The notes under the pieces are model-generated. The model worked only from the letters and a program-made list of their open reading frames with translations, was not told where the DNA came from and made no database searches. From Bacteroidota bacterium (GTDB lineage Bacteria; Bacteroidota; Rhodothermia; Rhodothermales; Rubricoccaceae), in the NCBI GenBank assembly GCA_022561755.1, contig JADFQN010000008.1, positions 1 to 42,559 on the forward strand: 42,559 nt of DNA, given 5' to 3'. Made by a program: the position numbers and the translations under genes. Of the stretch, positions 1 through 42,559 are shown one piece after another (the stretch's first letter is position 1; each line of letters starts with the position of its first letter).

Positions 1-2
1 TG

Positions 3-1037
3 GGCTTCGCATTCGCAATGGTGCGCGGCGATCCGCTGGAAGCCCGCATTTTCCTCGACCTCAGAAGCGTTCTCGTGAACGCTGTGATGTTGCTGCTGGC
101 CTCGCCGCTGCTGTATGGAATCGAACGCGTGTTTGGCGTTACGACAGATATCGCCCTGCTGGAGCTTTCCGACACCAATCGGGATCTCCTCAAACAGCTT
201 TCGCTGCGCGCTCCTGGAACATTCAACCACTCGCTCCAGGTGGCGAACCTCGCCGAGGCCGCGGCCGACGTGATAGGCGCAAACGCATTGCAAGCCCGTG
301 TCGGCGCGCTCTACCACGACATCGGGAAGATGAACAAGCCGGAGTACTACATCGAGAACCAGCAGCCCGGCGAAAACCCGCACGACCGCGTGAAGCCACG
401 GATGAGCGCCATCATCATCGGCAGCCACGTCAAGGAGGGCGTGGAGATTGGGAAGCAGTACAAGCTGCCACGGGTGGTTCTCGACTTCATCTCCACGCAC
501 CACGGCACCGGGTTGATGGAGTACTTCTACCGCAAGGCCGAGGAGAACCAGGCAGCCAACGAGCAACCGGTGGACGAGGCCGAGTTCAGGTACCCCGGCC
601 CGCTGCCGGCTACCAGTGAACAAGCCATTGTGATGCTCGCCGACTCGCTGGAGGCCGCTAGCCGATCCCTTCAGAAACCAACTCCCAAGCGGCTGGAAGA
701 GCTGATTGACGCCATCCTCAAGGCCAGAGCAGAAGACGGCCAGTTGGCCGACAGCAGCCTGACCTTCGCCGACCTGAGTCGCATCAAGGAAACGTTCCTC
801 TCTATCCTGAGCGGCGTGTACCATTTCCGCGTCAAGTACCCCGACCAGGATGAGGAGCTGGACGCAGAGACGGTAGTAGCCGACGACGAGGGGCCGCTTT
901 CCCTCGCGCCCCGGCAGAGCCAGGATGTGCAGATCCCCACTCAACGCGCAAGGCAAACAGGGCCGCGCGCTGATGGAATAAGCGGTGACGACAGCCCCGG
1001 CAACCTGTCCTCCAGCGAGCGGTCGTCGATGGGGTAG
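3..1037 (+). CDS. 7TM-HD family (PgpH-like) cyclic-dinucleotide phosphodiesterase, C-terminal part
   Basis: The gene is cut by the left edge; the frame is open from the first complete codon at base 3. What remains is one or more hydrophobic membrane segments (about residues 15-38 counted from the Met at base 18) followed by a cytoplasmic HD domain. Metal-binding residues are visible: His71 in FNHS, His100-Asp101 in ALYHDIGK, a His in GSHVKEG and the pair in STHHGTG. In the PgpH/7TMR-HD family this domain hydrolyses c-di-AMP to pApA. The last 50 or so residues are a polar, low-complexity tail. Substrate is inferred from the family only. The following gene is convergent. Confidence 0.88.
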   Translation, partial: GFAFAMVRGDPLEARIFLDLRSVLVNAVMLLLASPLLYGIERVFGVTTDIALLELSDTNRDLLKQLSLRAPGTFNHSLQVANLAEAAADVIGANALQARVGALYHDIGKMNKPEYYIENQQPGENPHDRVKPRMSAIIIGSHVKEGVEIGKQYKLPRVVLDFISTHHGTGLMEYFYRKAEENQAANEQPVDEAEFRYPGPLPATSEQAIVMLADSLEAASRSLQKPTPKRLEELIDAILKARAEDGQLADSSLTFADLSRIKETFLSILSGVYHFRVKYPDQDEELDAETVVADDEGPLSLAPRQSQDVQIPTQRARQTGPRADGISGDDSPGNLSSSERSSMG

Positions 1038-1042
1038 GGGAG

Positions 1043-1218
1043 AATGTTGAAGGCTGAACGGTGAAAGTTGAAGGAGGGAAAAGGGTTGAATCCTGAGATG
1101 GAGGAAGTTCCCTGCCTTCGCAACTTCCGCGAACTCCGAAATCCCAATTCTTCAACCTTCCAACCTGCAACCTTTCAATCCCAAATCCCATGTCCGACAT
1201 CCCATATCCGATATCTCA
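1043..1218. repeat. Inverted degenerate 7-bp repeats (GTTGAAG-type hairpin)
   Basis: The convergent spacer holds two arms with clear 7-base periodicity. The left arm (1043-1079) reads as variants of GTTGAAG (for example ATGTTGA, AGGCTGA, ACGGTGA, AAGTTGA). The right arm (1150-1218) reads as variants of CAACCTT drifting into CCATATC and CGATATC. The arms are roughly complementary, so a long imperfect hairpin can form. It could act as a bidirectional terminator between the HD gene and the GntR gene. The same 7-base architecture with different words recurs at 2957, 6251, 32276 and 36169. Confidence 0.7.
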
Positions 1219-1286
1219 AACGGGCCTCGACACCCTGACTCCTGACCCTGAAGTACTTCCTCAGTTCTCTGTCCTTTGAAGCCCCG

Positions 1287-2234
1287 CTATCGCCCAACGG
1301 ATTTCCGAATGTGGACCAGCGCCTCGGCCGTAACCCGCGACGCCCACTCGACGGCCGGATGATCGTCCAATAGCGGGCGGAGCCTGCGCCGCACCCGCGG
1401 GGTGTAGAGAACGAGATCGACCTGCCGGAGAAGCGATTCGAGGCGACGCTGCTCTCCTTCGATGGTAAGGGCGAGAATATGGCCGCTGAATCCGGCGAGC
1501 GTCCTTAGTTCACCGGAGAGCGGCTCAATAGCGTCGCTGCCGCGTGTGATGAGGGCCACCGCGTCGGCCGTACCAAGGTGGGCCACGCGCTCCACGGCCG
1601 CGTACGTCGGCGTTACCGCGACACCCACCGTCTCGGCGTCCGGTACGGCCTGCATGGCCGGCTGGAAGTCGGGGAGGGACGCGAGGATGACGTCGGCGTC
1701 TTCGTGGCGGCCCAGTTCGTTCAGGGTAGCAGGCTCCACACGCTCCTGCAGGAGGCCGGTGAGTTGCTCGGCAATCTCCTCCGCACGCTCCCGAAACGAG
1801 GCGGCGAAAACCAGTTTCCGACGCACCCCCGGCGACTCGAAGAACTGCAACTGCTCGCCGAAGAGGTACTCGGTTTCCTCGTCCGAGAGGCCGAGTGACA
1901 CAAGCCGTTGCAGCGCGTCTTGCACGATGGCGGCACCGCGTTCCCTGCGCTCCGAGGACGAGAGGGCGGGCGGCTCTGCCGCGTAAAACCCGCCACCGCG
2001 CTTCGACGACAGCAGGCCTTCCTTTTCCAGCCTCTGGTACGCCTTCCGCACCGTGTGGAACGACACCCCGAGTTGATCGGCCAGTTTGCGGGTGGAAGTA
2101 AGGCGTTCGCCCGTTCGGTAGCGCCCGGCGGCAAGGTGGTAGCGAAGCTGCTCGACGAGCTGCTCCGTTATCGGGATGGCGGCGGTACGGTCGAGTTCGA
2201 TCAAACAGGCATGGAGGTCAACCGGGCGGAGCAC
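1287..2234 (-). CDS. GntR-family transcriptional regulator (YtrA-like N-terminal winged helix)
   Basis: Residues of about 10-85 form a GntR winged helix-turn-helix: ITEQLVEQLRYHLAAG, then LTSTRKLADQLGVSFHTVRKAYQRLEKEGLL and a wing SKRGGGFY. The remaining 220 residues do not resemble the aminotransferase of MocR proteins; they alternate alpha/beta and may bind an effector or be a degenerate periplasmic-binding-like fold, but I do not recognise them. The start given is GTG. A TTG ten codons in (2204) would give the MIELDR-like N-terminus typical of YtrA proteins and is a good alternative. A miniature element lies 17 bp upstream of the GTG, so it probably contributes the leader. Target unknown. 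Confidence 0.82.
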   Translation of the reverse strand: MLRPVDLHACLIELDRTAAIPITEQLVEQLRYHLAAGRYRTGERLTSTRKLADQLGVSFHTVRKAYQRLEKEGLLSSKRGGGFYAAEPPALSSSERRERGAAIVQDALQRLVSLGLSDEETEYLFGEQLQFFESPGVRRKLVFAASFRERAEEIAEQLTGLLQERVEPATLNELGRHEDADVILASLPDFQPAMQAVPDAETVGVAVTPTYAAVERVAHLGTADAVALITRGSDAIEPLSGELRTLAGFSGHILALTIEGEQRRLESLLRQVDLVLYTPRVRRRLRPLLDDHPAVEWASRVTAEALVHIRKSVGR

Positions 2235-2251
2235 GAAAGTACCACCCGGCC

Positions 2252-2457
2252 AGGGCCTGTTTATAGTTAGCGCGTGAGGTCAGTTCGAGAACCCCGCAGT
2301 ACTGCGGGGAGGCCGTTTCGAGACGCACGAGGAGGTCGAAGCCTACGAAGTGTCCTCCTTCACAAGGGGGACAGATTTTGAAGCGAAGCGAGAAATCAAG
2401 GGGTGGATTGGCGGGGTGCAACACCCCTCCCATCACGATTGAGTGTTAACAGGCCCT
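2252..2457. mobile_element. Miniature inverted-repeat element, family C, copy 1
   Basis: A non-coding element of about 206 bp with imperfect terminal inverted repeats: AGGGCCTGTTTATAGTTA at the left and, on the other strand from the right end, AGGGCCTGTTAACACTCA. It contains a perfect 18-bp palindrome CCCCGCAGTACTGCGGGG (2292-2309) and a CAAGGGGG-type stretch shared with family D. A shorter relative lies at 10406-10580. The right end overlaps the TAG stop of the minus-strand membrane gene. No transposase is present, so it would need one in trans. Confidence 0.7.
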
Positions 2458-2956
2458 ACGCCGCCGTTGCGAACGTCGCCGAGGCCGCATGCAGTGCATC
2501 TTTGAGCCTGCCGAACTTCGGCCAGTCCTCCGGCCGCAGCGTGTAAACCTGATGACCTATGCCCACGCTCAATTCGCCGTCCACGCGGTTGGGAGGGAAA
2601 ATACGGTAGAGGCGCAGTTCGCTGTCCGAAGCAGGGTCGGGCCGCCGCGCGACGTCCCACACCGACCGTACTGCTGCAAAGCCTCCCCGGATCACGATCT
2701 CAGCGGGCCTGCGGCGGAGTTCGTAAAGAGACCATCCGGCGGCTGCGGCATAAGCAAGCGGAGCAGCCCACGTCAGCGTGCCAAGCACCGGTGAGCCCTG
2801 CATCAGCACAACAAACGAGACCACCAGCACGGCGATCAGCGCCAGCGCTACGGGCTGCGCCTGCGCCCGCGCGACGACGAGAGTAAAGGAAGTATCACCT
2901 GGGTGGTGGGTACTGGGAAAGGCGACAATGGAAATAGGATGACCCACCTTTATCAT
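2456..2956 (-). CDS. Small membrane protein of unknown function, two transmembrane segments
   Basis: A 166-residue protein not recognised as a named family. Two hydrophobic segments at about residues 36-53 and 58-78 form a hairpin, followed by a roughly 80-residue soluble domain (RRRPAEIVIRGGFAAVRSVW onward) that looks like a small beta-rich cytoplasmic domain, somewhat like PH-type membrane proteins. The ATG lies just inside the heptamer-repeat hairpin that separates it from pruA. Its TAG stop is the first triplet of the neighbouring miniature element. Codon use matches its neighbours, so it is probably a real gene. Confidence 0.65.
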   Translation of the reverse strand: MIKVGHPISIVAFPSTHHPGDTSFTLVVARAQAQPVALALIAVLVVSFVVLMQGSPVLGTLTWAAPLAYAAAAGWSLYELRRRPAEIVIRGGFAAVRSVWDVARRPDPASDSELRLYRIFPPNRVDGELSVGIGHQVYTLRPEDWPKFGRLKDALHAASATFATAA

Positions 2957-3039
2957 ATTGCGTGATGCGTAGTGCGTATTTGTGCAAGGCCGCTACTACT
3001 AGCAATACGGAACACGCATTACGTAATACGCAACAAGCC
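2957..3039. repeat. Inverted 7-bp repeats (GCGTAAT-type hairpin), copy 1
   Basis: The whole spacer between pruA and the membrane-protein gene is two arms of degenerate heptamers. On one side TGATGCG and TAGTGCG occur; on the other ACACGCA, TTACGTA and ATACGCA. The arms are complementary over about 25 bp with a non-conserved loop. Related hairpins occupy the spacers at 32276-32341 and 36169-36238, always between two minus-strand genes. A role as attenuator or 3' end stabiliser is inferred. Confidence 0.75.
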
Positions 3040-4719
3040 TTACGCCCCGTTCACTCTCTCTGCGACCTCTTCCTCGGCCATGTTCTCATCCGGCTGATGG
3101 AACGGATAGCTGAAGTGCGTCGGTAATGTGAAGGTCTCCTTGATCGAGCGGAGGCTGGCCCAACGTAGGAGGTTCACGTACGAGCCCGCCTTGTCGTTGG
3201 TCCCTGATTTCCGCGCGCCGCCGAACGGCTGCTGCCCGACTACGGCTCCCGTGGGCTTGTCGTTCAGGTAGAAGTTGCCGGCGCTCTCTACGAGACGATC
3301 CGTGGCGTGGGCGAGGACGGCCCGATCCTGTGCGAAAACGGCCCCAGTCAGAGCGTACGGGCTCGTTTCATCCACCAGCGTGAGCACATCGTCGAAGCTC
3401 ATAGACTCCGGTGCGACGAACACGGATGCCACCGGCCCGAACAGTTCTTCTTCCATCGTTTCGTAGTGCGGATCGTCCGCACGGAGCACCGTCGGCTCGA
3501 TGAAGTAGCCCTCCTCGTCGGAGTACGAGCCGCCGTGAACGACCTCCACACGCGGCGCATCCTTGGCACGCGCAATGTAGGAGGTGATGTTGTCGTACGA
3601 CTTCCGGTCGATGACCGCGTTGACGAAGTTGGTGAAGTCCTCCACCGGCCCCATCTTCACTTCAGAGAGCTGGCTGGTCATCTCGCGCTCCACTTCCGGC
3701 CAGAGGGCCTCGGGCACGTAGACGCGCGACGACGCCGAGCACTTCTGCCCCTGATACTCGAACGATCCGCGCACGATGGCCGTGGCCACGGCGATAGGAT
3801 CGGCCGATTCGTGCGCCACGATGAAGTCCTTTCCGCCGGTCTCGCCCACGATGCGCGGGTACGTGCGGTAATGGTCGAGGTTGGCGGCGATGGTCTGCCA
3901 GAGGTGGTTGAACGTGCCGGTCGAGCCCGTAAAATGTAGTCCGGTAAAGTGCTCGGAGGCCATCACTGGGTCGCCCACGGTGGCTCCGCTGCCGGGGACC
4001 AGGTTGATGACTCCAGGCGGCAGGCCCGCCTCCTCAAGAAGCTCAACAATCACCTTCGCCGAGAGCGTGGCCGTAGAGGCCGGTTTCCAAAGCACGGTGT
4101 TGCCCATCATGGCCGGGGCGGTGGGCAGATTGCCCGCGATCGCGGTGAAGTTGAACGGCGTGATGGCGAACACAAAGCCTTCCAGCGGGCGGTATTCCAC
4201 GCGGTTCCACACGCCGTCCGAATTGATCGGCTGGTCTTCGTAGATCCGCGCCATGAACTCAACGTTGAAGCGGAAGAAGTCTATCAACTCGCACGCGGAA
4301 TCGATCTCGGCCTGGTAGGTGTTCTTGCTCTGGCCGAGCATGGTGGCCGCGTTGAGGCGATCGCGCCACGGGCCGGCGAGGAGGTCGGCGGCCTTCAGGA
4401 AGATGGCCGAGCGGTCGATCCAGTCCATGCGCATCCAGTCGTGGCGCGCATCCATCGCGGCCTGAATGGCCTGTTGAACGTGCTCGCCGCTCACCTTGTG
4501 TAGCGTACCGATGCGGTGGTCGAGATCGTGCGGGGCGAAGAGGTCTTCGGTCACACCTGTCTCCACGTGCCGGCCGTTGATGTACGGCGTAACGACGTGC
4601 TCCTCGCTGCGCATGGCCGTGAGGGCGCTCTTGAGAGAGGCGCGTTCGGGGCTGCCGGGCGCATAGCTGCGGACGGGCTCGTTGAAGGGAGGCGGTGGCC
4701 GGGCGATGGCGTTGTTCAT
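3040..4719 (-). CDS. pruA: 1-pyrroline-5-carboxylate dehydrogenase (PruA-type aldehyde dehydrogenase)
   Basis: Oxidises glutamate-gamma-semialdehyde/P5C to glutamate with NAD+ in proline breakdown. The 559-residue length matches the long mono-functional P5CDH group. The ALDH signature GETGGKDF holds the general-base Glu293, and YQGQKCSASSRVYVP holds the nucleophile Cys327; TGSTGTF around residue 265 is the NAD-binding turn. I chose the ATG at 4719 (MNNAIARPPPPF) over a longer frame because the upstream 36 codons are Arg/Cys-rich and unlike the family. No proline dehydrogenase gene is adjacent. The divergent permease gene starts about 210 bp away, so the spacer likely holds both promoters. Confidence 0.92.
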   Translation of the reverse strand: MNNAIARPPPPFNEPVRSYAPGSPERASLKSALTAMRSEEHVVTPYINGRHVETGVTEDLFAPHDLDHRIGTLHKVSGEHVQQAIQAAMDARHDWMRMDWIDRSAIFLKAADLLAGPWRDRLNAATMLGQSKNTYQAEIDSACELIDFFRFNVEFMARIYEDQPINSDGVWNRVEYRPLEGFVFAITPFNFTAIAGNLPTAPAMMGNTVLWKPASTATLSAKVIVELLEEAGLPPGVINLVPGSGATVGDPVMASEHFTGLHFTGSTGTFNHLWQTIAANLDHYRTYPRIVGETGGKDFIVAHESADPIAVATAIVRGSFEYQGQKCSASSRVYVPEALWPEVEREMTSQLSEVKMGPVEDFTNFVNAVIDRKSYDNITSYIARAKDAPRVEVVHGGSYSDEEGYFIEPTVLRADDPHYETMEEELFGPVASVFVAPESMSFDDVLTLVDETSPYALTGAVFAQDRAVLAHATDRLVESAGNFYLNDKPTGAVVGQQPFGGARKSGTNDKAGSYVNLLRWASLRSIKETFTLPTHFSYPFHQPDENMAEEEVAERVNGA

Positions 4720-4928
4720 ACCTTCGGAGGCGTTTGAGGTGTTGGGGGAGTGGATAATGAGGCGCGTTCGGCAAGTTTCGGCGCACGTTAATCGGAGCGG
4801 AAACAGAAACAGGAAACGACGTTCCAAGATACTCGGAGGCCCGTTGCGGGTTCTCCACCGATACCCGTTTCCCCCTTCCCAAGCACCGTTTTAACCGCTA
4901 ATACTCACAACTATTCGCTGGTCCACGC

Positions 4929-6194
4929 ATGACAGGAGGCTCCCTGGAACGTTTTATTGCGCTTCGCTACCTGCGCGGCGCCCAGGGCCGAAGCCGAAGC
5001 GGTGCGTTTCTGCGGTTCATCACGTTCGTGGCCATCGGCGGGGTGGCCGTGGGTACGGCGGCGCTGCTGCTGGCGCTAATGATCGTGCGCGGCTTCGGCC
5101 ACGAGATCGAGGAGAAGATCGTCGGCTTCGGGCAGCACGTGCGGGTAGAGCACTTCCTCGGCGACCCGCTAACCGGAGCCGATACGCTGGCGCAGCGACT
5201 TGCCCAGTTTGAAGGGGTAGAGCGCGTAGCGCCGTCTATCATCGAGTTCGGGCTGCTCCGGGCCCGCAACAGCGACGGCGAGGTGGGCATTGAGGGTATG
5301 TTGTTTTGGGGCGCGGAAGAGGATGCCCAACCGTTCATCGCCGAGCACGTCAGCGCGGGTGCGTTCAGCTTCGCAGAAGACTCGACGGGCCATCCGGGGC
5401 TGGTGCTGGGTTCGCGGCTCGCCGAACAACTCGGCGTGAGTCTGGGGAGCATCGTCACGGCTTTCTCTACGCGGTCGCTGCAGGAGCGAGGAGGCCTCGG
5501 AAGTCGGCCGCGGGTCCGTCAGTTCCACGTGGCCGGCATCTACGACACCGGCTTCGCCGAATTCGACGACAGCTTTGCCTACGTTGATCTCGGCGTCGCC
5601 CGCTCGTTCTTCGGCTACGGCGCGAACGAGGTCTCGCGCATCGAACTCACACTCGACGACATCCTCCGCAGTCGCGAGATGGCCAACCAGATCGTCGTTG
5701 AACTCGGTCCACCCATCCAGGCGGTTTCCGTGTACGAAGCATTCGGGCACCTGTTTGCGTGGGTGAACCTTCAGAAGAGCATCATCCCGTTGCTGATCTC
5801 CATCCTCGTCATCGTGGCCGCGTTCAACATCATCGGCACGCTGTTGCTCCTCATCCTAGACAAAACACGCGACATCGGTATTCTGCTCGGGATGGGGGCC
5901 TCCGGCAAAACCGTTCGGCGGATGTTCCTGTGGCTTGGCATGTTCATCGGCACAGCCGGGGCTGCCCTCGGCATCGCGCTCGCGCTTGCCTTTGCGTTCG
6001 TGCAACTCAAGTTCGGCGTCATCCCGCTCCCTCCGGAGGCGTACTACATTGACCGAGCGCCGGTCGAACTAAGCGCGCTCGACTTCGTTATCGTTCCCGT
6101 CATTGCCGTGGTGTTGTGTACCCTGGCGGCCTACTTGCCCGCGCGAACAGCCGCCGGCATCGATCCGCTTCGCTCCATCCGCTTCGGCGCCTAG
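4929..6194 (+). CDS. LolC/LolE-like ABC transporter permease (FtsX/MacB domain)
   Basis: A 421-residue permease with the LolC/E topology: an N-terminal transmembrane helix at about residues 26-52, a large periplasmic domain (about 55-275), then three C-terminal helices near 285-310, 330-362 and 385-405. The motif LLLLILDKTRDIGILLGMGAS is the FtsX-type coupling region. The family moves lipoproteins from the inner membrane to LolA. No LolD ATPase is adjacent, so the partner must be elsewhere. Its TAG stop codon coincides with the first bases of a family B element. Confidence in the fold is high; the lipoprotein-release role is by family. Confidence 0.88.
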   Translation: MTGGSLERFIALRYLRGAQGRSRSGAFLRFITFVAIGGVAVGTAALLLALMIVRGFGHEIEEKIVGFGQHVRVEHFLGDPLTGADTLAQRLAQFEGVERVAPSIIEFGLLRARNSDGEVGIEGMLFWGAEEDAQPFIAEHVSAGAFSFAEDSTGHPGLVLGSRLAEQLGVSLGSIVTAFSTRSLQERGGLGSRPRVRQFHVAGIYDTGFAEFDDSFAYVDLGVARSFFGYGANEVSRIELTLDDILRSREMANQIVVELGPPIQAVSVYEAFGHLFAWVNLQKSIIPLLISILVIVAAFNIIGTLLLLILDKTRDIGILLGMGASGKTVRRMFLWLGMFIGTAGAALGIALALAFAFVQLKFGVIPLPPEAYYIDRAPVELSALDFVIVPVIAVVLCTLAAYLPARTAAGIDPLRSIRFGA

Positions 6195-6253
6195 AGGCTG
6201 TTGGAATACGCGCTCTGTCGCAGGGCCGGATGACGTAGTTCAACAGCCTCCCA
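6191..6253. mobile_element. Short inverted-repeat element, family B, copy 1
   Basis: About 60 bp. It starts CTAGAGGCTGTTGGAA, overlapping the TAG stop of the permease gene, and ends TTCAACAGCCTCC, so its ends are inverted repeats. A second copy in the same orientation lies at 6347-6411, with a heptamer hairpin between them. The GAGGCTGTTGAA ends resemble IS5-type termini. No coding capacity. Confidence 0.65.
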
Positions 6254-6333
6254 AGTACCAAATTCCAACTATCAGATTCCAAGCGCTCTCATGAAGCACC
6301 CTTTGTGATTTGGAGTTTGGAACTTGGTACTTC
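6251..6333. repeat. Inverted 7-bp repeats (CCAAATT / GGAGTTT-type hairpin)
   Basis: The left arm reads in 7-base steps CCAAGTA, CCAAATT, CCAACTA, TCAGATT, CCAAGCG. The right arm reads GTGATTT, GGAGTTT, GGAACTT, GGTACTT. The arms are complementary, with a loop of about 20 bases. It is flanked on both sides by family B elements, a nested or composite arrangement in the spacer between the permease and peroxiredoxin genes. Confidence 0.7.
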
Positions 6334-6346
6334 AGGCTCGCGATTC

Positions 6347-6411
6347 CCTACGAGTCTGTCGAATGACGTACTCTGTCGTAGGTCGGATGACTCTTTTCAA
6401 CAGCCTCCTAG
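6347..6411. mobile_element. Short inverted-repeat element, family B, copy 2
   Basis: A diverged copy of the 6191 element in direct orientation: GAGTCTGTCGAATGACG at the left, a shared CTCTGTCG core and GGTCGGATGAC, and the right end TTCAACAGCCTCCTAG. It lies 27 bp upstream of the peroxiredoxin ATG, so it may supply part of the leader. Confidence 0.65.
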
Positions 6412-6438
6412 CCCTTCCTCACCCCTACCTCTTCGACC

Positions 6439-6912
6439 ATGTCCGTCAGCGTTGGCGATTCCGCCCCCGATTTCACCCTCTTCAGCGACGAGACGGAAGC
6501 CTGGACGCTCTCCGAGCATCGCGGCAAGAACGTCGTGCTGCTGTTCTTCCCGGCGGCTTTTACAGGTACCTGTACAACCGAGCTAAACACCATCAACAAC
6601 GACCTCGCCCGCTTCAACGATGCGAACGCAATCGTGGTGGGCATCTCGACCGATACCCCGTTCGTTTTGGCGGAGTTCAAAGCGGCCAACATGCTCAACT
6701 TCCCGCTACTCAGCGATCACAGCGCCGAAGTGGCTGCGATGTACGGCGCCAAGTTCAACCACGACTTCACGCCCATGGGTCTCGACCGGATTGCAAAACG
6801 CTCCGTTTTTGTGATCGATGAGAAGGGGATCGTGATCCACCGGGAGGTGCTCGACAACCCCGGCAACGAGCCCGACTACGAGGCTATCTCCGGAGCACTC
6901 GAGGCCGCGTAA
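6439..6912 (+). CDS. 1-Cys peroxiredoxin (AhpE/BCP-like thiol peroxidase)
   Basis: A 157-residue AhpC/TSA-fold peroxiredoxin that reduces peroxides in the cytoplasm. The active-site motif FFPAAFTGTCTTEL contains the peroxidatic Cys45 with the usual Pro, Thr and downstream Arg region. It is the only cysteine in the protein, so there is no intramolecular resolving Cys and an external thiol must recycle it, as in AhpE. The start at MSVSVGDSAPDF fits the family N-terminus. The stop TAA overlaps the moaD ATG by one base, so the two are co-translated. Confidence 0.9.
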   Translation: MSVSVGDSAPDFTLFSDETEAWTLSEHRGKNVVLLFFPAAFTGTCTTELNTINNDLARFNDANAIVVGISTDTPFVLAEFKAANMLNFPLLSDHSAEVAAMYGAKFNHDFTPMGLDRIAKRSVFVIDEKGIVIHREVLDNPGNEPDYEAISGALEAA

Positions 6913-7184
6913 TGACCGTCCCGGAAGCCGAGATAGCTGTCCACGTTACCGTGCTGCTATTCAGCGTCCTCCGGGAGGAGGTGGGCGAGTCTACGTTGTC
7001 ACTTAACGTGCCTTCCGGCTCTACCGGCGGCACGTTGCTCGATCAGTTGGCGGCGGAGCATCCGGCGATTCACCGCTTCCGCGAGCACACCCGATTGGCG
7101 GTGAATGCCTCCTATGTCTCGGAGGAAGTCGTTCTGCACGATGGCGACGAAGTGGCTCTCATTACACCGACGAGCGGAGGTTAG
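6912..7184 (+). CDS. moaD: MoaD/ThiS-family sulfur carrier (molybdopterin synthase small subunit)
   Basis: A 90-residue ubiquitin-like protein ending in the diagnostic ...TPTSGG di-glycine tail, which is adenylated by MoeB and thiocarboxylated before donating sulfur to precursor Z (cPMP) with MoaE. Its ATG overlaps the peroxiredoxin stop by one base. The stop TAG is at the same time the first triplet of a 167-bp miniature element, which separates it from its partner moaE. The length is slightly above the usual 80 residues. Confidence 0.9.
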   Translation: MTVPEAEIAVHVTVLLFSVLREEVGESTLSLNVPSGSTGGTLLDQLAAEHPAIHRFREHTRLAVNASYVSEEVVLHDGDEVALITPTSGG

Positions 7185-7348
7185 GAGCCTGTCTGGTTCA
7201 GGGTGATTCTACTGCGGCGGCGGTAAATCGGCCCATTGTTTCCGATCTTTTTCGTTACATAGCCCCACTATCCGCCTCAAAAGATCGAAAAACTGATCTC
7301 GATTTCCCACTCGTCTCGCAACGATCACCTAAACCAGATAGACTCCTG
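7182..7348. mobile_element. Miniature inverted-repeat element, family A, copy 1 (between moaD and moaE)
   Basis: A non-coding element of about 167 bp. The left end TAGGAGCCTGTCTGGTTCAG pairs with the right end read on the other strand (AGGAGTCTATCTGGTTTAGG). The interior contains CTACTGCGGCGGCGGTAAAT and GATCTTTTTCGTTAC. The reverse complement of the copy at 41711-41876 matches it along its whole length. The left edge is the moaD stop codon and the right edge is three bases before the moaE GTG. Flanking TTAG/CTGA is compatible with a mutated 4-bp YTAR-type target. Confidence 0.8.
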
Positions 7349-7351
7349 ACC

Positions 7352-7798
7352 GTGCCGTACCTGAAACCGTCAAAATCGCGCTGGATCGGTCTTGCAGAGG
7401 ACCCGCTTCCCCTCGCCGAAGCCCACCATTTCCTCATCGACGAGGCGGCGGGGGGCGTCTGCGTATTCACCGGCGTCGTGCGGCGCTGGACGGATGGAGC
7501 CGAAACCACGAAGCTCAGCTACGAGGCCTACGAAAAGATGGCGCAGGCTGAATTAGAACGCCTCGCCGCCGAAGCCGAATTGTCCTGGCCGGTGGTCCGT
7601 CTCGTTCTTTTGCATCGTCTCGGGGATGTGCCGGCCGGTGAGCCAAGCGTGCTCGTCGGCGTAGCCTGCCCGCACCGCGCGGAGGCCTTCGAGGCGTGCC
7701 GGTGGCTCATCGACACGTTGAAAGAGGACGTGCCGATCTGGAAAGCGGAGAGCAATCCCGAACCCGCCAAGAACCCAGTTGATTTACACGCTCAATGA
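7352..7798 (+). CDS. moaE: Molybdopterin synthase large subunit MoaE
   Basis: Converts cPMP to molybdopterin using the thiocarboxylate of MoaD. The 148-residue protein shows the family core: GVCVFTGVVRRWTDG, the LHRLGDVPAGEPSVLVGVACPHRAEAF region with His108-Arg109, and LKEDVPIWKAE with the two conserved lysines Lys124 and Lys131. The start is a GTG directly after the family A element; an ATG is not available upstream. The stop TGA overlaps the pta ATG as ATGA, implying coupling. Confidence 0.92.
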   Translation: MPYLKPSKSRWIGLAEDPLPLAEAHHFLIDEAAGGVCVFTGVVRRWTDGAETTKLSYEAYEKMAQAELERLAAEAELSWPVVRLVLLHRLGDVPAGEPSVLVGVACPHRAEAFEACRWLIDTLKEDVPIWKAESNPEPAKNPVDLHAQ

Positions 7799-8772
7799 TT
7801 CGCACGCTGCACGAGAGAGCCCACACGCTCAACAAAAAGATCGTCCTGCCTGAAGGCGAGGATCCGCGCACCATCCGAGCTGCCCAAAGGCTGGTGGAGG
7901 AGGGCCTTGCACGCCCCGTACTCCTCGGCCGGCCGGATCGCGTGCGAGAGGTGGCGGATGCGGAGGGAATCGCGCTCCCGCACACGGTACCGATCGTTGA
8001 TCCGGAGACCTCGGAAAAGAGATCGGAATATGCGCAGACATTCTTTCAGCTGCGGAAGCACAAAGGGCTGACGTACGAGCAGGCCCTCGAAACCACAGGC
8101 GATGTGTTGTACTTCGGTGATCTCATGGTGAAAAGGGGAGAGGCCGACGGATGCGTGGCCGGAGCGGCGCATCCCAGCCCGGATGTCGTGCGCGCGGCCA
8201 TCCAGGTGCTGGGTGTGGCGGAGGGCTCGGCGCTGGTTTCGTCGTTCTTCTTGATGGTGCTACCGGACGGGCGGCCGCTCACGTACGCCGACTGCGGTGT
8301 CAACCCAGAACCTGATCCACGCCAATTGGCGTCCATTGGCATCGACGCGGCGATGAACCACCGTTTCCTCACGGGCGAAGAGCCGCGCGTGGCCTTCCTG
8401 TCGTTCTCTACGAAGGGCTCGGCAGATCACGAGGCCGTAGAGATGGTGCAGACGGCCACGCAAATCGCCCGTCAACTTCGCCCCGATCTGCTCATCGACG
8501 GCGAGCTCCAGTTCGATGCCGCGTACGTGCCGAGCGTGGCTGAACGCAAGGCCCCCGGCTCGCCGCTCGAAGGCCTCGCCAACGTGTTCGTCTTCCCCGA
8601 TCTGAACTCCGGCAACATCGGTTACAAGATCACGCAGCGCATCGGTGGGGCGGAAGCCTTCGGCCCCATCCTGCAGGGTCTTGCCGGCGCCGCCAACGAC
8701 CTCTCACGCGGCTGCGACGCCGACGACATAGTCAACGTGGCAGCGATCACGGCGATTCAGGCGCGTACATAG
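7795..8772 (+). CDS. pta: Phosphate acetyltransferase (PTA domain only, short form)
   Basis: A 325-residue protein of the PTA/PTB family, covering the whole catalytic domain: LPEGEDPRTIRAAQRL near the start, GDVLYFGDLMVKRGEADGCV, VFPDLNSGNIGYK, and a C-terminal GLAGAANDLSRGCDADDIVN. It interconverts acetyl-CoA and acetyl phosphate. It lacks the N-terminal DRTGG/regulatory region of the long Pta form. The ATG overlaps the moaE stop (ATGA). There is no ackA next to it. Phosphate butyryltransferase is a less likely alternative, because the C-terminal motif is Pta-like. Confidence 0.9.
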   Translation: MIRTLHERAHTLNKKIVLPEGEDPRTIRAAQRLVEEGLARPVLLGRPDRVREVADAEGIALPHTVPIVDPETSEKRSEYAQTFFQLRKHKGLTYEQALETTGDVLYFGDLMVKRGEADGCVAGAAHPSPDVVRAAIQVLGVAEGSALVSSFFLMVLPDGRPLTYADCGVNPEPDPRQLASIGIDAAMNHRFLTGEEPRVAFLSFSTKGSADHEAVEMVQTATQIARQLRPDLLIDGELQFDAAYVPSVAERKAPGSPLEGLANVFVFPDLNSGNIGYKITQRIGGAEAFGPILQGLAGAANDLSRGCDADDIVNVAAITAIQART

Positions 8773-8854
8773 AGTGTTTTCTTTGCATCTGATCGTTTAG
8801 CCTTGAATGATTGCGCGTCATTTTGTATATAGTACTTATTGTGGAGATTAGTTC

Positions 8855-9028
8855 ATGCGTAAAGTATTCCTACTCTTGGCTCTAGTGGCGGGATTCGGCC
8901 TGATCGCCAGTTGCGACGAGGCCGCTCCCACGGCCGCAGGGCCATGCGCGTCTGCGGAAGTGGGCGATTGGGAGTTTCGATGGAGTCCGAGGCGGGCGGC
9001 ACGGCCAGAGCGTTCACGCAGCGGCTGA
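8855..9028 (+). CDS. Very small lipoprotein, possibly a frameshifted remnant
   Basis: A 57-residue frame starting MRKVFLLLALVAGFGLIASC, a textbook lipoprotein signal with lipobox IASC. It is followed by DEAAPTAAGPCASAEVGDWE and then an Arg-rich stretch ending at TGA. The last part looks like the wrong frame: one base over, the reading MESEAGGTARAFTQRLTLLK ends naturally at 9042. A single indel near 8955-8985 may therefore have broken a slightly longer lipoprotein. Upstream, an AT-rich stretch (8800-8850) could hold its promoter. Confidence 0.5.
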   Translation: MRKVFLLLALVAGFGLIASCDEAAPTAAGPCASAEVGDWEFRWSPRRAARPERSRSG

Positions 9029-9047
9029 CGTTGCTCAAATGAACATG

Positions 9048-9075
9048 TAGGGGCACGACATGTCGTGTCCCTACT
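9048..9075. repeat. Near-perfect 28-bp palindrome, GTAGGG...CCCTAC type (family E)
   Basis: The outer arms GTAGGGGCACGACA and TGTCGTGTCCCTAC are complementary except at one position. It sits between the tiny lipoprotein and the amidohydrolase gene. The same design (a palindromic core bounded by CTAC/GTAG) appears at 20383-20402 and, as half-sites GACGTCCCTACG, in the array before pyrF. It could fold as a hairpin in RNA. Confidence 0.7.
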
Positions 9076-9097
9076 CGCGAGGGCGTAGCTTCCTCGC

Positions 9098-9907
9098 ATG
9101 CGCATCTCCCTCCTCCAATTCAGCCCCGACTACCTTCAGACGGAACGCAATCTGAACACCGTGGAGGCCCTTCTGGGGGACATGGACGCTGATCTCATCG
9201 TCCTTCCAGAGTTCTTTGCGACCGGCTATTTCTTCAAGTCCACGGAGGACGTGCGGGCCGCTGCGGAACCCATCCCGGACGGGCCGACCGCCCAGCGCCT
9301 CAACGCATGGGCGAAAGCCTCCGGCGCCACATTCGTGGCCGGGCTTCCGGAGGAAACGGAGGACGGCGCCCTCTTCAACAGCGCCGTTGTGGTCACGCCG
9401 CGCGGGTGGCTGGGCACGTACCGAAAGACGCACCTCTTCTACGAGGAGAAGCTGCACTTCGCGCCCGGCGACTCGGGATTCCCCGTGTTCACCGTCACGC
9501 ACAGGGCAGGAGAGGCCTACCGGCTCGGCGTGATGATCTGCTTCGACTGGTACTTCCCCGAGGCCGCGCGGTCGCTGGCGCTAGCCGGCGCCGACGTGAT
9601 CGCCCATCCCTCCAACCTCGTGCGGCCCGACTGCCCGCGATCCATGCCCATCCGCGCGCTCGAAAACCACGTGTTCACGGCCACGGCCAACCGGATTGGC
9701 ACGGAGACGAAAGGGGAGGAAGTGCTCACGTTCATCGGCCAGAGTCTCATCTGCGATCCAAACGGACAGGTGCTGGCCTCAGCCTCCCGTGCCGAAACCG
9801 AGCTTCTCTCGGCAGAGATCGACCCTGCCGAGGCGCGCGATCGCCAACTCACGGTGCACAATCACCTGTTCGAGGATCGGCGGCCGGCAATGTACGCGTT
9901 GGATTAG
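9098..9907 (+). CDS. Carbon-nitrogen hydrolase (nitrilase superfamily amidase)
   Basis: A 269-residue single-domain nitrilase-fold enzyme with the catalytic triad Glu38 (VLPEFF), Lys110 (YRKTHLF) and Cys148 (VMICFDWYFPE). It would hydrolyse an amide or carbamoyl substrate in the cytoplasm; the exact substrate (omega-amidase, carbamoylputrescine or similar) cannot be assigned. The start MRISLLQFSPDY is the usual N-terminal beta strand of the family. It is transcribed alone, facing a convergent lipoprotein gene only 9 bp away, with no terminator in between. Confidence 0.9.
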   Translation: MRISLLQFSPDYLQTERNLNTVEALLGDMDADLIVLPEFFATGYFFKSTEDVRAAAEPIPDGPTAQRLNAWAKASGATFVAGLPEETEDGALFNSAVVVTPRGWLGTYRKTHLFYEEKLHFAPGDSGFPVFTVTHRAGEAYRLGVMICFDWYFPEAARSLALAGADVIAHPSNLVRPDCPRSMPIRALENHVFTATANRIGTETKGEEVLTFIGQSLICDPNGQVLASASRAETELLSAEIDPAEARDRQLTVHNHLFEDRRPAMYALD

Positions 9908-9916
9908 GACTGGGTG

Positions 9917-10357
9917 TCAGTCGAGGCGTTCGAAGCCGTCCACGCCGTAGGAGATCTCATCATCCGAGACTTCCTGCACGTAGTCGATGGAGATAGATGT
10001 GGGGTAGCCCAGCAACGCGGCGTATTCCACTAGCACCTGATCGGCATTCTGTGCGTAGGCCTGCGCAAGCACATCAAACAAATCGTCCATGGTCTTTCCA
10101 ATGCTCCCGCCACCGCCTGAGGATTGGACACCAGGTATACGGGTTGTATTCACCACGACGCTGTTTCGGACTTCAACATCAAACCTTCCGGTCTCGCCAC
10201 AAAAGCAAATGACGGTGAGCTTGTAATTGTAGTCCGAGATTCCGGCGCGCGCCCAGTTTGCGCGCGCGTTGTCGAGTTCGCTGCTGTCAGAATCGCCAAA
10301 CAGAGAGCAGCCCGAGAACAGCAACAACGTGAGTGTTATGAAGGGGATACGTAGCAT
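9917..10357 (-). CDS. DUF6174-like lipoprotein
   Basis: A 146-residue secreted lipoprotein: MLRIPFITLTLLLFSGCSLF with lipobox FSGC. The mature part has the pattern NWARAGISDYNYKLTVICFC, a GGGGSIGKTMDDLFDVL region and a C-terminal GYPTSISIDYVQEVSDDEISY, which I recognise as the layout of DUF6174 proteins. The function of that family is unknown. I chose the ATG at 10357 because the longer frame adds 13 residues before the signal peptide. The family C element lies about 50 bp upstream. Confidence 0.75.
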   Translation of the reverse strand: MLRIPFITLTLLLFSGCSLFGDSDSSELDNARANWARAGISDYNYKLTVICFCGETGRFDVEVRNSVVVNTTRIPGVQSSGGGGSIGKTMDDLFDVLAQAYAQNADQVLVEYAALLGYPTSISIDYVQEVSDDEISYGVDGFERLD

Positions 10358-10405
10358 GACTTTGTACTTTGTTTGAGGAAGCCCGCCGGCAAACACAAGA
10401 TGCGC

Positions 10406-10580
10406 GGGCGTGTTAATAGTTAGCGAGTTGACGTGAGTTCGAGGACCCCGCAGTATTGCGGGGAGGCCGATTCCAGGCGCGTGACGAGTGCGATGCTGAT
10501 GTATTGGACGAGGAGCGCAACGACGAAGCGGTCCAGAACGGCCCGAAATCGCCCGAAGTGATAAACTGTTAATACGCCTA
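10406..10580. mobile_element. Miniature inverted-repeat element, family C, copy 2
   Basis: A 175-bp relative of the element at 2252. The left end is GGGCGTGTTAATAGTTAGC; the right end on the other strand is TAGGCGTATTAACAGTTTAT. The interior carries the palindrome CCCCGCAGTATTGCGGGG (10446-10463) followed by GAGGCCG, as in copy 1. Its right-end TAG is the stop codon of purC. No open frame of interest. Confidence 0.7.
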
Positions 10581-11540
10581 GTTCAGAACGACTTCAAGGG
10601 CAATCTCAATGCGCCGAATCGGGTCTTCACTCAAATCCGGCTCGAACGCTCGGCCCGTCACATTCTCGTACAACTCCACGTAGCGCTCGGCGATCTGCCG
10701 AACGAACTCCGGAGGGAGGTCGGGGAGAACCTGCCCGTCTTTTCCCTGAAACCCGTGGTCCATCAGCCACTCACGGACGAACTCCTTGGATAGCTGCCGC
10801 TGAGGCTCACCACGCTCCAGCCGCCCATTGTAGCCCTCAGCGTAGTAAAACCGTGAGGAATCCGGCGTATGGACCTCGTCAATCACGAGCAGTCTTCCAT
10901 CCGGCGCGCGGCCGAACTCGTACTTCGTGTCCACGAGAATGAGGCCCCGCCCGGCTGCCAGCTCGGTTCCTCGTGCAAAGAGGCGCAGAGCCATGCTCGC
11001 GGCTTCTTCCAGTGTTTCGGCATCGAGAATCCCACTTTCGAGGATTTCTGTACGTGAGATGTCCTCGTCGTGGCCCTCTTCGGGTTTGGTGGCCGGGGTG
11101 AGGATGGGCCGGGGCAGCTGCTCGCTTTCTCTGAGGCCATCCGGGAGCGCTTCACCGCATAACGTCCGGCCGCCATCACGGTAGACACGCCACGCATGGC
11201 CGGCCAGATAGCCCCTCACCACGAACTCGATGGGCAGCGCGTCGCATTCAATAGCAACCGACACGTTCGGATCGGGAACGTCCAAAAGGTGGTTGGGGAC
11301 AATGTCTTCCGTTTGCTCAAGAAAGAACGCGGCCAGACGATTTAGCACCTGGCCTTTTAAGGGAATAGCCTGCCGTAAAATATGGTCGAAGGCAGAGATA
11401 CGATCCGACGTGATTAGAATCACACGTCCATCGCCGGGTCGGTACACATCGCGCACCTTCCCTCTGTAGCGCTTGCCGAGGTGCTCGAACTGCGTTTCGC
11501 GGAGGGGAGGGGGCAGGGGAGAGGGGAGGCGTGTGGGCAT
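10578..11540 (-). CDS. purC: Phosphoribosylaminoimidazole-succinocarboxamide synthase (SAICAR synthetase)
   Basis: Catalyses ATP-dependent condensation of CAIR with aspartate in purine synthesis. The 320-residue protein has the ATP-grasp-like family motifs: RGKVRDVYRPGDGRVILITSDRISAFDHIL at 24-53, IEFVVRGYLAGHAWRVYRDG, LILVDTKYEFGRAPDGRLLVIDEVHTPDSSRF and LSKEFVREWL. The length is that of the longer yeast/Bacteroidota type rather than the 237-residue E. coli enzyme. The ATG follows a Pro-rich start. The stop TAG is shared with the end of the downstream family C element. The gene is divergent from the ABC ATPase. Confidence 0.95.
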   Translation of the reverse strand: MPTRLPSPLPPPLRETQFEHLGKRYRGKVRDVYRPGDGRVILITSDRISAFDHILRQAIPLKGQVLNRLAAFFLEQTEDIVPNHLLDVPDPNVSVAIECDALPIEFVVRGYLAGHAWRVYRDGGRTLCGEALPDGLRESEQLPRPILTPATKPEEGHDEDISRTEILESGILDAETLEEAASMALRLFARGTELAAGRGLILVDTKYEFGRAPDGRLLVIDEVHTPDSSRFYYAEGYNGRLERGEPQRQLSKEFVREWLMDHGFQGKDGQVLPDLPPEFVRQIAERYVELYENVTGRAFEPDLSEDPIRRIEIALEVVLN

Positions 11541-11606
11541 GCCGGGAATCTAACCTTCAGCGATTCTGCGCGTCTATCTTCGGCCGTTCCAAACCCGCCC
11601 TGATTG

Positions 11607-12299
11607 ATGGCCCGGATCGTATTCGACAAGGTTTCCAAAGTCTACGGCAACGGCACGCGGGCCTTGAACGGCCTCGACCTTACCGTAGAAGACGGCGAGT
11701 TCGTCGTCGTCACGGGGCCATCGGGAAGTGGAAAAACCACGCTGCTGCGGTTGATTGCAGGACTTGAGATCCCTACGGAAGGTGGCCTGTCTATCGACGG
11801 CACGAATGTCGCTGGCGCTCCGCCCGAAGAGCGCAACGTGGCCATGGTCTTTCAGAACTACGCTCTCTATCCGCACCTGTCGGTGTTCGAAAACATGGCG
11901 TTCGGTATTCGGTTGGCGAAATTGTCCGCGGAGGTCATCAAGCAGCGTGTAAAGGAAGCCGCAACCCTTTTACAGCTTGGCGACGTGCTCGATCATGCTC
12001 CCCGAGACCTCTCCGGGGGCCAGCGCCAGCGTGTGGCCGTTGGAAGGGCGCTCGTCCGTGAACCGCGAATCTTCCTGTTTGATGAGCCCTTGTCAAACCT
12101 CGATGCCGCATTGCGGGCGCATCTGAGGGCGGTTATCCGCAACCGCCACGAGGAAACCGGAGCAACTACCGTCTACGTTACGCACACTGCGGCAGAGGCT
12201 GCTGAAGCCGGCGACCGGATCGTAGAGCTTCGGGATGGTTGCCTCGTGGAAAATTCCGGCGTTGCAGGCCTCGAGTCTGTCGGGTTTATGGGATCGTAG
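11607..12299 (+). CDS. ABC transporter ATP-binding protein (MalK/UgpC-like NBD), 3' end inside a miniature element
   Basis: A 230-residue ATPase with Walker A GPSGSGKT (37-44), Q-loop Gln83, signature LSGGQRQRVA (135-144), Walker B IFLFDEP (155-161) and H-loop His193. The sequence (NVAMVFQNYALYPHLSVFENMAFGIRL) is closest to importer ATPases of the MalK/UgpC group, which normally carry a further 120-residue TOBE regulatory domain. Here the frame stops after GCLVENSGVAG, and the last nine codons plus the stop lie in a family A element. The catalytic core is intact. No permease genes adjoin. ATG 11607 was chosen over the TTG one codon earlier. Confidence 0.85.
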   Translation: MARIVFDKVSKVYGNGTRALNGLDLTVEDGEFVVVTGPSGSGKTTLLRLIAGLEIPTEGGLSIDGTNVAGAPPEERNVAMVFQNYALYPHLSVFENMAFGIRLAKLSAEVIKQRVKEAATLLQLGDVLDHAPRDLSGGQRQRVAVGRALVREPRIFLFDEPLSNLDAALRAHLRAVIRNRHEETGATTVYVTHTAAEAAEAGDRIVELRDGCLVENSGVAGLESVGFMGS

Positions 12300-12437
12300 C
12301 AAGACCAATGGGAAATCGAGACCATTTTCTCGGCCTTTTGAGGCGTCCCGCAGTACTGCGGATAACGAAAAAGAGCGCGGTAATGGGCCGATTAGCCACC
12401 GTCGTAGTAGAATCATCCTAAATCCGCCAGCCTCCTG
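12270..12437. mobile_element. Miniature inverted-repeat element, family A, copy 2
   Basis: A diverged copy in the same orientation as 41711-41876. GAGTCTGTCGGGTTTATGGG at the left matches GAGCCTGTCTGATTAAGGGG, and the right end CCGCCAGCCTCCTGG matches the other copies. Shared interior words include TTGAGGCG, AACGAAAAAGA and AATGGGCCGATT. Uniquely it carries CCGCAGTACTGCGG (12348-12361), the palindrome of family C. It overlaps the 3' end of the ABC ATPase gene. The rest of the spacer up to 12644 shows no gene. Confidence 0.72.
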
Positions 12438-12644
12438 GAGCGCAGATTTTCTTATACCACGTAAGAACACGTTCGTACGGTTCGTTACGGGTGCGTTAAC
12501 GGCTCAGGCCTCACTCCATCCGGCCTGCGTACGAGAAGCATTCTACGCGGCACTTGCCGCAAACCACCGTTTTCTCTTATTTAGTGGCGTCGGATGGATT
12601 GTCCGGCTCGAGCTTCACCCAAACAATCACCCACCCCTAGAACC

Positions 12645-12887
12645 ATGAAGAACGCACTTTTGCGCGGTCTCGTCATCTGCGGACTCAGCCTTGGCCTCGT
12701 GGCCTTGTCTGCGTGCGCGGAACAGAGCGAGGTTGAACCGACGCCGACCGAAGAGCCCGTCATCGACGACGAGCCTGACGTCATTGAAGAGGAACCAATG
12801 ATGGACGACTCGACCATGGCCGACTCCACAATGATGGAGGAACCCATGGAAGAAGAGAGCGCTGAAGGCGACGCACCCGCCGAATAA
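12645..12887 (+). CDS. Small acidic lipoprotein
   Basis: An 80-residue protein: signal MKNALLRGLVICGLSLGLVA, lipobox LSAC at about 22-25, then a mature part made almost only of Glu, Asp, Pro, Thr and Met (EVEPTPTEEPVIDDE, MMDDSTMADSTMMEEP). It is probably disordered and strongly negative on the outer membrane or periplasmic face. It has no recognisable fold. The ATG at 12645 follows CCCCTAGAACC with no strong ribosome-binding site. A clear hairpin terminator follows. Confidence 0.72.
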   Translation: MKNALLRGLVICGLSLGLVALSACAEQSEVEPTPTEEPVIDDEPDVIEEEPMMDDSTMADSTMMEEPMEEESAEGDAPAE

Positions 12888-12905
12888 GCGTCTCTCGCTT
12901 CGATT

Positions 12906-12943
12906 AAAGAGCCGCTGCACCTCGCGTGTGGCGGCTCTTTTTT
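12906..12943 (+). terminator. Rho-independent terminator after the acidic lipoprotein gene
   Basis: The stem AAAGAGCCGC (12906-12915) pairs with GCGGCTCTTT (12931-12940) around a 15-base loop and is followed by a run of T. It lies 18 bp after the stop codon. Because the stem begins with AAA it may also terminate the recombinase gene coming from the other side. Confidence 0.85.
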
Positions 12944-12973
12944 GATGTCTGGAGAAACCGTGCCCAAGCCGCT

Positions 12974-13900
12974 TTAGACAGCCAGATAGCGCGCCGATGA
13001 GTCATCGGGACGGGCGTGGGTGTATTTGCTTGTCGTGGCCAACGATTTGTGTCCCAGAGTTTCCTTTACAAGATGCGCTGGAGCGCCGTGGTCGAGGGCG
13101 TGAGAGGCATGCGCATGCCGGAGCCAATGAGGGGAAATTGCTTTTTCAAGCCCTGCTCGCTTGGCCGCCGTCTTTACTACACGCCACATTTGTTGCCTAG
13201 AAAGCGCGCCGCCTTTGCGGGATCGGAAAACAGCGTCGTTTGCCGATCCATGCCCACAGCTAAGTTCATCTGTTTTGAGCTTATCCATAGCCTCCCACGT
13301 GTCAGCCGAAAGCAGAATGGATCTTGTTTTTTCACCTTTCCCCAAGAGTACAACCTGGCCGACAGGCCTTCCGTTTTCCTTTCCACGCTCCTGAACAGCT
13401 TTCCAATTGAGACTTGCTAGTTCTGAAACACGAGCCCCCGAAGCATAAAAAAGCCTGAGGAGAACTGCGTTGCGAAAGTTCTCTTCATGAACGAGAATAC
13501 ATTGTACGTCCGGTTCCGAGAGAATGCGTTCGGCAAGACGATCCGGAACCTTAGGTGTGGATACAGCGGCACCAACATTGTACGTCAGGTAACCGATCCG
13601 GTGGCCGAAACTGAAGAGACTCTTTAGCGCGGCAAGCTTGCGGGCAATTGTGGCAGGTACAAGGCCAGAAGCTTCAAGATGATCGGCCCAGTCCCAGAAG
13701 TGTTGCAATTTGACCCGACCAAGCGGCAGATCAACATTGTCGACAAACTGCGTTATATCCCGCCCGTAAGCTTCCTGTGTATTCGGACTCTTCCCACGAA
13801 GCCAAAGATTGATGAGGTGGATGTCGTCGTCTGCCTGTGAGGCTACTGGTTGCGCTTGAGAACGGCGATCGGGATCGTTATAAACTGCTATCTTGTCCAT
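12974..13900 (-). CDS. Tyrosine recombinase/integrase (Xer-like), minus strand
   Basis: A 308-residue site-specific recombinase. The N-terminal SAM-like core-binding domain spans about 27-110 (INLWLRGKSPNTQEAYGRDI). The catalytic domain has the full set of residues: Arg157 (SGARVSEL), Lys188 (GKGEKTR), His258 and Arg261 (HWLRHAHASH), His284 (LGHKSL) and nucleophile Tyr293 (TSKYTH). The start MDKIAVYN (13900) is chosen because longer starts overlap a promoter-region dyad. Base composition is lower in GC than in the neighbours. It is divergent from the hypothetical/recombinase operon and may be an integrase of an old element or a Xer paralogue. Confidence 0.9.
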   Translation of the reverse strand: MDKIAVYNDPDRRSQAQPVASQADDDIHLINLWLRGKSPNTQEAYGRDITQFVDNVDLPLGRVKLQHFWDWADHLEASGLVPATIARKLAALKSLFSFGHRIGYLTYNVGAAVSTPKVPDRLAERILSEPDVQCILVHEENFRNAVLLRLFYASGARVSELASLNWKAVQERGKENGRPVGQVVLLGKGEKTRSILLSADTWEAMDKLKTDELSCGHGSANDAVFRSRKGGALSRQQMWRVVKTAAKRAGLEKAISPHWLRHAHASHALDHGAPAHLVKETLGHKSLATTSKYTHARPDDSSARYLAV

Positions 13901-13928
13901 TTGCGAGGATTCTTGATCAACCGAATGA

Positions 13929-13948
13929 AACATAAGGTTAATTATGTT
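13929..13948. promoter_or_regulatory. Dyad AACATAA-N6-TTATGTT in the divergent spacer
   Basis: A perfect 7-bp inverted repeat with a 6-bp spacer in the 108-bp AT-rich region between the two divergent recombinase transcription units. The geometry fits either an operator or a tyrosine-recombinase core site (two inverted arms with a 6-8 bp crossover region). It overlaps an alternative upstream start of the minus-strand recombinase. Function is inferred from position only. Confidence 0.4.
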
Positions 13949-14008
13949 ACATTGCAAATCAGCTCTTCAGAGAGCGGCATCTAGCGGCCCAGCCCACATT
14001 CCTTTTCG

Positions 14009-14587
14009 ATGCAGAGCACCGTTGCCGGCCTCGCTGTTTCCAGTGCTGTCCATGATATGTTTGTGCGAGAGCCTGGATGGGGTTCAGTATTGGGTGAGAT
14101 CGTTTCGCGCATGAACACTGGGTACTATGATCAAGCCCTGGTCGACACTGTAGTGCAGAACTACGACGAGAAAGCACCATACACGGTCTATGAGGCCTAT
14201 TGCTTCGGCAGCATCATGACCGACCTCAGTGTAGGTCGTATCCTAAAGGCCGAAATCCAACTTGAAGGGTTTCCAGGGCCAAATGAGCATGTTGAACACA
14301 ACCAGAGCCTCCTAGACGATCTTCCTGCACCGTTCTATGGTGTCTTTCATGGGAACATGGATGATTCAGATGGTCACGTTGAGTGGTCTATACCGCTGCA
14401 GTTTGGACAAGCAGTGCCTGACGCGGGAATTCGCACTGGAAAGGTGCCCGCATGTAAAGTCCCGCTGGAAGTAGGTACAACGCATGCGTGGACTACGTGG
14501 TATCACCTTGCTTTCAATCTTGGGGTTGCACGCGTGCCATACAACTCAAATAGGATGACCATCATGTTTCGAGTAAGTGAAATATGA
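14009..14587 (+). CDS. Unrecognised protein translationally coupled to a tyrosine recombinase
   Basis: A 192-residue soluble protein that I cannot place in any family. It has no signal peptide or membrane segment. It is rich in aromatic residues and His (HVEHNQSLLDDLPAPFYGVFHGNMDDSDGHVEW), has two cysteines, and ends with a beta-like RMTIMFRVSEI. Codon use is more AT-rich than in the surrounding genes. Its TGA overlaps the recombinase ATG (ATGA at 14584-14587), so the two proteins are made together. It may be a DNA-binding or directionality partner, or simply a passenger; the sequence does not decide this. Confidence 0.7.
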   Translation: MQSTVAGLAVSSAVHDMFVREPGWGSVLGEIVSRMNTGYYDQALVDTVVQNYDEKAPYTVYEAYCFGSIMTDLSVGRILKAEIQLEGFPGPNEHVEHNQSLLDDLPAPFYGVFHGNMDDSDGHVEWSIPLQFGQAVPDAGIRTGKVPACKVPLEVGTTHAWTTWYHLAFNLGVARVPYNSNRMTIMFRVSEI

Positions 14588-15525
14588 GGGAGACAGATCG
14601 ACAGGCAAACCTGCTTGCCACCTATCTCGATAGCCTTAGATCCGCAAATACAATACGCGCATACCGAGGTGATCTTAAGGGTTTCTTTGGCACTGACACG
14701 ATTACTGAAGGAATCGTGCAAGCCGTGTCACCTGATGATGTGGACGAGTACCAAAAGGAAGCTGGGAGTCAGAATGTAAAAGCTTCGACTATGCAGCGGC
14801 GACTGGCTTCCTTGCGGTCGTTTTTCGCATGGCTTGTGTCAATGGACATATTAGAAAGCAATCCAGTTGGCATTGACTCAGGTCTTCATCGCCACCTGCC
14901 TCGCCTTGATCCAAAGAACACAACCATAGCAAGTCTCACTCGGAATGAAACGGAACAGCTCTTGGACGCTGTAGATCTATCCGAATCATCTGGCCTGCGT
15001 GACAAAACGCTACTTCTCGTCCTCCTGCACTGCGTTCTTCGCCGCTCGGAAGCCCGCGCGATGGACTTTGAGCACTTGAGAAAGGTTGATCGATATTGGG
15101 TGCTCGATCTTCCGTTTACCAAAGGCGGCACGGATCAGTATATCAAAGTGCCGGAGCACGTAGCCGAGGCCATTCTAGCTCACAAGAAACACTATGCATA
15201 CACCTCAGGCCCGGTCTGGCGCTCGCTGAGCCGCAACAGCTACGGCAAGCGGCTCTCAACCACATCGATTTACACGATCGTTCGCAAGACGGCAGAGCGC
15301 GCCGGTATCACCGCGCGGGTTGGCGCCCACACACTCCGCCATACGGGCTGCACACTGGCCATCGAATCGGGAGCGTCGTTGCAGCAGGTTCAGGCGCACG
15401 CGCGGCACAAAAACCTCGAAACGACGATGATCTACGTGCATCAGCGCGACAAGCTGAGCGACAGCGCGGCCGATTACATCGACGTGAGCAGCCGGGATCT
15501 GAACAGCTCGCAGGCGGACGAGTGA
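14584..15525 (+). CDS. Tyrosine recombinase/integrase (XerC/XerD-like), plus strand
   Basis: A 313-residue recombinase with core-binding domain at about 7-95 (LLATYLDSLRSANTIRAYRGDL) and a complete catalytic set: Arg153 (CVLRRSEAR), Lys180 (PFTKGG), His249 and Arg252 (AHTLRHTG), His275 (ARHKNLETT) and Tyr284 (IYVHQ). It differs clearly from the minus-strand recombinase. It overlaps the gene before it by ATGA and the lycopene cyclase after it by GTGA. The first half is AT-richer than the second. It could be a chromosomal Xer enzyme or an element integrase captured upstream of crtY. Confidence 0.9.
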   Translation: MRETDRQANLLATYLDSLRSANTIRAYRGDLKGFFGTDTITEGIVQAVSPDDVDEYQKEAGSQNVKASTMQRRLASLRSFFAWLVSMDILESNPVGIDSGLHRHLPRLDPKNTTIASLTRNETEQLLDAVDLSESSGLRDKTLLLVLLHCVLRRSEARAMDFEHLRKVDRYWVLDLPFTKGGTDQYIKVPEHVAEAILAHKKHYAYTSGPVWRSLSRNSYGKRLSTTSIYTIVRKTAERAGITARVGAHTLRHTGCTLAIESGASLQQVQAHARHKNLETTMIYVHQRDKLSDSAADYIDVSSRDLNSSQADE

Positions 15526-16250
15526 CCTACCTCGGCTTCCACTTCGCGTTCGTCCTCCCTCCCATCGTGGTGCTGATGCTGGTGCAGCGGAGACCACTCG
15601 GAGGTGCTCCGCGCGGTACAGCCCTGCGTACACTGGGGCTGATTACAACGCTCGCATTTTTCTATACTATTCTGTGGGACAATTACATCGTTTTCCGTGG
15701 CGTCTGGTCCTATGGCGTAGGCCGCGTACTGGGCACCATCGCCTACGTTCCTGTTGAGGAATATGCGTTTTTTATCCTCCAGCCGGTGCTCACCGGTCTG
15801 TTTTACTTTTTCTTGCGCGGCCGGGATATCCTGACGGCTCGTCGAACGTTCGCTCCGGCGCACCTCCGTGTAGCGGCCTCGCTTTTCATGTCCGCTGTTA
15901 CGGGAGTTGGCGTCGGCCTTATAGTGTGGGGAAGCGAGCGTGTCCTGTATCTCGGTCTCATCCTGGCGTGGTGCGGCCCGGTTCTGACGGGGCTCATGTG
16001 GATGGGGATCGAGAAAATCTGGCCCGAGCGACGCCTCGTTTTGTTTGCCATTGCCATTCCCACGCTGTATTTGTGGATTGCTGACCGCGTTGCCCTTGGC
16101 CTCGGGATCTGGAGCATCTCGGAGCGGTACAGTCTCGGCATCGACCCGCTTGGCCTCCCAATTGAGGAAGCCGTGTTCTTCCTGGTCACCAATTGGATGG
16201 TGGTGCAGGGCGTAGCGATGCTGCTGCCCACCAAGGCTGCGTACCCATAG
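15522..16250 (+). CDS. Lycopene cyclase, fused CrtYc-CrtYd (heterodimer-type) form
   Basis: A 242-residue integral membrane enzyme that would cyclise lycopene ends to beta-ionone rings. It has about seven hydrophobic segments and two internal repeats, each with the family's Pro-x-Glu signature: PVEEYAFFILQP in the first half and PIEEAVFFLVTNW in the second. I place the start at the GTG overlapping the recombinase stop (GTGA). An upstream ATG at 15096 lies within the recombinase and adds out-of-frame, Arg-rich sequence. The ring product (carotene, retinal or hydroxy-carotenoid route) is not determined. No other crt gene is in the window. Confidence 0.87.
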   Translation: MTYLGFHFAFVLPPIVVLMLVQRRPLGGAPRGTALRTLGLITTLAFFYTILWDNYIVFRGVWSYGVGRVLGTIAYVPVEEYAFFILQPVLTGLFYFFLRGRDILTARRTFAPAHLRVAASLFMSAVTGVGVGLIVWGSERVLYLGLILAWCGPVLTGLMWMGIEKIWPERRLVLFAIAIPTLYLWIADRVALGLGIWSISERYSLGIDPLGLPIEEAVFFLVTNWMVVQGVAMLLPTKAAYP

Positions 16251-16252
16251 AT

Positions 16253-17407
16253 ATGACCTCCTCTCCCTTCTCCCCTGCCGAATTACGGCGCTACGGCCGC
16301 CACTTCCTTCTCCCCGAGGTTGGGATGGAGGGACAGGCGCGCCTGAAGGACTCGTCGGTTCTGGTTGTCGGCGCGGGCGGACTCGGCTCGCCGGCGGCGT
16401 TGTATTTGGCCGCCGCAGGAGTCGGCCGAATTGGCCTGGTAGATTTCGACGACGTGGACGAAAGCAACCTCCACCGGCAGATTCTGTACGGGGAAAGCGA
16501 CATTGGCCGGCCGAAGCTGGAGGCCGCGAAAGAGCGCCTCCAGGAGACAAATCCGCACATTCAGATTGACCTTCACCCGGTTCGTCTGGACGCCTCAAAC
16601 GCCGCCCAGATCATCTCGGACTACGCTGTCGTCGCGGATGGAACGGACAACTTTACAACGCGCTACCTAGTCAACGACGCGTGTGTAATGGCGGGCGTGC
16701 CGAACGCCTACGCCTCCATCAGCCGTTTCGATGGGCAGGCCAGCGTATTTTGTGCGCCCGAGGGTCCGTGCTACCGCTGCCTTTTTGCGGAGCCGCCGCC
16801 GGCTGAGCTCGTGCCTTCCTGTGCAGAAGCCGGTGTGCTGGGTGTGCTTCCGGGCTTGCTCGGAACGATCCAGGCCACCGAAGTTCTTAAACTCCTGCTG
16901 GGACTCGGCGAAAGCCTCATCGGGCGCCTGCTGCTCGTCGATACCCTTTCGATGCAGTTCCGAACGCTCACTGTAACACGAAACCTGCAATGCGCTGTCT
17001 GCGGCGAACACCCCACGATTACGTCGCTTGAGTCATCAATCGTTTACTGCGGCCCCCCTTCGACGGGTTCTTCTATGAATGCTCTCCTAGAAATCACCGT
17101 TCAGGACTACCTGGCTCTCCGTGACTCCGACAATCCGCCGTTCTTACTGGACGTCCGTCAGCCCGAGGAGCACGCTGTCTCAAGTCTCGGCGGCACACTG
17201 ATTCCGCTCGGCGAGCTACCACTTAGGGTCGAGGAACTGGAGGATCACAAGAACGACGAGTTGCTGGTCGTCCACTGCCAGATGGGCGGGCGTTCGGCGC
17301 AGGCCGTTAAGTATCTCCGCATGAATGGATTCAATAATGTGGTGAACCTGAAGGGCGGCATGAAGGCGTGGATGGAGGAAATCGGCCCGGCCGTTCCGCA
17401 GGATTGA
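16253..17407 (+). CDS. moeB: MoeB/ThiF-type adenylyltransferase with C-terminal rhodanese domain
   Basis: A 384-residue E1-like enzyme that activates the C-terminal Gly-Gly of MoaD-type carriers. Residues 1-260 are the ThiF domain, with GAGGLGS (40-46), the Arg/Asp ATP-binding residues in FDDVDESNLHRQ, and two zinc-binding pairs Cys173/Cys176 (CYRC) and Cys247/Cys250 (CAVC). Residues of about 280-378 form a rhodanese domain with Cys342 in VVHCQMGGRSAQA, which can carry the sulfur. It therefore probably both adenylates and sulfurates MoaD made from the locus at 6.9 kb. It starts two bases after crtY; an upstream frame start is rejected because MTSSPFSPAELRRYGRH is the family N-terminus. Confidence 0.92.
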   Translation: MTSSPFSPAELRRYGRHFLLPEVGMEGQARLKDSSVLVVGAGGLGSPAALYLAAAGVGRIGLVDFDDVDESNLHRQILYGESDIGRPKLEAAKERLQETNPHIQIDLHPVRLDASNAAQIISDYAVVADGTDNFTTRYLVNDACVMAGVPNAYASISRFDGQASVFCAPEGPCYRCLFAEPPPAELVPSCAEAGVLGVLPGLLGTIQATEVLKLLLGLGESLIGRLLLVDTLSMQFRTLTVTRNLQCAVCGEHPTITSLESSIVYCGPPSTGSSMNALLEITVQDYLALRDSDNPPFLLDVRQPEEHAVSSLGGTLIPLGELPLRVEELEDHKNDELLVVHCQMGGRSAQAVKYLRMNGFNNVVNLKGGMKAWMEEIGPAVPQD

Positions 17408-18327
17408 AGGATACCCGCCCCGGACCCTTTCTGGTACTCGCCGGGCCAACGGGCGTCGGCAAAACGGCGCTGAGCCTTACGATTGCCTCGCGCATCGGCG
17501 CTGAGATCGTTTCGGCCGACAGCCGGCAGGTTTTTCGTGGGCTGGACATTGGCACCGCAAAGCCGTCCTGGAATGAGTTGGCGGCCGTTCCCCACCACTT
17601 TATTGATGAGTGCAATCTCGGTAGTCTGTGGTCGGCCGGACGATTTGCGGAGGAAGCCAACGGCCGGATCGCCCATATTATTCAGCGAGGTGCCGTTCCG
17701 CTCGTCGTCGGAGGCTCTACACTGTACCTGGAGGCCCTTGTTCACGGCCTTGCCGATATCCCGGACAGCGACCCCGCCATTCGAGCCGAACTGAACGAGC
17801 AGGTTTCTACGCTGGAAGGTGCTCAGAATCTCTTTGAGGAGCTTGAACGCATCGACCCCGAAGGCGCTGAAACGCTCGATCCGACGAAGACACAGCGGCT
17901 CGTCCGCGCGCTGGAGGTGTACCGCACGACCGGAGAGCCGTGGTCTTCCTTCTTTGCCCAGGCTGAGCCTCCCCCCTATCGTTACCGTGTCGTCGTCCTC
18001 ACGCGCCTGCGCGAGGAGCTCTATGCACGCATCGAGGCGCGCGTGGACGCGATGCTGGATGCTGGGTTGCTGGAGGAAAACCGAGGCCTCATGGATGCCG
18101 GATTCAAACTCGATACGAACCCGTTGCGCACGATTGGTTATCAAGAGCCGTTCGCGCATCTTTCGGGCGAGATCGACTACGACGAGATGGTGCGGCTCCT
18201 CAAACGCAACACGCGGCGCTACGCGAAGCGCCAGCTCACGTGGTTCCGCCGCAGGCCGGAATATGAGTGGGTGGATCTGTCGGCGTACGATTCGACGGAT
18301 GATGCAGCCGAGGCGATTCTAAGCTGA
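17404..18327 (+). CDS. miaA: tRNA dimethylallyltransferase
   Basis: Adds the isopentenyl group to A37 of tRNAs reading UNN codons. The 307-residue protein has the P-loop GPTGVGKTALSL, the DSRQVFRGLDIGTAKP motif, PHHFIDECNL, the GGSTLYLEALVHGL loop, LDPTKTQRLVRALEV, and a C-terminal RNTRRYAKRQLTWFRRR. The best start is a TTG at 17404 that overlaps the moeB stop (TTGA); the earlier ATG adds 12 residues read from within moeB. It is the last gene of the operon before a convergent gene. Confidence 0.93.
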   Translation: MKDTRPGPFLVLAGPTGVGKTALSLTIASRIGAEIVSADSRQVFRGLDIGTAKPSWNELAAVPHHFIDECNLGSLWSAGRFAEEANGRIAHIIQRGAVPLVVGGSTLYLEALVHGLADIPDSDPAIRAELNEQVSTLEGAQNLFEELERIDPEGAETLDPTKTQRLVRALEVYRTTGEPWSSFFAQAEPPPYRYRVVVLTRLREELYARIEARVDAMLDAGLLEENRGLMDAGFKLDTNPLRTIGYQEPFAHLSGEIDYDEMVRLLKRNTRRYAKRQLTWFRRRPEYEWVDLSAYDSTDDAAEAILS

Positions 18328-18350
18328 GTGCGCCATTTTTCTCGGCTCCC

Positions 18351-18419
18351 AGCCAATCCGACATCCCCCTGTCCCGCTCTGTCGAGCGCGACTTTCCCCC
18401 TTCAAAGGGGGACTTTTTA
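18351..18419. repeat. Family D repeat with a CCCCCTTCAAAGGGGG hairpin (possible terminator)
   Basis: It starts AGCCAATCCGACATCCCCC, a block also found at 20235 and, inverted, at about 39407-39425. It ends in a hairpin CCCCC-TTCAAA-GGGGG followed by ACTTTTT. It lies between the convergent miaA and FG-GAP genes, where the hairpin plus T-run could end miaA transcription. Confidence 0.65.
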
Positions 18420-18455
18420 GTCTCCCTTCCAGGGGAAGCAGACGCTATGCGCACC

Positions 18456-20108
18456 TCACTTCAACAACGTCAACGTTAGCGCATCGCTAAATGTCTCACC
18501 GGTGAGGCGAATCGCGTACGTGCCGCTCGGCAGGCCGGCGCCGTCGATACGAACCGTCTGCATCACGCCGGCTGCCACATCTCCCTCGAAGAGCATCGCA
18601 ACGACGCGCCCCAGCACATCAACCAGATCTGCGCGCACGCTCTGTTGCTCATAAGCTGCAAAGCGGAACGTGGCCTCGGGATTGAATGGGTTCGGGTAGG
18701 CCGCTTCCAGAACATGCGTACCGGGCGTGTCTGCGGGTGCTGGTTCGGTCGGTACCACCATATCGCTCAGGAAGAGCACCCATACCGCCCCGCGGCCATC
18801 GCCGCCGTCGTCATCCAAATGGGCCCCGACGGCGGTGTCCTGAGTCCCGTCTCCGTCCAGGTCCCCCAAGCCGGCCACCGAGTGGCCAAAGAAGTCAATG
18901 TTATCCAGGGTTCCGGTGAAGCCGCCTTCGGTGTCGGAGATCTTCTGGTGGCTATCCACCGTGCCGTCTGCGTTCAGAAACAACACCCAGACCGCCCCGC
19001 GTTTAGAGCCCCCGTCGTTATCTCCATCGGCCCCGACGACGATGTCCTGGGTCCCGTCTCCGTCCAGATCCCCCACGCCGGCCACCGAGATGCCAAAGAC
19101 TTCAAGTTGATCCAGGGTTCCGGTGAAGCCGCCTTCGGTGTTGGAGATTTTCTGGTGGCTATCGACCGTGCCGTTCGTGTTGAGAAACAACACCCACACC
19201 GCCCCACTATCATCGACCCCGTCGTCATCTCCAAAGGCCCCGACGACGATGTCTTGGGTCCCGTCCCCGTCCAGATCCCCCACCGCGGCCACCGAGCCGC
19301 CAAAATGGTCAAGGTCTTCCAAGGTTCCGGTAAAGCCGCCTTCTGTGTCGGAGATCTTCTGGTGGCTCTTGACCGTGCCATTCGTGTTCAAAAACAACAC
19401 CCATACCGCTCCGCGATTCGCATCGGGTGGTAGGCCCCCGTCGTCATCGCTTTGGGCCCCAACGGCGATGTCTTGGATCCCGTCTCCGTCCAGGTCCCCC
19501 AAGCCGGCCACCGAGGTGCCAAAGAGGTCACCGCCATCCAGGGTTCCGGTAAAGCCGCCGGCCGTGGCCGAGATTTTCTGGTGGCTCTTGACCGTGCCGT
19601 TCGTGTTCAAAAACAACACCCACACCGCGCCAACATTAAAAAGCGGCCCGTCGTCGTCTCCGACGGCCCCGACGGCGATGTCCTGGGTCCCGTCTCCGTC
19701 CAGGTCCCCCACGCCGGCCACCGAGCCACCAAAGAAGTCAAAGTCATCCAGGGTGCCAGTAAAGCCGCCTTCGGTGTCGGAGATCTTCTGGTGACTCTTT
19801 ACCGTGCCGTTCGCGTTCAGGAACAATATCCACACCGCCCCACGAAAAGGACCCCCGTCCTCATCTTGAACGGCCCCGACGGCGATGTCTTCGGTCCCGT
19901 CTCCGTCCAGGTCCCCCACCGCGGCCACCGAGAAGCCCCATTGGTCAAGGTCTTCCAAGGTTCCGGTAAAGCCGCCTTCGGTATCGGAGATCTTCTGGTG
20001 CGACAGCACGGTGCCGGGTTGTGCTCGGAGCGTGGAGTTCGGCACCATCAACAAACCGATTGATACAGTGACGATGGTCTTCGTCGCGGTGAGTAAGTAC
20101 GTACGCAT
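18456..20108 (-). CDS. Secreted FG-GAP repeat protein with T9SS type A sorting domain
   Basis: A 550-residue surface or secreted protein. The signal peptide is roughly residues 1-30 (TVSIGLLMVPNSTLRAQ). Six near-identical repeats of about 65-70 residues follow (SHQKISDTEGGFTGTL ... VGDLDGDGTQDIAVGA ... GAVWVLFLNTNGTV), each with the Ca-binding DLDGDG loop of FG-GAP/integrin-like beta-propeller blades. The last 85 residues are a T9SS sorting domain (AAYPNPFNPEATFRF ... LPSGTYAIRL). The start at 20108 (MRTYLL) is preferred over one 12 codons earlier. The six blades would close one propeller. Ligand unknown. Confidence 0.88.
   Translation of the reverse strand: MRTYLLTATKTIVTVSIGLLMVPNSTLRAQPGTVLSHQKISDTEGGFTGTLEDLDQWGFSVAAVGDLDGDGTEDIAVGAVQDEDGGPFRGAVWILFLNANGTVKSHQKISDTEGGFTGTLDDFDFFGGSVAGVGDLDGDGTQDIAVGAVGDDDGPLFNVGAVWVLFLNTNGTVKSHQKISATAGGFTGTLDGGDLFGTSVAGLGDLDGDGIQDIAVGAQSDDDGGLPPDANRGAVWVLFLNTNGTVKSHQKISDTEGGFTGTLEDLDHFGGSVAAVGDLDGDGTQDIVVGAFGDDDGVDDSGAVWVLFLNTNGTVDSHQKISNTEGGFTGTLDQLEVFGISVAGVGDLDGDGTQDIVVGADGDNDGGSKRGAVWVLFLNADGTVDSHQKISDTEGGFTGTLDNIDFFGHSVAGLGDLDGDGTQDTAVGAHLDDDGGDGRGAVWVLFLSDMVVPTEPAPADTPGTHVLEAAYPNPFNPEATFRFAAYEQQSVRADLVDVLGRVVAMLFEGDVAAGVMQTVRIDGAGLPSGTYAIRLTGETFSDALTLTLLK
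18766..20006. repeat. Six tandem ~200-bp coding repeats inside the FG-GAP gene
   Basis: The blades are highly similar at the DNA level as well, for example repeated CCGTCTCCGTCCAG and GAGATCTTCTGGTGGCT blocks at about 200-bp spacing. Third-base identity suggests recent duplication or gene conversion rather than ancient protein repeats. Copy number may vary between strains, and short-read assemblies may collapse it. Confidence 0.8.
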
Positions 20109-20184
20109 AGCTCGTTCTCGAGTGGTGTGAGGGTCCCCGGCCAAAATGCCGGATGTACAGCAAACATACTGTACAGCTTAGATA

Positions 20185-20375
20185 CCCCGCCACCTGGTCA
20201 CGCGGAGGGGTGTTGCCACGGGTCGTTGTGCAACATCTAGCCAATCCGACATCCCCCGCCCCTCGTCCCTCGGGGCACCGTGATTCGCAAGGCCTTGCCT
20301 GCAATAAGCGCACAATCAGTTCGTCCTCGCGCCTGCCTTCGCAGCAACGTTCTGCGTTGCCCTTGAAAGGGGGAC
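20185..20375. repeat. Family D repeat, longest copy
   Basis: It begins ACCCCGCCACCTGGTC, continues GGAGGGGTGTTGCCACGG and TGCAACATCTAGCCAATCCG, and ends CCCTTGAAAGGGGGACTG. The reverse complement of 39347-39500 shows the same order of blocks with a shorter middle. No open frame is convincing. It fills the spacer between the FG-GAP protein gene and the glycosyltransferase gene and is followed at once by a family E palindrome. Confidence 0.65.
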
Positions 20376-20382
20376 TGAATCG

Positions 20383-20402
20383 AGACGCGATGCATCGCGT
20401 CT
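20383..20402. repeat. Perfect 20-bp palindrome AGACGCGATGCATCGCGTCT (family E)
   Basis: A perfect palindrome directly followed on the plus strand by CTACG, so on the minus strand the glycosyltransferase stop TAG runs straight into it (TAGAGACGCG...). Same GTAGAGACG/CGTCTCTAC design as the elements at 9048 and 41966-42187. It may act as a terminator hairpin for the minus-strand gene. Confidence 0.75.
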
Positions 20403-22259
20403 CTACGCCGGCCGAAGCACGTACAAGGCCTGCTGGTGAATCCACCTCCCTTCAATAGAGGCGTGCTCGATAGCCAACCCGAGGCGCTCGAAGGCGGCGC
20501 GCCATTCTGCGTCGGTTCTGAAGTGGAGATGCTCTTCTTGCGCGGCCATCTTGCCGCCCGAACGCAATCTGTTGGCGAGCCGGTCGAGCCGGGCAAGAAG
20601 CCGGTGCTGCCACGGCGATTCGTAAACGGATTCCAGGACGACAACCCGGCCGTCCGTGACACGCATGGCCTCGCGGAGAACCTGCTCGGCGTCCTTGGTG
20701 TGGTGAAGGACAAACACGATGACCGTCAGTTCGAAAGCATCGTCGCCGAAAGGCAGCCTCTTGCCATCGTAAAGTGCAAGAGGGAGCTCGGTCTGGTTGA
20801 AATCCACGACATCCGCGAGCGATACCTGCGCACCTGTGCTTTGCTGGATGGCCTCGCCGACGAACCCCTCCCCTGCCCCAAGGTCGAGAACACGGGAGCT
20901 TGCGTCCGGCGGTTCGGGGAGGTGACGTTTGATCCGCCCCCACTTTCTCCGTGCCCGTCTTCGCATGAGCACAGGCAGGGAGGTTTTCGCCAACACCATC
21001 ATCATGAAACCAAAGAAGAGGGTCCAGCCCACCGAAACGGCGGCGTATCCCCACAACGGCCCAGCGTACACCCAATACGTGGCCATCGACGCGACCCCAA
21101 GCACGAACCAGCCGAGCGCGAACAAGCGCCCGGTCTCTCGCTCCATAACCAGCGGCAACAGCGCGAGTAGCGGCAAGAGATACCAGGGATGGATAGTTGT
21201 AGCGCACAGGAAGAACAGGCTCAAAATGACCAGAAGCACAATTTCTAGCGGCCACTTCCGCTTCCAGTCAAAAGCAAACAGGACAGGTAGGGAGAGGAGA
21301 AAGAGCCCTTGGAGCGCCGGACCAAGGGTCTTGCTCGCGTCGCCGAGGCCAAGGCCGGCGGCCGCTCCCTTGAGAGCGAAATACGGGCCGGCGTTGAACT
21401 CGAACGCTCGCACGTAGAGATCGAGGGACTCCAGGACATGAGGGATGGTGTACGATGCCGCATAGGGCGCTGCAAGCAAAACCCCAACCACGACGCCGCC
21501 CACAGCGGCCTTCCACCCCAATCGACGGATCACAAAAGGCGCGAAAACAAACGGAACAAGCTTCACCCATCCAGCTGCGGCAAGGGCTCCGCCCGCGAGC
21601 GCTCCTCGAGCCTCGCGGGCAGCCCACACGACCATCAGGAGTAGTCCGATCGTCAGCGCCTCGGTGTGGGCCTGCCCGGCGGTTTCTATCACGACGAGTG
21701 GATGCCACGCGTACAGTAGCAAGTCGCGGGGGCGCACCATCCTGCTCAATAAAAACAGACCAAGCAGCTCCCCTCCTACCATCACCAGCTTGATGAGGTA
21801 CCAGCTGAAGACCCATCCGAGCGGATAGAACAGCCCTCCAAGTGCAAACACGAGTTGCGAGAGCGGCGGGTAGACCGAGAAGTACGTGCTGGAGTTCATC
21901 CGCCGGTAGACGGCCTCCTGTTGGAACTCGGCCAGCGCTGCATCGGCCGGCAGGTAGTGGTAAGGATTGACGCCTGCCTCTGCCTGAATCATTCCATCCC
22001 AGACGTACCGAAAGCCATCGTCCGAGAGGGTTGGCGTGAGCGGAAAGACAATAACGCGGAGAGCGATGGCCATCACGAGCACCTCGCGGCGAGAGACCCC
22101 TCCCTGTCGCCATCGGACGAAAACGAGAACGCCCGCTGCGAGCGCGCAGAGCACGAATCCCGTTCGCCAGCCGGCCCCGGCGCCGGGCGAGCGAGCGCAC
22201 ACGGCCATCCCCGCATATAGCACGACCAATAGAAGCCGCTGGGCTCGGGCGCTTCTCAC
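20403..22259 (-). CDS. GT-C membrane glycosyltransferase fused to a SAM-dependent methyltransferase
   Basis: A 618-residue two-domain protein. Residues 1 to about 430 contain around eleven to thirteen hydrophobic helices and a first-loop Asp-Asp (LSDDGFRYVWDG, Asp80-81), the layout of polyprenol-phosphate-dependent GT-C mannosyltransferases. After a basic linker (MRRRARRKWGRIKRHL), residues of about 440-618 form a class I methyltransferase with motif I VLDLGAGEGF (457-466), an acidic LADVVDFN motif II and LHHTKDAEQVLREAMRV. It may build and then methylate a lipid-linked or surface sugar. The GTG start overlaps the stop of the RsbW-like gene (GTGA). The fusion is unusual. Confidence 0.82.
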   Translation of the reverse strand: MRSARAQRLLLVVLYAGMAVCARSPGAGAGWRTGFVLCALAAGVLVFVRWRQGGVSRREVLVMAIALRVIVFPLTPTLSDDGFRYVWDGMIQAEAGVNPYHYLPADAALAEFQQEAVYRRMNSSTYFSVYPPLSQLVFALGGLFYPLGWVFSWYLIKLVMVGGELLGLFLLSRMVRPRDLLLYAWHPLVVIETAGQAHTEALTIGLLLMVVWAAREARGALAGGALAAAGWVKLVPFVFAPFVIRRLGWKAAVGGVVVGVLLAAPYAASYTIPHVLESLDLYVRAFEFNAGPYFALKGAAAGLGLGDASKTLGPALQGLFLLSLPVLFAFDWKRKWPLEIVLLVILSLFFLCATTIHPWYLLPLLALLPLVMERETGRLFALGWFVLGVASMATYWVYAGPLWGYAAVSVGWTLFFGFMMMVLAKTSLPVLMRRRARRKWGRIKRHLPEPPDASSRVLDLGAGEGFVGEAIQQSTGAQVSLADVVDFNQTELPLALYDGKRLPFGDDAFELTVIVFVLHHTKDAEQVLREAMRVTDGRVVVLESVYESPWQHRLLARLDRLANRLRSGGKMAAQEEHLHFRTDAEWRAAFERLGLAIEHASIEGRWIHQQALYVLRPA

Positions 22260-22663
22260 GCCGTCTCGCCAGGCCTCGGCGCGAACCAGAGCATCAGGCG
22301 GCGGCCTTCCGCCTCCAGCCTTACATCATCCGTCAATTCCTTGATGATGAAAAGGCCTCGCCCGCCGGCCTGGAGGGCATTATCGGGAAGCGTAGCATTC
22401 TGCAGAAGATCGAGCGTCAGTCCCGGCCCCTCATCCTCAACCGACAGCCAGCCCCCGCTGTCTTTCTTCCGCCACTCGAGCTTCACGATACGGTTGGCAT
22501 CGGCGTCATTCCCGTGTTCAACGGCGTTGGCGACGGCCTCCCCCACCGCGAGCGACATGCGGTCGCCCACCTCGTCCGGGAAAGCCGCCTCGCTCGCCGC
22601 AGCCTCAGCGAAGCGAACCGCCTCGGGCACGGCTTCGGGCGTACTGGGGAGAACCAACCGCAT
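22256..22663 (-). CDS. RsbW/SpoIIAB-like anti-sigma factor serine kinase (HATPase)
   Basis: A 135-residue GHKL ATPase. The N-box EAVANAVEHGND (Asn47) is followed by G1 DEGPG (77-81) and the G2/lid GGRGLFIIKEL (100-110). Family members phosphorylate an anti-sigma-factor antagonist or bind a sigma factor. No sigma factor, STAS antagonist or PP2C phosphatase is adjacent. It lies 15 bp after the large subtilase gene and overlaps the glycosyltransferase-methyltransferase by GTGA, so it is co-expressed with surface-assembly genes. Confidence 0.87.
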   Translation of the reverse strand: MRLVLPSTPEAVPEAVRFAEAAASEAAFPDEVGDRMSLAVGEAVANAVEHGNDADANRIVKLEWRKKDSGGWLSVEDEGPGLTLDLLQNATLPDNALQAGGRGLFIIKELTDDVRLEAEGRRLMLWFAPRPGETA

Positions 22664-22678
22664 GGGCGGTAGAGGAGT

Positions 22679-25600
22679 CTATCGAATAATGGCGACCTTC
22701 GTAATTACGGGGTTCTGGCCGTCGGTTTCGATTCGAATCAGATAGATCCCTGAAGGTACTTGCTCGCCGTTGTCGTCGGTGAGGTCCCACGGCGTGCCGC
22801 CGTCTCCATCGAACTCCTCCAGGCTCCGCACGTGCGCGCCGTCCAGCGCGTAGACCTCGATAGCGGCGTTGCGTGGCAGCCCGGCGATGACAACGCGCCC
22901 GGCGTGTTGGTCCGCGCGGAACGGGTTGGGGAAGACGTATACGTCCGAGAGATCCTCCGAAAATCCTCCCAGCGTGGCCACGTTGCCTTCCGGTGCTAGT
23001 GTGGCCCCGTCCGCGCCTCGTAGCCTCGATACAATGATTGTGGTGAGGAGGCCCGTCGCGCCAAGTGCGCGGTCTGCAATGGCCAACTCAACCGCATTCG
23101 GGTCTGAGGCACTGAATGTCACGGCCGTGATCCGCCCAGCCGGCTCAATGCGGTAGTTGGAGATGTCGCTCGCCGGCGAGGCATCGAGGGGTTTGTTAAA
23201 GAGGAGACGGGCTTGGCTGCCATCGAATATCTCCCACGAAACGAGGAGCAGGGTTCCTTCCGCGTTGGCGGCCGGAACGTCAATAGCGACCTCCTCATGG
23301 CCTACGGGCGTGCCCTCGGCATCGCGCACTTCGCTCCATCCGATGGTGTTCGCGCCGGCCGGTAGTTCATCAAACTGAAGCGCAACAGAGAAGCCGTTGT
23401 CCTCAAAGAGAAGGGCCGCGGCTGCAAGCGATCCGCCCAGAGCGAATTGCTCGGCTGCCGTTTGCAGGTCCAGTTTTTCCGTGAACGTGAGCCGCACGTA
23501 GTTGCCGGCTGGGTAGGCAACGTTGTTCACGGTAGCCGGAGTGTGGGGGCGAACTTGCCGGATCGCGCCCAGTTCTGATGACGTACTTCCGTACCAGGCC
23601 CGGAGCACGTACTGCTGCTTTGCCGCTGTGGATACGTTTAGCTCGGCGTCCGTCGTGGTGGCAAGAGGATTGAACGGCTGGCCCGGCGTGGCGGCAAACA
23701 CGGTAACGGAGTCGGCAGAGGTGCTCCACGAAAGATGGACGTTCGCTGCGTCTACCGCGTAGGCAGAGGCCCACTGAGGCGGCGCGAGCCCTGCCTGGGC
23801 GGCGTTGTAGGTAAAGAGCCTCGACTGCCCGTCGGCGCCGGAGACGAGGATCTCGGGTACAAGGTCGCCCGTGAAGTCTGCCGCCACGACGCGGATGCTT
23901 CGCAAGCCCGTCGGCCCGTTCGCGCCGGGCACGGCTCCGGTGTGGAAGATGGGCTTCCAATCGTTGGCCGCACTGAAGATCCACAGGTCCGGCGAGTGGA
24001 CGACGATCAGTTCATCCGTGCCGTCCAGGTCAAAGTCGGCGGCGGCCATGGTGCTGTAACGGGTGACGAAACTTTGGAATGCAATGGTTTGGAAGAGCGA
24101 AAACTGGTTGTCGCCGGTGTTGTCAAATCCCTGAGCCAACCCGAAAGCGGCGCCGTCAATGCCGCCCGCCGTTTTCGGCGTCGTCATTCCCCAGAACTCA
24201 TTCACGCCGTCGCCATCAAAGTCTCCTTGCACGAGGCGCGCACCTGCATTGTAACGGTCGGTCTCGTAGGTCCAGATTGGCGAAAAGTTGTGCCCGCCCG
24301 TGTGCTCGTACAGGATGTAGTCGCCGTCGTAATCGCCGCTGAGCCACTCATTCTTACCATCGCCGTCGAAATCACCGAACAAGCCCTGCGGATCATTGAA
24401 TATATTCTCTGGTTCCTCGTCGTCCGAGTTGCCTGTCGGGTTGTCAAGCTCCGCGATTTGAGAAAACGTAGATCCGTTTCTCTCAAAGATTCGCCACTGT
24501 ACAGGCACGGCGCCGCCGGCTGGTGTCGCTATCCTCAGATCGTGGCCTATGATCTCGCCGTTCCCATCGCCATCCAGATCGACGAGTTTCACGCCCCAGA
24601 AGGTGCGCTGCGAGGAGCCCGACGGCGTCGTGTCCTCGAATTCTGTGTTCGAGGGGTAGCAGGCTTCTGTGTTGCTCAAACCAGGGCAATCGGCGACCCG
24701 CGCGCCGGCCTCGAGCAGAAACGTGTTCGGCCCGAACTGGAAAAGCAGCTCGCGGCGTCCGTCGTTATCCGTATCTCCCTCGTCGCGTGGGATGAGCCTC
24801 GCAATGAGTTCTCTTTGCCGGACAAACATGTTCTCGCCTGCCCATTCATAGATAAGGACACTGTCGCTGGGTTCACCGTCTACGAGACGATTGAAGACCA
24901 CCTCGGGGAGGCCGTCACCATCGAAATCCGTGGTCTTCTCCATGAAGTAACCCGACGGCATGTCGAGAACGGTCTCCGTGAACAGAGCGCTGTTGAGATG
25001 GAGTGCATCCAGCTCCACCGTTGTCTCTGAGGAGGCCGTAAGGCCAGATGCGTTCTCAACAGTTACCCGAGCCGTAACCATCCCTACCTCGCTGAACTCA
25101 TTGGGCCAGAACATGCCGTGTAACTGCTCGCGGTTTTCTGCAGTTACGTACGCCATCAGGCCTCCTCCACGCTCAATCTCAAGCGTTGCCTCCGTAACGT
25201 CGTCCGTTCTAACCTCGACAAGCACGCCCTGCCTCCCATCGAAGTAGGCCGGCCCGGCGAACGTTACCTCAAGCACGGGCGGCGACCGGTCGATGGTCAC
25301 GCGGCGGCGGTCTTCGAGCGTCTGGCCGTTGGCAAGGTGGACCACGAGGCGGACGAGATAGAGGCCTTCCTCTACGCCGCTTACATTCCAGACGCCCAGG
25401 GTGTCTTCCCGGACTTGCGTCTGCACGGGATCTACGATGGGCGTCCAGGCTCCAATCGGTTCGCCATCGATTATAGTAGGATCGAATGTTGCGTACTCCA
25501 CGCTCCACGACGCGAACAGCGGTGCGATGGTGGAACCAACGATGGGCATCTCGCTTGCGGCCCCGCCGTCTTGCTCAGGGTTGATCAGGGAGACGTTGGT

Positions 25601-26959
25601 GGGATACGGTAGGCCGAGGGCGTTGGCCACATCCAGGAGGCCCGCAGCCGTATGCGTATCCCAGCCCGGCTCGCGCAGGTCGCGGGCGGTAGCGGTAAGG
25701 ATGCCTCGGATGGATTCCGGGCTCAACGTAGGATCGATGGAGCGGAGTAAGGCAGCCGCGCCCGTGACTTGCGGGGCTGAGAGAGACGACCCGCTCTTGC
25801 GGCCGTACAGTTGCTCTTCAATCGGGCGGGGGTCGCTTTCGTGCGGCGCCAGCGTGGTAAAAATTGCCGTACCGGGGGCGCCAAGGTCGATCCCAGGCCC
25901 AAACTGGCCGCCGACAGGCTCAATATCGGAGCCATCGCTCGTGAACCAGGCTACGCCAATCGTCTCCGGGTAGTCCGAAGGGTAGTGCGCGCTGTCTCCA
26001 CCTGCGTTGCCGCCGGAGGCCACCACGACCGTCCCCTGGTTGTAGGCGTACTGGATCGCCTCATGCAGCAGCGGGCTGTCCTCGGTGCGGCCGAAGGACA
26101 GGTTGATGACATCCACGCCGAGGTCGGCCGCGTAGACGATGGCCGCAGCCAGGTCATCGTCCTCCGCCACGCCGTCTCGGCCGAACGCGCGGATGGGAAC
26201 GATGCGCGCGCCGGGAGCCACACCTGCGATTCCGGCGCCGTTTCCCAGCGCCGCCGACATCACGCCCGCCGTGAGCGTTCCGTGCTCCCGTGTGCCATCC
26301 TCCGAGGGGTCGTTGTCGCGCACGTAATAATCACCGCTACCCACGTTCACGCTCCGATCCACGAAGTCGTAGCCGTTCACGTCGTCAACAAAACCGTTTC
26401 CGTCGTCGTCAATTCCGTTGTCCGGGATTTCTCCGGGATTGATCCACACCTGGCCCAGAAAGTCGGGATGCTCCATGTAGAGGCCCGTGTCGACGAGGCC
26501 AATCAGTACGGAGGCGGAGCCCGTTGTTTGCTCCCACGCCTCGTCGGCGCGGATGACACGAAGGTGGTTGAGGCTGTCGGCGAAGGGCTCGTCGTCCAGA
26601 TCATCCACGATATCCAGGTCGTACGTGCCGTTGAGTTGCACGTACCGTACGCCGGGCTCCGTCGCCCATCTATTCTGCTGACGTGCGGCAAAGGAGTCGT
26701 CTTCCAGTGCGATGACAAATACCCCGTCCGTCCAGGACCCTGACTGCGGCCGATTCAAGAACGCGCTGCGGACGCCAACGACATCCTCAAACAAAGCTGC
26801 TGATGCGCCCGGAACCACGCGCGCCTCTTCGAGGGCAGTTTTCAGCGGACCGTCATAGCCATCTTCCAGCCGTACGATTAACTCGGACTGAGCGTTTGCC
26901 GGAAACGCAACGACGGCGCAGAGCAGGACACAGAGGGTACGAAAGCGAAACCAAACCAT
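22679..26959 (-). CDS. Large secreted subtilisin-like (S8) peptidase with FG-GAP repeats and T9SS sorting domain
   Basis: A 1426-residue secreted protease. The signal peptide is residues 1 to about 23 (cut after ANA). The catalytic triad is Asp157 (IGLVDTGLY), His226 (REHGTLTAG) and Ser392 (SGSSLSAPQ), with oxyanion Asn near 318 (SGGNAGG). The catalytic domain carries Asp-rich loops (NGIDDDGNGFVDDVNGYDFVD), likely Ca sites. Residues of about 430-650 are Ig-like; about 660-1080 hold FG-GAP/VCBS repeats (DFDGDGLPEVVF, DLDGDGNGEI, DFDGDGKNEW, DFDGDGVNEFW). The C-terminus is a T9SS type A sorting domain (VYVFPNPFRADQ ... PSGIYLIRIE). ATG 26959 is preferred over the GTG at 26968. Confidence 0.92.
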   Translation of the reverse strand: MVWFRFRTLCVLLCAVVAFPANAQSELIVRLEDGYDGPLKTALEEARVVPGASAALFEDVVGVRSAFLNRPQSGSWTDGVFVIALEDDSFAARQQNRWATEPGVRYVQLNGTYDLDIVDDLDDEPFADSLNHLRVIRADEAWEQTTGSASVLIGLVDTGLYMEHPDFLGQVWINPGEIPDNGIDDDGNGFVDDVNGYDFVDRSVNVGSGDYYVRDNDPSEDGTREHGTLTAGVMSAALGNGAGIAGVAPGARIVPIRAFGRDGVAEDDDLAAAIVYAADLGVDVINLSFGRTEDSPLLHEAIQYAYNQGTVVVASGGNAGGDSAHYPSDYPETIGVAWFTSDGSDIEPVGGQFGPGIDLGAPGTAIFTTLAPHESDPRPIEEQLYGRKSGSSLSAPQVTGAAALLRSIDPTLSPESIRGILTATARDLREPGWDTHTAAGLLDVANALGLPYPTNVSLINPEQDGGAASEMPIVGSTIAPLFASWSVEYATFDPTIIDGEPIGAWTPIVDPVQTQVREDTLGVWNVSGVEEGLYLVRLVVHLANGQTLEDRRRVTIDRSPPVLEVTFAGPAYFDGRQGVLVEVRTDDVTEATLEIERGGGLMAYVTAENREQLHGMFWPNEFSEVGMVTARVTVENASGLTASSETTVELDALHLNSALFTETVLDMPSGYFMEKTTDFDGDGLPEVVFNRLVDGEPSDSVLIYEWAGENMFVRQRELIARLIPRDEGDTDNDGRRELLFQFGPNTFLLEAGARVADCPGLSNTEACYPSNTEFEDTTPSGSSQRTFWGVKLVDLDGDGNGEIIGHDLRIATPAGGAVPVQWRIFERNGSTFSQIAELDNPTGNSDDEEPENIFNDPQGLFGDFDGDGKNEWLSGDYDGDYILYEHTGGHNFSPIWTYETDRYNAGARLVQGDFDGDGVNEFWGMTTPKTAGGIDGAAFGLAQGFDNTGDNQFSLFQTIAFQSFVTRYSTMAAADFDLDGTDELIVVHSPDLWIFSAANDWKPIFHTGAVPGANGPTGLRSIRVVAADFTGDLVPEILVSGADGQSRLFTYNAAQAGLAPPQWASAYAVDAANVHLSWSTSADSVTVFAATPGQPFNPLATTTDAELNVSTAAKQQYVLRAWYGSTSSELGAIRQVRPHTPATVNNVAYPAGNYVRLTFTEKLDLQTAAEQFALGGSLAAAALLFEDNGFSVALQFDELPAGANTIGWSEVRDAEGTPVGHEEVAIDVPAANAEGTLLLVSWEIFDGSQARLLFNKPLDASPASDISNYRIEPAGRITAVTFSASDPNAVELAIADRALGATGLLTTIIVSRLRGADGATLAPEGNVATLGGFSEDLSDVYVFPNPFRADQHAGRVVIAGLPRNAAIEVYALDGAHVRSLEEFDGDGGTPWDLTDDNGEQVPSGIYLIRIETDGQNPVITKVAIIR

Positions 26960-27017
26960 TGCGGACACGTCGGTTGAGCAGCGAATTAAGCAGTGACGTA
27001 TCGACGCAAATAGGCAG

Positions 27018-27956
27018 TTAGTGCGAGTGTAGGGCTTTCAAGCCCTCTTGATAACTTGTCGCGAGTGTGTAGCCGAGAAGGTAGCGGACGGCGTAATCCG
27101 ACAGGCCTGACGGTAGACGGGGAAGTATACGTTGTACCCGCTGCGCAAGTCCGCGCCTGAGCAAAAGGCCCGCAGCGGCACGTCGAGCACTCTTCCTGGC
27201 CGGCGAATGTACGACATCGACGCCCGTCCACCGAGCCAATTCCGGGTACTCAGCGATCATTGCAGGCAAATTATCTCGCCCGAACTCGATCATATTCGTC
27301 GTTGCCGTTTCCAGCGAGCCAAGATCGTACATGCGTGCTACCGCATCTAGTGCGTAGTACAAGCCATCGGGATGGTTTTGCGAGATTCGTACGGCGAGCT
27401 CAATGTCCTCACCGTACGAGATGGATTCGTTGAAGCCGCCTGCCCGAGCCAACACATCGGTTCGCATACAGGAAGCCGTAGTCAGGAAATACTTCCACGG
27501 CAGAGGCTTCGCCGCGTCGCTCTTTCCTGGCCCCCTCTTCGATGATGCCAGGTAGCGGTGATAGGGTTGCGCGAGATCCGTTTCCGCCATCTCCAACCTC
27601 GCAACACAAGCAACCGCGCCGGGACGGTTCATGGCGCCAACCAGTTTACTCAGATAGCCCGGTGCAGGCGCTACATCGGCATCCATGAAAGCAAGCAAGC
27701 TCCCGCCGGCAGTTGCTACGCCCGTATTCCTGGCAGAAGCCCTTCCTTTGTTTGTGGGATGAGAGAGGACTTCGATCGTGCGTCCATCCCTCCGTGGCGC
27801 GTTGGCGATGAGTCCTTCCAGGGTCGAACGCGTTTCGTCCGTTGAGCCGTCATCTACGAAGATCCACCGCGCGGGCTCGTCCTGTCCGAGCATCGCCGGT
27901 ACGGTTTTCGGCAGAACGTGGGCGCCGTTGTAGACGGGGACGATGACGGAGAGCAT
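27018..27956 (-). CDS. GT2-family glycosyltransferase
   Basis: A 312-residue GT-A fold enzyme. MLSVIVPVYNGAHVLPKTV starts the nucleotide-binding domain, with DDGSTD (35-40) and the metal-binding DAD (92-94, AFMDADVAPAPGY). ESISYGEDIELAVRI at about 185 is the likely acceptor/catalytic acidic region. A C-terminal region of about 80 residues is hydrophobic to amphipathic. It would transfer a sugar from a nucleotide donor to a lipid or glycan acceptor at the inner membrane. It follows the GT4 gene by 14 bp and precedes the subtilase; sugar specificity cannot be read from the sequence. Confidence 0.88.
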   Translation of the reverse strand: MLSVIVPVYNGAHVLPKTVPAMLGQDEPARWIFVDDGSTDETRSTLEGLIANAPRRDGRTIEVLSHPTNKGRASARNTGVATAGGSLLAFMDADVAPAPGYLSKLVGAMNRPGAVACVARLEMAETDLAQPYHRYLASSKRGPGKSDAAKPLPWKYFLTTASCMRTDVLARAGGFNESISYGEDIELAVRISQNHPDGLYYALDAVARMYDLGSLETATTNMIEFGRDNLPAMIAEYPELARWTGVDVVHSPARKSARRAAAGLLLRRGLAQRVQRILPRLPSGLSDYAVRYLLGYTLATSYQEGLKALHSH

Positions 27957-27970
27957 AGGAAACGCGGTCG

Positions 27971-29023
27971 CTATAAGAGCTTCATCAGCAACGACTCGAG
28001 GTGGGCCGTGCTATCTGCCCAACGATACCTGGAAACCTCCTCCGCTGCCGCGCGGGCAAACCGGATACGTTCGTTCGGGTTTCGGAGGAGATCCAGCGCC
28101 GCCTGCGCAAGCCCTGGTCCGTCCCCTAGGCCAGTCATACGCATTGTCTCCCCGTTTTTGAGGTACTGCTGAACGCCCTCGTTGGCAGAGGCCACAATGG
28201 CGCATCCGCAAGCCGCGGCTTCCATCGGGACGAGCGGGGATCCCTCACTGCGACTGGTGTGGAGCAGCACGGCAGATCTGTTGTACAGACGCCGTAATTC
28301 GGTTCCCTCCGGGCGGATATGGACGTTCACAAAGTCAGGTAGTTGGTGGGATGGTGGGCGGGCGGCAAACGCGTCAGCCTCCAACTCAGGGAGGGCCTGT
28401 TTCATTAGTCGAAGCGCATGAATCAAGACGTCCGGCCCTTTGATCGGTAGGCGATGGTACAGGGAAATCACCCGGCTGGAACGTGATTCGATGGGCTCCT
28501 CGATGAAAAACTCTTTGGGATCGATGGCATTGGGGACGATGCCGAGAACCGATTCGCCCTCGGCTTGGATACGGTCTTTGATCCATCGCGCAATGGTAAT
28601 TTTCGCCAGCGGATAATGCCAGGTGTCTGTGGCTCTGGGGTCGATAAAGGTCTCTACATGCTGCAGAAAGTAGGCTTTCGCTCCTTTCGATGGCGCAAGA
28701 TCTCGCACCCACGGCGCCGTCTGAACGCCTGTAGCAAGAACGATATCGGCGTCAGGAAGGTGCCGGTCGGAAACCGTCGGTACCACGACCGTTTGTGCGC
28801 CTGCAGCCTGATAGTATGGTGACTGGCTTACTCCGTGGAGCTGGTCTCGCAGGCGAATCGCTACTGACGTCGCTCGACCGCGCATGCCACCACCCAACTG
28901 AGACGGGGCCGCCACCACTACCTCATGTCCACGCTTAGCCAGGCCCTGTGCATGCGCGTAGACGACTTTGGGGCCGCCCATCGGGATGCGGATAGGTGCA
29001 GGAAGGATGAAGGTGATGCGCAT
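27971..29023 (-). CDS. GT4-family glycosyltransferase
   Basis: A 350-residue GT-B enzyme. The N-terminal domain opens MRITFILPAPIRIPMGGPKV with a glycine-rich donor/acceptor loop; the C-terminal domain has SLYHRLPIKGPDVLIHALRL and the retaining-GT4 motif TSRSEGSPLVPMEAAACG (two Glu, seven residues apart). The start at 29023 is chosen because the longer frame adds 45 residues without family character and runs into the divergent lipoprotein's leader. Together with the GT2 gene it probably makes a surface glycan. Confidence 0.88.
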   Translation of the reverse strand: MRITFILPAPIRIPMGGPKVVYAHAQGLAKRGHEVVVAAPSQLGGGMRGRATSVAIRLRDQLHGVSQSPYYQAAGAQTVVVPTVSDRHLPDADIVLATGVQTAPWVRDLAPSKGAKAYFLQHVETFIDPRATDTWHYPLAKITIARWIKDRIQAEGESVLGIVPNAIDPKEFFIEEPIESRSSRVISLYHRLPIKGPDVLIHALRLMKQALPELEADAFAARPPSHQLPDFVNVHIRPEGTELRRLYNRSAVLLHTSRSEGSPLVPMEAAACGCAIVASANEGVQQYLKNGETMRMTGLGDGPGLAQAALDLLRNPNERIRFARAAAEEVSRYRWADSTAHLESLLMKLL

Positions 29024-29159
29024 CGGGGAATGGCGTAAGGCTTCGGGCACGAGCACGGACCCGAACGATAATGTCATCCAATTTACCTTTTCAGCCACGC
29101 ATGTTCGACCTAGTTTCCTGGCCGCAATCGCACCTCTCCCGCACGACACCGCCCGCACA

Positions 29160-29702
29160 ATGCCACACGTTCATCGGTCTCTACCCTTTCTGCTTTCACT
29201 GCTCGTTTCAGGTTGTTCACTCTTCGCAGACTACAACCCTTCGCCGGACGAGCTTCCGGTCCACACTGATCGCACGACCTACGTGGCACAGGTTAACAGT
29301 GATGGCACACGCCCAACCTTCGGATTTGATGTTATCGCACGAATCGAGAACAGGACGAACCGAACGGTTTACCTCGCCCGCTGTTATCCTGACTCCGCTC
29401 AACCCCTCTACAGCATTGAACTTCTCGACCAGGAGGATTCTTGGGGAGCGGCCTACAACCCAATCTGGGGGTGCGTGGGGCACGAGAACCCGATCCGAGT
29501 GGGATCCGGCGAGAGTAGGGTAGACACCCTCCATCTGATCGGGCCGAGGGCCTGGCCGACCTATTCAGGTCAGCACTTCGGTGTGCTTGAGGGACGGTTT
29601 CGTTTGAAATATCCGGCGTACACGTGCCGAGACGAGACGGGGTGTGCGTTGCCGGACTCGCTGGCCCGCTCCAACGTCTTCGAGATACGGTTGGCCCCGT
29701 AA
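29160..29702 (+). CDS. Lipoprotein of unknown function
   Basis: A 180-residue lipoprotein: MPHVHRSLPFLLSLLVSGCS with lipobox VSGC near residue 19. The mature domain is beta-rich and has four or five Cys (ARCYPDS, IWGCVGHE, TCRDETGCALPD), so it may be stabilised by disulfides in the periplasm or outer membrane. Layout resembles small Ig-like lipoproteins of this phylum, but I do not recognise a named family. The start was set at the ATG that begins the signal; upstream in-frame codons come from the divergent GT4 gene leader. It faces the peptidase gene convergently 45 bp away. Confidence 0.78.
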   Translation: MPHVHRSLPFLLSLLVSGCSLFADYNPSPDELPVHTDRTTYVAQVNSDGTRPTFGFDVIARIENRTNRTVYLARCYPDSAQPLYSIELLDQEDSWGAAYNPIWGCVGHENPIRVGSGESRVDTLHLIGPRAWPTYSGQHFGVLEGRFRLKYPAYTCRDETGCALPDSLARSNVFEIRLAP

Positions 29703-29747
29703 ATCCCGGCCGGATTCCGCCACCTGAAGGCCGCAGCTTCAAGGTCC

Positions 29748-30814
29748 TCACAGCACCAGCAATTCTTTCGGCGAGTGGGTCAAATTCACGCAGCCATCCT
29801 CGCTGAGAACGACGATGTCCTCGATGCGGACGCCGAACTTGCCGGGCAGGTAAATGCCCGGCTCGATGGTGACGGCGGCGCCTACGGGAAGGACGTCCTC
29901 CACCCGTGATGACAGGGCAGGCCACTCGTGCGTTTGCAGACCGATCCCGTGGCCGAGGCTGTGGGAGAAGGCATCGCCATAGCCTGCGGCGTCAATCACT
30001 TTACGTGCTACCTGATCCAGATCGCGGCCGGTCATCCCCGAGCGTGCTGATTCGATTGCGGCTTCTTGGGCATCGAGAACGACCTGGTAGACCTTGCGCG
30101 CCTCGTCACCCGGCTCACCGACAGCCACGGTTCGCGTCATGTCGGAGGAGTAGCCGTCCTTCACCCCGCCCATGTCGATCACCACCATGTCGCCGGGCTC
30201 GATAGCGTTGGCAGAGGGGTGAGCGTGAGGCAGCGCGCCCCGAGCGCCGGAAGCCACGATGGGCTCGAAGGCCATCCACTCGCACCCGCGTTTCAAATGC
30301 TGGTAGACGATTTCCGCCGACAGGTCGAGTTCCGCTACGCCGGGCTTGACCATCGAAAGCAAATCCGTGAAGACGCTGTCGGTGATTTTTTGTGCGGCGC
30401 GGATGCGTTCGATTTCGTCGTCCGATTTCGTCGCCACGGCTTCCACGAGAAGCTTGCTCGCGGGTTGGAAGCGAATTACCTGCATCAATCCCCGGAGTCG
30501 ATCGAGTTGCGCCACGGTGAGGTGATCGCTCTGAACGACGCACGTGCCGGGCTCACCGAGTAGCGCGTGCTCCGCGATGTACTCAAACAGCTTGTAGCCG
30601 GGTACGTGGATCTCCGCTCCTTCTACTTCCCGCTCTGCTTGCGCCTCGTAGCGCCCGTCGGTTACAAAGTGAGCGGCGTCGGGCGTAACCAACAGCACTC
30701 CGTTCGATCCTGTAAACCCGACCGCCCAACGGATGTCGGGGAGAAACGTTAGGAGTGCCGCGTCGGCGCCGAGGTCGGCTAGACGCTTTCTGACCGTTCC
30801 GAGGCGGGAAGCCA

Positions 30815-30815
<1 letters not shown>
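29748..30815 (-). CDS. M24-family Xaa-Pro peptidase (aminopeptidase P / prolidase-like)
   Basis: A 355-residue cytosolic metallopeptidase. The N-terminal creatinase-like domain spans about 1-130, and the pita-bread domain shows the five metal ligands: Asp in VIDMGGVKDGY, Asp in SSDMTRT, His in LGHGIGLQTHE, Glu in TIEPGIY and Glu in RIEDIV. It removes N-terminal residues before proline or cuts Xaa-Pro dipeptides. The ATG overlaps the guaB stop by one base (TGATG on the minus strand), so I reject the longer frame that adds 42 Arg/Pro-rich residues. Confidence 0.9.
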
Positions 30816-32341
<1,526 letters not shown>

Positions 32342-33184
32342 TCAAAACATAATGGCTTTCAGCTTCACTTTTCGCCGCAGCGCGTTGATCTCGTGGGGCT
32401 TCAGCTTCCGCCACTTTCCGCGCCGCAGATCGTTGAGGTTCAGGCCCGCGTAATGGGAGCGTTCGAGAGCCTTCACGGTATGGCCGAGGGCTTCAAACAT
32501 CCTACGGACCTGTCGGTTGCGGCCTTCATGGATTTGTAATGCAACGCGCTTGTGGTCGCCGCCGACGTAGCTGATGTGGTCTGCCTTGGCAGGACCATCC
32601 TCCAGTTCCACGCCGTTCCGCAGCCGGTCGATCTGGTCGGGCTTGACGGGCTCGGCAGTGGTCACGTGATACAACTTCTCTACTTCATAGCGCGGGTGCA
32701 TGAGCCGATGTGCGAGATCGCCGTCGTTGGTGAGAAGGAGAATGCCCGTTGTGTCGCGGTCGAGCCGCCCTACCGGAAATAAGCTCGCCTTCTCCCCTTC
32801 CGGCAGGGTCACCGCGTCCATCACCGTCGCCCGACCTTTCTCGTCGTCTTTGGTGGTGATGGTGTTCTTGGGCTTATTCAGGAGGACGTAAAGCGGGCTT
32901 TTTGGACTCACCGGGCGTCCGTCCACCGTCACATCGTCTTCCGGCGAAACCTTCGTGCCGAGTTCCGTCACCGTGGTTCCGTTCACGCGCACGCGGCCCT
33001 TCACAATGATGCTATCGGCCTCGCGGCGGGAGGCGATCCCCGCCTTCGCCATGAACCGGTTAAGGCGCATCGGGCCGGTCTCGGACGGAATCGGGGGCGC
33101 TTCCGTTTTCGGCCGGCCATGCCGCCGCTGCGCCATCTTCCGCCGCCGGGTCGACTTGTCTTTTGCATTCGCGCGGTTACTCAT
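32342..33184 (-). CDS. rluB: 23S rRNA pseudouridine synthase, RluB/RsuA family
   Basis: A 280-residue enzyme that isomerises a uridine in large-subunit (or small-subunit) rRNA. A basic 35-residue leader is followed by an S4 RNA-binding domain (MRLNRFMAKAGIASRREAD, about 39-85) and the RsuA-type catalytic domain with GRLDRDTTGILLLTNDG (catalytic Asp) and IHEGRNRQVRRMFEALGH. RluB is preferred to RsuA by length and by the scpA-scpB-rluB gene order that is common in bacteria. Its ATG overlaps the last 8 bp of scpB. Confidence 0.9.
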   Translation of the reverse strand: MSNRANAKDKSTRRRKMAQRRHGRPKTEAPPIPSETGPMRLNRFMAKAGIASRREADSIIVKGRVRVNGTTVTELGTKVSPEDDVTVDGRPVSPKSPLYVLLNKPKNTITTKDDEKGRATVMDAVTLPEGEKASLFPVGRLDRDTTGILLLTNDGDLAHRLMHPRYEVEKLYHVTTAEPVKPDQIDRLRNGVELEDGPAKADHISYVGGDHKRVALQIHEGRNRQVRRMFEALGHTVKALERSHYAGLNLNDLRRGKWRKLKPHEINALRRKVKLKAIMF

Positions 33185-34112
33185 GCGGCATTTCTACTGT
33201 AATGTCCTCTGTGATGTCCATGTCGGCGGCGTCGATCTTTATTACATCAACCGTTTCCTCTACGTCAACAAATTTCTCAGCGACGCCGACTACTTCCTCC
33301 GTTTCGGTTTCGTCTTCACGCACCGCTTCGGCTGTAGCGTCCACGGCGTCGTCTTCTGCGGTACCGCTCTCTTCTACATCAACGGTTACATCAACGGTTT
33401 CCTCGACGACGCCCGCTACTTCCTCCGTTTCAACAACGCTAACCATCTCTCCCGACTCCTCCAATTCTTCCTCGTCATTCTCGGACACGCTTGCCGCCTC
33501 TGCTTCCATCATCGCCATCTCTGAAGTCAGCACCGCACGCTCCTTGCTGAAGGCCGGATCTTCGAGCAACTCGTCTATCTCGCGCGGCCTCGGCAGCTCT
33601 TCCAGCGTGCCCAATCCGAACTGGTCGAGGAAGTGCTCGGTGGTGCCGTACAAGAGCGGCCGCCCCACCGAATCCGCTCGTCCCACAACCGTGATGAAGT
33701 CGCGCTCCAGCAGTTGGCGAATCGCGTAATCGGACTGCACGCCCCGGACGAAGTCCACCTCCGGCTTGGCAACGGGCTGCTTGTACGCAATGACGGACAG
33801 GGTTTCGAGCAAGGCGCGTGACAGCCGCTTCTCCTCCTCCTTCAACAGAAAGGTCTTGACGAAACCGGCCATCGATTCCACCGTGGCCATCCGAAAGCCT
33901 CCACCCCAGTGGTGGATGCGAAGTGTGTGGCCCTCCACCTCGAAAGCGGCGTTGAGGCGAACTACCGCCTCTTGTACGTCCTCAGCAGTGGCATCGGCGC
34001 CCGTTACGTCGGCGAACGTGCTGCGAAGCGCATCAACCGAAACCGGTTCGTCGGCGGCGAAAATGATGGCCTCGACAGCCATATCGAGTGTGTGGCGGTT
34101 GGTCTCACTCAT
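33177..34112 (-). CDS. scpB: Segregation and condensation protein B with a long acidic tail
   Basis: The kleisin-associated winged-helix subunit of the SMC-ScpAB condensin. Residues 1 to about 200 hold the two winged helices (LETLSVIAYKQPVAKPEVDFVRGVQSD and the YGTTEHFLDQFGL end). The usual protein stops near 200 residues; this one goes on for about 110 more, nearly all Glu, Asp, Val and Thr, with loose repeats such as ETVDVTVDVEE. The start MSETNRHT overlaps scpA by ATGA; the longer frame upstream is Arg/His-rich shadow. The tail is probably disordered and could compete for basic partners. Confidence 0.92.
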   Translation of the reverse strand: MSETNRHTLDMAVEAIIFAADEPVSVDALRSTFADVTGADATAEDVQEAVVRLNAAFEVEGHTLRIHHWGGGFRMATVESMAGFVKTFLLKEEEKRLSRALLETLSVIAYKQPVAKPEVDFVRGVQSDYAIRQLLERDFITVVGRADSVGRPLLYGTTEHFLDQFGLGTLEELPRPREIDELLEDPAFSKERAVLTSEMAMMEAEAASVSENDEEELEESGEMVSVVETEEVAGVVEETVDVTVDVEESGTAEDDAVDATAEAVREDETETEEVVGVAEKFVDVEETVDVIKIDAADMDITEDITVEMPHE

Positions 34113-34948
34113 TCTTCTACCTCCGCCCCGTTCGTTGCGTGCGCGGTTTCCTGGATGTCCTCGACGTCGCGCGTGATGCCGATGGTTCGCACCTTCGCCG
34201 GCGGCTGCTCGAATCGTGGGATGCCTCCATCGATGATAGGCGCGGCGGCCTTGATCGCGAAGTCCTCGTGGTTTACTCCCGAAACCAGCGTGATAACCTG
34301 CCACTGGAGCATTTCCAGAATGGCCAGAAAGGTGACGATGATGAAAGGCTTCGGACGGTTCTCGACCAGTTTCACAAAGGAGGAAATGCCCTTGGCAAGT
34401 TGCGTTATGACAAAGGATCGCTGCTCATCAATCGTGTACTCGTAGGGTGGAAGCCGGTGCTGATCGGTTTCGTCAGGCGCTCGCTCTAACACCCTTTGCA
34501 GCGCCGACATAAGATCGAATATCGAGACTTTGTAGGTGACTTCCACAGATGCTGCCAGCCGGTCCTGCTCAGAGGACGCCGCTCCGCGCGGCATCAGTTC
34601 GTGGCGGTCGTTCCAGTTTCGCTCCAGGTGGGTTGCGGCCTCTTTGTAGCGGATGTACTCTAGCAGCCGCTCGACCAGTTCTTTACGCGGGTCGATGGGT
34701 TCGCCTTCCTCGTCCAACTCCTGGCGCGGCAGCAGCATTCGCGCCTTGGTTGAGATCAGGAGCGCCGCCATGTAGATGAAATCGGCAGCGCCGTCCAGAT
34801 CGACCTGCTCCAGCAGGCGGACGTACTCCAGGTATTCGTCCGTAATTTGTGCTACGGGAATGTCATAGATGTCCAGTTCATCGCGGTGGATGAAGAAGAG
34901 CAGCAGGTCCAGAGGCCCTTCAAACTGGTCGAGTTGGACGCGGTACAC
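34109..34948 (-). CDS. scpA: Segregation and condensation protein A (kleisin)
   Basis: A 279-residue kleisin that bridges the SMC dimer and recruits ScpB for chromosome organisation. The N-terminus has the family signature QLDQFEGPLDLLLFFIHRDELDIYDIPVAQITDEYLEYV, followed by LISTKARMLLP, a helical middle and a C-terminal winged-helix region (FVVTFLAILEMLQWQ-like). The start is GTG; no ATG precedes it. A miniature element with perfect 20-bp ends stops 16 bp upstream, so it forms the leader and separates scpA from the epimerase gene. The stop overlaps scpB (ATGA). Confidence 0.94.
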   Translation of the reverse strand: MYRVQLDQFEGPLDLLLFFIHRDELDIYDIPVAQITDEYLEYVRLLEQVDLDGAADFIYMAALLISTKARMLLPRQELDEEGEPIDPRKELVERLLEYIRYKEAATHLERNWNDRHELMPRGAASSEQDRLAASVEVTYKVSIFDLMSALQRVLERAPDETDQHRLPPYEYTIDEQRSFVITQLAKGISSFVKLVENRPKPFIIVTFLAILEMLQWQVITLVSGVNHEDFAIKAAAPIIDGGIPRFEQPPAKVRTIGITRDVEDIQETAHATNGAEVEE

Positions 34949-34964
34949 GGCGAGCGAGCGAACC

Positions 34965-35130
34965 TAGCAGCCAGTTGAAGAAGCGCTCTGTTGCCGAGGC
35001 GAGCGAGTCTCGGTTGAGATCGAGGCGCGAGATCGCAGGCGAATCAGGCGATTCGACGAGCATCTCGCAACGCTGAGATCGACCGAGAGGCCCCCCCCGC
35101 AGGCAGGATGGCTTCTTCAACTGGCTGCTA
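34965..35130. mobile_element. Miniature element with perfect 20-bp terminal inverted repeats (family F)
   Basis: A 166-bp element. TAGCAGCCAGTTGAAGAAGC at the left is matched exactly, inverted, by GCTTCTTCAACTGGCTGCTA at the right. The flanks suggest a TA or CTAR duplication. The interior includes GAGGCGAGCGAG, similar to the GCGAGGCGAGTGAG of family A, and a C8 run. Perfect ends suggest that it is the youngest insertion in the window. No gene inside. Confidence 0.85.
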
Positions 35131-35172
35131 AAAGGTGAATGATCCAGAGTGGATGGCGGCGTCCGAGGGAAG

Positions 35173-36168
35173 TTACGACACGGGGTCGGTAATCCCAGAG
35201 GCTGGGGCGTTGTCTCTGCGGGCTTTGAACCACGCAACGGTTTCGGCAAGGCCGTCCGCGAGGGCCACCTCGGGGCGCCAGCCGAGCACATCGGCGGCGT
35301 ACGAAGCATCGAGCACGCTTCGCTGCTGCTCGCCTGGCATGCCGGGGCCGTGCTTCTCTTCCGCCCTGCCGCCCGTGAGGCGATTCAAATGCTCGAACAG
35401 TTCGTTCACGTCCGTTTCGATGCCGGTTCCGATGTTGATGACGTCGGAACCGGCGAATGCTAGCGCGCTAACCACGGCCTTGACGACATCCCCGACGAAC
35501 ACGTAGTCGCGAGTTTGCTTGCCGGGCCCGTTGATGACCGGTTGCTCGCCTCTCAGCAGGCGCTCCGTAAAAATGGCCACCACGCCCGCCTCGCCGTGCG
35601 GGTTCTGGCGCGGGCCGTAGACGTTGGCGAAACGAAGAGCCACGTACGGCAAGCTGTGTGCGGCATCGAAGAAGCGCAGGTAATGCTCGGAAACGAGCTT
35701 CGTGATGCCGTACGGCGACGCCGGGAGCTCCGGGTGCGACTCCGGCTGCGGCCCTCCCCCATTCACGTTTGGATCAGGGTCGCCGTAGATGGCGCCGCCT
35801 GTGGAGGTGAACACTACCATCTCCAGTCCGTTTGCGCGCCCGGCTTCGAGCAGGTTGAGCAGCCCGAGCACGTTGACCTGCGCATCGAAGGCCGGATCGG
35901 CAACGGACTTGCGGACATCCATCTGCGCCGCGAGATGCACCATCGCCGCGAATTTCTCCTCCTCAAAAAGTGTAGCGACGGCCGGATCGCGGATATCCAT
36001 CTCGTGGAAAACAGCCGCATCCGGTATGTTCTCCAACCGGCCTCCTTCCAGGTTGTCCAGAACGTGAACATTGGCGCCTTCTGCGATCAGGGCGTCGGCC
36101 ACGTGGGAGCCGATGAAACCGGCGCCGCCGGTAACGAGGACCTTGCGACTTGAGTATGGGTGAGGCAT
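35173..36168 (-). CDS. NAD-dependent sugar-nucleotide epimerase/dehydratase (GalE-like SDR)
   Basis: A 331-residue extended short-chain dehydrogenase. The Rossmann motif GGAGFIGSHVAD (15-26) binds NAD, FTSTGGAIYGD precedes the catalytic site, and SPYGITKLVSEHYL holds the Tyr-x3-Lys pair. NVYGPRQNPHGEAGVVAIF and GKQTRDYVFVGDVVKAV are typical of UDP-glucose/UDP-N-acetylglucosamine 4-epimerases. It would supply activated sugars for the glycosyltransferases in this region. The exact substrate cannot be fixed. It follows the M16 peptidase gene after a heptamer-repeat spacer. Confidence 0.9.
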   Translation of the reverse strand: MPHPYSSRKVLVTGGAGFIGSHVADALIAEGANVHVLDNLEGGRLENIPDAAVFHEMDIRDPAVATLFEEEKFAAMVHLAAQMDVRKSVADPAFDAQVNVLGLLNLLEAGRANGLEMVVFTSTGGAIYGDPDPNVNGGGPQPESHPELPASPYGITKLVSEHYLRFFDAAHSLPYVALRFANVYGPRQNPHGEAGVVAIFTERLLRGEQPVINGPGKQTRDYVFVGDVVKAVVSALAFAGSDVINIGTGIETDVNELFEHLNRLTGGRAEEKHGPGMPGEQQRSVLDASYAADVLGWRPEVALADGLAETVAWFKARRDNAPASGITDPVS

Positions 36169-36238
36169 GGAGTCTAGTGCGTAATGCGTATTCGCTACAT
36201 GATAGTTCCCTTACGCAATACGCACTACGCAATATTGC
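36169..36238. repeat. Inverted 7-bp repeats (GCGTAAT-type hairpin), copy 3
   Basis: It fills the M16-epimerase spacer. Arm one reads AGTGCGT, AATGCGT, ATTCGCT; arm two reads TTACGCA, ATACGCA, CTACGCA. The loop (CATGATAGTTCCC region) is not shared with copies 1 and 2. It would lie in the RNA immediately upstream of the epimerase start. Confidence 0.75.
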
Positions 36239-37492
36239 TCAGGCATCGGAAGGCACGATGGCAACTGATGTCAGCCGCTCAGACGCAAACAACTCATCCG
36301 CCACGGTACGCACGTCTTCGGCAGTTACCGCGTCAATCTCGGCGATCACTTCGTCGAGCGTGAAGTAGCGGCCGAACGTGAGTTCCACTCGCCCGATGCG
36401 CATCATGCGGTTGCTCATGCTTTCGAGGCCGAGCATCAGGGAGCCCTTCAACTGTTGCTTGGCGCGGGCCAGCGTGCGCACGCTCACAGCCTTCTCGGCG
36501 AGCTTGTGAAGTTCACGAACGACCAGCTTGCGCGCCCGGTCCACCTTGGCGGCGTCCGTGCCGATGTATACGCCCACATCCCCGGCATCGGCCAGCATGT
36601 TGGCGAACGAGTACACGGAGTAACAGAAGCCGTATTTCTCGCGGATGTTCTGGTTGAGGCGGCTCGACATCCCCCCGCCCAAAATCGTATGGAGCAGTGA
36701 TACCTGAGTTCGCCGCGGATCGAGAGCGCCAAAGCCGCGCGTGCCGACTACGAGGTGCGCCTGTTGCACGGGGCGTGCGATCACCACATCGGACGGTGTA
36801 TAGCCGTTGGCCGCGGCACGATGAAGGTCAGCGGGCGCGTGCTCGAAACCGCGCAGGAGTCTCTCCACCTTCCGGACGACCCTTTCGTGCTTCACATTGC
36901 CCGCCACCGAAACGACCAGCCGGTTGGGCGCGTAATGCTGCCCGATGTATCTCTCCAGCTTGTCTCTGGTAAAGGAGCCTACCGTTTCACGTGTGCCAAG
37001 AATAGGGCGGCCGAGCGCGTGATCGGGATACATCAGCGACTCGTAGTGGTCGTAGATGTGGTCCTCGGGGTTGTCCTGGTACATCTTGATTTCCTCGATC
37101 ACCACATCTTTCTCTTTCACCAACTCTTTTTCGGGAAGCGTTGGATGGGTTACGAGGTCGAGGACGGTGTCGAGGGCGCGGCCGATGTGCTCGTCGAGGC
37201 TGCGGGCGTAGAAGCAGGTGTGCTCTTTGGTGGTGAAGGCGTTCAGGTAGCCGCCCACCGATTCCATCCGCTGGTTGATCTGGTAGCCACGCCGCTTCGT
37301 AGTCCCCTTGAACACCATATGCTCGATGAAGTGCGTGATGCCATTCTCTGCTTGTGTCTCATCGCGGCTACCGGCCTGCACCCACACGCCCACCGCCACC
37401 GAGCGGACCGAAGGGATTTGCTCCGTGAGAATGCGCACGCCGCTGGGGAGTTCGGTGCGCGAGAACGAGGGAAAACCATGTGGCGGGGACAT
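36239..37492 (-). CDS. M16-family zinc peptidase (processing-peptidase-like)
   Basis: A 417-residue protein with the inverted zinc motif HFIEHMVFKGT (His-x2-Glu-His) near residue 55 and the downstream Glu about 75 residues later in the KEKDVVIEEIKMYQDNPEDH region. The second half (RPVQQAHLVVGTRGFG ... LNQNIREKYGFCYSVYSF) is the inactive M16 half with the conserved Arg-Tyr pocket. It is of the PqqL/MPP-beta single-pair type, likely cytoplasmic or periplasmic-facing, cutting peptides. ATG 37492 (MSPPHGFPSF) was chosen; the frame upstream is in a duplicated segment. Confidence 0.92.
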   Translation of the reverse strand: MSPPHGFPSFSRTELPSGVRILTEQIPSVRSVAVGVWVQAGSRDETQAENGITHFIEHMVFKGTTKRRGYQINQRMESVGGYLNAFTTKEHTCFYARSLDEHIGRALDTVLDLVTHPTLPEKELVKEKDVVIEEIKMYQDNPEDHIYDHYESLMYPDHALGRPILGTRETVGSFTRDKLERYIGQHYAPNRLVVSVAGNVKHERVVRKVERLLRGFEHAPADLHRAAANGYTPSDVVIARPVQQAHLVVGTRGFGALDPRRTQVSLLHTILGGGMSSRLNQNIREKYGFCYSVYSFANMLADAGDVGVYIGTDAAKVDRARKLVVRELHKLAEKAVSVRTLARAKQQLKGSLMLGLESMSNRMMRIGRVELTFGRYFTLDEVIAEIDAVTAEDVRTVADELFASERLTSVAIVPSDA

Positions 37493-37634
37493 CTTCTGTG
37501 ACCTATTCTGGATTGGTGTCTGTGGAGCAGCCGATCGGAGCACAAAGGTATGGTGCTCCACCCCCTCTGTCTCCCCCTGCTAGGGGGAGGATTTCTTTGC
37601 TTGAGAACGAGGGGAAACCTTGGGGCAGTGACAT
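37460..37634. repeat. Short direct duplication around the M16 start
   Basis: About 33 bp at 37460-37493 (GAGAACGAGGGAAAACCATG then TGGCGGGGACATC) recurs at 37602-37634 (GAGAACGAGGGGAAACCTTG then GGGCAGTGACATC). The 108 bp between the two copies includes a hairpin TCCCCCTGCTAGGGGGAGG. The start region of the peptidase gene appears to have been duplicated, or filled in, when this spacer arose. Confidence 0.55.
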
Positions 37635-37709
37635 CACAAAAGAAACTTGGGCGTGGGAGATAAGGGCCTCACTCCTGCCGGTTCTGGGTTTAAAGAGGCC
37701 TCGTAATTA

Positions 37710-39278
37710 CTAGTCAGGTGAGCCACACAGAGGAGGTGGGATCTCACGGAGGAAGGACATTCGTAAGTACGTGAGATCATTCCACGGGTATTGAATCAGG
37801 CACAACTCCTGCTGTGCTCTCCTCACTGCTCGGATATTTCCTATCTGCGATCCGGCTTGCAAGAGTCCGATAAGCGAGGATCTACGGCGTGGATTGCGAT
37901 TGAGAGCCTTCTCAAATTCTAGATATGCTTCATAATACCGTCCGTGCCTGAGCAGGACTTCACCTAGCAGCTCATGAGCAGGCTTTACCGGGTTCGGTGG
38001 CCCGAAGTCCAACGGCATAAGGTCATCCAGTTCTGCCGCCTCTTGCAGCTTACCTAGCCCATCCTGCTCCTCCCCTTGCTCTACGAGCACAAGCCCCTCA
38101 AGCATGAGCGCTGTTGACTGTTCAGCCGGTCCCAACTCTTCCCCACCTTCCAGAAAGTTCTGTACGTCCTGCAAGGCTGCCTGCATAGCAGACGCGTCAT
38201 GAAGGTTTAATGCCACAAGACCGGCGACAAATGCATCGCGCTGTGCCGTTTCGGTACCAACATCGTCAAGAGGAAGCTCCATGTGCGCTATCTCACCATC
38301 CAAATCCATTGAATCGATGACGTAGCTGGCCCGCATCGCAATCATGCTGCTCCATCCGCGTCGTGTTGGTCCGGATTCTGCGAGGTCGAGTGCCTCGTGG
38401 AAGAGCCGCCGTGCTTCTTCAATCCTCCCCCGCTGTAGCTCCGCATAGTGAAGCCAGAACAACGGATGCCAACCGTGTCCGCCGAGCGGCTGTCCGGCGG
38501 CTTCATCGCGGGCTCGCGCCGCCCCGTAAGCGCGACGGTTCATTTCGGCGACTTCGTCCCACATCCCCAGCGCGAAGTAGATGTGGCTCGGCATGTGGAG
38601 CGCGTGCGGAGCATCCGGGGCGATCCCGGAATATGCCCGGGCTGCCTCAAGCGCCTTCTCCGCGTTGAGCGGGTCGTCGTAGGAGTGGATGACGTAGTGC
38701 GCCGCGCCCGGATGTCTCGGGTTCTGTGCAAAGGCTGCCAGCGCAATCTGCCCGGCCCGGTCGTAGATCTCGAAATCACGGCCTTCGTGGGCGGTGCCCA
38801 GAATAGCGAGCGCATGAAAAGTAGATGCGTTCAGGTCGTTGGGATAGACGGCAGCGAGTTCACCCAGCGCCGCGGCGTAGGCGTCGTCGCGGTCTTCTTT
38901 GTCGGCTTCGCCGTAGAGGACATCCAACGTGGCGAGGTAGGCCCGCTCTCGCTCCGATACCTTCGTGCGGGCCTCTTCCGGCATTTCCGCCAGCACGACC
39001 AGTGCAGCATCCCGGTCCTGTTGCTGCCAGATCGGGTGGTTGTGCGTCAGCGCCTCGCCCCAATAGGCCATCGCGAAGTCGGGATCGATTTGCCGCGCCT
39101 CTTGGAAAGCCACGCGCGAGTCGTCGTACTCGAAGCTGTGGAGCAGCAGCAGGCCGCGCATGAAACGCTCTTGTGCTTCCGGTGCACCAGAGTTGAGGAA
39201 TGTCACCTCGCCGAGGGATTGCGCGAATCCCGGTACAGCGAGAGTCAGAAGAACGACGAAACAGAAGAGGCGGGTCAT
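37710..39278 (-). CDS. Secreted tetratricopeptide-repeat protein
   Basis: A 522-residue periplasmic or exported protein with an N-terminal signal (MTRLFCFVVLLTLAVPGFAQ, cut after FAQ). TPR-like helices run through it: FMRGLLLLHSFEYDDSRVAF, EARQIDPDFAMAYWGEAL, AALGELAAVYPNDLNASTFHALAILG, and a C-terminal LLGEVLLRHGRYYEAYLEFEKALNRNP. HYVIHSYDDP and LHMPSHIYFALGMWDE are conserved motifs of this bacterial TPR family. It is a probable scaffold; partner unknown. The long upstream open frame is out-of-frame acyl-CoA dehydrogenase sequence, so ATG 39278 is used. Confidence 0.85.
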   Translation of the reverse strand: MTRLFCFVVLLTLAVPGFAQSLGEVTFLNSGAPEAQERFMRGLLLLHSFEYDDSRVAFQEARQIDPDFAMAYWGEALTHNHPIWQQQDRDAALVVLAEMPEEARTKVSERERAYLATLDVLYGEADKEDRDDAYAAALGELAAVYPNDLNASTFHALAILGTAHEGRDFEIYDRAGQIALAAFAQNPRHPGAAHYVIHSYDDPLNAEKALEAARAYSGIAPDAPHALHMPSHIYFALGMWDEVAEMNRRAYGAARARDEAAGQPLGGHGWHPLFWLHYAELQRGRIEEARRLFHEALDLAESGPTRRGWSSMIAMRASYVIDSMDLDGEIAHMELPLDDVGTETAQRDAFVAGLVALNLHDASAMQAALQDVQNFLEGGEELGPAEQSTALMLEGLVLVEQGEEQDGLGKLQEAAELDDLMPLDFGPPNPVKPAHELLGEVLLRHGRYYEAYLEFEKALNRNPRRRSSLIGLLQAGSQIGNIRAVRRAQQELCLIQYPWNDLTYLRMSFLREIPPPLCGSPD

Positions 39279-39346
39279 TGTGGTTGCGATTATCTGTTCT
39301 GCCAAAATATGGGTGATTCGCAAGTCGATCCCAGCCTTTCCGAAAT

Positions 39347-39500
39347 GCCACAAAAAGTCCCCCTTTCGACGGGGTGGATCTGCGAACTTGCGAGCAGAGA
39401 CGGGGGATGTCGGATTGGCTGCAGGTTGCGCAATGAACCGTGGCAACGCCCCTCTCCCCCGCCGAATGGCGGGGTACTCCTCTGAAGGGGAGACTACGAG
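39347..39500. repeat. Family D repeat, inverted copy
   Basis: Read on the minus strand: a Gly/Cys-free GC-rich block, GGGGCGTTGCCACGG, TGCAGCCAATCCGACATCCC and a terminal CCCCGTCGAAAGGGGGACTT. The order of blocks is the same as at 20185-20375. It fills the spacer between the acyl-CoA dehydrogenase gene and the TPR gene. No gene is visible in it. Confidence 0.65.
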
Positions 39501-39513
39501 TCGTCCCTGCCAC

Positions 39514-41589
39514 TCAGGCGTCAGCCGTTTCCCGTTTCGCAGGCTTCGTCGCTCCATCACCGCCCGCCTTCGCGGCGGCAGGCTCGGCGCCGATGCCCAC
39601 AGCTTTCTTCTTCTTCCGCTTCTTCTTCGGCTTGTCTCCGGGGAATTGCTGGATGTGCTCCGTCTGGATGGCACGGCCCGTTCCGGCTGCGCTCGGCGAG
39701 GCCTCGTGGATGTAGAAGTCCGCGTTCGGCAGCGTGTCGTTGAAAGCGATGGCCGCGCCGGCCGCGCGGAGCATCGACTCGTCGCTGTTCGTGTGCAGCA
39801 GGCGGACGTTCTGTACGATGCGCTCGTGCGCCATGTGCATGAAGTGGAGGCCGGCCGTCTTGTCGCGCTCCCACTCGAGGCCGGAAGCGCCCTGCGCCAT
39901 CCGACTGTCGAGCTTCGAGAGCACGCACGCCCAAGCGAAAAGGTACATCCCGTTATCGGCGAGGCGCGCCTGCACGGCCTGGCGGTTGACAATTTCGGAG
40001 CCGAGGCGCTTGCTGGCCAGCTTGAACTCCCGCGTGTGGGTCTGCACGTGCTTCGCGAGGCGGCCGGCAAAGCTCTTCAGCGACGGGTGCAGGTTCGAGA
40101 ACGACGGCTTGCTCACCTTTTTGCCGAGGAAGATCTCGGTGGCCAGCGGTGTTCCCTGCCTGACCATCGATGGTTTCAGCGCGCCTGAAAGGATGCGCGC
40201 CAGGTTCTCGCCGAAGCCCTGCTCCTCATCCCACTGAACCGTGTTGAGGACGCCCAGCATGTACTCGGCGAGTTGCTTGCCGCCGTACGCGAAAATGAAC
40301 GACTGCATGATCTCGTTCGAGCCCTCCACGATACGGTGGATGCGGTTGTCGCGCCAGATGCGTTCGAGCTCGTTCTCCGTCACGTAGCCCTCGCCGCCCA
40401 TAATCTGCATGGCGTCGTCGATGACCTTCCAGCCCTGGTCGGAACAGAACACCTTGCACGCAGCCGTCTCCACCATGATATCCTTGTCGTGCCGGTCCAG
40501 GAAACCGCATGTCATGTAAAGCATGGCGTCCATCGCGAAGATGCGCGCGTGCATCTCCGCAATCCGCAGCTTGACGAGTTCGAAATCGGCGAGAGGCCTC
40601 TTGAACTGATAGCGAGTACGCGCCCATTTGGTGGCCTGATCGGCGGCCTGCTTGGCGCCGCCGGTAACGCCCGCAGAGAGCGTACAGCGCCCGTAGTTCA
40701 GGCACGTCAGCGCAACCTTTAGGCCCTGCCCCTCTTTGTGAAGGCGATTCGCCTTCGGCACCTTCACGTTGGTGAATCGGATGCGGGCCTGCCACGTGCC
40801 GCGGATGCCCGTCTTGGAGCGGTTATTCTGGAAAATATCTATGCCCTCCATATCCGGCGTCACGATGAGTGCTGTTACGCCCTTGCGCTCCTTGCCGGTC
40901 TTCGGATCGGTTACTTGCTGGTTCGCCATCACGGTAAACATCCCCGCCATCGCGCCAGAGGTGGACCATTTTTTCTCGCCGTTCAGGATGTAGCACTGCT
41001 CGGCCTCGTTCCACTCGCACTCAGTTTCCTGCCCAGCCGCGTCGGAGCCGACGTTGGGCTCGGAGAGGCAGAAGGCAGAGAGGTACTCGCGGGCAACTTT
41101 GGGGAGGAAGCGATTCTTCTGCTCCTCCGTACCGAAGAGCATCAGCGCCTTGCAGCCAATCGACTGGTGCGCGGATACCAGCACACCTGTAGAACCACAG
41201 CGGCTTCCAATGGCCTCCAGCACGCGGTTGTAGCTCGCCACGCCGAGGCCGAGGCCACCGTACTCCTCGGGGATCGTCATTCCGAGAACGCCAATCTCAA
41301 AAAGCCGCGTGAGGGCCCACTCGGGGATGTACTCCTTTTGGTCGATTTCGATGGTCGGGTGCTCGTTCTCCATGTACTCGGAGAGCTCCGCGAGCAGGAT
41401 GTCACATTTCGCCTCTTCCTCCGCCGACACCTGCGGGTAGGGGTGGATAAGATCCTCGCGGATGCGCCCCCAGAAGATGTTCTTGATGAACCCCATCTCC
41501 TCGGGCTCGGGGCCGAACATGACTTCAGTCTCGCGGATCATCTCCTGATCGCGGGCGGAAACGCCCTTCATTTTGTCGAGCAGCGACAT
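39514..41589 (-). CDS. VLCAD-like acyl-CoA dehydrogenase with C-terminal extension and Lys-rich tail
   Basis: A 691-residue flavoenzyme for the first step of fatty-acid beta-oxidation. The ACAD core spans about 55-450: the FAD/substrate motif FCLSEPNVGSDAAGQ, WSTSGAMAGMFTVMA, RYQFKRPLADFELVK, QIMGGEGYVTEN and the catalytic Glu in RIVEGSNEIMQ. A further 200-residue helical domain follows, as in mitochondrial VLCAD/ACAD9. The final 45 residues are a Lys- and Ala-rich tail (KPKKKRKKKKAVGIG) not known from the core family; it may bind membrane or acidic surfaces. Start MSLLDKMK at 41589. ETF genes are not adjacent. Confidence 0.92.
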   Translation of the reverse strand: MSLLDKMKGVSARDQEMIRETEVMFGPEPEEMGFIKNIFWGRIREDLIHPYPQVSAEEEAKCDILLAELSEYMENEHPTIEIDQKEYIPEWALTRLFEIGVLGMTIPEEYGGLGLGVASYNRVLEAIGSRCGSTGVLVSAHQSIGCKALMLFGTEEQKNRFLPKVAREYLSAFCLSEPNVGSDAAGQETECEWNEAEQCYILNGEKKWSTSGAMAGMFTVMANQQVTDPKTGKERKGVTALIVTPDMEGIDIFQNNRSKTGIRGTWQARIRFTNVKVPKANRLHKEGQGLKVALTCLNYGRCTLSAGVTGGAKQAADQATKWARTRYQFKRPLADFELVKLRIAEMHARIFAMDAMLYMTCGFLDRHDKDIMVETAACKVFCSDQGWKVIDDAMQIMGGEGYVTENELERIWRDNRIHRIVEGSNEIMQSFIFAYGGKQLAEYMLGVLNTVQWDEEQGFGENLARILSGALKPSMVRQGTPLATEIFLGKKVSKPSFSNLHPSLKSFAGRLAKHVQTHTREFKLASKRLGSEIVNRQAVQARLADNGMYLFAWACVLSKLDSRMAQGASGLEWERDKTAGLHFMHMAHERIVQNVRLLHTNSDESMLRAAGAAIAFNDTLPNADFYIHEASPSAAGTGRAIQTEHIQQFPGDKPKKKRKKKKAVGIGAEPAAAKAGGDGATKPAKRETADA

Positions 41590-41710
41590 CGTATGCGTGG
41601 ATTGGTTAGCTGATGGTAGACGATTCAAATGGAAGGCCGCGAAGCACCCGTGAACCGTGGTACAAGCTACGGCTGAGGTTGGTTCGGCCTTGAGGCCGAC
41701 AAGGCTTTTC

Positions 41711-41876
41711 TAGGAGCCTGTCTGATTAAGGGGATTGTAGCGAGGCGAGTGAGGAATCGAGTACATTTTTTCGATTTATTGAGGCGCATAGCGGAGCTAC
41801 GTAACGAAAAAGATCGGAGAAATGGGCCGATTTATCGCCGCCGCAGTAGATCCGTCCTTAGTCAGACAGCCTCCTA
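41711..41876. mobile_element. Miniature inverted-repeat element, family A, copy 3 (best preserved)
   Basis: A 166-bp element. The left end GGAGCCTGTCTGATTAAGG and the right end CTTAGTCAGACAGCCTCC are inverted repeats. CTAG flanks both sides, a candidate 4-bp YTAR-type target duplication as made by IS5-group transposases. Its interior has TCGAGTACATTTTTTCGATT and AACGAAAAAGATCGG. Aligned inverted, it matches 7182-7348 closely; 12270-12437 is a diverged direct copy. It is in the long spacer (41590-42200) that otherwise shows only the array below. Confidence 0.82.
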
Positions 41877-41965
41877 GGCTCATTCTTGGGGTTCGTTTTT
41901 CTCGAGAATGACCGCGTTTGGCATGCCGATTTCGGTCGTGGCGTGCTATTCTCCCGCCTGTTGCG

Positions 41966-42187
41966 GCCGCCCACGAGGGACGTCCCTACGTTCAGACCCT
42001 CAACCTCTCATACCCTCACACCCGGAACAAAATCTGGAGACGCCCCATCGGGACGTCTCTACGCCTAACCTCTCACGCTTTCTATTGAGGACGCCCACGA
42101 GGAACGTCTCTACGTCTTCCCCAACGCTCTCTGTCGCGGACGCCCTCGAGGGACGTCCCTACGTTTATACCCTCAGCCTCTCACACG
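41966..42187. repeat. Array of four ~50-bp units with a GACGTCCCTACG core (family E)
   Basis: Units begin at about 41966, 42038, 42088 and 42137. Each has a GACGCCC(A/T)CGAGG stretch, a (G/A)ACGTC(C/T)CTACG core and then CCTAACCTCTCACGC or CCCTCAGCCTCTCACAC. Spacing is about 45-70 bp. GGACGTCC is itself a palindrome. The array ends 13 bp before the TTG start of pyrF, so it may be leader, operator array or relic of repeated insertion. It relates to the palindromes at 9048 and 20383. Confidence 0.75.
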
Positions 42188-42200
42188 TCGACGCCAATCC

Positions 42201-42559
42201 TTGTCTTTCCTTTCCAAACTCCACGCAGCCCAAGCCGCCCAAGGCTCCGTTCTCTGCGTCGGCCTCGACCCCGATCCGGCTCGGCTGCCGGATTCCTTCC
42301 GCGATTACTCGGAAGGCGAAGCCCTCCGCGAGTTCTGCACGTCGATTGTTGAGGCGACGGCCCCGTACGCCTGCGCGTTCAAGCCTAACCTTGCGTTCTT
42401 CGAAGCCCTAGGGGCAGAAGGTTGGAAGGTGCTGGCGGATGTGATCGAGGCCATCCCCAGCGACCGCCTCATCATTCTGGATGCCAAGCGAGGCGACATC
42501 GGCAACACGGCCGCAAAGTATGCGCATGCACTCTACAACGAGATGGGCGGCGACGCTGT
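42201..42559 (+). CDS. pyrF: Orotidine-5'-phosphate decarboxylase, N-terminal part (cut by window end)
   Basis: It decarboxylates OMP to UMP, the last step of pyrimidine synthesis. The visible 119 codons start at a TTG and read LSFLSKLHAAQAAQGSVLCV, then GLDPDPARLP, FKPNLAFFEALG and the signature LDAKRGDIGNTAAKYA with the catalytic Lys/Asp set. This is the longer group 2 type. The TTG start is chosen because it gives the family's MSF-L--KL beginning; no ATG is available in frame. The C-terminal part continues past the right edge. Confidence 0.92.
   Translation, partial: MSFLSKLHAAQAAQGSVLCVGLDPDPARLPDSFRDYSEGEALREFCTSIVEATAPYACAFKPNLAFFEALGAEGWKVLADVIEAIPSDRLIILDAKRGDIGNTAAKYAHALYNEMGGDA

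Follow-up and report, generated by a model that had tools for sequence, protein, structure and literature searches.

A Xer/dif dimer-resolution locus of a Rubricoccaceae genome, probably in the course of replacement

Introduction

Dimer resolution matters for most circular chromosomes, and the locus described here raises the question of why two dissimilar tyrosine recombinase genes should point away from a short spacer that holds a perfect dyad, with a gene assigned to no known family coupled to one of them. The window analysed is the whole of one contig (G000:C131; 42,559 nt) from a draft genome, G000, of 3.06 Mb and 88% completeness. We consider it likely that this is a Xer/dif dimer-resolution locus in mid-replacement, in which a block of recombinase A, its site difA and a protein X stands where the site of the resident recombinase B, difB, normally lies. 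Ancestral, intermediate and finished states are all visible at one locus in one taxonomic order, presumably Rhodothermales, so that the order of events is testable, and the locus thereby bears on how lineages swap both a recombinase and its only site.

Layout and composition of the locus

The features of the region are as follows.

12645-12940, plus strand: left border, a small lipoprotein-like gene and its terminator, common to the same-genus genome G001
12645-12887, plus strand: small lipoprotein-like gene, 80 aa, acidic, lipobox read by eye
12906-12940: terminator of the small lipoprotein-like gene
12941-15000 (approximate edges): AT-rich, probably incoming block with A, difA, X and roughly the initial 140 codons of B
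12974-13900, minus strand: recombinase A (xerA-type), 308 aa, Xer-like tyrosine recombinase, ATG start
13925-13952, no strand assigned: difA, 28 bp, ATGAAACATAA-GGTTAA-TTATGTTACAT, core dyad at 13929-13948
14009-14587, plus strand: X, 192 aa, family unassigned by the libraries
14584-15525, plus strand: recombinase B, 313 aa, the resident Xer of the order

The first-pass annotation had described divergent recombinases, a 108-bp spacer (13901-14008) with the dyad AACATAA-N6-TTATGTT, and a 192-residue gene joined to its recombinase by ATGA, and all of this was borne out: the ATG of B at 14584 overlaps the TGA of X at 14585-14587. For A, an alternative upstream TTG at 13957 would read through the dyad. 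The region had also been called AT-rich, correctly, as GC is 0.50-0.52 across 13-15 kb against about 0.60 in the flanking DNA; GC3 is still shifting up to about 15.2 kb, past the approximate edge of the AT-rich block. The small lipoprotein-like gene is without a Pfam match and shares 76% identity over 62 aa with its G001 counterpart. A search for an RNA element in Rfam gave no match. A 19-nt inverted repeat (89%; 13401-13419 and 14927-14945, about 1.5 kb apart) spans difA and may be due to chance; it is the sole long inverted pair, and it falls within the coding regions of A and B.

Both recombinases are complete, share about 25% identity and keep the R-K-H-R-H-Y residues in translations read by eye, which agrees with their first description as complete and dissimilar. 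A matches Pfam Phage_integrase (2.7e-31), and PDB searches place it closest to XerD. Against the NCBIfam XerD (TIGR02225) and XerC equivalogs, A scores 186 and 172 bits and B 130 and 125 bits, under the respective cut-offs of 329.6 and 335.2, neither of which was reached by any Xer-like member tested. Further Xer-like genes are present in the G000 genome. We propose A as the active dimer-resolution recombinase.

A dif-type site linked to A

The dyad AACATAAggttaaTTATGTT (13929-13948; AACATAA-ggttaa-TTATGTT) lies 28 bp upstream of A. When up to three mismatches are allowed, the window holds one further match (three mismatches; shuffles average 0.19), and the search for further copies that had been advised found no second exact one in the assembled G000 genome (3.06 Mb, 88% complete). 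AACATAA-N6-TTATGTT is present in 28 of the 114 genomes of the order, G000 included, and once in each, while the reversed pattern, which served as control, was found in one genome. It had been held that a unique, unconserved dyad would tell against a recombination module; the dyad is indeed unique within each genome, which a dif has to be, but it is strongly conserved.

Nearly every copy of the dyad has an A homologue downstream, in most cases no more than a few hundred bases away. An exception is G014, where it adjoins another Xer gene; in some genomes of family f15 it lies 1-33 kb from A, and elsewhere A and the site are on separate contigs. In four f15 contigs (G054:C117, G082:C147, G088:C1 and G085:C161), 3-33 kb separates xerA from its dif, as if DNA accumulates there. 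Draft contigs break at the recombinase/dif junction in G051 (the start of C17, and C23:210-227), which may reflect strain variation.

Like dif, both difA and difB are laid out as 11-6-11. Their arms match on average at 9.5/11 positions in difA (17 distinct sites) and at 8.8/11 in difB (23 sites), and at 10/11 in the difA of the window, whereas the textbook E. coli dif, with the unlike arms of a canonical XerC/XerD site, scores 6; in these figures only the outer five arm positions are informative, because the search pattern leaves the inner six little or no freedom to vary. A search for canonical dif was uninformative, as it found a match in one genome out of 148 and missed every class relative chosen as a positive control. 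Judged by its layout, conservation and linkage to A, the dyad is a dif-type site, and the recombinase core site proposed in the first-pass annotation has thus gained a more precise identity.

Two alternative systems at one locus

B homologues have a different dyad, YGATAA-N6-TTATCR, upstream. This pattern is looser and has background matches, so that the evidence for difB is its position beside B. It was not found in the G000 assembly and is absent from the window even when two mismatches are allowed; as the genome is 88% complete, a difB may lie elsewhere in G000.

By hand count, strong A matches (E <= 1e-60) occur in about 42 genomes, strong B matches (E <= 1e-40) in about 58, and both in about a dozen. 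In most genomes only one of the two recombinases is present, together with its own near-symmetric site, and another Xer-like gene is also present in many B genomes. The neighbour sets of A and B overlap (SAICAR synthetase, an ABC transporter, a lycopene cyclase-like gene, rhodanese/ThiF and MiaA), and in family f5 they include a gene taken to be FxsA. On this synteny, A and B belong to alternative Xer/dif systems of one locus, and the idea of two unrelated integrases was rejected. Wherever the recombinase is of the other type, the two half-sites differ as well, so that a single recombinase probably binds each arm of its site, as in single-recombinase systems.

In f13 genomes, G020, G052 and G081 among them, A and B occur together, mostly in tandem; because these genomes keep both, coexistence can be long-lived, and the separate dyad of each recombinase in G081 (L117) indicates that two modules can coexist. 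A and B homologues lie close to each other at the f13 loci L088, L089, L090, L117 and L129. G014 also has two Xer-dif modules (G014:C184:49836-50834 and G014:C185:49103-50083), one of B type and the other with a Xer that is 28-30% identical to B and has AACATAAAGGACGTTATGTT just upstream.

Either Xer-dif pair lies opposite dnaA, at the GC-skew flip, in single-contig relatives. Measured from dnaA and expressed relative to genome length, the position of the recombinase is about 0.51 in G070 (A), 0.48 in G019 (B), 0.47 in G015 (B), 0.52 in G020 (A and B) and 0.50 in G031 (A and B); G032 is ambiguous, with two dnaA-like genes that give 0.40 or 0.47. GC skew was sampled at 20 points in G070 and G019. 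In G070 its sign changes in the stretch from 3.05 Mb to the end of the contig, which holds difA (3.136 Mb); in G019 it does so in the stretch from 4.29 Mb to the end of the contig, which holds difB (4.465 Mb).

Probable states of replacement

In the same-genus genome G001 the small lipoprotein-like gene is accompanied by difB and B, and A and X are missing. The DNA match between the window and G001 ends at 12856 and restarts at 15001, B is 40% identical to the G001 protein in its N domain and 87% in its catalytic domain, and GC3 shifts along the B gene; taken together, these observations suggest that the incoming block probably runs from A through difA and X into the beginning of the B gene. 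Among 40 B proteins, the discrepancy between N and C domains is largest in G057 (-24.9) and G000 (-24.7), the two genomes on which the anomaly rests, and the next value is -18.0. A retargeting of B to difA through an A-like N domain was considered and found no support, as the N domains of G000 and G057 are not A-like; the B profile in this comparison omitted G000 and G057 and took in the other B rows, which favours those rows.

Family f5 provides further states. The order in G057 is MiaA-B-A-difA-X-FxsA, with the A-difA-X block flipped relative to B. In G086, a member of that genus, the order reads MiaA, a 26-residue tail of B, A, difA, a 26-residue head of X and FxsA. The remaining f5 genomes have either MiaA-A-difA-FxsA or MiaA-B-difB-FxsA. 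The A tree follows host family, with G000 beside f15 at modest support (83/71) and G057 and G086 within f5, which fits a history in which A would have reached the window lineage from an f15-like source and f5 genomes would swap A and B locally.

The missing difB of G000, the difB-B arrangement of G001 and the relics in G086 together point to replacement. In the mechanism that we propose, the AT-rich block with A, difA and X would have taken the place of the resident B's own dif, A alone would bind both half-sites of difA and resolve chromosome dimers at the terminus, and B, its site lost, would be undergoing displacement. X would be a recombinase accessory that accompanies incoming modules and disappears once takeover is complete. 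The displacement of B, the activity and sufficiency of A, the part played by X and the way in which the block entered are all inferred from sequence comparison.

Protein X

The first-pass annotation recognised no relative of the 192-residue protein, and the libraries agree: X is without a Pfam or NCBIfam match and has no significant PHROG match. As a single query it matched nothing among genome contigs or viral contigs, and it was sought in phage records and found in none. A profile was then built from a 4-row alignment, as an 8-row alignment was too divergent for scanning. Only three of 395 genomes of the phylum have X, namely G000, G057 and G065, and in the last the contig ends within X and A was not found (contig break, C79 / C151). 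These two draft contigs of G065 break at a recombinase/dif-or-X junction, which may reflect strain variation.

Relatives of X with 21-28% identity occur in actinobacterial plasmids (phage-plasmids) and viral contigs. It had been asked whether X is always next to a recombinase, and in the profile search a recombinase ORF adjoins it in 15 of the 18 loci examined, which represent fewer independent cases, since L101 and L110 are the same contig, L099 is G057 and several viral loci are closely related. The sole adjoining recombinase in L097 is weak (47 bits), L109 has a 29-residue recombinase tail left beside X, and L103 and L111 have none. This neighbourhood in a second phylum supports the earlier suggestion of a recombinase accessory, the role of X itself being predicted from the genes around it.

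Invariant residues of X include N98, D119, D121, G122, W126, P152-L-E, G156, T163, H166 and R175. An AlphaFold2 model from 14 sequences has a pLDDT of 89.5 and a pTM of 0.85, and Foldseek finds nothing at E <= 0.001 in PDB or BFVD for this fold. The X family is a candidate Xer-type recombinase partner that is described by none of the family libraries searched.

It can be speculated, as a tentative and rather doubtful extension, that A-difA-X is a mobile takeover cassette which enters a resident Xer/dif locus and removes the resident dif, making the host dependent on the newcomer. X would then be a dedicated Xer partner, needed for establishment and discarded afterwards, and it would represent a protein family new to science, shared with actinobacterial phage-plasmids, whose predicted fold has no match.

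Alternative explanations

That A and B are instead a XerC/XerD-like pair acting on difA, with X as third component of a stable system that undergoes no takeover, appears unlikely. A, B and X are indeed linked in G000 and G057, B retains its catalytic residues in an intact frame, and the tandem arrangement of f13 genomes would suit a pair; however, most genomes have one recombinase singly with its own near-symmetric site, G081 gives each its own dyad, the N domain of B is not A-like, and G086 kept A-difA and lost B.

It is quite improbable that the A-difA-X block is a mobile element of an ordinary kind, or an IMEX, that has inserted at a resident dif while B goes on resolving dimers. The absence of the AT-rich block from G001 and the X relatives on phage-plasmids and viral contigs would be expected of such an element, but B's own site is not in the assembly, many related genomes have A as their one strong Xer linked to the terminus, and the window has one difA and no difB (two mismatches allowed), a single dif-type site that leaves no flanking pair to mark an element.

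We regard it as very improbable that the dyad serves the divergent genes as an operator or promoter element, or that it is one half of an invertible switch, because, for all its position between divergent starts and its operator-like inverted symmetry, A-only genomes keep it without X and up to 33 kb from A, its arms and 6-bp spacer fit dif geometry, and no second dyad or inverted repeats surround the module. The invertible switch that had been offered earlier was accordingly rejected: two inverted copies of a site flanking the segment are not present, and the relatives show cassette replacement.

Comparison with known systems

Several known systems resemble this locus in part. XerS/difSL of streptococci and lactococci and XerH/difH of epsilonproteobacteria each have one Xer and a linked dif-like site near the terminus (PMC5357621), a probable likeness to the present systems, for which the terminus position comes from relatives. 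They differ in recombinase lineage and site sequence, no X-type partner is reported in that review (PMC5357621), and in the present case a single locus accommodates two alternative systems. The XerL/dif system of Legionellales is likewise a single Xer with a palindromic dif near the terminus that homology cut-offs had missed (PMC9765430); it belongs to another order and has a vertical distribution, whereas here exchange is at the level of the locus. With XerC/XerD-dif, the present systems share the 11-6-11 dif and its CATAA/TTATG core, and A is nearest to XerD, but A and B fall under the equivalog cut-offs and the arms are near-symmetric. In Lactobacillus helveticus, XerS occurs alongside XerCD and was proposed as an intermediate between two dimer-resolution systems, with no dif found (PMC3025954), whereas here both site types and the empty and finished states are visible. 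A literature search that covered few subscription journals returned no paper describing the A/B Xer-dif systems or X.

The actinobacterial phage-plasmid modules (pCQ4, pFP4, pSAM1 and others) resemble the locus in that an X homologue adjoins a tyrosine recombinase. They differ in being element-borne, in having mostly same-strand pairs and in their recombinases. Few have a TAA..TTA dyad upstream: it is strong in L104 and L106 and weak (7-8/11) in L094, L097, L098 and L107, with none in the other eleven actinobacterial loci scanned. In actinobacterial viral contigs, tails of 27-29 residues from other tyrosine recombinases (85-93% identity) adjoin X at L107:3955-4041, L101:4095-4175 and L109:3364-3450, and they resemble scars of recombinase turnover.
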